From Pleurocapsa sp. FMAR1 (lineage in GTDB: Bacteria; Cyanobacteriota; Cyanobacteriia; Cyanobacteriales; Xenococcaceae): a DNA stretch of 64,000 nt. The translations under genes and the position numbers were made by a program. The notes under the pieces were generated by a model, which saw only the letters and a program-made list of their open reading frames with translations, was not told the origin of the DNA and made no database searches. The stretch covers positions 4,712,001 to 4,776,000 of the forward strand of contig NZ_OY762512.1 in assembly GCF_963665995.1 (NCBI RefSeq). The letters are read 5' to 3'. How positions within the stretch are numbered: position 1 is the stretch's first letter; every line of letters starts with the position of its first letter. Below, one piece after another: positions 1 to 64,000 of this stretch.

Positions 1-362
1 GAGTTGGTTCGCTGTGGGCAAATCAAGATGATGTACAGCAGGCTTTGAGTAATGTACCCGACAGCAGCTCTAGAATTGTGATGATGCACAATCCAGACTC
101 ATTTGAGAAACTTCCAGCCAACTCAGCCCCCTTAGCAGTATCAGGACACACTCACGGAGGACAGGTGCGTGTCCCAGGTATGCCTCAATGGTCGTGGTTG
201 CGGTTTGTGGAAAAAGATAAAGTTTATGCCGATGGTTGGGCAAAAGGTTTTGGCAAACCTAATAATCAGCTTTATGTCAACCCGGGCATAGGCATGAGCA
301 TTGCACCTATACGTCTATTTTGCCCGCCAGAATTAACTTTTTTTACTCTTGAACTGGACTAA
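1..362 (+). CDS. Metallophosphoesterase, C-terminal part (5' end outside window)
   Basis: The frame is open from the left edge (VGSLWANQDD...) to the TAA at 360-362, so the gene begins before the window. The motif GHTHGGQ, with the metal-binding GHTH signature of calcineurin-like phosphoesterases, is followed by NPGIGMSIAPIRLFCPPEL, an ending typical of the YkuE/YaeI-like membrane-associated subfamily. Only about the last 120 residues are visible, so upstream metal ligands cannot be checked. Family members hydrolyse phosphoester or UDP-sugar lipid substrates; the substrate here is unknown. It converges on the next gene with a 4-base overlap of the ends. Confidence 0.85.
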   Translation, partial: VGSLWANQDDVQQALSNVPDSSSRIVMMHNPDSFEKLPANSAPLAVSGHTHGGQVRVPGMPQWSWLRFVEKDKVYADGWAKGFGKPNNQLYVNPGIGMSIAPIRLFCPPELTFFTLELD

Positions 363-928
363 ACTTCCTCTTTTGAGATCCAATTGAGTAATCCTAAAGA
401 GTTTGCGCCACCAAAAAAATGTGCGCCCAGGATGTTGAGTTGCGCTAAGACTAATAATAAGTCAGCGATTTTGATTACCTGTTCCCTTTCATATACAGCA
501 ACCCCTTGTGGTCGGGCAATCGCACCTGCAACCAAAGAAATTAAGCTAATTTCAGTGGCGATCAAGGCTAACAGCAGTCCCCCAAAACTAACTAATAAGC
601 CGATACGGAGCATCTGAATAATCTCCGTTCTACTAGGTTGAACACCAGGGTTAACTCGCTGTAATTTTTTGGCTAAACGACTATATCGCCAAGCCCAGTA
701 GACTCTAAAACCTAAAGCCAGCAGGCTAAACATGGCGATAAAAATACCTGCCCCAGTACCGCTGTTAGTCGCGCCACGACTAAATACCACCAGTAATAAT
801 GTCACTCCCGATATAGTACCCAAAATTAGATGAATCCAGTAGCTAATACGGCTCAATATGCGAAAGGTACGGGCAAATTTTTGTTTGTTGGGTAGTTGTT
901 TATTTGTTGATTCTACTGGCTCATACAT
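359..928 (-). CDS. DUF3611 family membrane protein (TIC21/PIC1-like)
   Basis: This 189-residue protein has four hydrophobic segments at about residues 31-50, 61-80, 107-131 and 153-173, with a basic cytoplasmic linker (RYSRLAKKLQR). The pattern and the motif LNILGAHFFGGANSLGLL match the cyanobacterial/chloroplast DUF3611 family, whose plant member TIC21/PIC1 sits in the inner envelope and has been linked to protein import and to iron permeation. A role in iron homeostasis is therefore a family-level suggestion, not something visible here. The start ATG at 926-928 gives the usual family length. It is transcribed away from the upstream exported-protein gene. Confidence 0.8.
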   Translation of the reverse strand: MYEPVESTNKQLPNKQKFARTFRILSRISYWIHLILGTISGVTLLLVVFSRGATNSGTGAGIFIAMFSLLALGFRVYWAWRYSRLAKKLQRVNPGVQPSRTEIIQMLRIGLLVSFGGLLLALIATEISLISLVAGAIARPQGVAVYEREQVIKIADLLLVLAQLNILGAHFFGGANSLGLLNWISKEEV

Positions 929-967
929 ATTTTTACACTAATCAAAAAGCGATCGCTCTTTTAGCCA

Positions 968-1445
968 TTACTTTAAAAGACCTTCATTTTTGGCAGCAGG
1001 ACAAATGCTATCCACCACTAAAACAGGCTTTTCATTATATTCAGCTTCTATTTGTTGCTGTACATCCAAATCCCAGGTCTAGTTCATAATCACGCTCGAC
1101 ATCAGCTAGGACTAAAGTTCTTAGTTTTCTGACCTGTAGCTGGAGATCGTCTGCATTTTCTGGAACAACTCGATCCCAGACATTGATAACTAGAACTTGA
1201 TCGCCTTCCAAAAACCCTTCTTTTTCAATAACAAAAGATACTCTAGGATCGACCTTTTCTACTTCACCTCTGACGGTTACTTCTTCACCTGAAGTATTAT
1301 TTTTATCCTCTGATATCTCTTCAATCGTTGTGTTTGCGTCTGTTTCCTGCGCTTTTAATTCTTTAGATTCGACAGTAGTAAAAATTGCAGCAGAAGCTGA
1401 TAATAATACTGAACTTCTACTAATTAATAAATCAAATTTTGACAT
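968..1445 (-). pseudogene. Exported OB-fold-like hypothetical protein with a C-terminal frameshift
   Basis: The first frame encodes 134 residues: a short N-terminal hydrophobic stretch (about 8-25), an acidic low-complexity linker, then VTVRGEVEKV...FVIEKEGFLEGDQVLVIN, resembling small cyanobacterial exported beta-barrel proteins. The frame ends at 1041 with an out-of-character tail (GFGCTATNRS). The next frame on the same strand, from about 1075 down to a stop at 968-970, reads DLDVQQQIEAEYNEKPVLVV, which looks like the natural ending. A one-base indel near 1065-1080 would join the two. It may be a real frameshift mutation or a sequencing error. Function is unknown. Confidence 0.6.
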
Positions 1446-1995
1446 TTATTTCTTTATTCTTTATCAGCAAATATTAGCTACCTTATTAGATAATAAATAA
1501 CCAATTTATAGAGTATATTCTCTTATTTCTGGATTTTATTTCTCTGCCTATTGATGGATATTATGCTGTTTCTCTAAAATAGCGAAAGACTTCGGTTGTG
1601 TTATGTTTCGGGGTTAGGGTGTTGGATATAGGTGTGATAAGAGGTATAGAGATTTTTACTAATTATAATGTATATTTTTATTTCTCTTACTTTTGAGAAT
1701 TGGTATTAGTCTCATTTTTTCCAATATTTTTAACCAATATTCTAATTTTTGTTACTGTAATTGCATTAAGTTAGTTTATCCGCTAAACTAATTTGCATTT
1801 AAATTACATATATTGAGTATTTAGGGCGTGTCATCATTTGGGGGGCAAGATGCTTGACTTATGGCGATCGCTTTTTTAAATTTGAACTTTATTCTATTAT
1901 TTTTAACCTTAAAGCTTTAAGCTCTGAGCTAAAGATTTAATCTTCTTGCTTATAAACATTTATTTCAAGTTTTATTTTTGGTATTCCTCAATTTT
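1446..1995. other. Gene-free AT-rich stretch
   Basis: No convincing coding sequence is seen on either strand. The stretch is AT-rich with one HIP1-like site near 1864. An imperfect hairpin around 1914-1933 (CTTTAAGC paired with GCTAAAG) lies downstream of the acyl-CoA dehydrogenase gene on the minus strand. It might end that transcript, but it has no clean U tract. Confidence 0.4.
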
Positions 1996-3438
1996 TTAGT
2001 ATGCTTTTGCCCTGGAAGTTACAGCGACTTTTGGTGCTGACTCTTTTTCAGCAACTTCTGCTAGCAATTCTTCGGCTAACTGTTTTTTAGCTGCTGCATC
2101 CATTTTCTTAATCTCATTATGCAGGACTCGCTCATTTACTGATTGATTCCAGTAGTCGAGAGCTTCATAGCCATCAAACAGAGCAAACTTGCCCACAAAT
2201 TGCCGTAAAACCTCATTGGTAGGACCCATAACCCAGCCAGCTTTGCCATCACGCAGATATCTTTCAATGCCTAATTCTTTTTTAAAACCCGTTCCGCCAC
2301 AAGCATGAAGCATTTTATCCGTAACCTGAGCTACGTTTTTCGCTGCAATAAATTTAATCTGCCAATACCAGTGCAGATAAGCTGAACGAGGGTTAACAGA
2401 AGCATTCTGATGAAGTGTCCAATCACAGTTATCAGTCAAGTCATCCATCAGCTTTGCCATAGAGAATACAAAACTACGAGAGGCATTACTATCCATAATC
2501 GCTTCGCCAAAGTAGTCCTGAATTGTGGGATAGTCAGCCACGCGCATTCCCACATCAATATGCTTCTTCTTGGTTGTGTGACGTTTAGCAATATCGATCG
2601 CTCCCATGGCAATGCCATTCCAACAAGCCGAAGAACAAAGCAGGAAAAACGGATCGACTATTTCATCATTGGCGATCGCACCTTCTCCTATTTCACCGAT
2701 CATTCTTTCTTGGGGAATTTTTACATTATCAACTAATAAAGTTCCCGACTGATTACCCCGCAAACCAAGAGCATCCCATTTTTTAGGTTCGGCTTGTACT
2801 TCGTCTGCATAAACCAAGAAACAAGATAAATCGGAGTAGTCACCATCAAAGTCGGGGCTAGTAGTTTGCACCACATACCAATCAGCAAAGCCCGCAGATG
2901 TCGTCCAGGAAGCTTTTTTCAAAACTTCCCATCCTCCAGCTACTTTTTTGGCTTTAGAAGAGAAGGGATACCAAAAGTGAGAACCAGTTTCAGGATCGGA
3001 AAAAGAAAGCGTGCCAATAAATACATCCGAGTCTAAACGCTTTAAAACCTGCTGTAGTTCCAAGTTGCGATTGGCACGAAACAAAGCCGTTGCTACTGCT
3101 GCCAAGTGCATCGTATAGCACATTGCCGTACTCGGACAACCATAGCGGGCGATCGTTTCAACCACCATTGCAGCACAAGTATGATTTTCGCCTAAACCGC
3201 CCCATTTTTTAGGTACTAAAAGCCCTAGTAAACCAAGTGATGCAAGAGCCTCAAAATTCTTACGGGGATAAATTAAAGCAGCATCGGATTCAATGGCGTT
3301 GGGACGTAAAGTAGTGGCGCAAAGCTCGATTAACTTGGTCTGTAATTCTTTTTGAGATGGAGTTAAAAGCCACTGCGGATCGAGATCGTAGCTTAAACCC
3401 CAAAACGGTTCTTTATTCCAGGTTTTGGTAGCAGACAT
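1996..3438 (-). CDS. Acyl-CoA dehydrogenase family flavoprotein
   Basis: This 480-residue protein has the acyl-CoA dehydrogenase layout: a helical N-terminal domain (about 25-135), a beta middle domain with SFSDPETGS (about 145-153) and SWTTSAGFADWYVV, and a helical C-terminal domain with HACGGTGFKKELGIERYLRD (about 378-397). GPTNEVLR places a Glu at about residue 409, where this family carries its catalytic base. The middle domain ends in LGLRGNQSGTLLVDNVKIP, as expected. About 60 extra C-terminal residues are charged and Ala/Lys/Glu rich. These enzymes oxidise acyl-CoA or related substrates with FAD; the substrate is unknown, and no beta-oxidation genes are adjacent. It is divergent from the MOSC gene. 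Confidence 0.85.
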   Translation of the reverse strand: MSATKTWNKEPFWGLSYDLDPQWLLTPSQKELQTKLIELCATTLRPNAIESDAALIYPRKNFEALASLGLLGLLVPKKWGGLGENHTCAAMVVETIARYGCPSTAMCYTMHLAAVATALFRANRNLELQQVLKRLDSDVFIGTLSFSDPETGSHFWYPFSSKAKKVAGGWEVLKKASWTTSAGFADWYVVQTTSPDFDGDYSDLSCFLVYADEVQAEPKKWDALGLRGNQSGTLLVDNVKIPQERMIGEIGEGAIANDEIVDPFFLLCSSACWNGIAMGAIDIAKRHTTKKKHIDVGMRVADYPTIQDYFGEAIMDSNASRSFVFSMAKLMDDLTDNCDWTLHQNASVNPRSAYLHWYWQIKFIAAKNVAQVTDKMLHACGGTGFKKELGIERYLRDGKAGWVMGPTNEVLRQFVGKFALFDGYEALDYWNQSVNERVLHNEIKKMDAAAKKQLAEELLAEVAEKESAPKVAVTSRAKAY

Positions 3439-3772
3439 AATATACTTTCTCTCTTAAAAGTTTTTTCGAGGCTGTATTTTGCACTTTGTTTTAATATAAA
3501 GGCGATCTAATTTGGCAAAAGTATAACTTGGCACACTTGTTATATCAAGTCCTGATAATCGCTATGAATAAAATATGCGTCCACGAAATATTAAAGCCGT
3601 GTCTAAAAAACTTGCGACTCGCTTGTTAGTCAGCTTCAGTTTTTGATAAATAGTTTTAAAAACTTCCTCTCAAGATTAGCGATCTATAGCGGGAAAGTAA
3701 CACTGCTTACTATTGAACAAAGCCATTTCTACTATGCTGTGATGCAATATCTCTTGTAAATGAGGTCAGAAA
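3439..3772. other. Divergent intergenic region between the dehydrogenase and MOSC genes
   Basis: No gene is seen. It must hold the promoters of the two divergent genes. A GAGG ribosome-binding motif precedes the ATG of the MOSC gene at 3773. A weak TTGAAC element near 3713 could be a -35 box, but its spacing to a -10 is poor. Confidence 0.3.
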
Positions 3773-4570
3773 ATGTCCCCAATCGGTGAAATCGAAAGCA
3801 TCTGGCGTTACCCAGTTAAGAGTATGAGGGGGGAAACCCTTGATGAAATCTTTGTCTCTTTCGCTGGCGTAATGGGCGATCGCCTATACGGAATTATTAA
3901 CGGCGACGGTAATCGGGCTTTTCCTTGGTACACTATCCGAGACTATGAAGCACTTTTGCTATATCAGCCTCGCTATAAAAACCATAGTGCTACTCTACAA
4001 CCAGAAAACTTAGCAGCAGCACAAAAAATGCCTCCAGGCATCAATTCTCTCTACCCCGATCAAAATCAGTTTAGCGTTGAAGTTGAAACTCCAGATAGTG
4101 ATGTTTATAGCCTTGAGAACAATGATTTTTTAGACCATCTAAAATCTCTGACGGGTAATCAAAATCTCAGCCTGCACTTTAGCCAAAGAAGTCAGTATGA
4201 TTGCCGACCATTATCTATATTTTCTGTGGAAATGCGAGATCTTTTGGTAGAAGAGCTTGGGATGAACATTGATAAACGGCAGTTTCGAGCCAATTTTTAT
4301 GTCAAGTGGGATGACCAATCGATAGATGAAAATGACTTAGTTGGTCATCGCTTAAAGATTGGCGATCGCTTAGAAATCAACGTACTCGAACGCGATCCAA
4401 GATGCAAAGTAATCACCGTCAATCCAGATACAGCAGCAGTAGATTCTAAACTAATTAAGCATATTGCTCAGTCCCATGAAGGTTATGCAGGGGTGTATGG
4501 GGCTGTACTTGTCGAAGGCATGGTTAAAGCAGGCGATCGCATTGAACTTTTATCTAGATACCGTTTTTAA
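3773..4570 (+). CDS. MOSC domain-containing protein
   Basis: The 265-residue protein has an N-terminal beta-barrel opening (IESIWRYPVKSMRGE, residues 7-21) typical of MOSC_N domains, and a MOSC domain with RPLSIFSVE (about 145-153) and RFRANFYV-like text. The motif RDPRCKVITVNPDT holds the conserved Cys (about residue 211) that in this superfamily receives sulfur from sulfurases or takes part in molybdenum-cofactor binding. The likely role is transfer or reduction chemistry involving a Moco or sulfur carrier; the partner is unknown. The start is supported by GAGG 8-11 bases upstream. It converges with, and overlaps by 17 bases, a truncated beta-helix gene. Confidence 0.85.
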   Translation: MSPIGEIESIWRYPVKSMRGETLDEIFVSFAGVMGDRLYGIINGDGNRAFPWYTIRDYEALLLYQPRYKNHSATLQPENLAAAQKMPPGINSLYPDQNQFSVEVETPDSDVYSLENNDFLDHLKSLTGNQNLSLHFSQRSQYDCRPLSIFSVEMRDLLVEELGMNIDKRQFRANFYVKWDDQSIDENDLVGHRLKIGDRLEINVLERDPRCKVITVNPDTAAVDSKLIKHIAQSHEGYAGVYGAVLVEGMVKAGDRIELLSRYRF

Positions 4571-5051
4571 CATATAAACCGCCACCAGAAGATGCTCCTT
4601 GATCGACTACAACAATTTTGTTGCTGTGAATGCTAGAGTTTACTACGTTCAGGTTTGCTCCTTCTACGTAAACTGCGCCACCACGTTTTGCAGTGTTGTT
4701 ACCATAAAGTTGGCTATCAATAATAAATAGGTTTTCATAGCTGAAGATTGCTCCACCAGTCTCAACGGGTGAACCACCAGTTAATTTGAGGCTATTTAGA
4801 GTTACGTCGATATCTATTGCATCATTATTATCATTGATGTTGAAGATGCGATCGCGTCCAGTCTGAGTAATAACAGTACCTGCACCAGTAATATTTACTG
4901 AATCAGAGATTGTTAAAGCAGAGTTTAAAAATATGTTTCCTACTTCGATAGAAATATTGTCAAAACCTGGGTTTTCATTCGCTGCTAAGATAGCTGCACT
5001 TAAAGAACCGTTACCTGAAGCGTTCGAGTTTGTAACTGTAAAATTTTTCAT
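4554..5051 (-). pseudogene. Truncated right-handed beta-helix exported protein
   Basis: The 165 residues begin like the large cyanobacterial surface proteins (FTVTNSNASGNGSLSAAI, then pectate-lyase-like turns such as SVNITGAGTVITQ and GGAIFSYENL). Repeats of GGAVYVEGANLNVVNSSIHSN type form parallel beta-helix coils. Relatives are usually several hundred residues or longer with many coils. This one stops after about five turns, exactly where it runs into the 3' end of the MOSC gene, so it looks like the 5' remnant of a longer gene cut by rearrangement. It may still be translated. No classical signal peptide is seen, as is usual for this group. Confidence 0.6.
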
Positions 5052-5429
5052 AATTATTGTTGGCTTTTAATTTTTAGTAATTAATTTTTCATCAATTTGT
5101 GTAGCAAATAAGCCTTTTTATAAGAATTTTTTGCTACTTACTGCACTGTGAACCTTGATATTGCACAGACAGAAGGTTATTAAATTAAGGTAGTAATTTA
5201 GACTACTTAAATACTTTTAGGTGTTTCTACTTTGATAACACCAGCAAATTTCGATGTCTATGTTTTTGAAACGGCTTCATAGACTTTTCATTTGAAATTA
5301 AGCTTTATATAAAGCAACTATTAAATCTGAATATACCTGTGATTTAGAACAACATAACTGTTTGAGCAATACAGCGGTTTGCATATCGATATGAAACAAT
5401 GATCTTCATGAATACAATCTAGTGTATTT

Positions 5430-5549
5430 GATAGCGATCGCGAGAGCAGAAAATTAGGCAAACAGTTCAAGGTAAGCAAAGGAATGGTATGAAATTTAAT
5501 TAAACTTAAAAGAGAGAGAAATATTGGATTGCCAATTTCTGTTGCATAA
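5430..5549 (+). pseudogene. IS630-family transposase N-terminal remnant
   Basis: One frame reads RKLGKQFKVSKGMV, then a TGA at 5490, then NLIKLKRERNIGLPISVA and a TAA at 5547. This matches the N-terminal helix-turn-helix of IS630-type transposases (the AKxFKVSKGTVxxWIxxYRExG pattern). The internal stop and the absence of a downstream DDE domain show it is dead. No terminal repeats were found. Confidence 0.5.
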
Positions 5550-5661
5550 TACGTTCAGTTGACTGGGAAAAAAGTGTAGCATCGGCACGAGTGGAAATCG
5601 AAAACTGGCACGACCATACATATACAGATTTATTCACGCTTCTTGAACGGCGCATTCGCAA

Positions 5662-5867
5662 GGGGCTGTGGGCAGAAGCTGCGTCTGCCCTTTATAAGCC
5701 CCGCGCCAGCGTCCCGAAGCGCGAAAGTGTGGTCTTTGCCAGTGGAAATGCTCCCGTCTAGGGAGCTTATTCCACGCTGGCGGTGGGGGTCTCCCCCATG
5801 AACAACTTTCGTAAGAAGGGACTTTGAGGCGTTAGCCTCTGTGTCGCTACAACGGGTTACGAACCCG
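5662..5867. repeat. Mosaic of five tandem hairpins (palindromic repeat island)
   Basis: Five perfect or near-perfect inverted repeats follow one another. At 5662-5702 the outer arm is GGGGCT and the inner arm GGGCAGA. At 5739-5780 the arms are TGGAAATGCTCCC and GGGAGCTTATTCCA. At 5784-5798 the arms are TGGGGG and CCCCCA. At 5826-5839 they are GAGGC and GCCTC, and at 5853-5867 CGGGTT and AACCCG. The block is far more GC-rich than its flanks and contains no credible gene. It resembles the clustered palindromic repeats of large cyanobacterial genomes. The second hairpin is a relative of the element inserted in azlC at 6571-6640. Confidence 0.7.
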
Positions 5868-6174
5868 CAACGCGCTGCATCGCTTTTAAAAATTGAAGAA
5901 CAGTGGCAAATTACTGGCAAAATCTTCGTGCAACATTGATGAAATTAAGTGGAGTTTGTATTTTAAAAATGAATAGTCTTTGACGAATGAAGTTCTAGAA
6001 GGCGATCGCACTTACATCTCCAACTTTTTCCAGAACTAATACAGCAAGTGAAAAAGATAGCTGGTAGTGATGAGTATGTTTCATTATGATGCAACTGCAA
6101 AAACGTACAAGAAATATAATTTAGGCTTCTCTAAACTTGAGTTTAGGTTAATTTCTAAATGTTGAGGAGCAAAA

Positions 6175-6963
6175 TTGAATCAAAACCAGGTTGATCGCCA
6201 TTCGCCATCAAAAGAGTTTATTTCTGGGGCAAAAGCTATTATACCTTTGGTTATTGGCGCAATTCCCTTTGGCATTATTTTCGGCACTCTGGCTCAAAGT
6301 AGTGGTTTGTCTTTTGGTGGTGCGATCGCTATGTCCGCCTTGGTTTTTGCTGGTTCGGCTCAGTTTATTGCGTTGGGGTTGTTAGCTACGGGAACACCTT
6401 TGCCGATAATTATCTTGACTACTTTTGTGGTTAATTTGCGCCATTTACTTTATTCTCTTAGCTTAGTGAGGTACGTTCAAGATTTATTGCCGATTTGGAA
6501 AATCATCCTCGGTTTCTGGCTTACTGATGAAGTATTTGCTGTAGTAATTAATCGTTATGCTGAAGGCGATTGCGAAGCTAGAGCGGGTGGAAACGCTTCT
6601 GTTCAAGAAGCTTGTTCCACACCCGCTAGTAGGCATCGCTCTAGGCACAAGCACTGGTATTACTTTGGTGCAGCTATATTTATGTACACCAACTGGCAGA
6701 TTTGCACTCTGCTTGGTTTAACTATCGGTCATCTTATCCCAGATGCTACCAGTTGGGGTTTGGATTTTGCCATGTCGGTTACTTTCATTGGTATGGTTAT
6801 GCCATATATCCGAAATAAACCAATTGCGATCGCCGTTGTTGTCTCAGGAATTACAGCTTTACTGACTCAGAATTTTCCCTATCAGTCAGGTTTAATGGTG
6901 GCAGCTACAGCAGGAATCATGGCTGGTATGGTTGCTAAAAAGATGGGCATTGCATCAGTATAG
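6175..6963 (+). CDS. azlC: AzlC family branched-chain amino acid exporter subunit with an in-frame palindromic insert
   Basis: This integral membrane protein exports branched-chain amino acids (or azaleucine) together with AzlD. Hydrophobic helices run through [20 protein letters not shown] (about 19-38), [13 protein letters not shown] and [14 protein letters not shown], which are family signatures, and a C-terminal set ending [10 protein letters not shown]. It starts at TTG 6175 behind GAGGAG. Residues about 132-156 ([20 protein letters not shown]) are hydrophilic and foreign to the family. They are encoded by a palindromic repeat at 6571-6640 that keeps the frame and falls in the loop just before [16 protein letters not shown]. 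The protein is about 25 residues longer than usual and may still fold. azlD follows 104 bases downstream. Confidence 0.88.
6571..6640. repeat. Palindromic repeat inserted in-frame in azlC
   Basis: The inverted repeat has AGCGGGTG (6582-6589) pairing CACCCGCT (6620-6627), TGGAA (6588-6592) pairing TTCCA (6615-6619), and GCTTCT (6595-6600) pairing AGAAGC (6606-6611) around a GTTCA loop. Its core, GTGGAAAYGCTYC with the matching GAAGCTTRTTCCAC arm, recurs in the intergenic hairpin at 5739-5780. Here it is translated as a loop of AzlC. Confidence 0.75.
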
Positions 6964-6975
6964 GATGGTTGAGTT

Positions 6976-7010
6976 TGACGGGGAGACTGGGAGATTTGGA
7001 GACTGGGGGA
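6976..7010 (+). repeat. GGGAGACTGGGAG-type short dispersed repeat
   Basis: The segment between azlC and azlD reads as repeats of GGGAGACT and GGAGACTGGGG. The complementary form occurs at 15426-15466 (AGTCTCCTAGTCTCC units) and at 27876-27897 (AGTCTCCCAGTCTCCC). It is a short tandem motif common in cyanobacterial intergenic DNA; no function is known to me. Confidence 0.55.
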
Positions 7011-7067
7011 AAGATCGATCTTTATTTGTTCTAGCTTAATCCATAACGAAACAAAGCTAAAAAATTT

Positions 7068-7400
7068 ATGTCTAAACAAGAATTTTATTTAATTGGGGCG
7101 ATGGCGGTGGTTACGTTCCTGATTCGCTATCCTTTCTTAGCTTTTAGCAATCGAATCAAACTTCCCGCTCAACTAATTGACGCACTGGAGTTTCTTCCTC
7201 CTGCTATTCTTACGGCAATTATAGTTCCTGCGGTATTAATGCCAACGGGAGATAAAATTTTATTGAGTTATACTAACGCTAAACTAGTCGGCGCGATCGC
7301 AGCTATCCTCATTAGCTGGCGTACTAAAAATCTTCTCGCTACTATTATTGGCGGAATGCTAACGTTTTTAATTTGGCAATGGTTATTGAGTGTTGCCTGA
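7068..7400 (+). CDS. azlD: AzlD family branched-chain amino acid exporter subunit
   Basis: This small partner of AzlC (110 residues) has four hydrophobic segments (about 7-27, 44-62, 67-86 and 89-108). The N-terminal MAVVTFLIRYPFL and the motif LEFLPPAILTAIIVP match the AzlD family, which forms the two-component exporter with AzlC in the cytoplasmic membrane. It lies 104 bases after azlC on the same strand, the usual arrangement, and the gap holds only a short GGGAGACT repeat. Length is normal for the family. Confidence 0.9.
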   Translation: MSKQEFYLIGAMAVVTFLIRYPFLAFSNRIKLPAQLIDALEFLPPAILTAIIVPAVLMPTGDKILLSYTNAKLVGAIAAILISWRTKNLLATIIGGMLTFLIWQWLLSVA

Positions 7401-7418
7401 ATAAATCAAATTCGATAA

Positions 7419-8819
7419 TTATGGTTCTGTAACACTGTCTCTAGCGGCGACAAAAGCCCGAACAGAACGGGTAATATCCTCCTCCGTCGTCGCCCACGAG
7501 CAAACGCTAACCCGAATGGCAGCTTTGTCGTCCCATTTTGTCCCACCTACCCAACATTCGCCAGATTTTTGAATATGGTGCATAGTCAGATTGGTCACTT
7601 CGTTGGTATCGCAAGCAACCAGCACCTGATTAAAAACAACATCATTTAAAATATGAAAGCCTTCTGCACTGAGTTCGCGACTCATTTGAACAGCTTTTTG
7701 ATGAAGACCAAACACTAATTGATCGACACCCGTTTTACCCAGGTATTTCAAGCTCGCCCAAAGTTCTATGACCCGCGCGCGCCTAGACATCTCAAGCGTG
7801 TAGAGCATCCCGTCGCGATTTTCATTATAGGCAAGGTATGAGCCAGAAGCCTGTAGGGCATGACTCAAAGCATCTTGATCGCTGCACATTACAATACCGC
7901 TATCATAAGGCGTATTAAGGGTTTTATGACCGTCAACAGACCAAGAATTTGCCTTTTCTATTCCTTTTGTCAGGTGGCGGAGTTTCTTTGAGCTAGCTGC
8001 CCAAAGACCAAAAGCTCCATCAATATGAACCCAAGCATTTGCATTAATAGCGCGATCGCAAATTTCATCTATAGGGTCGAACGCGCCAGAATTTACGTGT
8101 CCTGTTTGTAGAGTAACAATAGTGCTTTTGTCTAGTTTAGGAACCTGAGATAGAACAATTTTACCTTGGCTATCAGTGTCTACCCATTCCACGTTGTCTG
8201 TGCCAAAGCCTAACAGTGCAACCGCTTTAGCGACCGTTGCATGAGCTTGGCGACCAGCGACTATTCTAATTTTGGGCGCATTATTTAGTCCTTGCTTGTT
8301 AATGTCCCAGTGGTTGTTTTGCAAGACTCGATATCGAGCCGCCGCTAAACCACAGAAGGTTGCTAAGGAAGATCCACTAACAAAACCAGCTACGGTCTGA
8401 TTGGGCAAGCCCAGTAATTCTCTCAACCACGACTCAACAACTTCCTCAAGCTTTGAAGCAATGGGGGACATGACATAGAGTGCTGAATTTTGATCCCAAA
8501 AATCAGCCAGCCAGCGAACAGCCAGAGCCACTGGTAAAACCCCTCCGCAGACAAATCCAAAGTAACGTCCACCTATTTGTGAGGTCGTCGCAGGCGATCC
8601 ATATTTGTGTAGCTGCTTTAAAATCTCAACGGTTTCTCCGACACTATTAGGTAAGTCTTCAGTGAAGTTCTCTAAGTTTGCGATCGACTCATCTGTGGGA
8701 AAAACCGTTCGCTCACAGGCGTTGTCTGCGTATTCAAAAGCATAGTTTTGGGCTTGGTTAAATATCTCTTTGCGTTCCATCTCTTGGAACATTTTTTTTT
8801 GAAAGGTATCAGTCATCAT
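7419..8819 (-). CDS. PLP-dependent group II (aromatic-L-amino-acid type) decarboxylase
   Basis: The 466-residue enzyme belongs to the pyridoxal-phosphate decarboxylase family. Visible elements are FVSGSSLATFCGLAAAR (about 146-162, phosphate binding), AHAT with the ring-stacking His near 193, WVHIDGAFG with the Asp near 267, and SVDGHKTLNTPYDSG with the Schiff-base Lys near 299. It should remove the carboxyl group of an amino acid to give an amine; the substrate cannot be read from sequence. It starts at tandem ATGs at 8814-8819. It is divergent from the FadR-type regulator with only about 95 bases between coding starts, which suggests local control by that protein. Confidence 0.87.
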   Translation of the reverse strand: MMTDTFQKKMFQEMERKEIFNQAQNYAFEYADNACERTVFPTDESIANLENFTEDLPNSVGETVEILKQLHKYGSPATTSQIGGRYFGFVCGGVLPVALAVRWLADFWDQNSALYVMSPIASKLEEVVESWLRELLGLPNQTVAGFVSGSSLATFCGLAAARYRVLQNNHWDINKQGLNNAPKIRIVAGRQAHATVAKAVALLGFGTDNVEWVDTDSQGKIVLSQVPKLDKSTIVTLQTGHVNSGAFDPIDEICDRAINANAWVHIDGAFGLWAASSKKLRHLTKGIEKANSWSVDGHKTLNTPYDSGIVMCSDQDALSHALQASGSYLAYNENRDGMLYTLEMSRRARVIELWASLKYLGKTGVDQLVFGLHQKAVQMSRELSAEGFHILNDVVFNQVLVACDTNEVTNLTMHHIQKSGECWVGGTKWDDKAAIRVSVCSWATTEEDITRSVRAFVAARDSVTEP

Positions 8820-8838
8820 ACTTTATCTTTATTTAAAA

Positions 8839-8850
8839 CTATTCAATCAG
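8839..8850 (-). promoter_or_regulatory. 12-bp element shared by the decarboxylase and ligase upstream regions
   Basis: CTATTCAATCAG (plus strand) lies about 20 bases upstream of the decarboxylase ATG. The identical 12-mer lies at 12134-12145, 8 bases upstream of the glutamine-synthetase-like gene. Both sit beside a TTTATTTAAAA stretch. It could be a common promoter element or a regulator contact; this is inference from the repeat alone. Confidence 0.35.
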
Positions 8851-8877
8851 GCTCATTTTATAAAGCAAACGCCATAT

Positions 8878-8891
8878 ACTAACAAGTGTTA
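8878..8891. promoter_or_regulatory. Small palindrome at the start of the FadR-type regulator gene
   Basis: CTAACA-AG-TGTTAG is a perfect 6-bp inverted repeat with a 2-base centre. It lies between the divergent decarboxylase and regulator genes and overlaps the GTG at 8886. This favours the ATG at 8916 as the regulator's true start and makes an autoregulatory operator possible. Its sequence differs from the palindrome at 12155-12186. Confidence 0.35.
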
Positions 8892-8915
8892 GGTTCAAAA
8901 CCGAAGTTTAGCTAT

Positions 8916-9677
8916 ATGGTAAACAATCTCGAGAACATTATCCTTTCGGCTAGCCAGCCTCTAAACTCTGCTGAAGCTCTTCTCAGAGGTTTAAAGCCGA
9001 CCAGCAATATGTTTGAAGTCACAGTAGAGCGTTTAGGATCTACCATTAAGTTAGGACTTTATGAACCAGGCGATCGCTTACCCACTGAGCGTAGAATTGC
9101 CGAAATCATGAGGGTCAGCCGTGCGACTATTCGCGAGGCCATTCGGTTGCTGACAGAACAGGGCGTTCTGGTCGTCAAAAGAGGACGTTCGGGCGGTACA
9201 TTTGTCTCAAAAGACTTAGCTTCTTCTAAAGTTCTGAGCATGAGACGTCGGATACAGGATACAGGCTTTTCTCTTTCTGAAGTTCTAGATCATCGCTTAG
9301 TTATTGAACTCGGAACTATTGAGTTAGCGGCTCAGAGGGCTAAACCTGCTCATATTGGCGAGATGCAAGGCTTGATCGATAAAATGAAGCAGGCGAGTAA
9401 TGACTACAGTGCATATCGTCAGTTAGATGCTCAGTTCCATCTGGCGATCGCCAGAGCGACACAAACGAATAGACTCCCTATTGTAATGGCCGATATCCAG
9501 GCTGAATCATCAGATTTGCTATCTAGCGTTCCTCCCAGTAACAAGGCTCTTTTTAATTCAACTGACCAGCATCAAGATATGCTCAATTCAATCAAGGATG
9601 GCGATTCAGAGCTAGCTAGAGCCATCATGACAGAACACATCTTAGCCACAAAAAGCTACCTAATTGGGCTGCTTTAG
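8916..9677 (+). CDS. FadR/GntR family transcriptional regulator
   Basis: The N-terminal winged helix contains GDRLPTERRIAEIMRVSRAT, then IREAIRLLTEQGVLVVKRGRSGGTFV, the GntR signature with the recognition helix and wing. The C-terminal part (about 120-250) is an all-helical FCD ligand-binding domain. It has EVLDHRLVIELGTIELAA and LDAQFHLAIARATQ, where Asp/His residues of the family bind a metal or organic acid. I chose ATG 8916 (253 residues) over GTG 8886, which lies inside a palindrome. It is divergent from the decarboxylase, and its 3' end faces the nitrilase gene 9 bases away. It most likely controls this amine island in response to a pathway metabolite. Confidence 0.87.
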   Translation: MVNNLENIILSASQPLNSAEALLRGLKPTSNMFEVTVERLGSTIKLGLYEPGDRLPTERRIAEIMRVSRATIREAIRLLTEQGVLVVKRGRSGGTFVSKDLASSKVLSMRRRIQDTGFSLSEVLDHRLVIELGTIELAAQRAKPAHIGEMQGLIDKMKQASNDYSAYRQLDAQFHLAIARATQTNRLPIVMADIQAESSDLLSSVPPSNKALFNSTDQHQDMLNSIKDGDSELARAIMTEHILATKSYLIGLL

Positions 9678-9686
9678 CTTATCAAA

Positions 9687-10625
9687 TCAGTCTTTAAACG
9701 ATAGTGCTTCAAGACGCTGGCGATTTACCGTAAGCTCGAATACATCGGGTCTATTGTAATGCCCAGTTGGGTCGAAGTTGGTTCGTTCTTGTCTAACTAT
9801 GTTGAGATCGATATCTGCGGTCAGTAGTTGTTCTTTGTGAAGCACGGGCGCGATAACATATTCTCCTGTCGGTGATATAACTGACGATCCACCATTGAAT
9901 ATAGTCGTGACTCCACGCTCGTGCAGAACATCTAACACAGGAAAGTCGGCGGGAATATCTTCAATTGAAAGAAGCCCATGAACGGCTATAGACCAGACCC
10001 GACCTTCCAGCGCAATCATCCGAGCGATGTCTGCCGAAATAGATGCATTTCCTGGCCATACGCTGACATGAACGTCTTCACCACCGCCATACATGGCAAA
10101 GCGCGCCAGCGGCATCCAGTTTTCCCAGCAGTTCAGTCCTCCAACTTTAGCACCGCAGATGTTATGCACTTTAAGTCCATTGCCATCACCTATCCCCCAC
10201 ACCAACCGCTCGTCCCATGTTGGCATGAGCTTGCGATGTGTACTGACGATACCTTTTTGAGGATCGATTGCAACTAGCGTACAGTACACGGTGCCTCTCG
10301 TCGCGCCTGCGCCTCTTTCTGTTATGCCTAAATAAACAAAAAGACCAAAATCTCTAGCTGCTTCTTCAATCAGTTGAAGCTCTGACCCTTTCGCCTCGAT
10401 CGCCGCGTCCAGGTAATAGGCGTAGGCTTGCTTTTGCGAGATTTCGTTGAATTGAACCGCGTCTGTGCGTCAGATCCAAAAGGGATAGCCCGATAGAAAA
10501 GTTTCTGGAAACGCAACTAAATCAACGCTTTGCCCAGAGGCTTCCTTCATCAGTTGCAAAACCTTTTGGGTGGTTTTGACTTTGTTTAGCCAGATCGGTC
10601 TAGCCTGTGCGATCGCAATCTTCAT
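9687..10625 (-). pseudogene. Nitrilase interrupted by one in-frame UGA
   Basis: Read from ATG 10623-10625 the frame gives MKIAIAQARPIWLNKVKTT and FPETFLSGYPFWI, then TGA at 10470-10472, then RTDAVQFNEISQKQAYAYY and on without a break to the stop at 9687. The full length would be about 312 residues, normal for a nitrilase. All three catalytic residues are present: Glu in FPETF, Lys in HRKLMPTW and Cys in GGLNCWENW. Only one base separates this from an intact gene, so the lesion is recent or an assembly error. A GTG at 10287-10289 could start a 200-residue fragment without the Glu. It lies 43 bases behind the ligase gene in an apparent operon. The usual reaction is hydrolysis of a nitrile to an acid. 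Confidence 0.8.
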
Positions 10626-10668
10626 GAAACCACCATTGAACAACCAGGATAATTTTACTTGTCAACCA

Positions 10669-12126
10669 TCAATACATTTCAAAATACTCTTTTTGTTCCC
10701 AATCTGTAACAGTCGATAGAAAACGCCCCAGCTCATGCTCCTTAAGCTTTATGAAGTAATCCACAAAGATATCTCCAAGCTCTTCACGGAATAGATCGTC
10801 TGCTTTAAAAGCTGCGATCGCTGCCATCAGATTAGAAGGCAGCTTCTCTTTATCCGAGGTATAAGCGGCTTGAACAGGCGAAGCAGGATCGAGCTGATTG
10901 CGGATACCCTCTCGACCACTGATTATTTGAGAAACTAAGTATAAATATGGGTTGGCGGTGGGTTCTCTCACTCTATTTTCAATCCGAGAACTCGGCTCTT
11001 TTGGAGCTGCAATCACCCGTAGCATAGAGCCTCTATTTTCAATTCCCCAGCAGATGTTGTTGGGTGCAAAAGAGTCTGGACGATATCGCTTGTAGCCGTT
11101 GACTGTTGGCGTAGTCAGCAGCGAAGCTCCAGCAGCGTGCTTAAGCAATCCACCCATGTAGTTCATTCCAACGGGAGATAAAATACTAGAATCGTCTTCA
11201 GCAGTAAAGACATTCGTTTGACTGCTGGTTGACGTGACCGATTGATGCAGGTGCCATCCACTCGGAAAGAGATTGGGAATCCCTGGAATAGCCATAAAGG
11301 TTGCATGATAGCCATGCCGACGACAGATTTGCTTGACGGCACTGCGAAATAACAGCACCGTATCTGCGGCTTCGAGCGCTGACATCGGGTCAAACGTAAA
11401 TTCGCACTGACCAGGCCCCCACTCATCTTCAACTGTTGCCAACGGTAAACCCAGCTCGAGAATGCTATCTTCTAAAAGGCGTAAAACATCGTCAACTTCG
11501 TCGCTGTGGTTGTCAGTTAGGTATTGGTAACCGTGGCTAAGAATCTTTACTTTGGGGGGTTCGGGTGGGTAGCCACAGTGTTCTGGCTCTAGCATAGGAT
11601 CTTCAAGGCGAGTCACGTAAAACTCCATTTCCAGCCCTGCTACCAGTTCGTATCCATCCTGACGAAACGCTTCTACTTTGTCTTTTAAGAGCCTGCGGGT
11701 AGAGAAGGGTACGGGTTGCCCATTACTCAAATAGGCATCACTCAAAATCCAGCCCGTATCTTTAGCCCAAGGAAGAATTCGGAAAGTATTGGGGTCGGGA
11801 ATGAGTATACCGTCTGGTAATCCTGTCATCTCAGGCACACCCAGGCTATCGACTGCAAAGGGAGAAACAATTGGATGATTAGTTGTATCAAATAGGGCAG
11901 TAACCATTTGAAAGTCTTTACCCTCTTTAAGCGTGCGGACAAACTCTGGAACAAAGATTGTCTTACTTCGCACAATACCGTGCTGATCTCCCCATCCCAC
12001 GCGGATTCGGCGGATTCCTTTTTCTTCTATCATCGCCAGCACTTCCTGCGCTTTATCGATTTGTTGAGGTGTCCAAAGATTGTGACGTTTAATGAATGGA
12101 GACTTGATCGGATAAGTAGTAGCCAT
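10669..12126 (-). CDS. Glutamine-synthetase-like ligase (gamma-glutamyl-amine synthetase type)
   Basis: This is a GS-fold enzyme of 485 residues. It has an N-terminal beta-grasp (RVGWGDQHGIVRSKTIFVPE) and a catalytic domain with LEMEFYV and EDEWGPGQCEFTF (metal Glu residues), PSGWHLHQSV, NGYKRYRPDSFAPNNICWG and ENRVREPTANPYLYL. Divergent GS proteins of this sort often glutamylate amines, as PuuA does with putrescine, rather than make glutamine. The setting among a decarboxylase, nitrilase and amine oxidase supports such a role by inference. I place the start at ATG 12124-12126; a TTG 15 bases upstream is less likely. Upstream lie the shared 12-mer (12134-12145) and a 32-bp palindrome (12155-12186). 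Confidence 0.82.
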   Translation of the reverse strand: MATTYPIKSPFIKRHNLWTPQQIDKAQEVLAMIEEKGIRRIRVGWGDQHGIVRSKTIFVPEFVRTLKEGKDFQMVTALFDTTNHPIVSPFAVDSLGVPEMTGLPDGILIPDPNTFRILPWAKDTGWILSDAYLSNGQPVPFSTRRLLKDKVEAFRQDGYELVAGLEMEFYVTRLEDPMLEPEHCGYPPEPPKVKILSHGYQYLTDNHSDEVDDVLRLLEDSILELGLPLATVEDEWGPGQCEFTFDPMSALEAADTVLLFRSAVKQICRRHGYHATFMAIPGIPNLFPSGWHLHQSVTSTSSQTNVFTAEDDSSILSPVGMNYMGGLLKHAAGASLLTTPTVNGYKRYRPDSFAPNNICWGIENRGSMLRVIAAPKEPSSRIENRVREPTANPYLYLVSQIISGREGIRNQLDPASPVQAAYTSDKEKLPSNLMAAIAAFKADDLFREELGDIFVDYFIKLKEHELGRFLSTVTDWEQKEYFEMY

Positions 12127-12133
12127 ATAGTGC

Positions 12134-12145
12134 CTATTCAATCAG
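12134..12145 (-). promoter_or_regulatory. Second copy of the shared 12-bp element
   Basis: CTATTCAATCAG, identical to 8839-8850, lies 8 bases upstream of the ATG of the GS-like gene. Two exact copies in front of two genes of one island are unlikely to be chance, though the role is not known. Confidence 0.35.
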
Positions 12146-12154
12146 TATGCGTTT

Positions 12155-12186
12155 ATTTAAAAGGTATGATTTCATACCTTTTAAAT
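12155..12186. promoter_or_regulatory. 32-bp perfect palindrome, candidate operator of the amine island
   Basis: The arms are ATTTAAAAGGTATGA and its exact complement around a 2-base TT centre (15+2+15). It ends 29 bases upstream of the GS-like gene's ATG, in promoter position. GntR-family proteins bind such symmetric sites as dimers, and a FadR-type regulator is encoded 3 kb away, so an operator role is a reasonable inference. A transcribed leader hairpin is an alternative; the arms are AT-rich and there is no T tract, so a terminator is less likely. Confidence 0.55.
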
Positions 12187-12254
12187 TATATTATCTATAA
12201 ATTCAGTTCTGTAGCTAGCAACACAAATAGTTTTCAGAACAAGAGACTTTTGGG

Positions 12255-12283
12255 CGCTAGCTCTATTAAAAGTAGAGCTAGCG
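12255..12283. repeat. Perfect 11-bp inverted repeat between ridA and the GS-like gene
   Basis: CGCTAGCTCTA at 12255-12265 pairs with TAGAGCTAGCG at 12273-12283 around a 7-base loop. It lies about 75 bases downstream of the ridA stop on the minus strand. It could end that transcript, but no U run follows on either strand. Confidence 0.4.
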
Positions 12284-12357
12284 AGGATATTGTTGGCAAA
12301 CGTTTTTTGTATGGCAGTGATTGTTGACCGTGCTTTAGAACGTTTTTAATCCCAACA

Positions 12358-12870
12358 TCAAGACTTTACAGCCACTACTTCGATTTCTACCAACCAGCCT
12401 GGGTTGACTAAACCAGCAACCTGCATTGCCGATCTCGCTGGTAAATTTGGCTGTGTTTTTGTCCCAAAAAATTGCGTATAACCTTCCATAAATCCACCAA
12501 AATCCATTTGTCCCTCATTATCAGGATCGCCAACAATAAACGCCTGCATTTTTACCACATCACCCATAGTTAAATTGAGAGATTCGAGAATGCTTTGAAT
12601 TTCTTTTAAAACATTAACGGTTTGAGTTTTCGTATTTCCGTAAGCTGCAATTGAGTCTGGTTTGGCACTCTCATCAACTACGGACGGAACTTGACCGCTT
12701 ACATATATTAAAGTGGTTTCAGGTGGTACTTCCACTGATTGAGCGATGGGGAAATCTGAATCAGGAATGGGATTTCTGATTACTTGGGCGGAAGTAACCT
12801 TAAGACTGCCAATAAACAATCCTATTACTAGAATGAAAATTAAAGCTGCTTTTTGCCAAAATCGAAACAT
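12358..12870 (-). CDS. Exported RidA family enamine/imine deaminase
   Basis: This RidA-fold protein has an N-terminal signal sequence (KAALIFILVIGLFIGSL, about 7-24, with a likely cut after TSA). RidA proteins hydrolyse reactive enamine/imine products to keto acids and ammonia. The conserved Arg is in NLPARSAMQVAGL and the C-terminal EIEVVAV carries the conserved Glu. It starts 18 bases after the stop of the flavin amine oxidase on the same strand, so the two look cotranscribed. An exported RidA beside a Tat-exported amine oxidase fits detoxification of the oxidase's imine product outside the cytoplasm. Most RidA proteins are cytoplasmic, so the signal is notable. Confidence 0.85.
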   Translation of the reverse strand: MFRFWQKAALIFILVIGLFIGSLKVTSAQVIRNPIPDSDFPIAQSVEVPPETTLIYVSGQVPSVVDESAKPDSIAAYGNTKTQTVNVLKEIQSILESLNLTMGDVVKMQAFIVGDPDNEGQMDFGGFMEGYTQFFGTKTQPNLPARSAMQVAGLVNPGWLVEIEVVAVKS

Positions 12871-12888
12871 TTATTTTTTCCTTAGATG

Positions 12889-14472
12889 TTACGCTTGAGT
12901 CGCTTTTACTTTTTCGGTAATCTTGGCGATCGCTTGATATGCCGAAAACACTGCACCTTCTTGCCAACCCGTTAAATAGCTCAAATGTTCTCCAGCTAGG
13001 TAAATCGATCCTGACACCTCATTAAGTGTACGATAAGCGCGATCGCGATCTTCTTCTGACCATTCTGCCCAACCACCTAGACTGTAGGGCATTTTTTCCC
13101 AAGCGATAGTTACACCCATTGCAGGCTCGATAAACTCTCTGTAATTGGGGTGAATTTTTGAGCCATTAGCGATCTCTTTAGCAATGCGCTGGGCTGGCAT
13201 CATTTTCCCCCAAGGATTACCAATCGGATTATCCCAGATATATGCACCGACTATAACACCTGTTTCCTGATGAAATCCGCTTGAAGGATACCAAATTTGA
13301 GTGATATCTTGATCTGTCCAGGAAATTCCGCCATAAATGTGGTCTTGTTGTTCCCAAAAGCGTTGGTTAGCTTGAAAACCGACTTTAACTGCATTGGTGT
13401 AATTCGTTCCTTTGGCGATCGCCTGCTTTATTTGTGGTGACAAGTTGGTATCGATCTTGTTTAAGACAGGTAAGGGAAAGGTGCAGATGGCATAATCTGC
13501 GGTCAACTCCTGTTGTCCATCCTGGTCTTGATAGACAATGCTGACTCCATTTCCAGTTTGGCGCATCTGCTTAACTACGGCGTTGTATTGAATGCGATCG
13601 CCCACTTTATTTTCAAACGCTTTAGCAATTCGATCCATACCGCCGACAGGTTAGAGCATTGTCGCTGCTTGATTGTAGCCTTCGGCGAAATTTAATTTGT
13701 ATTCCCAAAAATCTGACTTGAGTAGCTCAGAAAAATCTAGTGGTTTGTAAAGCTTTCCTGAGGTTAACCCAGCCCCTGGTGGTGAAATGTATCCAGCAGA
13801 ATCCGTTCCTTTGTAGCGATAGTCTTCACCGAGACTACCATAGCTACTGACAAACTCTAACAATCGTTCTCGATCTTCAGCCTGTATCTCTGTATCTAGA
13901 GCTTTTTGGTTAATTGCCTTTGCCAACAACTCCGCCATATATCCTCGACTGTCATTGACGACACGCCGATTGAGAATAGCTTGACCGCCAAAAGCCCGAT
14001 CGTCCTGAAAATAAGCTGCTCTGTTTTCATTGATCCGTACCTGTAAGGGTACGCCAAATTCCCGACAATAACCTAAAATTTCTCGATGGTGGTAAGGAAT
14101 TCGGGCAGGGCCAGGATTAAAATACAAATGTTCTTCAGAATCGAAAGGACAGGTTTGTTTGCTTTCTAGTTCTGCAATTTCTGTCCCAGCACGGATCGTC
14201 CAGCATCTACCACCAGCGCGATCGCGTGCTTCGAGAATTGTACAATTATATCCAGCTTTTCCTAACTCATAAGCAGCAGTCATTCCCGCAATTCCTGCCC
14301 CTAAAATTGCCACTTTGACCCCTTCTCCTGCTTCAGCAGTTAATTTGGGCTTAGTGATTGCTTGTGCTGGCGAATGGAGCAAATTCAAAGCTTTCATGGT
14401 GCTGTATACTGCTGCTACACCTCCTGCTCTTCCAACCAATTTCAACAGTTTGCGTCGTGTAAATTGACTCAC
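12889..14472 (-). pseudogene. Tat-exported flavin amine/L-amino-acid oxidase interrupted by one in-frame UAA
   Basis: It begins with a twin-arginine signal (FTRRKLLKLVGRAGG) and a Rossmann FAD motif (VAILGAGIAGMTAAYELG), then EARDRAGGRCWTIR, typical of the monoamine/L-amino-acid oxidase superfamily. After YNQAATML a TAA stands at 13651-13653. The same frame continues PVGGMDRIAKAFENKV to the end at 12889, including GSIYLAGEHLSYLTGWQEGA, the C-terminal FAD contact. The whole frame is 527 codons plus stop, a normal length. One C-to-T change (CAA to TAA) explains the stop. It oxidises an amine or amino acid to imine plus peroxide, matching ridA behind it. As sequenced, only separate fragments of 273 and up to 249 residues can form. 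Confidence 0.82.
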
Positions 14473-14653
14473 AAAAAACTCCTTTGCACTTTAGCTTTAT
14501 TGGTTCAATCAACAAGGTCTTTGCGAAATTTTCCCTAGATATGAAATTAGCTTTTATATCAAAAGTAGGATGTATTATTGGCTACTTTAACTTGCATCAG
14601 AGATCTGATGTTTCCTTTTCTTAAGTGTTCTGCGGTGGATAAGGCTTGGCAAA

Positions 14654-14777
14654 GGTGTCGGTTGGTTAAATCGCTACCGTCGTTTGAGCAAAGATTATGA
14701 AATGTATGTAGAGAACAGCGAAGCGATGATTTATGGCTCTCTAATTTGCTTGATGATTCCGTCGAATTGCTATTTAA
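14654..14777 (+). pseudogene. IS5-family transposase C-terminal remnant
   Basis: The translation GWLNRYRRLSKDYEMYVENS followed by EAMIYGSLICLMI matches the C-terminal end of IS5-type transposases (YRRLSKDYE...EAMI). After LMI a one-base shift restores RRIAI and the natural stop at 14775-14777. Nothing upstream of 14650 continues the protein, so this is a relic. Confidence 0.6.
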
Positions 14778-14874
14778 TATTTACTTTAGGAATTAGCTCT
14801 TAGTTCGCTTCTTGTTGGGTCATATTTTTTAATCTCGCCTTCAAACCATCATCTGAAGTAGCTAAAAATTGAGG

Positions 14875-15105
14875 CTAGTTTGTCTTGAATGATATTGACA
14901 TTTGACGATAATAACCAGGCGTAATCCCGAACATTCTCTTAAAATGGCTCTGATCTGACATCCCTACCGCGATCGCTGTATCGGCAATCGACATTCCTTG
15001 ACTCAGAAATTGCTTGGCTTTTCGCATCCGAATTTGGTTTAAATAAGTGTAAGGTGGCATCCCTACTGCTTGACGAAAGACGCGAATCAAATAACAACGA
15101 TAGTG
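14875..15105 (-). pseudogene. AraC-family regulator, C-terminal DNA-binding fragment
   Basis: The visible 71 residues are the double helix-turn-helix of AraC proteins: RVFRQAVGMPPYTYLNQIRM, then KQFLSQGMSIADTAIAVGMS and FKRMFGITPGYYRQ. The frame continues a few codons upstream (YLIRVF) and then meets IS5 transposase sequence on the other strand at about 15105, so the ligand-binding half is gone. The truncated protein might still bind DNA, but it lacks a sensible start and sensor. Confidence 0.7.
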
Positions 15106-15401
15106 TTAAATTGAAAACACTCAAAAGAGGTAGACCCAAAAAAAGAGTTAAAGTTTTAGCAGCAGACAAAGGCTATGATTCAAAAGGACAGCGGGCTGCT
15201 CTTTTGAAAAATCGAGGCAGACCAATCAAAGTATCTGTTCCCAGATTTCAACAAGAGAGATGTTTTGCTTGGTATCAACGCAAATATCGCCGTCTCGTTA
15301 TTCGATGGGAACGCCAAAAAACTAATTTTGATGCTTTTTTGTCTTTGGCTACCGTTCACATCTGGATTAATAAAATGTGGCGTTGCACAGTTGTGGGATG
15401 A
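15105..15401 (+). pseudogene. IS5-family transposase internal/C-terminal fragment
   Basis: About 98 residues, including RGRPKKRVKVLAADKGYDSK with the DDE-type DKGYDS motif, then RGRPIKVSVPRF, RRLVIRWERQ and FLSLATVHIWI with the YRR...R...E-like spacing. This is typical of the second half of IS5/IS1031-type transposases. The first half is missing, and the reading frame starts inside AraC sequence. No intact terminal repeats are seen, so the element is defective. Confidence 0.7.
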
Positions 15402-15425
15402 TTTAACAAAACCAAAGATTAATTA

Positions 15426-15466
15426 CTCCCCAGTCTCCTAGTCTCCTAGTCCCCAAGTCCCTAGGT
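15426..15466 (-). repeat. AGTCTCCTAGTCTCC short dispersed repeat
   Basis: Tandem AGTCTCCT/AGTCCCC units lie in the decayed region between the transposase fragment and the galE remnant. They are the complement of the repeat at 6976-7010 and related to 27876-27897. Confidence 0.5.
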
Positions 15467-15621
15467 CATCCCATTATGATGCAACACCTAAAATGTTATT
15501 AGTGGGATAGGTTCATGTATGCGTTAAAACGGTTACTTAATTGCTTCTGATAGAATAGTGTAATGATCGTCTAGCTTGGTTATACATACCTCTTCTCCTA
15601 TCTCGTGTAGTCTTTCATTAG

Positions 15622-16185
15622 TCAGGTGGTGCTTAAAATAATTTCTAAGTTGTTGTATTTAGGCTGCCAACCTAGGACTTGACAAAGGCGATCGCCACTG
15701 GAAATGACACAGGCAGGATCTCCTGCTCGTCTAGGAGACTCAACTACAGGGAAGTCTATCTCCGTAATTTTTTGGAGCTTGTTAAGTACTTTCCTAACGC
15801 TACAACCTTGACCATAGCCACAGTTAAGTATTTCGCTTTCTCCACCGTTGGCTAGATAGCCCAACGCCTTTATATGGGCTGCCGCTAAATCTTCGACGTG
15901 GATATAATCGCGGATTCCTGTACCATCAGGAGTATCAAAATCTGTACCAAATAACCCACCGCAGGAATGTTACCCAAAGCTGCATCACAGGCAACTCTCA
16001 TTAAGTGGCTGGCTTTAGGAGAAGATTGACCAATTCTACCCACCAGATCTGCACCAGCTACATTGAAGTAGCGTAGAATCACATATTTAAAATCAGAACT
16101 AAATCCATAGTCACGAATCATGCGTTCGCTCATTAATTTTGACCAACCACAAAGATTAATAGGGTTGGTAGGACAAGCTTCACTT
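15622..16185 (-). pseudogene. galE: UDP-glucose 4-epimerase (galE) remnant, truncated and frameshifted
   Basis: Reading from about 16185 the minus strand gives FISEACPTNPINLCGWSKLM, then SERMIRDYGFSSDFKYVILR and YFNVAGAD, the middle of GalE. The usual Tyr of the YxxxK site appears as Cys (LCGWSKL). Near 15955-15960 the frame shifts. The other frame carries LFGTDFDTPDGTGIRDYIHV and EDLAAAHIKALGYLANGG, and the C-terminal piece at 15622-15864 completes the protein. The N-terminal NAD-binding half is absent, replaced by a different gene on the other strand. Three lesions make it a clear pseudogene. Confidence 0.8.
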
Positions 16186-16503
16186 ATGAACCAAAGATTC
16201 AGTGACTACCTAACAAATTTAATAATTAAACAAGGAATAGGATTTATAGCAATATTAACAATAGTTTTGGCATTTACCCTACTGCTGCGATGGGAACATC
16301 CTTTATTAGAACCAGGTGTAATCTTTATCCTACTGGGTTTGGGTTATTGTTTTGATGCCGACCAGCAGCGAAAAACTACTGTTTTCAAAGTTAGTCTTGT
16401 CCGTAGCATTTTTTTAATCGGAATGTCTACTCCACCGCTATTAATTTTAATGGCGATCGCACCTACGATTATTATCGCTCTGCTTCAGGACGAGCTAGTT
16501 TAG
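16186..16503 (+). CDS. Small membrane protein of unknown function
   Basis: From ATG 16186 it encodes 105 residues with hydrophobic segments at about 16-35 (IGFIAILTIVLAFTLLL), 42-56 (PGVIFILLGLGYCF) and 72-99 (SIFLIGMSTPPLLILMAIAPTIIIALL). An upstream in-frame ATG at 16120 would add 22 residues read from galE remnant DNA and is not favoured. I do not recognise the family. The preceding region is pseudogene debris, so whether it is expressed is unclear. Confidence 0.55.
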   Translation: MNQRFSDYLTNLIIKQGIGFIAILTIVLAFTLLLRWEHPLLEPGVIFILLGLGYCFDADQQRKTTVFKVSLVRSIFLIGMSTPPLLILMAIAPTIIIALLQDELV

Positions 16504-16766
16504 AGTTTGAAGCGTTACAAATGTGCCAAGCAGATCGCCAAAACCACCCAAAGAGCGAAGTTTATTTTGAAAATAATGAGCTGAGGATATATTGTTTTCC
16601 AGCAGTCTAAGTACTGCAAAATACGCACGCGGACGACTCTTTTTTATAGGTCATCTCGTCATTCTGTCAATGCGTAAGTCAGACAAACAATAGTTTGGAT
16701 AAAGAAATAATTAATTTATCAGGGTCTAGAGCAATTATAACCAGAAAAAATGATATATTCTCAAAT

Positions 16767-16844
16767 AGCTAGGGGTGCCTAATAAGGTAAGGCTGAGATA
16801 TACCCTAAGAACCTGAGACTGGTTAGCACCAGCGGAGGGAAGCT
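16767..16844 (+). ncRNA. TPP riboswitch (THI element)
   Basis: The segment shows the conserved thi-box parts in order: AGGGGTGCC, GGCTGAGAT, ACCC, GAACCTGA, GGTTAGCACC and GCGGAGGGAAGC. AGCT at 16767-16770 pairs with AGCT at 16841-16844 to close the P1 stem. It lies 21 bases before the thiC ATG. With thiamine pyrophosphate bound it should lower thiC expression, probably by sequestering the ribosome-binding site (AAGGA at about 16854), since no terminator hairpin follows. Confidence 0.95.
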
Positions 16845-16853
16845 GTTTATTAA

Positions 16854-18248
<1,395 letters not shown>

Positions 18249-18554
18249 CGGGCAATGATCTGGATAAATAACTGACAATAACGGCTCATTGTAATTATGG
18301 AGTAAGTAGTAATTAACTTGCTCTTTTTTATTGACAGAAATATTGTTTGCTATCAAAAATATCATTATCAATACTAATACCTATTCTCAAAAGTAACTAA
18401 AAACTCGTAATCCTATATTTATCCATACCCTACATCCTGACACAATCCAAGTCTCTCGCTATATTCGAGAATTGGTATTATTAATATTGCAACTTGCATA
18501 GTATTTTGTGCTACATTATATTTCCTAATTAATATGACAGGAGATATAAAATTC

Positions 18555-19850
18555 ATGACCGTTATGGCAATGGAAGTTATTAGCGCGGAGAAACATCCCA
18601 ACGCTGATGCTTTACGCCTATACACAATAAAAGCAGCAGAAAAAGAAGTAGAAATTATCGCTAACCTAGATTGTATCTATGAATTAGGAGATATTGTGGC
18701 GATCGCCTTAGTTGGTTCAACTTTAAAAGATAGTACAAAAATAAAGCCAACTAAGCTACGGGGAGTATATTCCTACGGCATGGCATTGGGCAAGGTTGAG
18801 GCAAAAATAGGACAGGATTTAGCCGATATTTATTGTCAGCCAGAAACTCCATCTACGACAAAGCAGTTACCCTTTATTAAGTGGACGAGTATCGAGCTGC
18901 TGCATAACGTTAAACGTGAGTTAGATGCAAGAAATCAAGCATTCCAACTTACTTATCGTGCAAAGGTCAAACTTCATGGTACCAATGCAGGGGTACAGAT
19001 TACTCCTACGGGCGAAGTTGCTGCCCAAAAAAAGACTCAAATCATTACCTACGAAGCTGATAATGCTGATTTTGCTGCCTGGGTAGAACAAAATACTAAA
19101 TATTTTAGTCAGTTAAAAGGAAATTCTAACATCACCATTTTTGGTGAGTGGTGCGGAAGCGGTATTCAAAGAGGAGTAGCAATCTCTCAAATAGAACGTA
19201 AAGTGTTTGCTGTCTTTGCCATCCAATATGGTGGTGTAGGAGAGGAAATTGCTGAATTAGAGATACGTCCCGAAGTAATCAGAGCAATATTGGCACCCAA
19301 CGAAGATATCTTTGTGTTGCCTTATTATGGGCAACCAGTCAATCTTAATTTCGGCGATGCTAAACAACTACAGGCTGCTGCGGATACTATCAATCAAATG
19401 GTAGAAGCAGTAGAAAAAATAGATCCTTGGGTCAAAGATAACTTTGGTATTGAAGGAGTGGGAGAAGGATTAGTTATGTATCCCCAAGTTGAAGATATCG
19501 TGGCAAGGGATAGATATACACAATTAATTTTTAAAGCCAAAGGTGAAAAACACCAGGTAGTTAAAACTAAAAAAGCAGTCCAAATAGAGCCTGAAATAGC
19601 TCAGAATATTGCAGAATTTGTGGATTTATTTGTGACTGAAGCTAGATTACAACAGGCATTGACCGAAGCCTGTAGTGGTGAGCTAGACATGAAGCAAATG
19701 GGTCAATTCCTTCAGTGGATTTCGGTTGATATCCATAAAGAAAGCGAGGCAGAATTGGCAGTAGCAGACCTAACTTGGAAACAGGTTAATAAGTTTGTCA
19801 ATAGTGCTGCTAGAAAATGGTACACCAACAAAGTGACCAACGTTTTTTAG
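18555..19850 (+). CDS. RNA ligase with N-terminal OB-fold domain (DraRnl/Rnl5-like)
   Basis: This is an ATP-dependent nucleotidyltransferase that should seal RNA breaks. Residues about 5-95 resemble a tRNA_bind/OB fold (EKHPNADALRLY, LGDIVAIALVGS, KLRGVYSYGMALG). The ligase core has motif I KLHGTN with the adenylated Lys at about residue 139, motif III FGEWCGSG (about 196-203), motif IV EGLVMYP (about 304-310) and motif V FKAKGEKH (about 326-333). An N-terminal OB module before an Rnl2-like core is the layout of Deinococcus DraRnl. I chose ATG 18555, which has AGGAGA 10 bases upstream; ATG 18534 lies before that site. A T-run hairpin follows at 19867-19900, then two RlaP-type nucleotidyltransferases. 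Confidence 0.85.
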   Translation: MTVMAMEVISAEKHPNADALRLYTIKAAEKEVEIIANLDCIYELGDIVAIALVGSTLKDSTKIKPTKLRGVYSYGMALGKVEAKIGQDLADIYCQPETPSTTKQLPFIKWTSIELLHNVKRELDARNQAFQLTYRAKVKLHGTNAGVQITPTGEVAAQKKTQIITYEADNADFAAWVEQNTKYFSQLKGNSNITIFGEWCGSGIQRGVAISQIERKVFAVFAIQYGGVGEEIAELEIRPEVIRAILAPNEDIFVLPYYGQPVNLNFGDAKQLQAAADTINQMVEAVEKIDPWVKDNFGIEGVGEGLVMYPQVEDIVARDRYTQLIFKAKGEKHQVVKTKKAVQIEPEIAQNIAEFVDLFVTEARLQQALTEACSGELDMKQMGQFLQWISVDIHKESEAELAVADLTWKQVNKFVNSAARKWYTNKVTNVF

Positions 19851-19866
19851 TTAAAACTTTGAATTA

Positions 19867-19900
19867 GTCTCCTGTTTAGCGACGTGGAGGCTATTTTTTT
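19867..19900 (+). terminator. Rho-independent terminator after the RNA ligase gene
   Basis: GTCTCC at 19867-19872 pairs with GGAGGC at 19886-19891 (one G-U pair) and is followed by a run of seven T at 19894-19900. It would end the RNA ligase transcript before the first nucleotidyltransferase, so that gene probably had its own promoter in the 58 bases between here and its ATG. Confidence 0.6.
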
Positions 19901-20027
19901 GATTGCGAAAAAAGCAATACAATTTATTTAAAATACAAGTCGAGAATCTGACAACTCCATGAACCCTAATTGGTAGTCCTAAAGATGTAAGGATATAAAA
20001 TAGGAAATTGTAGATCATTTGATTTCC

Positions 20028-20339
20028 ATGCCAGTAGATTTGCCATCTTGTCCATCATGTAATTCAGAACAAATTGTTAAAAACGGTCACATTCACAATG
20101 GCAAGCAAAATTATAAATGTCGCGACTGTGGTAGACAATATGTGGAAAATCCACAGAATAAAATGATCGACCAACCAACCAAAAACTTGATTGACAAATT
20201 ACTCTTAGAGAAGATTCCTTTAGCTGGAATTGCCCGAGTTACAGAAGTTTCAGAACCTTGGTTACAGAGTTATGTCAATGCTAAATACGAATCAGTTTCT
20301 CAGCAAGTTAAAGTGAGAACAAAAGAAAAGGAAAATTAA
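20028..20339 (+). CDS. insA: IS1-family InsA-like protein
   Basis: About 103 residues from ATG 20028. An N-terminal zinc ribbon (CPSC...CRDC, with the spacing of IS1 InsA) is followed by a helix-turn-helix (IPLAGIARVTEVSEPWLQSY). Alone it would bind the ends and act as a repressor. By a -1 ribosomal slip in the A-rich stretch at about 20316-20336 it would be extended into the downstream frame to give the full transposase. Confidence 0.88.
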   Translation: MPVDLPSCPSCNSEQIVKNGHIHNGKQNYKCRDCGRQYVENPQNKMIDQPTKNLIDKLLLEKIPLAGIARVTEVSEPWLQSYVNAKYESVSQQVKVRTKEKEN

Positions 20340-20356
20340 CGATTCAGTGTGATGAA

Positions 20357-20746
20357 ATGTGGTCATTTGTCGGTAATAAAGCCAATAAACAATGGATTTG
20401 GTTGGCTTTGGCTGCAAAAACTAAAGAAATAGTCGGGGTTCATATCGGCGATCGCCGTCGTCATGGAGCGAGAAAGCTATGGCAATCTTTGCCCTCAGTC
20501 TATCGACAGTGTGCCGTTTGTTATAGTGACTTCTGGGAAGCCTATGAACAGGTAATTCCTTCAAAACGCCATCAAGCGGTGGGAAAAGAGAGAAAAACCA
20601 ATTACATAGAACGATTTAATTGCACAATGCGACAAAGAGTTTCTCGATTAGTCAGGAAGACTCTATCGTTCTCTAAGAAAATCGAAAATCAGATCGGGGC
20701 AATCTGGTATTTTGTCCATCATTACAACACGTCCTTACATCTTTAG
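20357..20746 (+). CDS. insB: IS1-family InsB-like DDE catalytic frame (expressed by -1 frameshift)
   Basis: The frame opens upstream of its first ATG as LTIQCDEMWSFVG, in the -1 phase relative to the InsA frame, so the active protein is probably an InsAB' fusion from 20028 to 20746. The catalytic triad is visible: Asp in QCDEMW, Asp in CYSDFWEAY and Glu in NYIERFN. The stop lies inside the right terminal repeat. The length and motifs are those of a functional IS1 transposase. Confidence 0.88.
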   Translation: MWSFVGNKANKQWIWLALAAKTKEIVGVHIGDRRRHGARKLWQSLPSVYRQCAVCYSDFWEAYEQVIPSKRHQAVGKERKTNYIERFNCTMRQRVSRLVRKTLSFSKKIENQIGAIWYFVHHYNTSLHL

Positions 20747-21699
20747 GACTACCCCCTAATTTAATTATCCCAATTGGCACGCAGGTTGTTAGTCGAATTG
20801 AAGTTAAAAATAAACAGAACGAATCTGTCTGTCTTCAAGGAGAAGTCGGAGTAATTATTTATTCTCCTACAGATAATTCTCATGCTTACAAGATTCGTTT
20901 GACCAACGATTCAGAAATAATTTTGAATCGTCATGAGTTTAGTATTCGCAAGCACTATCAAAAACAAGAACTACAAGATGCTCGCGATATGTTGGACGAG
21001 TACAATCTTTATGATTATGTTATCTATCGTTGTGTAGTTGGTTCGAGAGCTTATGGTCTTGACAATAAAAATTCTGATACGGATTTGAGAGGAATCTATT
21101 TACCTCCTGCAAATTTGCATTGGTCTTTATATGGTATTCCCGAACAATTGGAAAATCATGATAGCCAGGAGTGTTATTGGGAATTGCAAAAGTTCATTCT
21201 TTTGGCATTAAAAGCTAATCCAAATATTTTGGAATGTTTGTATACTCCAATGATTAAAGATATAAATCCTGTTGCTGAAAACTTATTAGCTAAAAAAGAG
21301 ATATTTTTATCACAATTAGTTTATCAGACCTACAATGGCTATGTTATGTCTCAGTTTAAAAAAATGGAGCAAGACTTACGCAATAAAGGAGAAATTAAAT
21401 TAAAACACGCAATGCACTTAATTCGATTGCTATTATCTGGTATCACAATTTTGCAGTCAGGATTTGTCCCAGTAAAAGTTTCCCAGTACAGAGAAGAATT
21501 GCTGGCAATTCGTAATGGAGATATGCCTTGGCTGGAGGTGAATAAATGGCGATTAGATTTGCATCAGAAATTTAATCGTAGTTTCAACCAGACTTTTTTA
21601 CCTAAACGTCCAGATTATGAACAGGCAAATACTTTATTAATAGAAGCCCGAAAAGGAATGGTTGAGTAATAACTATGCTTAAATTTTAAAGTCTTTATA

Positions 21700-22464
21700 A
21701 TGGAAGTTAATCAAGAACTATTAGTAACAATAGCTCATTCACAACCTTATCCACTTCTATTTACAACTATTAGTGGCGCACATTTGTATGGATTTCCTTC
21801 GCCAGATTCCGATTATGATCTGCGCGGTATTCATATTTTGCCGACCAAAGAGGTAATTGGCTTGTATTCTGCGGCAGAAACTATTGAAGTTTCCGAGGTT
21901 AAATCAGGTCTACAAATTGATTTAGTAACTCATGATCTTAAAAAGTTTTTTATTTTATTACTCAAAAGAAATGGTTATGTTTTAGAGCAGTTATATTCCC
22001 CTTTAATAGTTCAGACTACTCCAGAACATAAGCAATTAAAAGCGATCGCGTCTAACTGTATTACTCGCAATCATTATTATCATTATTTAGGATTTGCAAA
22101 GAGTCAATGGCGATTATTTACGAAAGGAAATATTTATCAAATAAAGCCACTACTCTATATTTATCGAGTTTTGCTTACAGGAATTTATTTGATGAATACT
22201 GGAAGAGTTGAAGCTAATTTGCTCAATTTGAATCAAGAGTTTAGCTTACCTTATATTGGCGATCTAGTCGCCCAAAAATGTACAGAATCGGAAAAATCAA
22301 TCTTAAAAGAAACTGATATAGAACACCATTTCCAAGAATATCAAAGATTGCAGCGTGAATTAGAAGCAGCTTTTGGCAATAGTCATTTACCAGATGACTC
22401 GTCTGCAAAACTAGAGTTAAATAGTTTATTAATAGATACAAGACAAAAGCTAACTAATTCTTAA
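21700..22464 (+). CDS. Second RlaP/COG3541-type nucleotidyltransferase
   Basis: This 254-residue protein has the polymerase-beta motif SGAHLYGFPSPDSDYDLRG at residues 25-43, with metal-binding Asp38 and Asp40. A helical second half follows (RNHYYHYLGFAKSQW and LYIYRVLLTGIYLMNTGRVE), the conserved layout of the predicted nucleotidyltransferase family. It is a paralogue of the gene just upstream (30-base gap) but lacks that protein's N-terminal beta domain, so the pair may act on different RNA ends or form a heteromer. It is intact, unlike the upstream copy. Together with the RNA ligase it suggests an RNA-repair system; the substrate is unknown. Confidence 0.85.
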   Translation: MEVNQELLVTIAHSQPYPLLFTTISGAHLYGFPSPDSDYDLRGIHILPTKEVIGLYSAAETIEVSEVKSGLQIDLVTHDLKKFFILLLKRNGYVLEQLYSPLIVQTTPEHKQLKAIASNCITRNHYYHYLGFAKSQWRLFTKGNIYQIKPLLYIYRVLLTGIYLMNTGRVEANLLNLNQEFSLPYIGDLVAQKCTESEKSILKETDIEHHFQEYQRLQRELEAAFGNSHLPDDSSAKLELNSLLIDTRQKLTNS

Positions 22465-22556
22465 CTCTCTTCTTGTATGATTAGGTTAAGGCGATCGCAA
22501 TAACTCAAAAATCACTTTCAAGGATTGTTAAGCTAATAAACTTTGCCAAAAGATTG

Positions 22557-23498
22557 TTAACTGCCTACTGATAAACCAAGCTGTTCAACATCTTCTGAAC
22601 TCAGTTGCCAACCTATAGATCCTGCATTTTCCAGGGCTTGTTTAGCATTTTTTGCTCCAGGAATAGGAATTACGTTTCCTTGGGCTATTAACCAATTAAG
22701 AGCTACTTGTGCAGGTGTTTTTTGGTACTTTTCCCCAAGCTGTTTTAACTGGCTAATAACTGGTTCAATCTTACTTAATCCCTGAGTCGAAAATTTAGGA
22801 TCTAGTTTTCTTGCTCCCTGTACTTTTTCAGTGTTCTCTGGAGTATACTTACCAGTTAGTAATCCTTGATCTAAGGGGCTATATGCCAGTATGGTAACTC
22901 CCAATTGACGAGCAGTAGCTAAAATACCATTTTGTTCAATCTTGCGAGTCAACAGAGAATAGCGAACTTGATTTACTGCCAGAGGCACATCATACTTTGC
23001 CAACAAATCATGAGCCTGCTGCATTTGTGTGGCGGAGTAATTGCTAACTCCCACCGTAAGAATGCGTCCTTGTTTTACCTCTTCTGCCAAAGCCTCCATT
23101 AAAGTTTCTTGCCCCATAAAAAAGTCAAAGGGCGAATGAACCTGATAAAGAGCAACTTGTTCAACCTGGAGTCGCTTAAGACTTTTACTCAAAGCATCGG
23201 CTACCGCCTGTTTATTAAATCGCCAGGGTAAAGGAAAATATTTAGTAGCTATTTGTACTGGCTGACTAGTTTGCTGGAGAAATTGCCCAATTAGCTTTTC
23301 TGAGTCCCCCAAACCATAAACTTCGGCAGTATCAAAAAAAGCTGCGCCATTGTCTACGGCTGTTTCAAAGGCTTGTTTTACTTCTGTCTCTCCGTAGTTT
23401 GAGCCATAACCCCAAAATAAACTATCACCCCAAGCCCATGTACCAATACCTAGAGGGGGAAAAGAAATATTGCCGACTGAAATCTTTGTTGCTTCCAT
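22557..23498 (-). CDS. Aldo/keto reductase
   Basis: A 313-residue NADPH-dependent oxidoreductase with a TIM-barrel fold. The catalytic tetrad is visible: Asp56 and Tyr61 in FFDTAEVYG, Lys86 in ATKYF and His121 in YQVHSPF. GVSNYSATQ and VIPIPGAKNAKQALENAG are the family's later signatures, the last contacting the cofactor phosphate. Length is normal. The substrate is unknown; cyanobacterial relatives are often annotated as stress-related carbonyl reductases. It stands alone, convergent with the nucleotidyltransferase locus. Confidence 0.92.
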   Translation of the reverse strand: MEATKISVGNISFPPLGIGTWAWGDSLFWGYGSNYGETEVKQAFETAVDNGAAFFDTAEVYGLGDSEKLIGQFLQQTSQPVQIATKYFPLPWRFNKQAVADALSKSLKRLQVEQVALYQVHSPFDFFMGQETLMEALAEEVKQGRILTVGVSNYSATQMQQAHDLLAKYDVPLAVNQVRYSLLTRKIEQNGILATARQLGVTILAYSPLDQGLLTGKYTPENTEKVQGARKLDPKFSTQGLSKIEPVISQLKQLGEKYQKTPAQVALNWLIAQGNVIPIPGAKNAKQALENAGSIGWQLSSEDVEQLGLSVGS

Positions 23499-23766
23499 GA
23501 GATAGACTGCCTTTTAAATGCTTTATGTTATTTTACAAAATTAACGTGAGCGTCCCCAGAAAATAGATTTTGTTCGTATTGAAGCTACTAAAATTAATAA
23601 CAGTTTTCTTCTTGACAATGCCTTAAAATAAGATAGTAAAGTTTTGCATCAAGATTTGGATCTGATCGAGACAATGAGCTTATTGTGAATTTTAAGAAAG
23701 CTTTATTGATTGGTGTCTACGATAATTTGAATTAGGGATTTAGCCCAGCATAATTAAATAAACGAT

Positions 23767-24975
23767 ATGAAACTTTTATCTAATAAACTAGGTGTTTATT
23801 TGGGCGTACTTGCAGTTGGCGGTAGTTTGGGCTTTCTTGGAAGTCGTCAGTTTCAACAACCAACAGCAAGGAAACAAACTCAAGTTTATCCTACCGCCAT
23901 ACCAACTGAGGCTAATCCTGTTAATAGAAGCAACAACGATCGAGACGTTAATTTTATTGCCACGGCTGCACAAAAAGTTGGTCCTGCGGTAGTTAGAATT
24001 GATGCTTCGCGTCACATTTCGGCATCACCAGAAAATCTCAGAAATCCTTTACTAAAGCGTTTTTTTGGCGGTGATAAGAGTAAAAAATCTTCAAACTCCT
24101 TGCCTGAGCAGATAGAACGAGGAACAGGCTCTGGCTTTATTATTGGCTCTGATGGTCGTCTGATTACTAATGCTCATGTGGTAGATGGAGCAGAAAAAGT
24201 ACAGGTGACCCTTAAAGATGGCAAAAGTTACCCAGGAAAAGTGTTAGGAACAGACCCTTTTACTGATGTAGCAGTAATCAAAATTAAGGCGGAAAACTTA
24301 CCCACAGTTAGTTTTGGGGATGCAAAAAACTTGATGCCTGGGGAATGGGCGATCGCCATTGGTAATCCGTTAGGTTTAGATAATACCGTAACTGTGGGTA
24401 TTATTAGTGCTATGGGTAGATCGAGTTCCCAAGTTGGCGTGCCAGATAAGCGAGTTAAATTTATCCAAACTGATGCAGCTATTAATCCTGGTAACTCTGG
24501 AGGACCTTTGTTAAATTCCCAAGGAGAAGTTATTGGGATTAATACAGCAATTCGCGCTGACGCTCAAGGATTGGGCTTTGCTATTCCCATTGAAACGGCT
24601 AACCGCATCGCTAATCAGTTATTTACCAAGGGACAGGCAGATCATCCTTATTTAGGGGTTCACATGATTAACCTAAATGAAGAAATTAAAAGCGAAATTA
24701 ACTCTAGCCAAGAATTTGATTTTAAAATTCCTGAAGATAAGGGCGTGGTTGTAGTCAAAGTAATTCCTCGCTCTCCTGCTGCTAAAGGTGGTTTTGAGCC
24801 AGGAGACATGATTAATAAAGTAGGTCGTAGCCCTGTAAAAACCTCTGTTCAAGTACAAGAACAAGTTGACCTGAGTAAAATTGGTTCAGAATTAGAGGTG
24901 GAAGTTTTGCGAGATGGTAAGCTTAAAATCCTTAAAGTTCAACCAACTGCTTTTCCTAAAGGCGAATTTGAGTAA
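23767..24975 (+). CDS. HtrA/Deg-type trypsin-like serine protease with PDZ domain
   Basis: A 402-residue envelope protease. An N-terminal hydrophobic segment (about 8-24) anchors or exports it. The catalytic triad is His137 (ITNAHVV), Asp167 (FTDVAVIK) and Ser244 (NPGNSGGPL). A single PDZ domain occupies about 290-395 (VVVKVIPRSPAAKGGFEPGD). This is the cyanobacterial HtrA/HhoA/HhoB group, which degrades misfolded periplasmic or thylakoid-lumen proteins under light and heat stress. Which of the three orthologues it is cannot be decided by reading. The following helicase-like gene begins 43 bases downstream and may be cotranscribed. Confidence 0.93.
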   Translation: MKLLSNKLGVYLGVLAVGGSLGFLGSRQFQQPTARKQTQVYPTAIPTEANPVNRSNNDRDVNFIATAAQKVGPAVVRIDASRHISASPENLRNPLLKRFFGGDKSKKSSNSLPEQIERGTGSGFIIGSDGRLITNAHVVDGAEKVQVTLKDGKSYPGKVLGTDPFTDVAVIKIKAENLPTVSFGDAKNLMPGEWAIAIGNPLGLDNTVTVGIISAMGRSSSQVGVPDKRVKFIQTDAAINPGNSGGPLLNSQGEVIGINTAIRADAQGLGFAIPIETANRIANQLFTKGQADHPYLGVHMINLNEEIKSEINSSQEFDFKIPEDKGVVVVKVIPRSPAAKGGFEPGDMINKVGRSPVKTSVQVQEQVDLSKIGSELEVEVLRDGKLKILKVQPTAFPKGEFE

Positions 24976-25018
24976 TAGTGGAAACTACGGCAGTTTTTTT
25001 TAGTGGGATCATCTAAAT

Positions 25019-26524
25019 TTGATTGAAGTAGAAGTTCATTCATCCCTGCGGGATTTTTTACGAGCGAATGGGGAGCGAAATTTTCCCCATCATTTAACCA
25101 TGGCAAGGTTAATCGCTAGAGCTTTACGCCTAGGTCGCCCTGCGTTGATGCAAACTGGTAGTAGCGTCAGCAAGTATTGTCTTAGTTATTTAATGCCGAT
25201 ACTGATAGGAGATTGGTCGGTTGTTATAGTTGCCCCCCTGACAACGCAGCAATATTTAATCGATGTCGAAATTCCTAAATTACAAGCATGGTTAAAAACT
25301 AACAAAAAAGTCAGAATTGGCGATCGCTGGCAAGACGACGATCAGCTATTGCTCACTTCTCCTGCAAGCTGGTTAGGCGATCGCTTGGGAGGGCAAGGAA
25401 AATTTCCCCTGGCGATACCGACCATTATCGAACGAGCCGAAAGTCTCGAAGAATGGACAAGACAGCAACTAACTATTAGTATTACCGCTTCAGACTGGGA
25501 GGAGTTATTAGAGAATATTCCTGAGCATCAGGAATTGATTCGCGACACAAGAATCAAGTTAACCAAATCTATCTTTACTCGTCCTGAAAATCCTTATGGT
25601 AATTACATATTACTTAATTCAGAATTAAATATAATCAAGCAATTATGGGCAGTCTTAGCCGACCAAAAGCTGCTCAAAGGTAAATTTGAACAATTTGGGC
25701 AATACTTAGCTTCAGAACTAACTATAGCTTGGATATCTCGCGATCGCGATCGCGGTTTATTTACCGTTAATCTTGCCCCTGCTGAAGTTGGTACGAGGCT
25801 CAAACCAATTTGGCAAAAACAGCCAGTTGTAATAATTGGTGGCTTTTTAGATATTGAAGCCAAAGCAACCACTTATCGACAACAGTTAGGCTTAGACTCA
25901 CAAATGTTAAGTTTAAAATTTACTCCCAACCGACAAAACAATCATATCCAGCTTTATATTCCAGATCGCTTTCCTTTGCCCAACACACCCGAATTTCAGC
26001 CAGCTTTAATCGAACAAAGTCTATTATTAGTCAGTCTTAGCAGTAGGCTTAATCGCCTAATTGTTTTGATTGTCGATGATGTACCGCTTCAAGGGCAGGT
26101 AGGTTCAGCATTGGCAGCCGAATTTGGTTCGCGGGTTAAAGTAGAAAAAACCAAGGTAAGCGATCGCAGTATCTTAATTTGTGGTTGGTCATTTTGGCAA
26201 CAACATCAAGAAAAGCTACCAATTCCCAGTCTGTTGATTATTGCCACTCTCCCCATACCATCTTTAGAAAACCCCTTAGTTGCTAACCGCGTTGCTTACT
26301 ACAAAAATCAGCGTCAAGATTGGTTTCGGGCTTACTTATTGCCGACAGCCTTAAAAACTCTCGAACAAACCGTAGTACCGTTGCGAGAATCACAAAGCAT
26401 CATGGCTTTATTGGATAACCGCGTCAATTTCCGTAGCTATGGCAAAGAAATTTTATTAACTCTCGAACCCTGCGCTCGCATCAATTATATTGACCCTACC
26501 TGGTTTGGTTATCCTAATTCGTGA
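25019..26524 (+). CDS. DinG/Rad3-like helicase-related protein, probably without ATPase activity
   Basis: The 501 residues resemble the cyanobacterial helicase C2/DinG-like proteins. A motif-I-like region (RPALMQTGSSVSKYCLSYL) is degenerate, since the GxGKT/S core is replaced by GSSVSKY. VVIVAPLTTQQYL and LLLTSPASWLGDRL resemble later helicase motifs. The C-terminal half (LNRLIVLIVDDVPLQGQVG and ILICGWSFWQ) matches the helicase C2 domain. It is shorter than a full DinG. Starts are weak: TTG 25019 is the first. A nucleic-acid role is plausible; the loss of a proper Walker A argues against unwinding activity. Confidence 0.6.
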   Translation: MIEVEVHSSLRDFLRANGERNFPHHLTMARLIARALRLGRPALMQTGSSVSKYCLSYLMPILIGDWSVVIVAPLTTQQYLIDVEIPKLQAWLKTNKKVRIGDRWQDDDQLLLTSPASWLGDRLGGQGKFPLAIPTIIERAESLEEWTRQQLTISITASDWEELLENIPEHQELIRDTRIKLTKSIFTRPENPYGNYILLNSELNIIKQLWAVLADQKLLKGKFEQFGQYLASELTIAWISRDRDRGLFTVNLAPAEVGTRLKPIWQKQPVVIIGGFLDIEAKATTYRQQLGLDSQMLSLKFTPNRQNNHIQLYIPDRFPLPNTPEFQPALIEQSLLLVSLSSRLNRLIVLIVDDVPLQGQVGSALAAEFGSRVKVEKTKVSDRSILICGWSFWQQHQEKLPIPSLLIIATLPIPSLENPLVANRVAYYKNQRQDWFRAYLLPTALKTLEQTVVPLRESQSIMALLDNRVNFRSYGKEILLTLEPCARINYIDPTWFGYPNS

Positions 26525-26530
26525 GTCATG

Positions 26531-26971
26531 CTAAATCTCTCCAAAATAATCATCTTGCATCAACTGCTCTAGCTCTATCTGCTCAGATGAAGGCATATCA
26601 AAGAGAATACCTTTTTGATATTTTTGGTAAGACTGTTCGTACCATTTACTATAGTTGTCTGCTAAATAATTCTTTAGACTAGGAGAGTCTTCTAAGATAT
26701 TCATGATTTGAGTGCGAAAGTTGATCACTTCAACTTTCCAGCCGTTTAAAGCTCGCTTACGCTCACTTTCCCAGTACTTGATTTTAAATATATGCTCAAT
26801 CAATCGCTGAGAATAGCTACGTAAAGCCCGTTTATCCGACTTGCCCATGTCATCAATTTCATCTAGCAAATTATCCCAGTCCATATTTTCTAGATTTCGA
26901 TTGGCGATCGCTTTTTTAATTTCTTCTATCCAAAGGTTATAATCGCGCTCATGCAATAGTTTGATATCCAT
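26531..26971 (-). CDS. DUF29 family protein
   Basis: A 146-residue protein with the DUF29 pattern: DYNLWIEEIKKAIANRNLEN, LLDEIDDMGKSDKRALRSYS and LIEHIFKIKYWE. This family is abundant in cyanobacteria, often in many copies, and its function is not known; it is all-helical. It converges with the helicase-like gene and is 6 bases downstream of trpA on the same strand, so it may be at the end of the trpA transcript. Confidence 0.88.
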   Translation of the reverse strand: MDIKLLHERDYNLWIEEIKKAIANRNLENMDWDNLLDEIDDMGKSDKRALRSYSQRLIEHIFKIKYWESERKRALNGWKVEVINFRTQIMNILEDSPSLKNYLADNYSKWYEQSYQKYQKGILFDMPSSEQIELEQLMQDDYFGEI

Positions 26972-26977
26972 GATTTT

Positions 26978-27772
26978 TTAAGAAATCGCTTGTTTTAAAG
27001 CAGCACAAAATTCAGCGATCGCTTTTAGTCCCGCTTCTGGAGTTCCTTCTGCCAAGCGTTTAACTATAGCACTACCGACGATTACGCCATCTGCCCCCCA
27101 GTCCTTAATTTGTTTTGCCTGTTCGGGGTTAGAAATACCAAAACCAACGCCGATGGGTTTATCCGTCGTGCTGTGTAACTCTGCCAAGATATCTTTGACT
27201 CCTGCTGCCATTTCTGACCGTATCCCCGTTACGCCTGTTACGGATACTAAGTAAATAAAGCCTTGAGACTTAGTGGCGATCGCTTTTATTCTGGCGGTCG
27301 AACTAGTAGGTGCAACTAATAAGATTACCTCAATTCCTATTTCTGCTGCGGGCTTAAGCAGCACATCTGCTTCTTCTAGGGGTAGGTCAGGAACAACTAA
27401 ACCTCTGACTCCTGCCTCTTTTACCTGTTTAAGAAAAGACTCGATGCCCCGATAGTGAATTGGATTGTAGTAAGTAAATAAAACAATCGGCACATCTATT
27501 TTTGGTGCAACTTGCTTAACTATCTCCAAAACAGCTTCTAACTTAACTCCTTTCTGTAAGGCTCTTGTAGCTGCTGCGTGAATTGTCGGACCATCTGCTA
27601 AAGGATCGGAATAGGGAACACCTAGTTCAATCAAATCTGCACCGTTTTCAGCCAAAACTTCGATTGCTTTAGCTGTTGTTTCTAAATCAGGATCGCCAGC
27701 GGTGATAAAGGGAATTAGAGCACATTGAGAATTTTGTTTTAGTTGTTGAAGACGATGGGCAACGGAGTTCAT
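26978..27772 (-). CDS. trpA: Tryptophan synthase alpha subunit
   Basis: TrpA cleaves indole-3-glycerol phosphate to indole and glyceraldehyde 3-phosphate; indole is passed to TrpB. The catalytic Glu and Asp are in [18 protein letters not shown], the phosphate-binding loop is in [13 protein letters not shown], and [10 protein letters not shown] is the flexible loop 6 signature. I place the start at ATG 27770-27772 ([11 protein letters not shown]), the usual family start; an in-frame ATG 48 bases upstream is read from AT-rich leader sequence. It follows DUF3007 and ndhL in the same direction. Confidence 0.96.
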
Positions 27773-27875
27773 TTGGCTAAAGTTAATTTTAAGTTTTAAA
27801 TTTAATGCTGAATAATTCAATAAAAGTTGCCACGATAAGTAGAGCGATATAATTAAACTGAAAATAGAATTTTCC

Positions 27876-27897
27876 TAGTCTCCCAGTCTCCCAGTCA
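27876..27897 (-). repeat. AGTCTCCCAGTCTCCC short dispersed repeat
   Basis: Tandem AGTCTCCC units between trpA and the DUF3007 gene, complementary to the repeat at 6976-7010. It is one of three copies in the window, all intergenic. Confidence 0.5.
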
Positions 27898-27933
27898 ATC
27901 TATACCAAGGTTTATTGTTTCCTGCCTACTTAG

Positions 27934-28239
27934 TTAAGCTTCTTTTTGTTGCTCAATCTCTTGCTGAAGCTTCTCTAGCTCTTCTGGAGACATCTCTTCA
28001 AGACGCTTTTGCATTACTGCTTCTTCATAATCTTTAAGCTGCTGGTTGTAAGTCATCTTCTTATTACCGACACGCAAAAAATAGGTTAGCGACCAACCTA
28101 CCAAACCAATAACCAATAGGGTTTGAGTCCAAATTCCTGCATTGATACCGTCTAAGCCAACTATCTGCAAAATAAAATAGACTAGTCCAGCAGCTACAAA
28201 TACACCGAGACTAATTGCGATCGCATCGATTCTCCGCAT
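27934..28239 (-). CDS. DUF3007 family membrane protein
   Basis: 101 residues with two hydrophobic helices (IAISLGVFVAAGLVYFILQI at about 7-26 and TQTLLVIGLVGWSLTYFLRV at about 38-57), then a charged coiled coil of Lys/Glu (EEAVMQKRLEEMSPEELEKL). This is the cyanobacterial/plastid DUF3007 family, which typically sits next to ndhL. It starts 10 bases after the ndhL stop, so the two form an operon. The function is not established; its link to ndhL suggests a thylakoid location. Confidence 0.87.
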   Translation of the reverse strand: MRRIDAIAISLGVFVAAGLVYFILQIVGLDGINAGIWTQTLLVIGLVGWSLTYFLRVGNKKMTYNQQLKDYEEAVMQKRLEEMSPEELEKLQQEIEQQKEA

Positions 28240-28249
28240 ATAACTTATC

Positions 28250-28480
28250 CTAAGCTTTTAGATCGCGACGTTTGGGGCGAAAATTAAGAAACGGACTGAG
28301 TAAGATCATCCCAGGAAAGCTGAGAAACACAAATAAATACATAATTAACCGCTCGATAGAGCTAGCAACATACCAACGATTCTTGAGATAAAAATAAACT
28401 ATTGCTGGTAGCACTACAAGATATGTGCCACTTAAAACTAGATATAACAAGGCAACTAAATTAGTCTCTGTAAGCAACAT
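28250..28480 (-). CDS. ndhL: NAD(P)H-quinone oxidoreductase subunit L
   Basis: NdhL is a small membrane subunit specific to the photosynthetic NDH-1 complex, needed for cyclic electron flow and inorganic-carbon uptake. The 76 residues hold two helices (LVALLYLVLSGTYLVVLPAI and ERLIMYLFVFLSFPGMILLS) and the conserved FYLKNRWYVASSIERL loop and SPFLNFRPKRR tail. Length is right for the family. It leads the ndhL-DUF3007-trpA order seen in many cyanobacteria. Confidence 0.95.
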   Translation of the reverse strand: MLLTETNLVALLYLVLSGTYLVVLPAIVYFYLKNRWYVASSIERLIMYLFVFLSFPGMILLSPFLNFRPKRRDLKA

Positions 28481-28832
28481 AATGTCTTCAATAGTTGGCT
28501 AATTCACGACACTGTTATTTTAGCAGGGCATACGTCCAGCTTTACTGATATTTAAGTTAGAACGGAAATTAATATTTAACGTCTGATGTGAATTGAAATT
28601 TGCTTTTGGAATAGCTTATGTTATAAAAATACTAGGTTTTTCGAGTTATGAGAGAGTAATCACTACGCTACGCTATTCGAGTTTTGCGTTTTTGCGTAGT
28701 TTCCAAAAGCTAAGAGCGCACACAGCAAAGCTGTGAAGTCGTCTTACGACGATCTGCGCGTTCGCGCTGCAGCTAACAGCTAAGAGCTAAAAACTAGTAA
28801 ATCAGAACGAAGCATATTCACATCAAGCATAT
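28481..28832. repeat. Intergenic region with tandem small hairpins
   Basis: No gene is seen. Three perfect hairpins follow closely: CACAGC/GCTGTG at 28721-28735, GTCGT/ACGAC at 28738-28750 and GCGCG/CGCGC at 28756-28767. AGCTAACAGCT and AAGAGCT steps come next. The layout resembles the hairpin island at 5662-5867 and the pair at 40650-40707. It lies upstream of ndhL and downstream of the GHL10 gene. Confidence 0.55.
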
Positions 28833-30920
28833 TTACCTGACCACCGTTTTCTGATGAGGACTAAGAATTTTGTTTTCTCCATAGCTCAACAAGCGATCTA
28901 GAGTATTCAAACGATTTTGCCAAACCGTTGCTTGATATGTATCAACGCTTTTTGTTTCTGCCATCCAATAGGGAAATTGACGACGTAAAGAATTCAAAGC
29001 TACTTGAGTCGAGAAAAAGTTACGATTCGAGGGTTCATCCACTAATGTTTGTAATTCCATCGCTACTCTGTCTGCTTGTTCTCCCCATGCTTGTAAAGTG
29101 GCATCATCAATCCCATACTCATTATTGGTTAGAAAAAAGTTCCACTCTCGCTGTAAATTTTGATATCGAGATAAAGTCACCTCAAAAGGTTGTCTCTGGG
29201 GTAGAGGTTGTTTGGGTTTAGCGATCGTACTGCCTTGAGTATTATGAAAAACGGTAGCGAAATCAGAATTTAAATTGTCGGCTGCAAAAAGAGCGTAACC
29301 TTCAGTAGACATACCTCGCAATAGCTGTATTTGGTCTAACGCTGCTACTTCAGATATGTTTAAAAGTCTAATTCCTGGCAAAAGTAAAGCTTGACCGCGA
29401 TCGAATTCACTGAGTAGAGGATTAGCAATAATATTAAGTTGATCGCTATTTTGAGCGTAGGTCATCGGCACCAGCATATCAATCCATTCTTTATTCACCC
29501 ATTTTTCCCAGTGCTGCTGAATTTTTGACAAACGATCTTTTTCTGGCATGGGAAATACGGCAGTCGAAAGAGTCAATTCAGGTCTTAGCTGCTTGAGATT
29601 TTGAGAAGCAGCAGCTACAAAATTGTCTATCTGTTCAATACGAAAGTTCGTCCATTTAGACCACAAGTAATGATTGGGATTAAGCGTGATCGGATCGAAT
29701 CCTGTCTGTTCTTTAAACTGTTCTCTAGCAGCCTTACCATAGCCATAGGTTATTTTACCCGAAAGACTTTCGAACGGATAGCGAATATAGTCTAAATGAA
29801 TACCGTCTACTTTGTAATTAGTAGCAATTTCTGTTAATAAAGATAAAAGATAACGCTGGACATCGGGATTAGCAGGATCTAAAAAAACCTTTCCCGAACT
29901 ATAGTGAAAGCGACTACCTTCGTTATCTGTAGCTACCCAATCAGGATGTTTGGCTAAAACAGGACCTAAATAGTTACGAGGTAAATTGAGAATTTCATTA
30001 TGACGTTGATTGACCGCAGCAAAAGTCCATACCCAAGCGTGTAATTCCATGCCTCTTTCATGAGCTAGTTTGACTGCTGCCTTCAGAGGATCCCAACCTT
30101 TGGTCAGAGGGTTTTGTTGAGGCGCAATCTTACTAGGATAGATAGTGTAGCCAGAATTAAGCGTTTCAAAGAAAATAGTATTTATACCCGCCTCAGCCAT
30201 GCGGTCAAAAACTTTAGCCAAATCTGCTTCTGATTTAGCTTGGACAATTGTGCCGCGATCGAGCCACATTGCTCGTATTTCTGATTGTGCAATGGGTCTA
30301 TCCATAGGATAGTTGTTCCACAGGGTTTGTTTAGCTACCGACCATTCTGCTTGGGCGAGATCGTATTGATTTTGCTCTATTAGATAAGCAAATTTCTTTA
30401 ATCCCTCCTTCGCCTGTTTTAAAGCTAAGTGAGCATTTTGATATTCAAATTTTAGACTTGGCTTTTGAACTTGTTTTTTGGCTGTATTTTGCTGATTGAG
30501 TAAATGTTTAATTACTTCCCCTGTGGAAATGTCTAAATTACTATCCTGTGCCTCAGCAGTAAGTAAAGTTGTTTCAAAACGACCAATCAGTCCTTCTAAT
30601 TCCTCCGTCATCAATCTAGCTTCCCCTGGAGAAATTTTTTGTTCAGATTGCAGCTTAAGGTCAGACGGTAAGGGAGGATGAATAGGCTTTAAAACGGGAA
30701 AAAAACTAGGTTTGGATAAATTATTGATTTCTGATTTTTGCACAGCATTCTCAGAGTCTTGTATAGCATCTGATTCTGGCTCGATCGCCATTACTGGCAA
30801 GGCAATTAAAGTACAAGGTAGTAAAGAGATAATTAATTTGGCAGCTATTTGAATTCTTAATTTAAGATCGATATTTTTTTGAAGGGCAAGCTGTTGCCAA
30901 TGCCTGACATTTCTTAGCAC
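28833..30920 (-). CDS. Exported GHL10-family (DUF187) glycosyl hydrolase-like protein
   Basis: A 695-residue protein with a signal peptide (about 26-46, LPCTLIALPVMA) and a proline-rich linker. A glycosyl-hydrolase-like TIM barrel spans about residues 200-560: EIRAMWLDRGTIVQ, GINTIFFETLNSGYTIYPSK, ELHAWVWTFAAVN, VDGIHLDYIRYPFE and WIDMLVPMTYAQ. These are the GHL10 signatures, with Asp in LDYIRYP and Glu in FETLN as candidate catalytic residues. The C-terminal region (about 570-695) is helical. It should act on an extracytoplasmic polysaccharide, possibly peptidoglycan or sheath glycan, but no substrate is proven. A cytosolic paralogue lies at 56018. Confidence 0.85.
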   Translation of the reverse strand: MLRNVRHWQQLALQKNIDLKLRIQIAAKLIISLLPCTLIALPVMAIEPESDAIQDSENAVQKSEINNLSKPSFFPVLKPIHPPLPSDLKLQSEQKISPGEARLMTEELEGLIGRFETTLLTAEAQDSNLDISTGEVIKHLLNQQNTAKKQVQKPSLKFEYQNAHLALKQAKEGLKKFAYLIEQNQYDLAQAEWSVAKQTLWNNYPMDRPIAQSEIRAMWLDRGTIVQAKSEADLAKVFDRMAEAGINTIFFETLNSGYTIYPSKIAPQQNPLTKGWDPLKAAVKLAHERGMELHAWVWTFAAVNQRHNEILNLPRNYLGPVLAKHPDWVATDNEGSRFHYSSGKVFLDPANPDVQRYLLSLLTEIATNYKVDGIHLDYIRYPFESLSGKITYGYGKAAREQFKEQTGFDPITLNPNHYLWSKWTNFRIEQIDNFVAAASQNLKQLRPELTLSTAVFPMPEKDRLSKIQQHWEKWVNKEWIDMLVPMTYAQNSDQLNIIANPLLSEFDRGQALLLPGIRLLNISEVAALDQIQLLRGMSTEGYALFAADNLNSDFATVFHNTQGSTIAKPKQPLPQRQPFEVTLSRYQNLQREWNFFLTNNEYGIDDATLQAWGEQADRVAMELQTLVDEPSNRNFFSTQVALNSLRRQFPYWMAETKSVDTYQATVWQNRLNTLDRLLSYGENKILSPHQKTVVR

Positions 30921-31314
30921 AAAAATCTCCTAATTACTTTATATTTATCTTGTAAATAACTTATTAATTTTAAAATATCAATTAGTCTTTAATCAACCAT
31001 TATAATCTTGATATTTTCTGCCACGTATCGGTAATAGTGACGATTAAATATGTTTTACTTTAAAAGCTATGCTAGATATTACGGCAGAGAAAATACTTTT
31101 ACGGCAAAGTAACTTTAAGTAAAGATGGCATATATTTCGAGATAAACTGTTCTTAAATAAGTGTTAGCGATCGCTTTATCAATCTTGGCTAACTGAACAT
31201 ATTTTTTGATAATTTCGACGGTATTCTTTCTTACTATGCAGCACACTGTTGAATTGCTGCCAAACATAAGATTAAATTATAAAGTAATTTTTTTCTCACT
31301 ATGGAAACTATCCT
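30921..31314. other. Gene-free AT-rich stretch upstream of the GHL10 gene
   Basis: No coding sequence is visible. It holds the promoter of the minus-strand GHL10 gene and one HIP1-like site near 31168. Confidence 0.3.
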
Positions 31315-31554
31315 TTAAATGACGCACAAGACCTACTAGTTACAGATATTTTTGGTCAACAAGTAACTTTAGATGATGTCAATATCACCAATGGTTCTGA
31401 TGCGGATATCGTTACGGGAGAACAGTTTTCTATGCTGCAATCTTTTGGCAATCTGATGTCAAGCTGGGGGGAATTTCAACTATATCTTCTCCCAGAAATA
31501 AGCATTGCTCATAGATCGCCGATCCTGTTTTGGTGGGCAAAGATCTTTACCTGA
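31315..31554 (+). pseudogene. Fragment of an exported cyanobacterial protein
   Basis: A continuous frame without a start reads LNDAQDLLVTDIFGQQVTLD, then DVNITNGSDADIVTGEQF and FGNLMSSWGEF, and runs to TGA 31552. The composition is that of large cyanobacterial surface or calcium-binding repeat proteins, but I cannot name the family. It ends in a GGTGGGCA repeat. The debris at 32416-32560 on the same strand may come from the same or a similar gene. Confidence 0.35.
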
Positions 31555-31677
31555 AACGCTTGTCGATCTCAATTATGTTCTGCCCACCCTACAAGGCTGG
31601 TATGGAATAAGTTGATAGTTTCGATAGTTTTTGGGTTTCGTCCCTCAACCCAACCGACAAGATCTTTTGACCCAGAT

Positions 31678-32334
31678 TCAATCTCCCCAGAATTTCAAAC
31701 CTTTTTGAAGAGTTCCATCGGGCATGATAGTGTCTTTAAACATAACAAAACGAACATCACTCAAAAAGTCGAAAAATCTGATACCAGTAAGATTGGCTTC
31801 AGTAAAATTAGTCCGATCAACTCTAGCCGCATAAAGGTTAGCCCCCATCAACTTAGCCTCAGTAAAGTTGACCTCAAAGAGATTGGCTCTCTCCAAATTG
31901 GCTCTTTCCAAAATAGCCCACTCCATGACAGCACATTTGAAATTGGCTTTGGTGAGATTGGCATCTCTAAATCTAGCACCTCTCAAAATAGCACCAATAC
32001 AAATAGCTTCAGTGAGATTAGCTTTACTGAAGTCAGTAGCGTAGCTATCAACACCAATCAAGATAGCTTTAACAAGATCGACATTTCTCAAAATGGCGTT
32101 CATCAAGTTGGCATCTCGCAAATTAGCCCCACTCAAATCAGCTCCGCTCAAGTCAGCCCCACTCAAACTGGCATCTCGCAAATTAGCCCCACTCAAATCA
32201 GCGCAGATCAACTTAGCATCCCGCAATTTGATTCCAGTCAGTTGAGCATCGATCAAGTCAGTCCCACTCAAATCAACTTTGGTAAAATCTCTTTCGCCAG
32301 CAGCATATCTCCTGAGCAATTCTTCAGCAGTCAT
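31678..32334 (-). CDS. Pentapeptide-repeat protein
   Basis: A 218-residue protein starting MTAEELLRRYAAGERDFTKV, the usual cyanobacterial cap. About 25 pentapeptides of A(D/N)LxX type follow (ADLSGANLRDASLSGADLSG), forming a right-handed quadrilateral beta-helix to about residue 185. The C-terminus is a short nonrepetitive tail. Such proteins have no common catalytic role; some mimic DNA or act in the lumen. The strongly repetitive DNA creates a long open frame on the other strand (31612-32388), which I regard as an artefact. It lies between two remnants of an exported-protein gene. Confidence 0.88.
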   Translation of the reverse strand: MTAEELLRRYAAGERDFTKVDLSGTDLIDAQLTGIKLRDAKLICADLSGANLRDASLSGADLSGADLSGANLRDANLMNAILRNVDLVKAILIGVDSYATDFSKANLTEAICIGAILRGARFRDANLTKANFKCAVMEWAILERANLERANLFEVNFTEAKLMGANLYAARVDRTNFTEANLTGIRFFDFLSDVRFVMFKDTIMPDGTLQKGLKFWGD

Positions 32335-32415
32335 AATTCAACCCCCGAAATTACTAATGTATTAAATAATACCGCAACCAATATCTAGTCAGACTTACTC
32401 CAATCTAAAACCCAA

Positions 32416-32560
32416 CTAAACATCGATTTCCAAATAATCGACCTTCCCAAAGGACAACTCTGGCAAACCCAACACAGAAACAATTCTCATCGACCACGAT
32501 ACAAATGATGTCGGTTGGTTCATTGATAAAACTCCTCTCGATAACAGCAAAAAAATTTAG
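32416..32560 (+). pseudogene. Frameshifted C-terminal remnant of an exported protein
   Basis: One frame reads LNIDFQIIDLPKGQLWQTQ and ends in a stop. From about 32483 the next frame reads ILIDHDTNDVGWFIDKTPLD and then NSKK before a stop at 32558. The two halves together match the recurring cyanobacterial surface-protein segment in which an xDLPxGQLxxT stretch is followed by DxDANxVGWFIDxTP. It is a dead fragment with a frame error. Confidence 0.55.
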
Positions 32561-32619
32561 CCAATATAACCTATTGCCGTTAATCTAGATAAGGTAAAGT
32601 TACGCTCAGGACAAAAGTT

Positions 32620-33912
32620 GTGGCTTTCAAAATTGGTTTATTAGGATACGGTACTGTAGGTACAGGCACAGCAGAAATTATTCTCGATCCAGCGGGAAGA
32701 AATAATTTGCTGAGGGAAATAGAAATAGCGAAGGTTGGGGTAAGATCCCTTGATAAACCACGATCGCCTGAGCTACCAGCAGGAGTTTTGACGACGGATT
32801 TAGAAGCTATTGTCAGCGATCCTGAAATTGATATTATAGTTGAACTTTTAGGCGGATTAGAACCCTCGCGATCGCTAATTCTCCAAGCCATAGCCAACGG
32901 TAAACATATTGTTACAGCTAATAAAGCCGTAATTGCTCGTCATGGCGCAGAAATATATACCGCAGCTAACAAGGCTGGAGTGTATGTTCTGTTAGAAGCA
33001 GCCGTAGGTGGAGGAATACCAGTAATAAAACCCCTGAAGCAGTCTTTGGGAGTCAACCGCATCCAGACTGTAACAGGAATTATTAACGGTACAACCAACT
33101 ACATCTTGACCCAGATGACTCAAGAGGAAGCAGATTTTGCCGATGTCCTAGCTGAAGCACAAAAACTAGGCTACGCAGAAGCCGATCCCACTGCGGACGT
33201 AGATGGTTACGATGCTGCGGATAAAATTGCTATTCTGGCTGCGATCGCTTTTGGAGGCAGAATTAAACGGGAAGATATTCCCTGTGAAGGTATTCGTCAG
33301 ATAAACGCTACAGATATTAGCTACGCTGACGATTTAGGCTTTGTAATCAAGCTACTGGCGATCGCTAAAGCAAGTCAAGATAACGATTCTCTACAGGTTA
33401 GGGTTAATCCTACTTTAGTACCCAAAGATCATCCTCTAGCCAACGTCAACGATGTTTATAACGCTATTCTGGTAGAAGGTGAACCTCTGGGACAAGTAAT
33501 GTTTTTTGGTCCTGGGGCGGGCAAAGGAGCGACTGCTAGCGCGGTAGTATCGGATATTGTTAATATTGTTAGCATTTTGCAAACTAACGGTACTAATCAG
33601 AAACTAGATCCTTTGTTGCGTTGTTCCCACGAAGATTTTAAAGATCTTACTCCTATTGCAGACATTGAAACTCGTTTTTATGCCCGTTTTCTCTGCGAAG
33701 ATGTTTCTGGAGTGATCGGTCATTTAGGTACTAGCTTTGGCAATCATAATGTCAGTCTAGAATCAGTAGTGCAGATTGGCTTCCGTGACGCTTTAGCAGA
33801 AATCGTCGTTGTTACTCATAATGTTCAAGAAGGCAACTTTCGTCAGGCATTAGAAGAAATTAAAAATTTAGAAGCGATTAACAGCATTCCTAGCATTCTT
33901 AGAGTATTGTAA
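32620..33912 (+). CDS. hom: Homoserine dehydrogenase
   Basis: This enzyme reduces aspartate semialdehyde to homoserine on the way to threonine and methionine. The N-terminal NAD(P) fold begins IGLLGYGTVGTGTAEII (residues 5-21). The catalytic domain has VTANKAVIA, GGGIPVIKPLKQSL, GIINGTTNYILTQM and YAEADPTADVDGYDAADKI. A C-terminal ACT domain (about 350-425, RFYARFLCEDVSGVIGHLG) gives feedback control by threonine. The 430-residue length is typical. The start is GTG 32620. Confidence 0.96.
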   Translation: MAFKIGLLGYGTVGTGTAEIILDPAGRNNLLREIEIAKVGVRSLDKPRSPELPAGVLTTDLEAIVSDPEIDIIVELLGGLEPSRSLILQAIANGKHIVTANKAVIARHGAEIYTAANKAGVYVLLEAAVGGGIPVIKPLKQSLGVNRIQTVTGIINGTTNYILTQMTQEEADFADVLAEAQKLGYAEADPTADVDGYDAADKIAILAAIAFGGRIKREDIPCEGIRQINATDISYADDLGFVIKLLAIAKASQDNDSLQVRVNPTLVPKDHPLANVNDVYNAILVEGEPLGQVMFFGPGAGKGATASAVVSDIVNIVSILQTNGTNQKLDPLLRCSHEDFKDLTPIADIETRFYARFLCEDVSGVIGHLGTSFGNHNVSLESVVQIGFRDALAEIVVVTHNVQEGNFRQALEEIKNLEAINSIPSILRVL

Positions 33913-33954
33913 TCTTAATAAGCGACTGTTATTGAAATCTAGAAAGCCTAAAAA

Positions 33955-34965
33955 ATGTTACAAAAAGGCGATCGGCAAAATAAAAGCAATGCAACCTGTA
34001 TCGTTATTGGTGGTGGAATTTCAGGATTAATTACCGCTACAGTTTTGCAGCGTCAGGGAATTGAAGTAACGGTATTAGATAAAGGCAGAGGAATTGGTGG
34101 ACGATTAGCAACTCGGCGAATTAAGTACTCAGAATCTATAGTTGGAGTATTTGATTATGGTACGCAGTATTTCAACGTTGAGCAGCCAGAGTTTCAAATT
34201 TGGGTAGATGATTGGTTACAGCAGGGAGTAATTAAAAAATGGTGTGAGGGGTTTGGTGAGGCAGACGGGAAACCACGCTATTGTGGTGTAAATGGCACTC
34301 GTGGCATTGCTAAATATTTAGCACAGGATTTAGATGTTCATGTGAATACGAAGGTAGTAAAGGTTAGTTATGATAAGCATTGGCTTGTGGAAACAGAAAA
34401 TAAGCATTATCAGGCAGATATGTTGCTGATGAGTGTTCCTGTACCCCAAGCTCTAGAGTTATTAGATGCTTCTCTGATAGTTCTACCATTAGAAATTAGA
34501 TTCTCTTTAGAAAGTATTAGTTATCATCGCTGTATTACTGTTTTAGCTCTGCTAGAAAAACCCAGCAATATACCCGCACCAGGGGGTATAACTTTAGAAG
34601 ATGATTATTTAGTTTGGTTGGCTGATAATTATCAAAAAGGCATTTCTCCCCATGGTTATGCCGTGACGCTCCATGCTACCTCTAGTTTCAGTGATGACTA
34701 TTGGAATAGTGACGATGCTGAAATTGCCTATAAATTGCTCAGCGCAGCAGCAGATTACTTGGATTCAGCTGTAATCACATATCAGATACATCGTTGGCGT
34801 TACAGCTTACCCAAGACTTTTTATTTTGAACCTTGCTTGGCTTTATTAGAATTACCTTTGGTATTTGCAGGAGATGGCTTCGTTGCGCCCAAAATAGAAG
34901 GTGCAGTCTTGTCAGGTATGGCAGCGGGGAAGTTAATTAGTCAACGGTTTGGCTTAAAGAGCTAG
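33955..34965 (+). CDS. FAD-dependent oxidoreductase (renalase-like amine oxidase fold)
   Basis: 336 residues with an N-terminal dinucleotide fold (CIVIGGGISGLITATVLQRQ), then VLDKGRGIGGRLATRR, the FAD ribose/diphosphate contacts of the renalase/NAD(P)-binding amine-oxidase group. The later FAGDGFVAPKIEGAVLSGMA is the second FAD motif. Renalase-like proteins oxidise isomeric dihydronicotinamides; cyanobacterial relatives are not characterised to my knowledge. It follows hom by 42 bases on the same strand. Confidence 0.85.
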   Translation: MLQKGDRQNKSNATCIVIGGGISGLITATVLQRQGIEVTVLDKGRGIGGRLATRRIKYSESIVGVFDYGTQYFNVEQPEFQIWVDDWLQQGVIKKWCEGFGEADGKPRYCGVNGTRGIAKYLAQDLDVHVNTKVVKVSYDKHWLVETENKHYQADMLLMSVPVPQALELLDASLIVLPLEIRFSLESISYHRCITVLALLEKPSNIPAPGGITLEDDYLVWLADNYQKGISPHGYAVTLHATSSFSDDYWNSDDAEIAYKLLSAAADYLDSAVITYQIHRWRYSLPKTFYFEPCLALLELPLVFAGDGFVAPKIEGAVLSGMAAGKLISQRFGLKS

Positions 34966-35023
34966 AAACTAATGATTAATGATTGATGTTATGCACTCAT
35001 TGATCTGTGAGACTAGGAGAAAG

Positions 35024-35101
35024 ATGAAGATTAAAACTCATGAGGATTTAGAAGTTTATCAAACAGCATTTAAGGCTGCTATGGAAATTTTTGAAAAGTA
35101 A
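35024..35101 (+). pseudogene. Four-helix-bundle (23S rRNA-IVP-type) protein fragment
   Basis: ATG 35024 opens MKIKTHEDLEVYQTAFKAAM, then EIFEK and a TAA. The opening matches small four-helix-bundle proteins of the S23/IVP family (HxDLxVYQxAF...), normally about 115 residues. Only the first helix remains; the rest is not found downstream. Confidence 0.5.
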
Positions 35102-35204
35102 ATTTGCCCAGCTTATTTACACGACATTTACGCGACATACAAACTCGAAGAGAAAATTACTAGACTATAAACAATAGCTAGCTTAATCTTTCTTAATTGA
35201 GGTC

Positions 35205-36548
35205 ATGAAATTAATTCCCAGGCTGAAACAATCATCTATTCAACAAAAATTTCAATGGGTTGCCAAACCAGATAAATATATGGACTCGGCAGTTAAACAA
35301 GCTCCTGATATGTTTATTGCAGATATTGCTGGCGAGGATGGCTATGTGTTTGTAAATCATCCTGAAGCGATGCGCCAGATAGTAACGAGCGATCGCCATA
35401 AGTTTTTTGCTTCGAGTAAGAATAACGATCTTTTAAGACCTTTAGTGGGAGATAATTCGCTAATTTTGATTGAAGGCGATCGCCACAAACAACGCCGTAA
35501 GTTACTTTTGCCACCCTTTCACGGCGAAAGAATGCAAACTTATAGCAAGTTAATTTGCGATCTTACCCATAATATAATTAGTCAGCTTGAACCCAATCAG
35601 CCTTTTATTGCTCGACAGGTAACTCAAGAAATATCTTTACAGGTAATCTTAGAGGCAGTTTATGGCTTACAGGACAATCAAAGATCGGCTGAATTAAAGC
35701 AGCGTATTGCTAAACTGGCAAACATATTTGAATCAACTCTTACTTCAGCTTTCTTATTTTTTCCCTGGTTACAGCAAGACTTGGGTGCATGGAGTCCCTG
35801 GGGAAACTTTGTCCGTCAACAAAAAGCCATTGATGAAGCGATTTATCAAGAACTTGCTACTAGAAGAACTCAGGATAATAGTCAACGTCAAGATATTCTA
35901 TCTCTAATGATGTCGGCAAAAGATGAAGCAGGAGAAGGTCTAAAAGATATTGAATTGCGAGATGAACTAATGACCTTAATGCTGGCGGGACATGAAACAA
36001 CAGCTACGGCGATCGCTTGGGCATTATATTGGGTTCATCGTCATCCAGAAATCAAGACAAAATTAGAGGCAGAAATAGCTAGTTTAGGTGCAGATCCCGC
36101 TCCTATGGAAATTGCTAAACTGCCCTATCTAGATGCTGTCTGTAAAGAAACTCTGCGAATTTACCCTGTGGCTATGCTTACTTTTCCCAGAGTGGTACAA
36201 GAACCCACAGAACTAATGGACTACAAGTTAGAAACTGGGCAAGTATTGATGGGCTGTATTTATCTTCTTCATCAACGAGAAGACGTATATCCTGAACCTC
36301 TTAAATTTAAGCCAGAACGCTTTTTGGAGCGGGAATTTGACCCTTATGAGTTCTTTCCTTTTGGTGGTGGCAAGCGTCGCTGCATTGGTGAAGCTTTAGC
36401 AAAACTAGAAATGAAGCTAGTTGTAGCTACAATTATTGCTCAATACGACCTAGAGCTAATTGACAGTAAGCCAGAAGTACCTGTCCGCAGAGGCGTTACT
36501 CTCGCACCCAAAACAGGGGTCAGAATGATGTTTAAAGGAAAGCGATAA
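35205..36548 (+). CDS. Cytochrome P450 (CYP110-like)
   Basis: A 447-residue soluble P450. The I-helix motif LAGHETTATAIAW, the ExxR motif KETLRIYP and the haem-binding loop FFPFGGGKRRCIGEAL (Cys at about residue 393) are all present; PERFLEREFDPYEF is the meander. The sequence style is that of the cyanobacterial CYP110 group, members of which hydroxylate fatty acids or terpenes. No terpene synthase or ferredoxin gene is adjacent, so the substrate is open. The start is ATG 35205, after a decayed fragment. Confidence 0.92.
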   Translation: MKLIPRLKQSSIQQKFQWVAKPDKYMDSAVKQAPDMFIADIAGEDGYVFVNHPEAMRQIVTSDRHKFFASSKNNDLLRPLVGDNSLILIEGDRHKQRRKLLLPPFHGERMQTYSKLICDLTHNIISQLEPNQPFIARQVTQEISLQVILEAVYGLQDNQRSAELKQRIAKLANIFESTLTSAFLFFPWLQQDLGAWSPWGNFVRQQKAIDEAIYQELATRRTQDNSQRQDILSLMMSAKDEAGEGLKDIELRDELMTLMLAGHETTATAIAWALYWVHRHPEIKTKLEAEIASLGADPAPMEIAKLPYLDAVCKETLRIYPVAMLTFPRVVQEPTELMDYKLETGQVLMGCIYLLHQREDVYPEPLKFKPERFLEREFDPYEFFPFGGGKRRCIGEALAKLEMKLVVATIIAQYDLELIDSKPEVPVRRGVTLAPKTGVRMMFKGKR

Positions 36549-36602
36549 TAGATTAGCAATGGAAATAAAATAAGAATTAAAGAATTGAGTGAAAGTGAAG
36601 TG

Positions 36603-36869
36603 ATGACAATTCAATTAAAACCAGAACAAGAAAAATTTATTCAAGCGCAAGTAACTAATGGAAAATACAATTCTTCAGAAGAAGCAGTTGATAAAATGTT
36701 TCAGGTTTTTGAAAGATTGCAGCTTGAATATGATGAATGGGTGAAAGAAACCCGTGACAAAATAGAAGCAGGTATTGAATCATTGGAAAAAGGTGAAGGC
36801 GTTGATGGAAAAGTGGTTCTTTCTAGGCTACAAGATAAGTTACATGAGAGCCGAAAAAATCGATTGTGA
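36603..36869 (+). CDS. ParD/CopG-type antitoxin
   Basis: About 88 residues from ATG 36603 (TTG 36585 is an alternative). MTIQLKPEQEKFIQAQVTNG, then KYNSSEEAVDKMFQVFERL, is the ribbon-helix-helix start of ParD/Phd-like antitoxins. The second half (EYDEWVKETRDKIEAGIESL) is the toxin-neutralising arm. The stop TGA at 36867-36869 overlaps a GTG (36866), the expected start of the partner toxin. Confidence 0.8.
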   Translation: MTIQLKPEQEKFIQAQVTNGKYNSSEEAVDKMFQVFERLQLEYDEWVKETRDKIEAGIESLEKGEGVDGKVVLSRLQDKLHESRKNRL

Positions 36870-37163
36870 ATTATATATATTATTTCTCAACTGGCAATAA
36901 AAGGTTTAGAAGAAATTATTGATTATTTTTCTGAGCATAATATTGAAGCTGGAGAAAAATTTCTTAGCGAATTTGAAAAGAAATGTAAGTATTTAGTTGA
37001 TTTTCCTAGCATTGGGCGTGGTTATGACGATATCAAACCATCTCTACGAGGTTTACCATTGGCTAGCTACATAATTTTTTATCGTTCTATCAATGATGGA
37101 ATTGAAATCGTTAGAGTGATTAGTGGATATAGAGATTTAGAATCTCTATTTTTAGAAGACTAA
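36866..37163 (+). pseudogene. RelE/ParE-type toxin with a frame-disrupted start
   Basis: The body reads IISQLAIKGLEEIIDYFSEH and continues through FLSEFEKKCKYLVDFPSIGR, GYDDIKPSLRGLPLASYIIF and VRVISGYRDLESLF to TAA 37161, a typical ParE/RelE toxin. It has no standard start in its frame: the preceding codon in phase is the antitoxin's own TGA. The natural start, GTG 36866, lies in another frame. A TA run (TTATATATATT, about 36871-36881) separates them, and a change of +2 or -4 bases in that run would join start and body. It is either mutated or switched by slippage of the repeat. Confidence 0.65.
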
Positions 37164-37301
37164 TACATTTTTGCTAAATCGTAAAATGGAGAAGCGCAAA
37201 GTGAGGCAATAATCAATCCAGCAATTTTGTTGTATATTGACTAACTCTCGTTTAGCGATGTATCGGTTAAAATTTTGTTAACCTTTGACCAAAGCTGAAA
37301 T

Positions 37302-39152
37302 ATGTCTGAACCTGTTCTTGATGTTCGTCATCTCCAAGTCCAATTTACCACTGAGACTAAACCTGTTGTGGCAGTTGAGAATCTAAGTTTTCAACTGCGA
37401 AAAGGAGAAAAATTGGGCATTGTCGGGGAATCAGGTTCAGGGAAATCGGTTACATCTTTGGCAATTATGGGCTTAGTTCCCACTCCTGGACAAATTACGG
37501 CAGGAGAGGTTTATTTTACCCCTGAAGGTAAATCTAAAGTTGACTTGTTGCGGATAAATGAAGCAGAGCGCAGAAGCTATCGTGGCGGGGAAATTGCCAT
37601 GATTTTTCAAGAGCCAATGAGCGCGCTCAATCCTGTATACAATATTGGTTTTCAGCTTACAGAGGCAATTTTACTACATCAAAAGGTATCATCTGCTGAA
37701 GCGAGAAGAAAAGCGATCGCACTATTACAAGAGGTTCAGCTTTTACCTGCCGATGAAGTCTTCAAACACCAGTATCTCACAGAAAATCCTGGTGCAGCTT
37801 TAGGAGAAAGGGAATTAGCCAGTCACATCAACCAGCGTAAGCAGGAAATTCTCAAACGTTATCCCCACGAGCTTTCAGGGGGACAACTGCAAAGAGTAAC
37901 AATTGCTATGGCGATTTCTTGCAACCCTAGTGTTTTAATCGCTGATGAACCGACAACAGCCTTAGATGTCACAGTTCAGGCTACTATCCTCGATCTGTTG
38001 CGAGATCTTTGTCAAGAACGAGGCATGGCGTTGATTTTTATTACCCATGATTTGGGGGTAATTGCCGAATTAGTCGATTCTGTTGCCGTGATGTATCGTG
38101 GCAAGGTAGTAGAATCTGGAGATATTAAAACCGTCTTTACGAATCCTAGTCATCCCTATACTAGAGGCTTGTTGGCTTGTCGTCCTAGCTTGAAACGTCA
38201 GCTCAAGATTTTACCCACGGTGGCAGATTTTATGAATGAAGCTACCACTGAGTCTGGAGAAATTGAGATTAGCGAAAAACAAACAGATCTTGACCATAAG
38301 CTAAGTGAAGTTGTCACCGAAGCAGAACAGCAAGAAAGGCTAGATAAGCTACTTCAGCAACAGCCTATCATGACGGTTAAACAATTGCGTGTGGGTTTTC
38401 CCCAGAAGGGAATGTTTGGCACAACTAAAAAATATATGATGGCGGTAAATGATGTTTCTTTTGAGGTGTATCCAGGAGAAACCTTGGGCTTGGTGGGGGA
38501 GTCTGGCTGTGGTAAATCGACTTTAGCCAGAACCTTGTTACGGCTAATTCAACCCATGCAGGGAGATGTGATTTTTGATGGCGACAACATTACCAATTTA
38601 TCTTTAAGAAGCCAAAAATTGCGATCGCTCCGTCGGCAAATGCAGATTGTCTTTCAAAACCCCTACAATTCTCTTAATCCTCGCATCAATATTGGCAAAG
38701 CGATCGCCGAACCTTTAGTCGTTCACAAGATCAAATGCGATCGCCAGAAGAAAGTCGCTGAATTGTTAGAGCGAGTTGGTTTAAACCCCAACATGAGAAA
38801 CCGTTACCCTCACGAGTTTTCTGGTGGACAAAGACAACGGGTATGTATTGCTCGCGCCTTGGCTTTAGAACCTCAGTTTATTATCTGTGACGAGTCGGTT
38901 TCGGCTTTAGATGTTTCGGTACAGGCGCAGGTATTAAACCTTTTAAAGAAGCTCCAGGCAGAAATGGGATTGACCTACATCTTTATTTCCCACGATCTGA
39001 GCGTAGTTAAGTTTATGAGCGATCGCATTATTGTGATGAACCAGGGCAAGATTGAAGAGATTGATACCGCCGAAGAAATTTACCGCCATCCAAAAACAGA
39101 CTATACGCGCAAATTAATTGAGTCTATTCCTACAGGGAACATAGCAAGTTGA
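37302..39152 (+). CDS. Fused dipeptide/oligopeptide ABC transporter ATPase (DppD-DppF type)
   Basis: 616 residues with two complete ATP-binding cassettes. The first has Walker A GESGSGKS (about 44-51), signature LSGGQLQRV and Walker [13 protein letters not shown]. The second has Walker A GESGCGKS (about 400-407), signature FSGGQRQRV and Walker [13 protein letters not shown]. Each ends with the oligopeptide-ATPase tail ([12 protein letters not shown] and [17 protein letters not shown]). It is the fused form common in cyanobacteria. It powers import of peptides or nickel-like substrates; no permease or binding protein is in the window. Confidence 0.93.
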
Positions 39153-39260
39153 TCTAAGTTTATCGACAATCAGATGATATCGAGGCTTTAATAGGATAAC
39201 TCTGTCTATAGAGCAATCAAATTAAGATTGATAAGCCAAAAATTAAGGAGAATATTTTCT

Positions 39261-39464
39261 GTGAATAGAATGTCAAATACAAGCTTGAAGCAAGCCCTAG
39301 GATTTTTTACGGCAGCAATAGTTGCAGCTTTTGTGTATAAATTTAGTTTAGATATATCTGACGTTAGGTTATTTGTTTTAAAAATATTATTAACTCTTTT
39401 TATTAGTGCGGGGGTTTGGCTAATAATTTGCTACGTAATCGACAAAATTGATACTGGTAAATAA
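39261..39464 (+). CDS. Small membrane protein of unknown function
   Basis: From GTG 39261, with AAGGAG at 39245-39250, it encodes 67 residues with two hydrophobic helices (QALGFFTAAIVAAFVYKF and FVLKILLTLFISAGVWLIIC). An earlier TTG at 39228 would add 11 residues but has no ribosome-binding site. I do not recognise the family. Its stop is 2 bases from the hrcA stop on the other strand. Confidence 0.55.
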   Translation: MNRMSNTSLKQALGFFTAAIVAAFVYKFSLDISDVRLFVLKILLTLFISAGVWLIICYVIDKIDTGK

Positions 39465-39466
39465 AT

Positions 39467-40543
39467 CTAAACCTGAAAAGGATTAGAAAGATAATCGGCG
39501 GTGTTTTCTACCAGGGCAATCGCATTTTCGTATAGCATTCTCTTAGGACCGAGAATACCTACGCTTCCCACTGCTACATCATCTCGATAGTAGTTAGCCG
39601 AAACTAAAGTGCAGGTACGCATGGGTTCTAAATGATTTTCCATGCCAATTTTAATACTCACTCGCTTGAGGGAATCTTCGATTGCGGGAAAAGTGAAAAT
39701 AGCTGGCAAAAGCTGCTCTTGTTGTTCTTCTAATAAAGATAAAAGAGTTTGCACCTGCTGAAGCTGAGTAAACTCTGGCTGACGCAAAAATTCGGCTACA
39801 CCATGAATGAATATTGGACTTGAGTAGCTAGTTTGCAAAGCCAGCTTAAGCTGCTTGAGCAATATACCCAAAAAACCTGCATATTGGGCAAAATCACGGT
39901 CTATTTCTGCCCAATCTAAAGTAACAATTTCTGTTAAAGAACGTCCCTTTAGTTCATGGTCAAGAAAATTAGACAATAATTGCAGTTCATGGTCAATAAT
40001 TGACTCATCTGCTTCTTTATCTAGTATAGGAGATTCCATTAGGATTGATTGGGTTTGATAGGAATCTGTAACCACAATCAACATAACCTGATTGTCAGCC
40101 ACCCGTACAAGCTGCAAATGGCGCAAAGTACTATTTTGGTTTTGAGGAAAGGTAATTAGAGCAATATAGCCACTTAAGGCAGCGAGAATTTTGGCAGATT
40201 GCTGCAATAAAGCCTCAAAACTGGCTCTTACTAACTGCAACTCTTGCTGAAGCAATTTCTGCACCATTGTATTAATTTTGTCGTCGGGAATGAGCAAATG
40301 ATCGACGTAGGTACGATAACCTGAATCAGAAGGAACTCTCCCCGCAGATACATGAGGCTGGTAAAGTAGCCCTGCTTCCTCTAAACGCCCCATGATATTA
40401 CGAATAGTTGCCGAACTGACGTTGAAGTCATATTCTTGCGCCAAAGTTTTAGAAGCTACTGGCTCTGCTGTGGCAATGTAATGTTTAATCGTCGCTTTTA
40501 ATATATTTTGATATCTTGCACTCAGTTTAGATTGATGTGCCAT
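39467..40543 (-). CDS. hrcA: Heat-inducible transcription repressor HrcA
   Basis: HrcA binds CIRCE operators in front of groESL and other heat-shock genes and is kept active by GroEL. The 358 residues show the winged-helix N-terminus (RYQNILKATIKHYIATAEPV, then ASKTLAQEYDFNVSSATIRN) and MGRLEEAGLLYQPHVSAGRV, the classical HrcA signature, followed by the GAF-like dimer domain. No CIRCE sequence is visible next to the gene, and groESL is not in the window. Confidence 0.95.
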   Translation of the reverse strand: MAHQSKLSARYQNILKATIKHYIATAEPVASKTLAQEYDFNVSSATIRNIMGRLEEAGLLYQPHVSAGRVPSDSGYRTYVDHLLIPDDKINTMVQKLLQQELQLVRASFEALLQQSAKILAALSGYIALITFPQNQNSTLRHLQLVRVADNQVMLIVVTDSYQTQSILMESPILDKEADESIIDHELQLLSNFLDHELKGRSLTEIVTLDWAEIDRDFAQYAGFLGILLKQLKLALQTSYSSPIFIHGVAEFLRQPEFTQLQQVQTLLSLLEEQQEQLLPAIFTFPAIEDSLKRVSIKIGMENHLEPMRTCTLVSANYYRDDVAVGSVGILGPKRMLYENAIALVENTADYLSNPFQV

Positions 40544-40649
40544 TAAAGATAATTAATTATTGGGTTAACTATAATTTTCGCTAAAGTATAGCCTGTAAGT
40601 CAGACTCTTAAAAGTTAGGGCTGTACTAAATCCTATTCAAGTAGGTTAT

Positions 40650-40707
40650 TTGACCGCGGAAGGCGGTCAACGCAGGCACCGTCGTTTTACGGCGGTGTAT
40701 CGTTGAC
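40650..40707. repeat. Nested palindromic repeat upstream of hrcA
   Basis: TTGACCGC (40650-40657) pairs perfectly with GCGGTCAA (40663-40670). CACCGTCG (40677-40684) pairs with CGGCGGTG (40690-40697). GTCAACG (40666-40672) can pair with CGTTGAC (40701-40707), enclosing the second hairpin. The first palindrome, with loop GGAAG, recurs with loop AGAAG at the end of acs (48958-48976). Confidence 0.6.
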
Positions 40708-40830
40708 TTTTGGGTAGTAGATAACTGTTAATAGGTTTTAAATTTTAAGCTGCTTTTTCCAATCGCATTTAGGGTTATTTTGTCTTCAAATAAAAAAAGT
40801 CTGTGCCGATTATATTCGGCGATAAAAAGA

Positions 40831-41181
40831 TCAGTAGCGGTAAACAGTCGAATCTATAGCAAGTGAATACGCATCTATACCTCCCATTACATTATAGATG
40901 TTGCTAAAACCTCTGATGGCTAGCCATTGACAGAGTTGAGCCGATCGCATTCCATGATGACACAGAACTATAGTTTCTGCTTCTGGCTGAAGGCTGGTTA
41001 GCATTTCTTCTGACCATTGTTCAAATTCACTCAAAGGATATAAATCAAATCCTTCAATCTTTGCCAAATCTGCCTCTGACCTTTCTCTCACATCAATCAA
41101 TTGTAATGGTTGGTTGGCTTGTGCCAAACGCAGTGCCAATTGCTGAACATCGATTTCAGATATGGATAAATTATAATACAC
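40831..41181 (-). CDS. Single-domain rhodanese-like protein
   Basis: About 116 residues from GTG 41181 (an in-frame TTG at 41229 would add 16). ISEIDVQQLALRLAQANQPL, then LIDVRERSEADLAKI, is the start of a rhodanese domain. The active-site loop CHHGMRSAQ carries the persulfide Cys. The domain closes with WLAIRGFSNIYNVMGGIDAYS. It should move sulfane sulfur between donors and acceptors. It is divergent from the DUF3352 gene. Confidence 0.88.
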   Translation of the reverse strand: MYYNLSISEIDVQQLALRLAQANQPLQLIDVRERSEADLAKIEGFDLYPLSEFEQWSEEMLTSLQPEAETIVLCHHGMRSAQLCQWLAIRGFSNIYNVMGGIDAYSLAIDSTVYRY

Positions 41182-41315
41182 TTTTACTAATAATAATTTT
41201 ACTATATTTTGATTTTCCCTTAAGTTCAAGGAAATTTATTGTTAATTTTTTTACCAACCGACAATACCTATAATATTAAACACAGTCATGATTGCTATTT
41301 ATTAGCTTCTAGATA

Positions 41316-42458
41316 ATGAAATTTCGTTCTTTTTTTTGGGTTTTAATTACAGGAGCAGTGGTCATATTTGCGATCGCTATAGGTAGTTTGGGTTGGATTG
41401 TCACTCAAAGCTCAATCAATTTGGCAAAAGGTGGAGTTAATAGTTTTCCCCAGGCAGCAATGTTTATGCCCAGACAAGCTCCAGCAATGGTTTCATTATT
41501 AACCAATCCAGAAAAATTATATGCTTGGAGAGAAGTTTCTTTACCTTTAAAAAATCGGATTAGCGATCGCCAGCAATGGCATGAATGGGAAACAAGCTTG
41601 CTAAATAAAATCGGCTTTGATTACCAGCAAGATTTTAAACCTTGGTTAGGAGATGAAATTACTTTTGGGATTACTAGTTTAGATTATGACCGTAATTCTA
41701 CTAACGGCACACAACCTGGATATCTTTTAGCAGCAGCAACCAGAAATACCAATTTAGCTCAAGAATCTTTACGCAACTTCTACAGTCAGAAAAGTAACGT
41801 TAGCACCGAGCAGTATAAAGGAGCGAATATTATCTCTTTTCAGTCATCTGCCAAGCTTAAATCTAATAATACCCCGTGGGCAGGCGTGGTGGTGGGTAAT
41901 TTTGTCTTGTTTGCTAACCAGCCTCAAATACTTAGAGAAGCTATCAATCAAGCTCAAGCAGTTAACTTAAATTTAGCCAACACAGATTATTATCAAACGG
42001 CTTTAAGTCAAGTCAAAAAGCCCCATGTAGGAGTAGCTTATCTAAATATATTGGGGACATCAGCATGGCTAGATAAATCATCAGCATTAACTAAGCCTAG
42101 TCCCGAACAAGTATTGAGCGTATCTTTAGCGATCGCTCGATCGGGATTAGCAGCCGAAACTGCCTTGATTGCTACAGATAAGCCTGGTACAAATCCTCAG
42201 ACAGCCCAAACCTTTTTAGACAACCCTGAATTACAAAAGATTTTTGCTTCTCTTCCCTTCGATCGGCGAAATTTTGCCTATATAGACTTGCAGGAGAGAA
42301 CATCGCTGTTAGAAGAACAAATCCCACTCTATAAAGTAACCAAGCTGGCAATTCAATCCTTGTTTCCGCGTTTGAAAGCGATCGCCATTCAGAATTTAGG
42401 TAATCAAGAAGATGTGAGTATCAGTCGCACCAATCTTGATTTAATTTTTAGAAAGTGA
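41316..42458 (+). CDS. DUF3352 family membrane-anchored protein
   Basis: 380 residues with an N-terminal membrane segment (WVLITGAVVIFAIAIGSLGW, about 9-28) and an extracytoplasmic beta-rich domain with FPQAAMFMPRQAPAMVSLLT and KPWLGDEITFGITSLDYD, which are DUF3352 signatures. The family is widespread in cyanobacteria and has no assigned function. The sensor kinase starts 54 bases downstream on the same strand. Confidence 0.85.
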   Translation: MKFRSFFWVLITGAVVIFAIAIGSLGWIVTQSSINLAKGGVNSFPQAAMFMPRQAPAMVSLLTNPEKLYAWREVSLPLKNRISDRQQWHEWETSLLNKIGFDYQQDFKPWLGDEITFGITSLDYDRNSTNGTQPGYLLAAATRNTNLAQESLRNFYSQKSNVSTEQYKGANIISFQSSAKLKSNNTPWAGVVVGNFVLFANQPQILREAINQAQAVNLNLANTDYYQTALSQVKKPHVGVAYLNILGTSAWLDKSSALTKPSPEQVLSVSLAIARSGLAAETALIATDKPGTNPQTAQTFLDNPELQKIFASLPFDRRNFAYIDLQERTSLLEEQIPLYKVTKLAIQSLFPRLKAIAIQNLGNQEDVSISRTNLDLIFRK

Positions 42459-42512
42459 GAGAAAAGGGACATATTCACTAGTCCAGCAAAAAAGTTCTAA
42501 TTATATTAGTAG

Positions 42513-43895
42513 ATGAACTTACTATTTCAATCAACTCGTCGTCGTCTTGCCCTCTGGTATACGGCCGTCACGGCCGTTTTGCTGCTCATTTTTGCCACTG
42601 GAGTATATTTTTATGTCCGCAATACCTTAGTAGATCGCATAGACGACACTCTTAAACACGTTGTTGAGGTAGTAGATCGTTCTTTGGTTATTCAGCCATT
42701 AGCAGAAACCACAGGTAGATACGGAGTGAATGTTGATGCTAGCTTTAATCAAAATGTAGGTAGCCTAGAAGACGATCATATTGACTTAGAATGGTTCAAT
42801 CCCCAACAAAATTTGCTTTGGTCTACTTTTGAGCAACCAATAGATTATCCTCTACATCCTAACCGCAGTGGGGAAACTGTTTATTTGAGTGGCGATCGCG
42901 TTCTGCGACAAATTGTTCAAAAAGTGGAGTTAGAACATCGTGTCTTAGGCTATTTACGGGTAAGCCATCCTTGGTTTGAGGTCACAAAACCGATTAACCA
43001 GCTAACTAGAGATCTGATTATTGGCATCAGCTTAATGATACTTTCTGTTGGTGGCATCGGCTGGTTTTTGTCGGGAATCGCAATCAAGCCTGTTCAAGTT
43101 TCTTATTCTAGCTTGAAACAGTTTACTGCTGATGCTTCCCATGAGTTACGCAATCCGATTGCCACGATTCAAACCAACGTCCAGATGGCATTAGCCTATC
43201 CTGAAGCTGAACCACAGCTACAGCAAAGGCAGTTGCAGATTATTGAACGCCTAACCCAAAAGCTAGGACGTTTGGTTAACGATCTCTTGTTTTTAGCTCG
43301 CGCCGATAGTGGTATGGCTCAGTTAGATTGGCAAACAGTACCTTTAGATGCTCTTTTGATTGATGTCATTGAAGAACAAAGGCTTGCTGCTACCCAAAAA
43401 GGCTTGTTTCTTTGCTTACGTATTGTTGAGCCTGAAATTGAAGCAGAATTTAATGAAGAAGACGTTTTTACTGTTAGGGGAGACTGGGACTATTTATCTC
43501 GCCTTTTTACTAACTTGATTGCTAATGCGATCGAACATACAGAACCGTCAGAAGAATCAACGGAAGCTTCGGTTGAAGTAGAGTTAGCGTTAATTAAACC
43601 TATCCCCAAAACTATCAGAGTTAGAGAATCTCATCGTCAATACGAGCTACAGGTAAAAGTTACAGACAATGGTAAAGGTATTGCTGAATCTTCTCTTCCC
43701 TATATCTTCGATCGCTTTTATCGTGGCGATCCTGCTCGCTCTTTTCAACGCCACGTTGACACACCTACAGGTGCGGGTTTAGGACTGGCGATCGCTAAAG
43801 CCATTGTCGAAAATCATCAAGGGCAAATTACGGTAGAGAGCATTCTAGAACAAGGTACGACCTTTACAATTATTCTTCCTCAACATACAGAATGA
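42513..43895 (+). CDS. Two-component sensor histidine kinase
   Basis: 460 residues: two transmembrane segments (about 14-35 and 168-190) flank an extracytoplasmic sensor loop of about 130 residues. The dimerisation domain has the phosphorylated His210 in DASHELRNPI. The ATPase domain has the N box NLIANAIEHT, VTDNGKGI, DRFYRGDPAR and GAGLGLAIAKAIVE. The N-terminus RRLALWYTAV with VRNTLVDRIDDTLKHVVEVV resembles cyanobacterial metal- or stress-sensing kinases, but the signal cannot be read. No response regulator gene is adjacent, so it is an orphan here. Confidence 0.92.
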   Translation: MNLLFQSTRRRLALWYTAVTAVLLLIFATGVYFYVRNTLVDRIDDTLKHVVEVVDRSLVIQPLAETTGRYGVNVDASFNQNVGSLEDDHIDLEWFNPQQNLLWSTFEQPIDYPLHPNRSGETVYLSGDRVLRQIVQKVELEHRVLGYLRVSHPWFEVTKPINQLTRDLIIGISLMILSVGGIGWFLSGIAIKPVQVSYSSLKQFTADASHELRNPIATIQTNVQMALAYPEAEPQLQQRQLQIIERLTQKLGRLVNDLLFLARADSGMAQLDWQTVPLDALLIDVIEEQRLAATQKGLFLCLRIVEPEIEAEFNEEDVFTVRGDWDYLSRLFTNLIANAIEHTEPSEESTEASVEVELALIKPIPKTIRVRESHRQYELQVKVTDNGKGIAESSLPYIFDRFYRGDPARSFQRHVDTPTGAGLGLAIAKAIVENHQGQITVESILEQGTTFTIILPQHTE

Positions 43896-43919
43896 CTTTA
43901 GAGATATCTATACTGAAAC

Positions 43920-44441
43920 TTACTCAATTATATCTTTATGGATGTATTTATTAATTTTATTAGCTAGTACAATATTTTCTTCATTAGTAAATATACAGCT
44001 TATATCGTTTTCTTCTTCTTTTGTTACTATATAAAGCCTGGGATACATATTGTCTGGCTTGTTATTAGATTTTGAAATTCTCAAACTGACAATATCTTCA
44101 GTTTGGAACGAAAGAGGCTTTGTCGATTCTTTTTTAAAAGTATGAGAAATATTGATTTTTTCCGAGTTTACACTAATCAAAGTTTTATCTATAAACAATG
44201 CAATTAAAATGATATTGATTATTACACCAAATCCTAGCCAAGGTATGGAAAAAATTAATAAAGCTATTTTGTAAACCAGTTCTGCATAATAAAATCCATA
44301 AGCGATTAATAACAGAGGGAATAACAAAATAAGGTCGCATACTATACAAACAATAGTCATATGACTATGAAACCTTGGTGGTGGAATAATTATTTCAATA
44401 CTTTCATCTGTTTCTGTGATAATTAATCTGCTTTTTTTCAC
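43920..44441 (-). CDS. Hypothetical membrane protein with two helices
   Basis: 173 residues. ITETDESIEIIIPPPRF precedes two hydrophobic segments (about 29-52, TIVCIVCDLILLFPLLLIAY, and 58-84, IALLIFSIPWLGFGVIINII). A soluble beta-rich tail follows (INISHTFKKESTKPLSFQTE, IVSLRISKS and LYIVTKEEENDISCIF) that resembles a PH-like domain. Such membrane-PH arrangements occur in many bacterial proteins without known function. Its base composition is more AT-rich than its neighbours. Confidence 0.65.
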   Translation of the reverse strand: MKKSRLIITETDESIEIIIPPPRFHSHMTIVCIVCDLILLFPLLLIAYGFYYAELVYKIALLIFSIPWLGFGVIINIILIALFIDKTLISVNSEKINISHTFKKESTKPLSFQTEDIVSLRISKSNNKPDNMYPRLYIVTKEEENDISCIFTNEENIVLANKINKYIHKDIIE

Positions 44442-44630
44442 TGTAAAAAATAGACTTGGAAACTTCTAATCAATTATAGTTACAGACACTTTTATTAGGA
44501 CAAAATGTATTTTAATGGCGAATGCCATTCGCCCCTACATTAGAAAATACGTCTTAACACTCTTGACCATTACTATATATTAGGAGAAGTACAGGAAAAT
44601 ACATAATGTATCTAATAAAAAATAGCCAAT

Positions 44631-44660
44631 AAAAAACGCCCTCCAGTAATGGAGAGCGTT
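44631..44660 (-). terminator. Rho-independent terminator of psbA
   Basis: On the minus strand AACGCTCTCCA pairs with TGGAGGGCGTT around a TTAC loop (one G-U pair) and is followed by a run of T (44631-44635 and beyond). It lies 38 bases after the psbA stop. The stem and U tract are strong. Confidence 0.88.
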
Positions 44661-44698
44661 CTTTATTCAATACCTACAAGATAGTAAGTAATCAATTC

Positions 44699-45781
44699 TT
44701 AACCGTTGATCGCAGGTGCAGTCAGTGCAACTGGTGCAATGTCGCCACTAGCTAAGTCAAGAGGGAAGTTGTGTGCATTACGTTCGTGCATTACTTCAAA
44801 ACCTAGGTTGGCTCGGTTTAAGATGTCTGCCCAAGTGTTGACTACACGTCCTTGTGAATCCATTACCGACTGGTTGAAGTTGAATCCATTTAGGTTGAAC
44901 GCCATGGTGGATATTCCCATTGCTGTTAACCAGATTCCAATCACTGGCCATGCTCCTAAGAAGAAGTGCAAAGCTCTGGAGTTGTTAAAGGACGCATATT
45001 GGAAGATTAGACGACCGAAGTAGCCGTGGGCTGCGACGATGTTGTATGTTTCTTCTTCTTGTCCGAATTTGTATCCGTAGTTTTGTGATTCGGTTTCGGT
45101 TGTTTCACGTACTAAGGACGATGTTACTAGTGAACCGTGCATGGCAGAGAATAATGCTCCACCGAATACTCCTGCTACTCCTAACATATGGAAGGGGTGC
45201 ATCAGAATATTGTGTTCTGCTTGGAATACCAACATGAAGTTGAATGTTCCAGAGATACCCAGAGGCATTCCATCACTAAAGCTTCCTTGTCCTAGTGGAT
45301 AGATTAGAAATACTGCTGTGGCTGCTGATACTGGTGCTGAGTAGGCTACACATATCCAAGGACGCATTCCTAAACGGAATGATAGTTCCCACTGACGACC
45401 GAGGTATGAGAATACGCCGATTAGGAAGTGAAAGACAATCAGTTGGTATGGTCCACCGTTATACAGCCACTCGTCAAGTGAGGCTGCTTCCCAAATTGGG
45501 TAGAAGTGAAGTCCAATGGCGTTAGAACTAGGTACTACTGCACCAGAAATTATGTTGTTTCCGTAAAGCAAGGAACCTGCTACAGGCTCTCTGATACCAT
45601 CGATGTCTACTGGTGGTGCTGCGACGAAGGCGATTAGGAAACAGGTTGTTGCTGCAAGTAGTGTAGGAATCATCAAGACGCCGAACCAACCGACATAAAT
45701 GCGGTTGTTGGTGCTGGTGATCCACTGACAGAACCTTTCCCAGCTATTCTGGGTTTGGGTTTGTTGTAGAGTGGTTGTCAT
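44699..45781 (-). CDS. psbA: Photosystem II D1 protein
   Basis: D1 binds the special-pair chlorophylls, pheophytin, QB and the manganese cluster. The 360-residue sequence has every manganese ligand: Asp170, Glu189, His332, Glu333, His337, Asp342 and the Ala344 processing site (LDLASG). Ser264 and His215-type residues of the QB pocket are in place. Residue 130 is Gln, as in standard or low-light D1 isoforms, whereas high-light forms have Glu. The C-terminal extension after Ala344 is 16 residues, removed by CtpA. A strong terminator follows, and the leader has a small hairpin at 45815-45830. Confidence 0.98.
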
Positions 45782-45814
45782 TTGTTTTATGATTGCGTGT
45801 GTATATATATTAGT

Positions 45815-45830
45815 GTTCTATTTCTAGAAC
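45815..45830 (-). promoter_or_regulatory. Hairpin in the psbA leader region
   Basis: GTTCTA pairs perfectly with TAGAAC around a 4-base loop, 34-49 bases upstream of the psbA ATG. It probably lies in the untranslated leader, where psbA mRNA stability and translation are often controlled by light. A promoter could not be assigned with confidence. Confidence 0.4.
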
Positions 45831-46102
45831 CAGACTTAGAAACGAGGTAAAAAATAATGTGTCTCTTTTATCTATGTAATCAATATAGCTAAGTATTAAT
45901 ACTTTATCAAGGTATTTTGCATTGTATTTGGTAATGTTAACCATAAGTTTTCTTTATATAAATTTATTCTTGGAGAAAAAAGGCGATCGCTTATGTATGT
46001 TTAAGAATTAATCTTAGTAGCCAATGAGCTTTTCGGGAAAACACTGTTTTTTTACTTTTTTAAACTATTTTGCTTAACTACCTACCTGTGTGTGAGCAAT
46101 AT

Positions 46103-46354
46103 ATGCTCGAATTAATTAATCGCGTTCGTTTAAATCCCTAAGCAGAAGCAGATTTATCTAGAATTAATTTAAATGAATGATCAACTTCCAACACTATCTC
46201 TAATAGTGCCAAACAGCCTTTAGCTTTTAACTTATTATCGACAGATGCAGCTAATTCCTATAGCCAGTGGATACTAGATTCAGATACTTTCTCGCATACT
46301 GGAGTAGGAGGAAGCAGTCCAGGCGAGCGCCTTAAAAAGGCTGGTTATCAATAG
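46103..46354 (+). pseudogene. CAP (SCP-like) domain pseudogene
   Basis: A single frame of 83 codons, broken by two stops, reads MLELINRVRLNP, TAA, AEADLSRINLNE, TGA, STSNTISNSAKQPLAFNLL and STDAANSYSQWILDSDTFSH, then TGVGGSSPGERLKKAGYQ and TAG. It matches the opening of cyanobacterial CAP-domain extracellular proteins (ARLNPQAEADL...FSHTG...PGDR). The first stop is explained by CAA to TAA and the second by GGA to TGA. The rest of the domain is missing. Confidence 0.7.
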
Positions 46355-46435
46355 GTGGTCAAGAAGAAATTTCATTCTTACCTCATCTGCCTATATATAA
46401 TGTAAAAATTGAAGCTATCTAGATTACAGTTCGGT

Positions 46436-46897
46436 ATGGTTATTAAGTTTGTTTTTTCTCATTGGTCAAACATATTAGCTGCTGCAACCGCTCTGGCTAC
46501 ATTGGGACTACAAACTCTGTCTGTTCAAGCCGAATCTAAGATATACGATCCACCTTCAATTACTTCAGACAAAGAAATATCTGATACACTCACGGAAAAT
46601 GACATTCCTACAGGAGAAGGAGGTTTTGCCCGTGATTATAATGTGCAGCTAGAAAAAGGAGATCAGGTGGCGATCGATCTTACCTCGGATAACTTTGATT
46701 CGATGGTGATGTTAATTGCTGCTGATGGATCAACTGTTGCTGAAAACGATGATGGTCCTGATGGTACGACTAATTCTTTGCTTTTTTCGCGCATCACCGA
46801 AGCAGGAAAATATATTGTGCGAGTTAGAGCTTTTGGAGAAACTAGCGGCGGGAAGTTTACTCTTAAAGTTACCCGACTCGAACCCAACTCTAAATAA
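46436..46897 (+). CDS. Exported protein with a bacterial pre-peptidase C-terminal (PPC) domain
   Basis: About 153 residues from ATG 46436 (a TTG at 46409 could add 9). A signal peptide (HWSNILAAATALATLGLQTL, with a cut after VQA) is followed by a PPC beta-sandwich: GFARDYNVQLEKGDQVAIDL, FDSMVMLIAADGSTVAENDD and YIVRVRAFGETSGGKFTL. PPC domains usually accompany secreted proteases and help in secretion or binding; here the domain stands alone. It lies just before acs. Confidence 0.85.
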   Translation: MVIKFVFSHWSNILAAATALATLGLQTLSVQAESKIYDPPSITSDKEISDTLTENDIPTGEGGFARDYNVQLEKGDQVAIDLTSDNFDSMVMLIAADGSTVAENDDGPDGTTNSLLFSRITEAGKYIVRVRAFGETSGGKFTLKVTRLEPNSK

Positions 46898-46995
46898 TCG
46901 TTAAGAATTTACCTTAACTTTGCAAATATTAAGGTTACTCTGGCAAAATCGACGGTACAAATAACTGTAAGAAAGTTATACAGTTAAGAAAAATT

Positions 46996-48960
46996 ATGTC
47001 AGAAGTAACTATAGAATCAATATTACAAGAGAAAAGAGTATTTAATCCCCCCGCAGAATTTGCTGCCAACGCATCTATTAAGAGTATGGCAGAGTATAAA
47101 AAACTCTATGCTCTGGCAGAACAAGACCCTTGTGGATTTTGGGAAAAATTAGCCGAAAAAGAACTGCATTGGTTTGAAAGATGGGGCAAAACTTTAGACT
47201 GGCAACCACCTTTTGCTAAATGGTTTGTCGATGGCAAAATTAATATTGCCTACAACTGTTTAGACAGGCATCTGACTACTCATCGCCGAGATAAACCAGC
47301 TTTGATATGGGAAGGAGAACCAGGAGACTCAAGAACTTTAACCTACTCTCAACTGCATCAGGAAGTTTGTCAGATGGCGAATGTAATTAAAGATTTGGGC
47401 GTAAAAAAAGGCGATCGCGTCGGCATATATATGCCCATGATACCCGAAGCTGCGATCGCTATGTTAGCCTGTGCCAGAATTGGTGCAGCACACAGCGTTG
47501 TTTTTGGTGGCTTTAGTGCCGAAGCTTTAAAAGCCCGTCTTCAAGATGCAGAAGCTAAGTTGGTTATTACCGCTGATGGTGGCTGGCGCAAAGATAAAAT
47601 AGTGCCTCTTAAAGATGCAGTAGATCAGGCGATCGCTACTAATGTTCCCAGCGTGCAAAATGTCTTAGTGGTACAGCGCACTAAGCAGGATCTTGCCATG
47701 CAGCCAGGACGCGACCATTGGTGGCATGAACTTAAAGCTAATGCTTCTGATGATTGTCCCGCAGAACAGATGGACAGTGAAGATTTGCTGTTTATTCTTT
47801 ATACCAGCGGTACTACAGGACAACCCAAGGGCGTAGTCCATACTACAGCAGGTTACAATCTTTACACTCACATGACCTTTAAGTGGACATTTGATATTAA
47901 AGACAATGATGTCTACTGGTGTACTGCTGATGTCGGCTGGATTACGGGACACAGCTATATTGTCTATGGGCCTCTTTCTAATGGTGCAACTACCGTAATG
48001 TACGAAGGCGCACCTCGTCCCTCTAATCCTGGCTGTTTTTGGGATGTAGTCGAAAAATACGGTGTAACTATTTTTTACACAGCCCCCACTGCCATTCGGG
48101 CGTTTATCAAGATGGGTGATAAACATCCCAATGGTCGCGATCTTTCTTCTTTGCGTATTCTTGGTACAGTAGGCGAACCTATCAATCCCGAAGCCTGGAT
48201 CTGGTATCATCAAGTCATTGGCGGCGAACGTTGTCCGATTGTCGATACCTGGTGGCAAACCGAAACAGGTGGCTTTATGCTAACGCCTTTACCTGGGGCA
48301 ACTCCTACTAAACCTGGATCGGCAACTTTACCTTTCCCTGGCATTATTGCTGACGTGGTGAATTTAGAAGGTAATCCCGTCGGTGAAAACGAGGGTGGCT
48401 ATTTAGTCATCAAGCACCCTTGGCCCAGCATGATGCGAACTGTATATAAAAATGACGATCGCTTTCGCCGCACCTATTGGGAACATATTCCTCCTAAAGA
48501 TGGCAAGTATGTCTATTTTGCTGGGGATGGCGCACGCAAAGACGAAGATGGCTATTTCTGGGTCATGGGTCGAGTTGATGACGTGATGAACATTGCGGGA
48601 CACCGTTTGGGGACAATGGAAGTAGAATCAGCCTTGGTATCTCATCCTGCCGTTGCCGAAGCTGCGGTGGTATCTCGTCCCGATGAGGTTAAAGGAGAAG
48701 AAGTCTATGCCTTTGTTACCTTAGAAGATACTTATGCAGAAAGTGAGGAACTAAAGCAAGAGTTAAAACAGCACGTAGTTAAAGAAATTGGCGCGATCGC
48801 TCGTCCTGGAGAAATTCGCTTTGCTGATGCTCTGCCTAAAACCCGTTCTGGCAAAATTATTCGCCGTTTCTTGCGTAATTTGGCAGCAGGAGAAGAATTA
48901 GTTGGAGATATCTCCACTATGGAAGATCTCAGCGTTTTAGATAAGTTGCGTCAGGGTTGA
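46996..48960 (+). CDS. acs: Acetyl-CoA synthetase
   Basis: It activates acetate with ATP and CoA via acetyl-AMP. The 654-residue sequence has the AMP-binding signature [37 protein letters not shown], the motif DTWWQTETG and the hinge [16 protein letters not shown]. The catalytic Lys is in TRSGKIIRR near the C-terminus and is the usual acetylation site. The stop codon lies within the left arm of a palindromic repeat (48958-48976). Confidence 0.96.
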
Positions 48961-48976
48961 CCGCAGAAGGCGGTCA
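48958..48976. repeat. TGACCGC palindromic repeat at the acs stop codon
   Basis: TGACCGC (48958-48964) pairs exactly with GCGGTCA (48970-48976) around AGAAG. The stop codon TGA of acs is the first three bases. The same palindrome with loop GGAAG occurs at 40650-40670. Confidence 0.6.
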
Positions 48977-48978
48977 CA

Positions 48979-49018
48979 GATTACTTCACCCGCTTATGCA
49001 GAACGTGGTGGAGTAATC
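48979..49018. terminator. Hairpin between convergent acs and universal stress protein genes
   Basis: GATTACTTCACC pairs with GGTGGAGTAATC (one G-U pair) around a 16-base loop. It lies between the 3' ends of two convergent genes and may end transcripts from both sides, although there is no T tract. Confidence 0.4.
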
Positions 49019-49063
49019 GGCGATCGCAGAAACAAAACTCATCCTAAATTTTGTGTAAGAAGT

Positions 49064-49912
49064 CTAATCATATTCTTGTCTGGCTAATAACACAGGACAA
49101 GGAGCTTTAATCCGAATGTAATCAGATAAAGAACTACCTAATAAACGTTCTATATCAGGGAGATTTTTGGCAATTGAAGGACGGCGTTCGGGAGAGCCTA
49201 AAACCAGCAAATCAATATTTCTAGCTTCTGCCAAACTACAAATTTTCTGAGCGGGTCTACCTCCTGTAACTAAGCATCGATAATCAAGTCCCATTCTTTT
49301 GACTTTGGCGATCGCGGGAGCTAAGATAGGATTGTTTTCCATATCTTCTTTTGATAAATTGAGATTAGGATCGAGATCTGGATTAACGCGGGTTAAAAAT
49401 ATCTCTGCGTCTTTATAGCCTTGCAACAAAGATAAAGTAACGTCCAAGGCATATTGTGCGGCAGGGGATTTATCGATGGCGATCATTACCCGCTTGAGCT
49501 TTTTGATGTAGATGTCGTCTTTTACCAACAGCATAGAGCGATCGGTTAGTTGAAAAACATACTGGCTTACAGAGTTACTCAAGATAGACTGTAGTTTACC
49601 TAAACCCCGCGATCCCATAATTATTAGGTCGGCATCTATTTCCTGAGCTACCTTGAGAACGGTAGTTTTTGCCTCTCCTTCTTCAACCCTAATATTTACT
49701 TGACTATGATCTATGCCTAATTTGGCGATCAAATTATCTATTTTAGATTTAGCTTGCTCCTGTGCGTCAGACTCTTCTTGACTTGTTTTAGAAGAAACTA
49801 CCCGCAATATTGATACTTGAGAACTTTTTGCAGTGGGAAGCTCTAACAATATCTTGAGCATATCTTGAGCGTTTTCTGCACCAGAGTCGGCATATAAAAT
49901 TTTGTTAAGCAT
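49064..49912 (-). CDS. Tandem universal stress protein (two UspA domains)
   Basis: 282 residues in two Usp folds. Domain 1 (about 1-135) has ILYADSGAENAQDML and the ATP-binding loop MGSRGLGKLQSILSNSVSQY. Domain 2 (about 140-282) has RVMIAIDKSPAAQYALDVTL and VLGSPERRPSIAKNLPD. The GSRGLGKxx...GSVS-type loop suggests domain 1 binds ATP; in domain 2 the loop is altered. Roles in stress survival are general to the family; no specific signal is visible. Confidence 0.92.
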   Translation of the reverse strand: MLNKILYADSGAENAQDMLKILLELPTAKSSQVSILRVVSSKTSQEESDAQEQAKSKIDNLIAKLGIDHSQVNIRVEEGEAKTTVLKVAQEIDADLIIMGSRGLGKLQSILSNSVSQYVFQLTDRSMLLVKDDIYIKKLKRVMIAIDKSPAAQYALDVTLSLLQGYKDAEIFLTRVNPDLDPNLNLSKEDMENNPILAPAIAKVKRMGLDYRCLVTGGRPAQKICSLAEARNIDLLVLGSPERRPSIAKNLPDIERLLGSSLSDYIRIKAPCPVLLARQEYD

Positions 49913-50498
49913 GGGAAAACTCTAATCTGCATCTAATTTCTAATGCTTCTAGATTACTGCTAATTTATACCCTCAATAATGTCAAAGCTTATAAAACTTA
50001 ATGACTAAAGCTTAGAACAATAATTTATTCTAAAATTTGTTGATTTATTTTAAATCTAACCAACTGTTTTACTAGCCATACGTAAAGTTTCTTTAAGACA
50101 GAGAAAATATTTTGAGCAGTAAGTTAAACAGCAATTTTGAGCTTTTACCTTGAGAAAATATGTGTAGTGAATCTACATATATTAAACTCATGCTAGTTAA
50201 TTTTATAATCCGCATCAAGCAAAAATATCAGATTATGTATCAGATTATGCCATTACAAGTGAGGTATATTTTGTTATCAAATTCTTTCAAGCATGGTTAA
50301 AAAGTGTCTATTTATACTTACTACGTGCTAATAAGTAAAATAGAACAGGCTACTTAATATCTAATGTTTTAGTCAAATAATTAGAAAACTAGGTTTAGGA
50401 GTTGTTAATTCTTAAAAACAGATTGAAAATTATTATTCTTAGCTTGCTACTATAATCCTTAGAGTTTTTTTCCGAAAGTATAGCTACTTGCAGTAAAT
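49913..50498. other. Gene-free divergent region with a 12-bp tandem duplication
   Basis: No coding sequence is seen in 586 bases of AT-rich DNA between divergent genes. TATCAGATTATG occurs twice in direct tandem at 50226-50237 and 50238-50249. Otherwise nothing distinctive is visible. Confidence 0.4.
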
Positions 50499-52124
50499 AT
50501 GGTAGACACATCTCATCCTGAATCAGCCGCGAGGTTTAGAAGGCTACAGAATCAGCTACGAGAATGGACAAAATCTCATGTAGAAGGTGAACTTTGGCAA
50601 AGTGTTGATATTTTCGATCAGGATGACTACGATATTTTAGTTATTCCTTCTTTTAGCGTCGATCAGCAGGTTGGGGATAAGATAGCAGGGTTTTTGCACT
50701 ACGAAGAAAGACTACTTTTTTCTTTGATCCGCTTACGCAATCCTTTAACGCGGGTAATTTATATTACAGCATTACCCTTGTGTCCTATAGTCATTGACTA
50801 TTATTTGCAACTACTACCAGGAATACCATTTTCCCATGCTCGCGATCGCCTGTTGTTAATTAGCACCTATGATGGTTCGCTCAAACCCCTAACCCAGAAG
50901 ATTTTAGAGCGTCCTCGTCTAGTAGCCAAAATAGGGCGTGCCTTACGTCCTAATAAATCTTACATGGTTTGCTATAACTCTACGGATTTAGAACAGCAAC
51001 TATCTTTAAAGTTAGGTATTCCTCTGCTGGCAGCTTCTCCAGAGGTACTTAGCTGGGGTTCAAAAAACGGCAGCCGTAAAATCTTTGCCGAAGCGGGTAT
51101 TCCCCATCCAGACGGTAGCTACACTGTCACCAATGTAGCAGATTTGGTTGAGGAACTATTTGGTTTGTGGCAGAGACAACCAGACTTAAAACGAATTGTA
51201 GTCAAGCTAAACGAAGGCTTTTCAGGAGAGGGTAATGCTTTACTAGATCTTAGACCAATTCAAGATTACGCTCCCGATCGAGGCGATCGCCCTAAAACTA
51301 TTGATGTTTTAACTAAACAGTTAGCCAGTATGAAATTTCAGGGTGTAGGAGAAACCTGGTCAACTTTTTCGGCGCGTATTCCTGAATTAGGCGCAATTGT
51401 CGAGGCTTTTGTCGAAGGAGAAGTAAAGCGATCGCCTAGCGTTCAAGGTTACATTAGACCATCGGGGGAAGTAGAAATTGTCTCTACCCACGATCAGATT
51501 TTGGGTGGTGAGCATGGACAGGCATATGAAGGGTGTTATTTTCCCGCTGATGCCGACTATCGCTGTGAATTACAAGAGCTAGGCTTAAGGGTGGGAGAAG
51601 CTTTGGCAGCCAAGGGAGCGATAGAACGCTACAGTGTAGATTTTATTGCCGTACAGCACCCTGAAACAAAAAAATGGGATATCGAGGCGATCGAAATTAA
51701 TCTACGCAAAGGCGGTACAACTCATCCCTTTATGACTCTAAGATTATTAACCAACGGTGCTTTTGATTACGATACAGGAAAATTTTTAAGCCAGCAAAAT
51801 CAAGAAAAATATTATATTGCCACGGATAACCTGCAAAAAGAGCAGTATCGAGGATTATTACCCGATGACTTGATGGATATTATTGCTCAAAAAAGACTCC
51901 ATTTTGATAGCAGTAGTCGCACTGGGACAGTGTTTCATCTCATGGGCGCATTATCTGAGTATGGCAAACTCGGCTTAACAAGTATTGGCAATTCCTTAGA
52001 AGAAGCTCAGGAAATATACGATCGCGTCGAAGCGGTATTGGATCAAGAAACCGAAGTTCATCTTAATAGCGATAATGATGTCCAGGATACATCTTTACCT
52101 ATCAATTGGAGTAGTAATCAATGA
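50499..52124 (+). CDS. PGM1-like ATP-grasp peptide ligase-related protein
   Basis: 541 residues. The N-terminal half (about 1-190) has an alpha/beta domain with DYDILVIPSFSVDQQVG and RVIYITALPLCPIVIDYYL. The C-terminal half is an ATP-grasp fold: SRKIFAEAGIPHPDG, KRIVVKLNEGFSGEGNALLD and EIEAINLRKG-type metal site (IEAIEINLRKGGTTHPFM). The order matches the peptide ligase PGM1 (pheganomycin) relatives, which are common in cyanobacteria and make amide bonds using ATP. No precursor peptide gene is seen beside it, so the product is open. Confidence 0.78.
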   Translation: MVDTSHPESAARFRRLQNQLREWTKSHVEGELWQSVDIFDQDDYDILVIPSFSVDQQVGDKIAGFLHYEERLLFSLIRLRNPLTRVIYITALPLCPIVIDYYLQLLPGIPFSHARDRLLLISTYDGSLKPLTQKILERPRLVAKIGRALRPNKSYMVCYNSTDLEQQLSLKLGIPLLAASPEVLSWGSKNGSRKIFAEAGIPHPDGSYTVTNVADLVEELFGLWQRQPDLKRIVVKLNEGFSGEGNALLDLRPIQDYAPDRGDRPKTIDVLTKQLASMKFQGVGETWSTFSARIPELGAIVEAFVEGEVKRSPSVQGYIRPSGEVEIVSTHDQILGGEHGQAYEGCYFPADADYRCELQELGLRVGEALAAKGAIERYSVDFIAVQHPETKKWDIEAIEINLRKGGTTHPFMTLRLLTNGAFDYDTGKFLSQQNQEKYYIATDNLQKEQYRGLLPDDLMDIIAQKRLHFDSSSRTGTVFHLMGALSEYGKLGLTSIGNSLEEAQEIYDRVEAVLDQETEVHLNSDNDVQDTSLPINWSSNQ

Positions 52125-52137
52125 TCGACGATCATTG
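52119..52137. terminator. Palindrome in the gap between two convergent genes
   Basis: CAATGATC pairs perfectly with GATCATTG around a GAC loop. It spans the stop of the ATP-grasp gene and the 14-base gap before the convergent kinase gene's stop, so it may serve as a two-way terminator. It lacks a T run. Confidence 0.4.
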
Positions 52138-52138
52138 T

Positions 52139-52840
52139 TCAATTCCAAAGTTTAATACCTCCAAGTAACCCCAGTATATTAGGAATAATCTTGGCGTTGC
52201 TAGGTAAATCAAACTTGATGTTGTCTGTTTCTCCTCCACCGATATAGAGAATGTCATAGTTAAAAAGATGACCTAAATGGGCGATCGCTTTTTGTAAACG
52301 ATTATTCCATTTCTTTACACCTTCTTTGTCCAAAGTTGCTCTACCCAACTGTTCTTCGTAGGTTTCTCCTTTACGAAAAGGATGATGTCCCATCTCTAAA
52401 TTAGGTACTAGTCTGCCATTAATAAACAAAGCTGAACCAAATCCTGTTCCCAAGGTAATTACTAGCTCTACACCCTGACCTGAAATTGCTCCAAACCCTT
52501 GAATATCCGCATCATTAGCTACTTTTACGGGCTTAGTTAGTAATTGAGTCAAGCTGGTAGCCAAATCATACTGTAGCCAGTCATCGTCTAGATTAACAGC
52601 AGTTTTAATCAAACCATTTTGCACAACTCCAGGAAAACCCACTGAAACACGGTCAAATTCTTGCTCTTTTGCCAGAGTCAGGATTGTATCGATCACATCT
52701 TTAGGTTTAGCAGGATTGGGTGTTTTTAGGCGCTGGCGATCGCTTATGGGATTACCTTTTGTGTCCAATACCATTACTTTAATTCCGCTACCACCGATGT
52801 CTACAGCCAGGGTACGCAGGGATTCATTGGATTGGTTCAT
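52139..52840 (-). CDS. ROK family polyphosphate glucokinase-like protein
   Basis: 233 residues of the ROK/hexokinase-fold family: phosphate-1 loop LAVDIGGSGIKVMVLD, VSVGFPGVVQNG, NDADIQGFGA (catalytic Asp) and LGTGFGSALFINGRLVPN. The sequence style matches polyphosphate glucokinases, which phosphorylate glucose using polyphosphate or ATP. The ROK zinc-binding CxCGxxGC motif is absent, as usual in this subgroup. It ends 14 bases from the ATP-grasp gene, convergent. Confidence 0.85.
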   Translation of the reverse strand: MNQSNESLRTLAVDIGGSGIKVMVLDTKGNPISDRQRLKTPNPAKPKDVIDTILTLAKEQEFDRVSVGFPGVVQNGLIKTAVNLDDDWLQYDLATSLTQLLTKPVKVANDADIQGFGAISGQGVELVITLGTGFGSALFINGRLVPNLEMGHHPFRKGETYEEQLGRATLDKEGVKKWNNRLQKAIAHLGHLFNYDILYIGGGETDNIKFDLPSNAKIIPNILGLLGGIKLWN

Positions 52841-53118
52841 AGTGCTTCTCGAAATTAGGTCTATCCAGATTATAGGAGTTTCCAGGGGTTTAACAAATTA
52901 AACAATTGTCAAGTGTTTATTGACACCCGCTTTTAATAGTTCCTGTTTTATAAACTACAAATATTTACTTACAAAGTATAAGTAAAGATCTTATAAAACG
53001 TAATTTCAACTATCGTTAATCGAAATAAAAACTGTTATAAAAGGACTACTGAACAGCTAAAAATAGATGTTTTTAACTGTTTATAATCAACTGATATTAT
53101 TATTTTCAAAAAATACAG

Positions 53119-53706
53119 ATGCCATTAAACTGCTTAATTAGTCATTCATATATTTCCAAAAACTTAATTAGTATTAGTTTGGGTCTATCAAGTCTCATAT
53201 TAATAGCACAACCTGCCTTCAGTGCTGAAAAGGTAAAATTAATTTATGGTCCTTTTAACGGCAAAATATCCGTAGAATCTTTAGAAAAATATGCCGCCAC
53301 AGGAGAAATGACCCAAGAGCTTCGTATGTATTCTAAGTTTTTAAAGAAAGAGGATTTAATCCAGCTAAAATACTGGTTGAGCAATCGTTTCGAGAGCGAT
53401 CGCGTTGAAATGTATCAGTTTACCAATACTCCTGAAGGCGAAAAGTTTTTGCAAGAACTTGGTACAGCAATTAAAACTCATCCTCAACGAAATGGTTTTT
53501 ATGCGATTCGTTCTTCTTTGATTGGAGCAGCAGATAACCCCGACCAATCTGATGGTTGGACAGTGATTGAGGCTATGTATAAATTTCCCACAGAAGATTT
53601 ACAAATAAATACCAAGGAATTATTTGAATTGAGTAAGTTTTGGTCAGCCGACAAGCAAAAAAATCAGGCAGCTTTGGATATGTTTGCTCCCAAAGCAAAA
53701 AAATAA
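53119..53706 (+). CDS. Exported DUF1400 family protein
   Basis: 195 residues with a signal peptide (about 15-35, LISISLGLSSLILIAQPAFS, then A). AEKVKLIYGPFNGKISVESL opens the DUF1400 domain, which in many cyanobacterial proteins forms the N-terminal part of an exported alpha/beta hydrolase. Here the protein ends after the DUF1400 region and no catalytic Ser motif (GxSxG) is present, so it is a domain-only version or a truncated relative. Confidence 0.8.
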   Translation: MPLNCLISHSYISKNLISISLGLSSLILIAQPAFSAEKVKLIYGPFNGKISVESLEKYAATGEMTQELRMYSKFLKKEDLIQLKYWLSNRFESDRVEMYQFTNTPEGEKFLQELGTAIKTHPQRNGFYAIRSSLIGAADNPDQSDGWTVIEAMYKFPTEDLQINTKELFELSKFWSADKQKNQAALDMFAPKAKK

Positions 53707-53741
53707 TTTACCTATTAAAAATTTACTATTATTAACTTTAT

Positions 53742-54422
53742 TTAAGTAGCTTTTGGCGCAGATACAAAAGGTAAGTGTCCTGTTTTTAGCCAAACTTTTG
53801 CGCCATTTGCACCTGCTTTAGCAACTATCTGACTGTTGATTGGAACTCGTAACCAAGATTGAGGGTGAAAATTATCTTTACCCTCGCTTATACTTCCTTC
53901 TAGCACAAATAACTCTGCACCATTAGGAGCATCAATCACAACTTCCGTGTCAGTTTGCCATTCTTCGATACGAACCTCTTCCCGTTTATCTTTAAACAGT
54001 GGCGTTACTAAAACACCAGGACGTTGAGGATCACTTATGGCAGACATTTGATGAACATCAATTCTTACACTTGTACGATCTTGTAAATCAAACTGCCACA
54101 GTTTTACAAAAATCGTACAGCCTGGTTCAGAACCAGGAGTATGATTAGACTGAGGCGGGTTACGAATATACGAACCTGCGGGATAATTTCCCTGCTCATC
54201 TTGAAATACCCCCTCTAAAACGATAAATTCTTCTCCTCCACCATGTATGTGAGATGAGAACTTACTATGAGGTGCATAGCGGACAATAGAGGTCGCTCTG
54301 GCTACTTCCTCGCCAATGCGGTCAAGCATTCGGCGTTCAACTCCTGCCATTGGCGAAGGCTGCCATGGTAACTGTTCGCCATGTAGCACAACTCGTTTAG
54401 TAAAATCGCTGTTTAGTTCCAT
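53742..54422 (-). CDS. ChrR-like cupin domain protein
   Basis: 226 residues from ATG 54422 (an earlier in-frame ATG at 54467 reads through repeat DNA). Two cupin barrels are visible. The first has RYAPHSKFSSHIHGGGEEFI and VLEGVFQDEQGNYPAGSY, where the His/His/Glu set binds metal, as in the zinc site of the anti-sigma factor ChrR. The second has GAELFVLEGSISEGKDN. It probably responds to oxidants or acts as a metal-dependent sensor or enzyme. No sigma factor gene is adjacent. Confidence 0.82.
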   Translation of the reverse strand: MELNSDFTKRVVLHGEQLPWQPSPMAGVERRMLDRIGEEVARATSIVRYAPHSKFSSHIHGGGEEFIVLEGVFQDEQGNYPAGSYIRNPPQSNHTPGSEPGCTIFVKLWQFDLQDRTSVRIDVHQMSAISDPQRPGVLVTPLFKDKREEVRIEEWQTDTEVVIDAPNGAELFVLEGSISEGKDNFHPQSWLRVPINSQIVAKAGANGAKVWLKTGHLPFVSAPKAT

Positions 54423-54431
54423 GACTAGATG

Positions 54432-54596
54432 TAGGGTGGGCAAAAAATAACTCAAAGCTAGAAACATTACTAGAAAAGCCTTTTGCCCACCAAATTATAG
54501 ATAATTAAATTATTTTACCTTTAGAATTGCGGTGGGCATGGCGATGATCATCTGTAGCGCGCGATCGCGCTACGGCAATGCCCACCCTACGATACT
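54432..54596. repeat. GGTGGGCA palindromic repeat cluster
   Basis: GGTGGGCAAAA (about 54436) is mirrored by TTTTGCCCACC (about 54480). GGTGGGCAT (about 54531) is mirrored by ATGCCCACC (about 54585), enclosing a GTAGCGCG/CGCGCTAC near-palindrome that contains a HIP1 core. A related pair (GGTGGGCA and TGCCCACC) lies at about 31532-31595. It is the TGTAGGGTGGGCA-type dispersed repeat of cyanobacteria. Confidence 0.6.
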
Positions 54597-54613
54597 ATTT
54601 AGATCGACAACGC

Positions 54614-55693
54614 CTAAGCAATAGTTACCTCATCAGACAAATAAACATCCTGTATAGCATGAAACAACTTGATCCCTTCTGCCATAGGACGTTGAAAAGT
54701 TTTTCTGCCAGAAATCAAACCACAACCGCCAGCCCGCTTGTTAATTACCGCAGTACGCACGGCATCAGCAAAGTCACTATCTCCAGAAGAACCTCCAGAA
54801 TTGATCAAACCACTGCGCCCTGCATAACAATTAAGTACTTGATAGCGAGTCAAATCAATCGGATGATCGCTGGATAATTTACTGTAGACTAAATCATCAG
54901 TACGACCGTATTTTTCGCCTGTAGCTTTGGCAACTGCGGCATAACCACCGTTACATTCAGGCAGTTTTTGCTTAATAATATCGGCTTCGATGGTTACACC
55001 TAGGTGATTTGCTTGTCCTGTAAGGTCTGCTGCTAAATGATAGTCTTTATCCTGTTTGAAAGCGTCATTGCGCAGATAACACCAGAGAATAGTTGCCATA
55101 CCTAATTTATGTGCCTGAGCAAAGGCTTTGCTGACTTCTTGTATCTGGCGAGATGATTCTGGCGAACCAAAATAAATAGTTGCACCTACAGCAACAGCAC
55201 CCAAATTCCATGCTTGCTCAACGCTACCAAACATAATTTCATCTGACGGGTTGGGGTAGGTAAGCAACTCGTTATGGTTGAGTTTGGCGATAAAAGGAAT
55301 ACGGTGGGCGTATTTGCGGGACATCATGCCTAATACCCCTAAAGTAGTGGCAACAGCATTACAGCCACTTTCTAGAGCCAATTTAACGATGTTTTCGGGG
55401 TCGAAATAGATTGGGTTGGGGGCAAAGGAAGCTGCCGCAGAATGCTCTATTCCCTGGTCTACAGGTAAAATAGACATATAGCCAGTATTCGCTAGCCTCC
55501 CACTAGAATATAGCTGTTGCAGACTGCGAAGCACTTGAGAGTTGCGATCGCTATTGATAAAAATGCGCTCAACAAAGTCACCTCCAGGCAGGTGCAGCAT
55601 ATCTTGAGACACTTTTGCCTTATAAGTTAGTAAGTCGTCGGTTTCGTTACCTAATATAGACTCAAGATTGGAAGGAGAAAAAGTGGTAGTCAT
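54614..55693 (-). CDS. Class I fructose-bisphosphate aldolase (FbaB/DhnA type)
   Basis: This Schiff-base aldolase of glycolysis and the Calvin cycle is the metal-independent form that cyanobacteria carry beside a class II enzyme. The 359-residue sequence has [52 protein letters not shown] and [13 protein letters not shown]. The C-terminal [10 protein letters not shown] and [19 protein letters not shown] loops bind phosphate. The length and motifs are complete. Confidence 0.92.
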
Positions 55694-55937
55694 AGCTTTT
55701 TTTAAAATATTTACTTACTTACAGCTTATTGTTACTACTGCTGATAGTTTTTTTGTTCCTTCGTAAGATAGTTTTACGATTGTTGACTGCGTTTTTTTGC
55801 TATCGGCTTACAAAAGGGATGGCTTGAATATCAATTTAACTCTCGCCAATAAATTTAGTTTACGATCGAGTTATTAAAATATCTACTATCTAAAAAGTAT
55901 TCAAAATGTCTAACTTACTTAATAGCATGACATCTTT

Positions 55938-56018
55938 ATGAGCGACCCTCTCATAGTACCCTTATTTTTATTAGGCTTAATAGTAATTTCAGCTATATAT
56001 TTTGCTAATCAAACCTAA
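55938..56018 (+). CDS. 26-residue single-helix membrane peptide, coupled to the next gene
   Basis: ATG 55938 opens MSDPLIVPLF and ends FANQT with TAA at 56016-56018. A single hydrophobic helix (about residues 5-22) is followed by a short polar tail. The stop overlaps the ATG of the following GHL10 gene (TAATG), the classical sign of translational coupling and strong evidence that the small frame is real. It is too short for automatic gene calls. I cannot match it to a known photosystem, cytochrome or NDH small subunit. No strong ribosome-binding site precedes it. Confidence 0.6.
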   Translation: MSDPLIVPLFLLGLIVISAIYFANQT

Positions 56019-57094
56019 TGTCAGAAATACGCGGAGTTTGGATTGCTAATCGTCCTCATAGTCGAGTTTTAGAGTCACGGGAAAATATTGCCAAGGCGAT
56101 GGATTTTTTACAAGCCTATGGATTTAATTTAATTTTTCCTGTGGTTTGGAATCGGGGTTACACTCTTTATCCAAGTCAGGTAATGAGTAAATATAATTTA
56201 CCCGCCATCGAGCCTTTTTACGAACAACAGCAACGAGATCCTTTAGCAGAAATCATTATAGAGGCTCATCAGCGCAACATTAAAGTTATTCCCTGGCTAG
56301 AATATGGCTTTGCTGCTTCTCATCTGATCGACGGAGGGCATATTTTAAAACAATACCCTCAATGGCAAGCTATAGATAAAGATGGCGCAGGGGTAAGACA
56401 GGGTGGCTTAACCTGGATGAATGCTTTTAACCCCCAAGTGCAGCAGTTTATGCTGTCAATCATCACTGAAATTGTCAGTAATTATAGTGTAGATGGAATC
56501 CAAGGATGCGATCGCCTTCCTGCTTCCCCTGTAAATTCTGGCTACGATCGCGATACTATCAAGCAATATCAAACAGCCTTTAATAAACAACCACCCAGCA
56601 ATTTTCAAGATCGACTTTGGCTAAAGTGGCGTGCAGATAAACTTACTGACTTTTTGGCTAATGTATATCAAGAAGTTAAAGCAATTAAACCCCAAGTAAT
56701 TGTCTCTTTATCTCCTGCGGTATATCCTTTTTGTTTGAGCAACTTGCTGCAAGATTCTCCAGCTTGGATAGCCAAGGGTTTGGTTGACATTATTCATCCC
56801 CAGATATATCGCCCTAATTTCTTGGGCTACAGTCAAGAAGTAAAAAAAATATGTCAGACTTTTAAGGGCGATTCATTAGCCAAATTTGCCCCAGGAATTG
56901 CCTTTACTGCTAATGGCAAAGATGTTAGCACTAAAGATTTAATTAAGTGTATCAAAGCTAATCGCGATCGCCATTTAAGTGGACAAGTATTCTTTCATTA
57001 TGAAGGCTTGAGGAAAAATAATGACCGAGTTGCGATCGCTTTATCTAATGCTGGTTATGATTCCATAACCAGTTTACCAAAATACTTTAGCTAA
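56018..57094 (+). CDS. GHL10-family (DUF187) glycosyl hydrolase-like protein without signal peptide
   Basis: 358 residues forming a TIM barrel like that of the protein at 28833-30920: SEIRGVWIANRPHSRVLESR, GFNLIFPVVWNRGYTLYPSQ, IKVIPWLEYGFAASHLI, YSVDGIQGCDRLPASPVNSG and GLVDIIHPQIYRPNF. It has no signal peptide and no linker or C-terminal domain, so it is cytosolic or relies on the coupled upstream peptide for membrane association (inference). Candidate acids are the Glu of LEYGF and the Asp of GCDRLP. A T-run hairpin follows at 57299. Confidence 0.82.
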   Translation: MSEIRGVWIANRPHSRVLESRENIAKAMDFLQAYGFNLIFPVVWNRGYTLYPSQVMSKYNLPAIEPFYEQQQRDPLAEIIIEAHQRNIKVIPWLEYGFAASHLIDGGHILKQYPQWQAIDKDGAGVRQGGLTWMNAFNPQVQQFMLSIITEIVSNYSVDGIQGCDRLPASPVNSGYDRDTIKQYQTAFNKQPPSNFQDRLWLKWRADKLTDFLANVYQEVKAIKPQVIVSLSPAVYPFCLSNLLQDSPAWIAKGLVDIIHPQIYRPNFLGYSQEVKKICQTFKGDSLAKFAPGIAFTANGKDVSTKDLIKCIKANRDRHLSGQVFFHYEGLRKNNDRVAIALSNAGYDSITSLPKYFS

Positions 57095-57298
57095 AGGTTC
57101 GTATACCTGTAAATTTGGGGGATCTAGGGTGGGTGGAAATGAGAAAAAACCTCGCGCCGAAGCAAAGCGCAAGACAAAGGCGCATTGACGCTGACCTAGC
57201 AAGAGAATGCTTTTTGATGTCTAACCCTTTAGAGAGACTATTTCATTCTGAATCTAATGTACCAAGAAATCAACTCGCGAGTTGGCTGAAATCTTAAG

Positions 57299-57318
57299 TC
57301 CGTTTAAACGGATTTTTT
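57299..57318 (+). terminator. Rho-independent terminator after the second GHL10 gene
   Basis: TCCGTTTAAACGGA is a perfect palindrome followed by TTTTTT at 57313-57318. A second perfect hairpin, CAGAGAA/TTCTCTG, follows at 57327-57344. The 200 bases between the GHL10 stop and this site would be an untranslated trailer. Confidence 0.65.
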
Positions 57319-57415
57319 CTGTTAGACAGAGAATTTATTCTCTGCTTTAGGGAGTCTATTTTTGATAAAGATCTTACTATAGTTGTTCGCAAAAACAGAT
57401 CTAAAACATCAGCGT

Positions 57416-58357
57416 TTACATAAACTTAGCCAGGCGTTTTTGATCTAAGCAGTTTTTTTGTCTTTGATTGATAGTGCTATCAATAATCTCCCACTGTTCT
57501 GGAGAGATTTCTCTACCATTCCAAACTACTTGAGGATTAGTGGATGTATAGCAGAAAGTTATTGAAAAACGTTCGTCCAAGGTAGGAGGTTGAGCGCGAT
57601 GAAAAACACTAGCAGTATCACTAATGATGACAGTTCCTTTTTTAGCTAAACAAGTAGTCCAATCTGATTTTGCTACTGCCGTTGCCATTTTTTCATCAGA
57701 TACATAGCCTGAATTATCATAATTTAGTTTCTTAACTGCTTGGGTGGTTAAGCTGCGACTAATGTATTCATAAGGGCCACCTCCAGCAACTACATCATTA
57801 AGATAAATAATTATTTTGATAGTGCAACGATCTTCAAAATCAATATGCCATCGTCTAACACCTGAGGGTTTACCATCGGCAATGCTTCTACGCATCGCAA
57901 AAAACTGATACAGTATCGGCAATCCAACATAATTTTCAATTATATTCAGTAGTTTCGGCTCTAATGCCCAAAATAATATTTCCAGAAATTCTCTTAAATC
58001 TTCTTGACTAGAGCCAACTTCACAGCTATTGCTCGAATGTGCATTAGATAGTGGATTTTGAAGATTGTTTGCCAAAGACAATGCTGTTCGCATCATTTCC
58101 TCTGTTGAAGGCAATGCTAAATCCTCTAAATGAATCATGCAAGAGCCTTCTTCCCGCAAAGTTTTCACAATTGAAAGACCTTGGTCATCAAGTTCAGGTA
58201 AAAACTGAGCATAAGTTTTAAGGGCATTTTGATATGCTTGTTCCTGTATCGTCTGTAAGAGAGGTAATTTATAAAATTCTCGCTTTAGCTTGCGAGGAAT
58301 GTTTTTTACCTTATCAGAAATATAAGACAAGTTATTAGCAGATGTTTTCATGAGCAT
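57416..58357 (-). CDS. Phytanoyl-CoA-dioxygenase-like Fe(II)/2-oxoglutarate oxygenase
   Basis: 313 residues. The jelly-roll core has RRWHIDFEDRCTIKIIIYLN with the HxD iron ligands (His and Asp), and VIISDTASVFHRAQPPTLDE with the distal His; the following Arg in DERFSITF would hold 2-oxoglutarate. The N-terminal 100 residues are helical and less conserved. These enzymes hydroxylate small molecules or lipids. Nothing adjacent indicates the substrate, and the region on its 5' side is nearly gene-free. Confidence 0.75.
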   Translation of the reverse strand: MLMKTSANNLSYISDKVKNIPRKLKREFYKLPLLQTIQEQAYQNALKTYAQFLPELDDQGLSIVKTLREEGSCMIHLEDLALPSTEEMMRTALSLANNLQNPLSNAHSSNSCEVGSSQEDLREFLEILFWALEPKLLNIIENYVGLPILYQFFAMRRSIADGKPSGVRRWHIDFEDRCTIKIIIYLNDVVAGGGPYEYISRSLTTQAVKKLNYDNSGYVSDEKMATAVAKSDWTTCLAKKGTVIISDTASVFHRAQPPTLDERFSITFCYTSTNPQVVWNGREISPEQWEIIDSTINQRQKNCLDQKRLAKFM

Positions 58358-58985
58358 AAGTCAAGAATAAAAATAAATCTACGGGCTAATAGTTTGTGTT
58401 TTTTGGACTGTAATTAGTAACCATAAGCTGTTTAAGTAATTACAATACTATATTTTATATTTGAAAGATTTGCTTGATTTAGCTAATGCTTTACCAATTA
58501 ATCTTGAAATAGTATTATTACCGTCCAGCTTTTTATCTCGATTGTTACATATTTTGTTTTGTAACAACTGCGACATCTCAAATATACAAATATTTCCCCT
58601 AATTTGTGAACCCTTTTACAAAAGCTTTGCCAACATCTTCATCAAGCCTATAAATTTGATTTTGATTTGATTGCTTGTATTTATGGTCAAGTAAATGTCT
58701 AAATCAGAAAATACAGGTACATTGTCTTGACGAATCTATTATTGATCGATTAAAACCTGGAAAAGAAGATGTTCTCGACTTTCACAATCAGTCTATTCTC
58801 CGAAGTGACAACTTGCTTGCCAAACAAGATAATCGATCTTTAAAACTGGATTTACATTGCTATTCAATTATTTAGAGTATCAAAATAACTAGTCGAATCA
58901 AGCAGCACTACAATACCACACCTTCTGAGATTTGGCGGTTATTTAAACTGCTTTTTTAGGTTTAACAAAGTTTAACAATCAATCT
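58358..58985. other. Poorly coding stretch ending in a T-run hairpin
   Basis: The stretch is AT-rich. A frame at 58675-58875 reads YLWSSKCLNQKIQVHCLDES and IIDRLKPGKEDVLDFHNQ and looks somewhat protein-like, but it has only a TTG start and no recognisable family; I score it as doubtful. At 58935-58957 GCGGTT pairs with AACTGC and six T follow, a plus-strand terminator candidate that implies some transcript comes from this stretch. Confidence 0.35.
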
Positions 58986-59870
58986 ATGAAATTTATATCT
59001 TTGTCTCAATGCGCCTTCTTCTCCGCCAGCTTTCTTAGTTTGACTACTATTTTTTCACTGTTACCTGTTTTTGCTGATACAGCCATTAGTCGTGATAGTT
59101 TGAATTCAATTGAGATTCCTGTTACTCTGCCTAGAAATGATACTTCAGGTATTTGCTCTAATCAAATTGAGCCAGTAATCAACCAAATTATTGAACGTCC
59201 AGACATTGATAAGGGCAAATGGGCTATTTTAGTTCAATCTTTAGGAGGAACAAATATATATAGTCATAATCCCGATTCTTATATGGTTCCTGCTTCAAAT
59301 ATTAAGCTACTGGTTACTGCTGCTGCTTTACAGAAATTTAGTCTTAACGAGCAAATTGAATCTACGTCCATTCGGGATTGGATTACTGTTACTAACCAGA
59401 AAAGTAATAATGCTTATGCAAATGTGCTACTGGCTCACGTAGGTGGCTTCTCTTCGGTTGAGCAAGCTTTAACAAATTTAGGGATTGATGCTAATGGCTA
59501 TCGTCTGCGGGACGGGTCTGGCTTATCCCATAATAATTTGGCAACCCCCAGAACTCTAGTGTCTACTTTAAGAGCCATGTCTTATGCACGAGGTAATGAT
59601 GTTTTTTTGGCTTCTCTCCCTGTGGCAGGAATTAGCGGCACTTTAAAAAATCGCTTGCGCCATACTACCGCAGAAGGCACAGTAAGGGCAAAAACTGGAA
59701 CTCTTAGAGGAGTAAGAGCTTTGTCTGGTTATATCGATCACCCAGAATATGGCACTCTCGTTTTTAGCATCATTACTAATCAATCAACTAGTCAACCTAG
59801 TTCTCCTGTTGTTCAAGCGATTGATGATATTGTTTTGAGCTTGAGTACTCTAACTAATTGCCAAGATTAA
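58986..59870 (+). CDS. Compact D-alanyl-D-alanine carboxypeptidase/endopeptidase (S13, PBP4-like)
   Basis: 294 residues with a signal peptide (about 10-31) and all three penicillin-binding motifs: SxxK in VPASNIKLLVT (about residue 103), SxN in QKSNNAYAN (about 138) and KTG in RAKTGTLRGVRALSGY (about 235). The S13 family (DacB/PBP4) cuts D-Ala-D-Ala bonds in peptidoglycan. Ordinary members are about 450-500 residues because large domains are inserted between SxxK and SxN. Here that gap is only about 35 residues, so the insert domains are missing while the catalytic core is kept. Confidence 0.82.
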   Translation: MKFISLSQCAFFSASFLSLTTIFSLLPVFADTAISRDSLNSIEIPVTLPRNDTSGICSNQIEPVINQIIERPDIDKGKWAILVQSLGGTNIYSHNPDSYMVPASNIKLLVTAAALQKFSLNEQIESTSIRDWITVTNQKSNNAYANVLLAHVGGFSSVEQALTNLGIDANGYRLRDGSGLSHNNLATPRTLVSTLRAMSYARGNDVFLASLPVAGISGTLKNRLRHTTAEGTVRAKTGTLRGVRALSGYIDHPEYGTLVFSIITNQSTSQPSSPVVQAIDDIVLSLSTLTNCQD

Positions 59871-59960
59871 TTTGAGCGAAAGTAGCCTTTATTAAGTTGT
59901 GTAACAATATTACCGTCAAACCGTCTTAGCATCTTGACAGAATAATTCTAAGTAGGTAAA

Positions 59961-59998
59961 TTGACATATATACCTGGGTAATTATTAAACATAATGAT
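59961..59998 (+). promoter_or_regulatory. Candidate promoter of the RHH-ycf46-ycf35 operon
   Basis: A TTGACA box at about 59961-59966 is followed after about 17-18 bases by TATTAA, then the ATG at 59999. The distance leaves almost no leader. A second TTGACA lies at about 59934. The assignment is by resemblance only. Confidence 0.35.
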
Positions 59999-60346
59999 AT
60001 GCAAAGTAAGCAGAAAGTAACTCTATATATACCTCCAGAACTGCACAAAAAGTTAAAGATCAAGGCAGCTATAGACACAGAGTCTATGTCGGCTCTTGTA
60101 GAGAAGGCGCTCGCTTTTTATATGCAGTATCCTGACAAGATAGAGGAGATAGAAGCTTCAAGCCAGGGAAAAACCCACCAGGTTCATTTTTGTCCAGAAT
60201 GCGAAGAGCCAATGGTAATGCGAAATGGAAAAGTGATGTCTTTAAATAATCAAGAAGCGGTAGTAAATGATGAAATCGCTCTTAAGGTAACTGGTAAAGC
60301 AAAAAGTGCTGACGAATCTAATGAAGAGCTAGTCTCCTGTTTGTAG
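59999..60346 (+). CDS. Ribbon-helix-helix protein with a zinc-ribbon-like half site
   Basis: 115 residues. KVTLYIPPELHKKLKIKAAI, then ESMSALVEKALAFYM, is a ribbon-helix-helix DNA-binding domain (about 5-45). A CPEC motif follows at about 65-70 (HFCPECEEPMVMRNGK), half of a zinc ribbon, with only one further Cys at the C-terminus (VSCL). It leads a three-gene set with ycf46 and ycf35, the order of the stress-responsive slr0373-slr0374-slr0376 operon in Synechocystis as I recall it. It may autoregulate the operon. Confidence 0.78.
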   Translation: MQSKQKVTLYIPPELHKKLKIKAAIDTESMSALVEKALAFYMQYPDKIEEIEASSQGKTHQVHFCPECEEPMVMRNGKVMSLNNQEAVVNDEIALKVTGKAKSADESNEELVSCL

Positions 60347-60409
60347 AGAAGACTAGTTGGTAGCAGTAGGGAAAGGCTATTAAGGAATAAATTTCAGCAG
60401 GGTCGAATT

Positions 60410-61921
60410 ATGAAAGAAGAGCTAAATATTCTCGTACAGGCTCAATATCCGTTAATCTACCTCATCACGCCCGAAGAAGAGCGTGCGGAGCAAGCGGTTT
60501 CTAAGATCGCAAAGGACAATGCTGAATACAGAAAGGTGTTTGTTTGGACTGTAACTCGCGGAATGGTTGAATATGGTCAGTCGCGTCAGGCAACGCAGCA
60601 CAATACAGTTTCTCCCGAAGCAGCCATTGAATGGACAATCAGACAAAAAGAGGCAGGGGTTTATATATTTAAAGATTTGCATCCATTTATAGATGGACCA
60701 GTTATTACTAGATGGCTAAGAGACGCGATCGCCGATTTTAAAGATTCAGATAAAGTTATTATCTTAATGTCTCCCGTACAGACACTGCCAATAGAATTGG
60801 AGAAAGAGGCTGTAGTATTAGACTATCCTTTGCCTAACTTAGCAGAACTTAATCAGGTACTTTCTGCTAGATTGTCTAAAGGCAAGAAAAGCAATATAGA
60901 TACTGAAACCAGAGAAAAGTTACTCAAAGCTGCCTTGGGTTTGACCAAAGATGAAGCTGAAAAAGTGTACCGTAAGGCACAGGTGAAGGCTGGTCGTTTA
61001 ACAGAAAGTGAAGTTGACATTGTTCTTTCTGAGAAGAAGCAGTTAATTCGTCGTAACGGAATTTTAGAATATATTGAAGAAGACGAAACTATAAATTCTG
61101 TTGGTGGCTTAGAAGAGCTTAAAGGTTGGCTGAGACAACGTTCTAATGCCTTTACAGAAAGAGCTAGAGAATATGGTCTTCCTCAACCCAAAGGAATGCT
61201 AATTCTTGGTATTCCTGGCTGTGGTAAATCTTTAATTGCCAAAACTACGTCCCGTCTTTGGGGTCTACCCTTACTACGTTTAGACATGGGTAGAGTTTAT
61301 GATGGTTCAACGGTTGGTCGCTCTGAAGCTAACCTCCGTAACGCACTTAAGACCGCAGAATCTATTTCTCCTGTAATTTTATTTATTGACGAACTAGATA
61401 AAGCTTTTTCAGGCGGTGGAGGTTCAGGCGATTCCGATGGCGGTACTTCTGGGCGCATATTTGGCTCTTTTCTAACCTGGATGCAGGAGAAGAAATCTCC
61501 TGTATTTGTTATGGCTACGGCAAATAGGGTAGAAAGATTGCCTGGAGAGTTTTTAAGAAAAGGAAGATTTGACGAAATATTTTTTGTAGATTTACCTAAT
61601 TCCGCTGAAAGACAAGATATTTTTCAAATTCATCTTGGAAAAAGACGTTCAGATATCACTCGCTTCGATATTGAACAGTTAACCAAGGTATCAGATGGTT
61701 TTTCGGGTGCAGAGATTGAGCAAGGGATCATCGCCGCGATGTACGATGCTTTTGCTCAAGACAGGGAGTTTACGCAGTTAGATATTATCGCTGCCATAAA
61801 AGCTACCTTACCTCTGTCTCGAACAATGACTGAGCAGGTAACAGCCCTAAGAGATTGGGCTGGGCAAAGAGCCAGACCTGCATCAGCCTCCGTTGCTGAA
61901 TATCAGCGACTGGAGTTCTAA
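60410..61921 (+). CDS. ycf46: Ycf46-type AAA+ ATPase
   Basis: 503 residues. An N-terminal domain (about 1-210, LVQAQYPLIYLITPEEERAE) precedes a AAA+ module with Walker A ILGIPGCGKSLIAK (about 265-278), Walker B VILFIDELDKAF, sensor ATANRVERLPGEFLRKGRFD and a C-terminal helical lid (SDGFSGAEIEQGI). It is the plastid/cyanobacterial Ycf46 family (slr0374 type), induced by several stresses and linked to carbon-uptake control in Synechocystis. It follows the ribbon-helix-helix gene by 63 bases. Confidence 0.92.
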   Translation: MKEELNILVQAQYPLIYLITPEEERAEQAVSKIAKDNAEYRKVFVWTVTRGMVEYGQSRQATQHNTVSPEAAIEWTIRQKEAGVYIFKDLHPFIDGPVITRWLRDAIADFKDSDKVIILMSPVQTLPIELEKEAVVLDYPLPNLAELNQVLSARLSKGKKSNIDTETREKLLKAALGLTKDEAEKVYRKAQVKAGRLTESEVDIVLSEKKQLIRRNGILEYIEEDETINSVGGLEELKGWLRQRSNAFTERAREYGLPQPKGMLILGIPGCGKSLIAKTTSRLWGLPLLRLDMGRVYDGSTVGRSEANLRNALKTAESISPVILFIDELDKAFSGGGGSGDSDGGTSGRIFGSFLTWMQEKKSPVFVMATANRVERLPGEFLRKGRFDEIFFVDLPNSAERQDIFQIHLGKRRSDITRFDIEQLTKVSDGFSGAEIEQGIIAAMYDAFAQDREFTQLDIIAAIKATLPLSRTMTEQVTALRDWAGQRARPASASVAEYQRLEF

Positions 61922-62055
61922 CAGGCTTTCTTCTATGGGTTATTCAAATCCATAGAAGCAGAGGCTAGCAATTGCTAGCAGTTTATAATAATCCGTCAGT
62001 GACGGTTATCGATTTTAAAGTTGTTGTTTACTTCTTTTCTACTGGAGAAAATCTT

Positions 62056-62406
62056 ATGTCTCACTTTAGCACTTTACGCACTAAAATCAGCGATGCTGAA
62101 ATTCTAGTTAGTTCTCTTCGTGATTTAGGTGTTAGTGTTCAAACTAACGCTGACGTTCGCGGTTACAACGGTCAAAGACTACGTGCCGATATCGTTGCTA
62201 CCCTAGATGGTGAATATGATTTAGGTTGGTCTGAGAATAGTGATGGTACTTTTGATTTGATTGCTGACCTTTGGGGTGTTGCTAAAAAGCACAACCAAAC
62301 CGAGCTAATCAACTCAATTAACCAAAAGTATGCTGTCAACAAGACTTTGGCTGAAGTAAAACAGCGTGGTTTACAGAATGCAAACGTTAAGTTAGTTCTT
62401 CAATAA
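62056..62406 (+). CDS. ycf35: Ycf35/DUF1257 family protein
   Basis: 116 residues from ATG 62056 (an upstream in-frame TTG at 61972 adds 28 residues that do not belong to the family). MSHFSTLRTKISDAEILVSS, VRGYNGQRLRADIVATLDGE and DLGWSENSDGTFDLIADLWG are the DUF1257 signatures. The family is conserved in cyanobacteria and red-algal plastids and has no assigned biochemical role. It closes the operon with ycf46; a strong terminator follows. Confidence 0.92.
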   Translation: MSHFSTLRTKISDAEILVSSLRDLGVSVQTNADVRGYNGQRLRADIVATLDGEYDLGWSENSDGTFDLIADLWGVAKKHNQTELINSINQKYAVNKTLAEVKQRGLQNANVKLVLQ

Positions 62407-62444
62407 TAATAAGAATTTAATTTAAAGCGCGTTCCCAAGCATTG

Positions 62445-62476
62445 AGGGTTGACAACACTGTTCAACCCTTTTTTTT
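62445..62476 (+). terminator. Rho-independent terminator of the ycf46-ycf35 operon
   Basis: GGGTTGA (62446-62452) pairs with TCAACCC (62462-62468), followed by eight T (62469-62476). It lies 39 bases after the ycf35 stop. Confidence 0.85.
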
Positions 62477-62480
62477 GTGC

Positions 62481-62837
62481 TTAGTTAGATGATTCCGTAT
62501 TTAAAAAAAGCTGATGAATAATGCTAGATACCACAGTTAAAACAATTGAACCAAATACAGCAGGAAAAAACCCAGCTATGGTCAAGCCTGGAGTTAAATA
62601 ACTGACTAACCCTAAAGCGATCGCATTTACTACCAGAAGGAACAATCCCAGAGTCAAAATTGTTAGAGGTAGGGTTAGCAAAACCAGTATCGGTTTGACA
62701 ATGGCATTCACTAATCCTAGTATCGCTGCTCCAAATATCGCCGAGGAAAAGCTTACTACAGCAAAGCCAGGGACAACAAACGCGGTAATAATCAGTGAAA
62801 CGGCTGTCGCTAGCCACGTTAGCAGAAATTGCAACAT
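62481..62837 (-). CDS. Phage holin family 4-type small membrane protein
   Basis: 118 residues with four hydrophobic helices (FLLTWLATAVSLIITAFVV, AIFGAAILGLVNAIVKPIL, LPLTILTLGLFLLVVNAIAL and VFGSIVLTVVSSIIHQLFL). ILGLVNAIVKPILVLLTLPL is the signature of the widespread YvlD/holin-4 family of inner-membrane proteins, which in cellular genomes is not phage-borne. The function is unknown. It converges with the ycf35 operon. Confidence 0.88.
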   Translation of the reverse strand: MLQFLLTWLATAVSLIITAFVVPGFAVVSFSSAIFGAAILGLVNAIVKPILVLLTLPLTILTLGLFLLVVNAIALGLVSYLTPGLTIAGFFPAVFGSIVLTVVSSIIHQLFLNTESSN

Positions 62838-63364
62838 TTGTTTAATTGTCTAAAATAGTAAAGGTATTAAATCACCTCAATATTAATAAATTCTGGTTAT
62901 CTATTTCCACCAGTAATAGTTCGGTATTTCAGGGCAACTTTGGTGCGAAAACTCACATTGACATCCCCAGCGTGTTGTTCTAGTTGCAAGAAAGGCGTTG
63001 GTTTTGCTTTTCAAAAATAACTAAGTACTTAGTATTTTTAAGATTTTACTTTTAATTAAAATTAATTTGACAACTACGGTAATTAGCGATCGCCTTTACT
63101 ATTATCGAGCTTGTTATTCTTTAAATAACTCTGAAGCGAATTTTTTAGCAAATTTAAACAGACTCAATGTTTTCGATTGTCGATAAAATGTCTGTAAAAC
63201 TAATGCTACACAGCTTTTTAAGACAAAAGGGAAAAGACATAATAGCAAAGCTCAACACGACTCGCTACACTAAAACAGATGATTGAAAATCCTGATCGTA
63301 ATTAAAATTGATGACATCATTTCGTCACAAATTATTAGCTTAATCTATACAAACTAAAGTACTG
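62838..63364. other. Gene-free region upstream of cydA
   Basis: 527 AT-rich bases between the divergent holin-like gene and cydA. No coding sequence, repeat or clear operator is seen apart from one HIP1-like site near 63088. It must hold both promoters. Confidence 0.35.
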
Positions 63365-64000
63365 ATGGAATTTTTATCTGATACGGTAGTGTTGTCTCGT
63401 TTACAATTTGCTCTCACCGCAATTTTTCATATGTTGTGGCCAGTTTTGACTACAGGTATGGCAATCTACTTAATTGTAGTCGAGGGACTATGGCTAAAAA
63501 CCCGCAACGAAAACTACTATTATCACGCCCGTTTTTGGTCAAAGCTTTACGTCCTCAATTTTGGCATTGGCGTAGCATCAGGATTGCCAATGGAGTTTGA
63601 ATTTGGTACTAACTGGGCTCCTTTTTCCCAAGCTGTAGGCGATTTTTTTGGCAGTGTTTTGGGTTTTGAGGCTTCTATGGCATTTGCCTTAGAAGCTGGC
63701 TTTTTAGGCATTATGCTGTTTGGCTGGGAACGAGTTCCTCCAGTCATGCACTATTTTGCCACCATTATGGTTGCTATTGGCGCGAATTTATCTATTTTCT
63801 GGATTTTGAGCGCGAATTCTTGGCTACAAACCCCAGCAGGGGGAGAGTTTATCGATGGCAATTTTGTAGTCAGCGATTACTTTCAGGCAATTTTTAACCC
63901 TTTTATGCTCAATAGTGTTCTCCATATGTTTTTTGCAACGATGGAAACTTCTTTGTTTGTAATTGGGGGCATAAGTGCTTGGTATATTTTAAATCAGCGC
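63365..64000 (+). CDS. cydA: Cytochrome bd ubiquinol oxidase subunit I (3' end outside window)
   Basis: From ATG 63365 the frame is open to the right edge (212 codons seen). MEFLSDTVVLSRLQFALTAI, then FHMLWP, carries the high-spin haem His at about residue 22. VLNFGIGVASGLPMEFEFGT, FFGSVLGFEASMAFALEAGF and FMLNSVLHMFFATMETSLF are CydA signatures, the last with the next conserved His. CydA oxidises quinol and reduces oxygen to water. The Q-loop, which would tell bd from cyanide-insensitive types, lies outside the window. Confidence 0.94.
   Translation, partial: MEFLSDTVVLSRLQFALTAIFHMLWPVLTTGMAIYLIVVEGLWLKTRNENYYYHARFWSKLYVLNFGIGVASGLPMEFEFGTNWAPFSQAVGDFFGSVLGFEASMAFALEAGFLGIMLFGWERVPPVMHYFATIMVAIGANLSIFWILSANSWLQTPAGGEFIDGNFVVSDYFQAIFNPFMLNSVLHMFFATMETSLFVIGGISAWYILNQR

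Follow-up and report, generated by a model that had tools for sequence, protein, structure and literature searches.

In the genome of Pleurocapsa sp. FMAR1, the six genes at positions 7419-14472 of the window (the whole analysed stretch of 64,000 nucleotides, to which all coordinates refer) are probably a patchwork of acquired pieces rather than a single six-gene route, with the nitrilase and oxidase genes decayed. The first piece would comprise a GoaS (glutamyl-organic-amine synthetase) gene, the nitrilase gene downstream of it and, converging on these two, a FadR-type regulator gene; the second would be an oxidase-RidA pair, and the decarboxylase would be a third element that keeps mixed company elsewhere.

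Gene content and layout

The stretch encodes a group II PLP decarboxylase (7419-8819, minus strand; Pfam PF00282, 1.9e-38), a FadR/FCD-type GntR regulator (8886-9677, plus strand; PF00392 and PF07729), a nitrilase interrupted by a TGA (9687-10625, minus strand; CN_hydrolase, PF00795, on the remaining ORF 9687-10289), an intact GS-like ligase of the GoaS type (10669-12141, minus strand; Gln-synt_C, PF00120, 3.4e-81), a Rid-family imine hydrolase with an export-like N-terminal segment (12358-12870, minus strand; Ribonuc_L-PSP, PF01042, 1.7e-19) and a Tat-type, L-amino-acid-oxidase-like flavoprotein interrupted by a TAA (12889-14472, minus strand; Amino_oxidase, split between the minus-strand ORFs 12889-13638 and 13651-14472). 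The decarboxylase and regulator genes are divergent, the regulator and nitrilase genes convergent, and two pairs are in tandem, the GS-like gene with the nitrilase gene downstream and the oxidase gene with the RidA gene downstream. The Pfam matches and the strand layout agree with the six identities and the arrangement given in the initial annotation, which missed that the oxidase is a single frame cut by a stop and that the nitrilase is cut as well; the frames are open only in four of the six (decarboxylase, regulator, GS-like gene and RidA). A single six-gene operon is ruled out by the strand layout together with synteny.

On the decarboxylase side, the genes for an AzlC-like amino-acid exporter subunit (6175-6963, plus strand; PF03591, 2.8e-43, with TIGR00346 below its cut-off) and its AzlD-like partner (7068-7400, plus strand; PF05437, 2.7e-24) are in tail-to-tail orientation with the decarboxylase gene. 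Beyond the oxidase, inspection reveals an AraC-type C-terminal remnant (14890-15110, minus strand) fused to a transposase-like fragment (15054-15401, plus strand; a 115-aa ORF without a Pfam match).

The GS-like ligase

The GS-like gene, which more likely starts from an ATG at 12123, encodes a protein with a GS catalytic domain that is closer to NpaA1 than to the ammonia-using GS. Its best solved relative is NpaA1 (8wwu, 7e-136, with the runner-up at 4e-54), and this is its likeness to the GoaS systems NpaA1, AtdA1 and TdnQ-DcaQ. The residue that we take to be the flap glutamate of GS is lost (the E of 8ool aligns with F358), the aromatic tunnel residues F84, F95 and W241 are kept, and so are both pocket glutamates. 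An ordinary glutamine synthetase is ruled out by the flap residue and the nearest structure, which place the protein among the enzymes that gamma-glutamylate organic amines. According to PMC11335346, GoaS enzymes lack the GS flap glutamate. Assuming an inferred 15-residue offset between the chain and the numbering of the paper, F75, F86, W235, E232 and E234 of NpaA1 match F84, F95, W241, E238 and E240 here; M81 is replaced by P90 and V201 by Y207, the V201 position being occupied by Y also in AtdA1 (NpaA1 paper). The GS-like gene of the Delftia plasmid pNB8c is 47% identical, and among 386 cyanobacterial genomes only three others have a match at E<=1e-90.

Unlike the NpaA1, AtdA1 and TdnQ-DcaQ clusters, the genes between 6175 and 15401 include no ring-hydroxylating dioxygenase and no amidotransferase, which rules out a complete aniline-type cluster (GS-like gene, amidotransferase and ring-hydroxylating dioxygenase); the closest amidotransferase-like gene in the genome is ~15 kb off and 28% identical. 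An aniline-type dioxygenase and an amidotransferase do adjoin the GS-like gene at two loci elsewhere (L061 and L108), and the dioxygenase at two more (L109 and L110). The Puu putrescine route, with which the logic of gamma-glutamylation (PuuA) is common, is likewise rejected: NF045547 matches the GS-like protein at 229.6 bits against a cut-off of 650, and no PuuB, PuuC or PuuD is encoded within 6175-15401.

Association with the nitrilase and the regulator

A Streptomyces tendae plasmid (NZ_CP043960), the top-listed record in separate plasmid searches for the GS-like protein and for the nitrilase, carries genes for a GS (55% identity), a nitrilase (46%), an amidotransferase and a FadR-type regulator in a row. 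The GS-like gene precedes the nitrilase gene there in the same order and strand as here; in contrast, the amidotransferase is absent here, and the regulator lies on the opposite strand and shares just 31% identity over 163 aa, so that the kinship of the regulators is weak. No decarboxylase match is present in the 17 kb read of the S. tendae locus. Adjacency of GS and nitrilase genes was found in one of 11 distinct GS-like loci examined (L059 and L114, on one replicon, counted once), and neither this combination nor an aminonitrile route was found in the open-licence literature. As judged from family and key residues, the ligase would carry out the ATP-dependent joining of glutamate to an organic amine. 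The expected substrate of the nitrilase would be a nitrile or a related C-N group.

Nitrilases of this family are not rare as such, with matches in 26 other genomes of the 386 at E<=1e-40 and at most 40% identity among the cyanobacterial matches listed. The superfamily and the E-K-C residues are in common with the Nit6803/NIT4 nitrilases (plant NIT4, 6i00, 1.3e-46), but the frame here is interrupted, and the score of 188.8 bits against TIGR04048 falls short of the 502.6-bit cut-off for Nit6803.

The regulator has a match at E<=1e-15 in one other of the 386 genomes, and a relative with 58% identity in one other cyanobacterium (G037) adjoins genes for an aldehyde dehydrogenase and another GS-like protein. 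Directly upstream of the GS-like gene lies a perfect 32-bp palindrome (15+2+15; 12155-12186), a candidate operator to which the regulator would bind, holding the operon off until an effector appears; it also scores terminator-like and might instead be a terminator-like element on the plus strand. No second copy was found before the decarboxylase gene, in S. tendae or near the G037 regulator, and a genome-wide search at one mismatch gave no other copy, against two for a backward control pattern. A perfect hairpin with 11-bp arms between the RidA and GS-like genes (12255-12283) could be where the transcript of the oxidase-RidA pair ends. Promoter-like sites are no commoner than in shuffled sequences (11 versus a mean of 13.9).

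The oxidase-RidA pair

The oxidase and RidA genes form a separate module of the known lao-ridA kind. The best solved relative of the oxidase is an L-amino acid oxidase (2jae, 1e-99), and inspection predicts export of both proteins, from an RR motif (TRRKLLKLVG) in the oxidase and a hydrophobic N-terminus in RidA. A predicted-exported L-amino-acid oxidase thus adjoins RidA, as in the lao-cccA-ridA genes of Gluconacetobacter diazotrophicus PAL5, which likewise combine a Tat-type exported L-amino-acid oxidase with RidA (PMC5053998); unlike in PAL5, no cytochrome c gene separates or adjoins the pair, and the oxidase frame is broken by its in-frame TAA. Judging from the relatives, the exported oxidase would act outside the cytoplasm, converting L-amino acids to 2-imino acids that RidA would clear. 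RidA adjoins the oxidase in five of the seven loci read. At E<=1e-120, the oxidase is found in three other of the 386 cyanobacterial genomes and, outside that list, in one family member (57%). G007, from another genus of the family, has an intact oxidase (61-65% identity for the halves, or 57%) with an adjacent RidA (64%), and the 8 kb read around them contain no other island gene.

The decarboxylase and the origin of the stretch

The decarboxylase (VHIDGAFG at 264, Lys of DGHKTL at 296) falls within the PF00282 superfamily but far below the equivalog cut-offs for PanP and for the diaminobutyrate, tyrosine and histidine enzymes (at best 103.1 versus a cut-off of 606.1 bits). Relatives with 43-67% identity occur in 23 genome loci, and none of the 23 (9 with full 10-kb flanks) has any of the other seven island queries beside the decarboxylase gene. 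Their genomes yield one strong GoaS match (43%) and one weaker (34%). Within the same family, 3 of 26 other genomes give matches, all partial (29-31%).

The island genes are apparently acquired, and the cluster is rare in cyanobacteria; 12 other genomes of the same genus contain no close copies of these genes. The thiC flanks at seven same-genus loci, compared in search of an empty site, matched none of the island genes and gave just two weak hits to ORFs from the rest of the window. The G+C content of the decarboxylase, regulator, nitrilase and GS-like genes (45-49%) exceeds that of 34-35 of the 35 other window ORFs (mean 40%). This likeness would fit joint arrival of the four genes, the decarboxylase included, and counts against the patchwork. 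That these four contiguous, G+C-rich genes were acquired together as a single block sharing one substrate line, only the oxidase-RidA pair being foreign to it, is nevertheless doubtful, given that the oxidase gene likewise has 45% G+C, that the GS, nitrilase and FadR genes of S. tendae stand without a decarboxylase match in the 17 kb read, and that elsewhere the genes around the decarboxylase belong to assorted families.

Interrupted genes

Each of the two broken frames contains a single in-frame stop, a TGA at codon 52 of the nitrilase frame (start 10625) and a TAA at codon 274 of the oxidase frame, and as read from a single assembly alone, both genes are pseudogenes or nearly so. The TGA leaves a 200-aa ORF without the catalytic Glu segment (PET, residue 40); the full frame still encodes the catalytic Glu, Lys and Cys segments. 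The position of the oxidase stop is a sense codon in all seven relatives, and none of eight nitrilase relatives has a stop at the corresponding position, three of them having a gap there. Assembly or sequencing errors at both sites, with all six genes functional, would explain why each lesion affects just one codon in a gene that is otherwise open and retains its motifs. This is quite unlikely, because both of these genes carry a stop, whereas the 15 other matches listed in the same genome have none, and the adjoining regulator remnant and transposase-like fragment suggest local decay.

An unlikely single route through all six genes

The initial annotation had proposed one dedicated route, in which the decarboxylase makes an amine, the ligase glutamylates it, the oxidase and RidA finish the conversion, and the FadR-type regulator controls the whole. 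Its core retains some backing from the occurrence of GS-like, nitrilase and FadR genes together in S. tendae, the GoaS type of the ligase and the high G+C common to four genes, and for the full version one can add the compact layout with a divergent regulator and the company of the G037 regulator. The extension to all six genes is very unlikely: synteny gives the outcome that the initial annotation had named as refuting, with the decarboxylase apart from the others in 23 of 23 loci and the oxidase-RidA pair in a module of its own in five of seven, and the oxidase is akin to L-amino-acid oxidases rather than to gamma-glutamylamine oxidases. By inspection, the oxidase and RidA are seemingly exported and the ligase is not, which would put the steps in different compartments. 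Moreover, with the nitrilase and oxidase steps interrupted, the route as first written could not run here, if the assembly is right.

A possible aminonitrile route

We also entertain, as an improbable reading, that the GS-like, nitrilase, amidotransferase and FadR genes constitute an undescribed amino-nitrile route, complete in S. tendae and a decaying remnant here. Glutamate would be placed onto the amine, the nitrilase would make an acid from the protected nitrile, and the amidotransferase would free the product. With the decarboxylase, such a route could start from beta-cyanoalanine and proceed through beta-aminopropionitrile and gamma-glutamyl-beta-aminopropionitrile to gamma-glutamyl-beta-alanine, these substrate names being conjecture from enzyme families and gene order. 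If the patchwork reading is right, the GS-like, nitrilase and FadR genes would make up a minor version of the gamma-glutamylation pathways described for anilines and polyamines, within a phylum in which just three other of the 386 genomes have a ligase of this type. The patchwork also urges caution in inferring pathways from gene neighbours: stops interrupt two of the six genes, and three kinds of gene have histories of their own. The GS-like gene reads through intact here, and the S. tendae set represents an uninterrupted version.

Two probable gene sets in the island

All six genes of the island (decarboxylase, FadR-type regulator, nitrilase, GS-like ligase, RidA and putatively exported oxidase) are found in the window, and Pfam assigns them to the families named in the initial annotation, but two of them, the oxidase and the nitrilase, are broken by in-frame stops. 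The kinds of genes are already known; their combination is unusual. We consider it reasonably probable that the island consists of an acquired module of a glutamyl-organic-amine synthetase (GoaS), nitrilase and FadR-type regulator, located beside an independent pair of L-amino-acid oxidase and RidA, with both sets partly decayed. The decarboxylase is probably a fellow traveller of the GoaS module.

The proposal that all six genes serve a single amine pathway is not carried by synteny. Relatives of the decarboxylase (42–67% identity) were identified in 23 loci by a scan of genome contigs, and none of these loci contains a match (E ≤ 1e-5) to AzlC, AzlD, the regulator, nitrilase, GS-like ligase, RidA or oxidase, nine of them offering 10 kb of flanking sequence on each side and the others being truncated by contig ends. 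The 20 neighbouring proteins assigned by Pfam belong to mixed families. Two families recur: GATase in a pair of loci from Methylobacter (L016 and L017), where the gene lies directly upstream of the decarboxylase relative, and ScpA in a pair from Saprospiraceae. A GS-like match at E ≤ 1e-60 is present in two of the 23 decarboxylase-bearing genomes, at 43% and 34% identity. The boldest reading that remains, a route for an aminonitrile under gamma-glutamyl protection, appears unlikely, and the literature searched yielded nothing on this topic.

The oxidase–RidA pair

The nearest PDB structure to the oxidase is the L-amino acid oxidase 2jae (1e-99), from Rhodococcus opacus. RidA adjoins oxidase relatives in five of seven loci (cyanobacterial genomes G007, locus L103, G031 and G333, Metabacillus and Sulfitobacter) and is absent from those in G168 and Deinococcus. 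In G007, from another genus of the Xenococcaceae, oxidase and RidA are both intact and stand alone, with no further island genes in the 8 kb read around them. The Metabacillus plasmid locus (L082) carries its own tatA and tatC after the oxidase and Rid-family gene. In G. diazotrophicus, lao-cccA-ridA encodes a Tat-exported L-amino-acid oxidase, cytochrome c and RidA, and transposon insertions in lao abolish IAA formation (PMC5053998).

In-frame stops

The oxidase is a single reading frame (12889–14472, minus strand) broken at codon 274 by a TAA stop; this column holds a sense codon in all seven aligned relatives. Upstream, inspection reveals a C-terminal remnant of an AraC-type regulator (minus strand) followed by a transposase-like fragment (plus strand; 14890–15401). 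The nitrilase ORF had originally been read from a GTG at 10289, without the catalytic Glu segment; translation from the true start, 10625, meets an in-frame TGA at codon 52, and the alignment shows a residue at this column in five of eight relatives and a gap in three. The gene still encodes the three catalytic segments, PET (40), HRK (130) and NCWEN (165). The assembly on which both stops rest is a single 5.43 Mb contig, and the 15 further matches listed from it contain no stops, so that it is unlikely to be poor in general. One TAA is likewise reported inside the matched part of a nitrilase relative (37%) from a different cyanobacterium (G246, locus L063).

The GS-like ligase and its neighbourhoods

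The nearest PDB structure to the ligase is 8wwu (7e-136; the next, 4e-54). F358 of the ligase aligns with the flap glutamate of the archaeal GS 8ool. Under an inferred 15-residue offset between chain and published numbering, NpaA1 residues E232, E234, W235, F75 and F86 correspond to E238, E240, W241, F84 and F95 of the ligase, whereas M81 and V201 are replaced by P90 and Y207. 8WWU is described as NpaA1, an enzyme glutamylating 1-naphthylamine; the class name GoaS is proposed, and GoaS are stated to have lost the GS flap glutamate (PMC11335346). On this structural and residue evidence, the substrate is likely some organic amine.

Twelve GS-like loci, 11 of them distinct (L058–L061, L108–L110, L113–L117), were read, and a nitrilase adjoins the GS-like gene only in L058, on Streptomyces tendae plasmid NZ_CP043960, which has a row of GS-like gene, nitrilase, amidotransferase and FadR. 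The GS-like protein and nitrilase are 55–56% and 46% identical to those in the window, and this plasmid heads both separate plasmid searches (54 records for the GS-like gene, 705 for the nitrilase). The FadR in this row shows only 31% identity to the window regulator over 163 aa; the plasmid search with the regulator lists another S. tendae gene first (35%), with a Nonomuraea gene scoring more bits. On aniline-type plasmids (L061, L108–L110), the GS-like genes, 44–48% identical, accompany ring-hydroxylating dioxygenases. Just before the window (L131, G000:C1:4706686-4711023), about 11–16 kb from the GS-like gene, lie nitrogen genes: one resembling class I amidotransferases (28% identity to that of S. 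tendae) and, by inspection, ammonium-transporter-like (Amt) and DUF1989-like genes.

Rarity and composition

Elsewhere in the family, the decarboxylase has partial matches (29–31%) in three of 26 other genomes, and matches to the GS-like gene reach 34% at most, these being, by inspection, other GS paralogues. Among 386 cyanobacterial genomes, matches occur in three others for the GS-like gene (E ≤ 1e-90, 46–47% identity), one for the regulator (E ≤ 1e-15, 58%), three for the oxidase (E ≤ 1e-120, 44–51%) and 26 for the nitrilase (E ≤ 1e-40). Against the 35 other window ORFs (mean G+C 40.1%), G+C is higher than in 34 for the decarboxylase (45.3%) and regulator (45.2%), in all 35 for the nitrilase (48.5%) and GS-like gene (46.7%), in 33 for the oxidase and in 13 for RidA. 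These distributions and G+C values are taken to indicate acquisition, with RidA as the compositional exception.

The regulator and candidate control elements

The 58% regulator relative, in G037 (L124, 7382–9565), is broken: the match to the final 57 residues resumes only after about 1.3 kb of other sequence, whose ORFs resemble those of a transposon. Behind this regulator come an aldehyde dehydrogenase and a further GS-like gene (28% identity), which hints that this regulator type may accompany GS-like amine genes.

A palindrome with perfect 15-bp arms and a 2-bp spacer (12155–12186) lies 14 bases upstream of a TTG start and 32 upstream of the ATG at 12123 of the GS-like gene, and is a candidate operator. 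In the 64 kb, just one other perfect inverted repeat has arms of 10 or more and a spacer no longer than 8, and 10 first-order Markov sequences contained none with arms of 13 or more and a spacer no longer than 4. Against an operator, however, the palindrome scores as terminator-like on the plus strand, and no further copy was found in the genome at one mismatch (a control pattern gave two); nor does one occur upstream of the decarboxylase, beside the G037 regulator or in S. tendae. A second hairpin (12255–12283) may separate the two transcripts.

Elsewhere in the window, an RNA repair set (18534–22464, plus strand) combines an RNA ligase that has a tRNA-binding-like domain with two RlaP genes (RNA repair polymerase-beta family) downstream of it.
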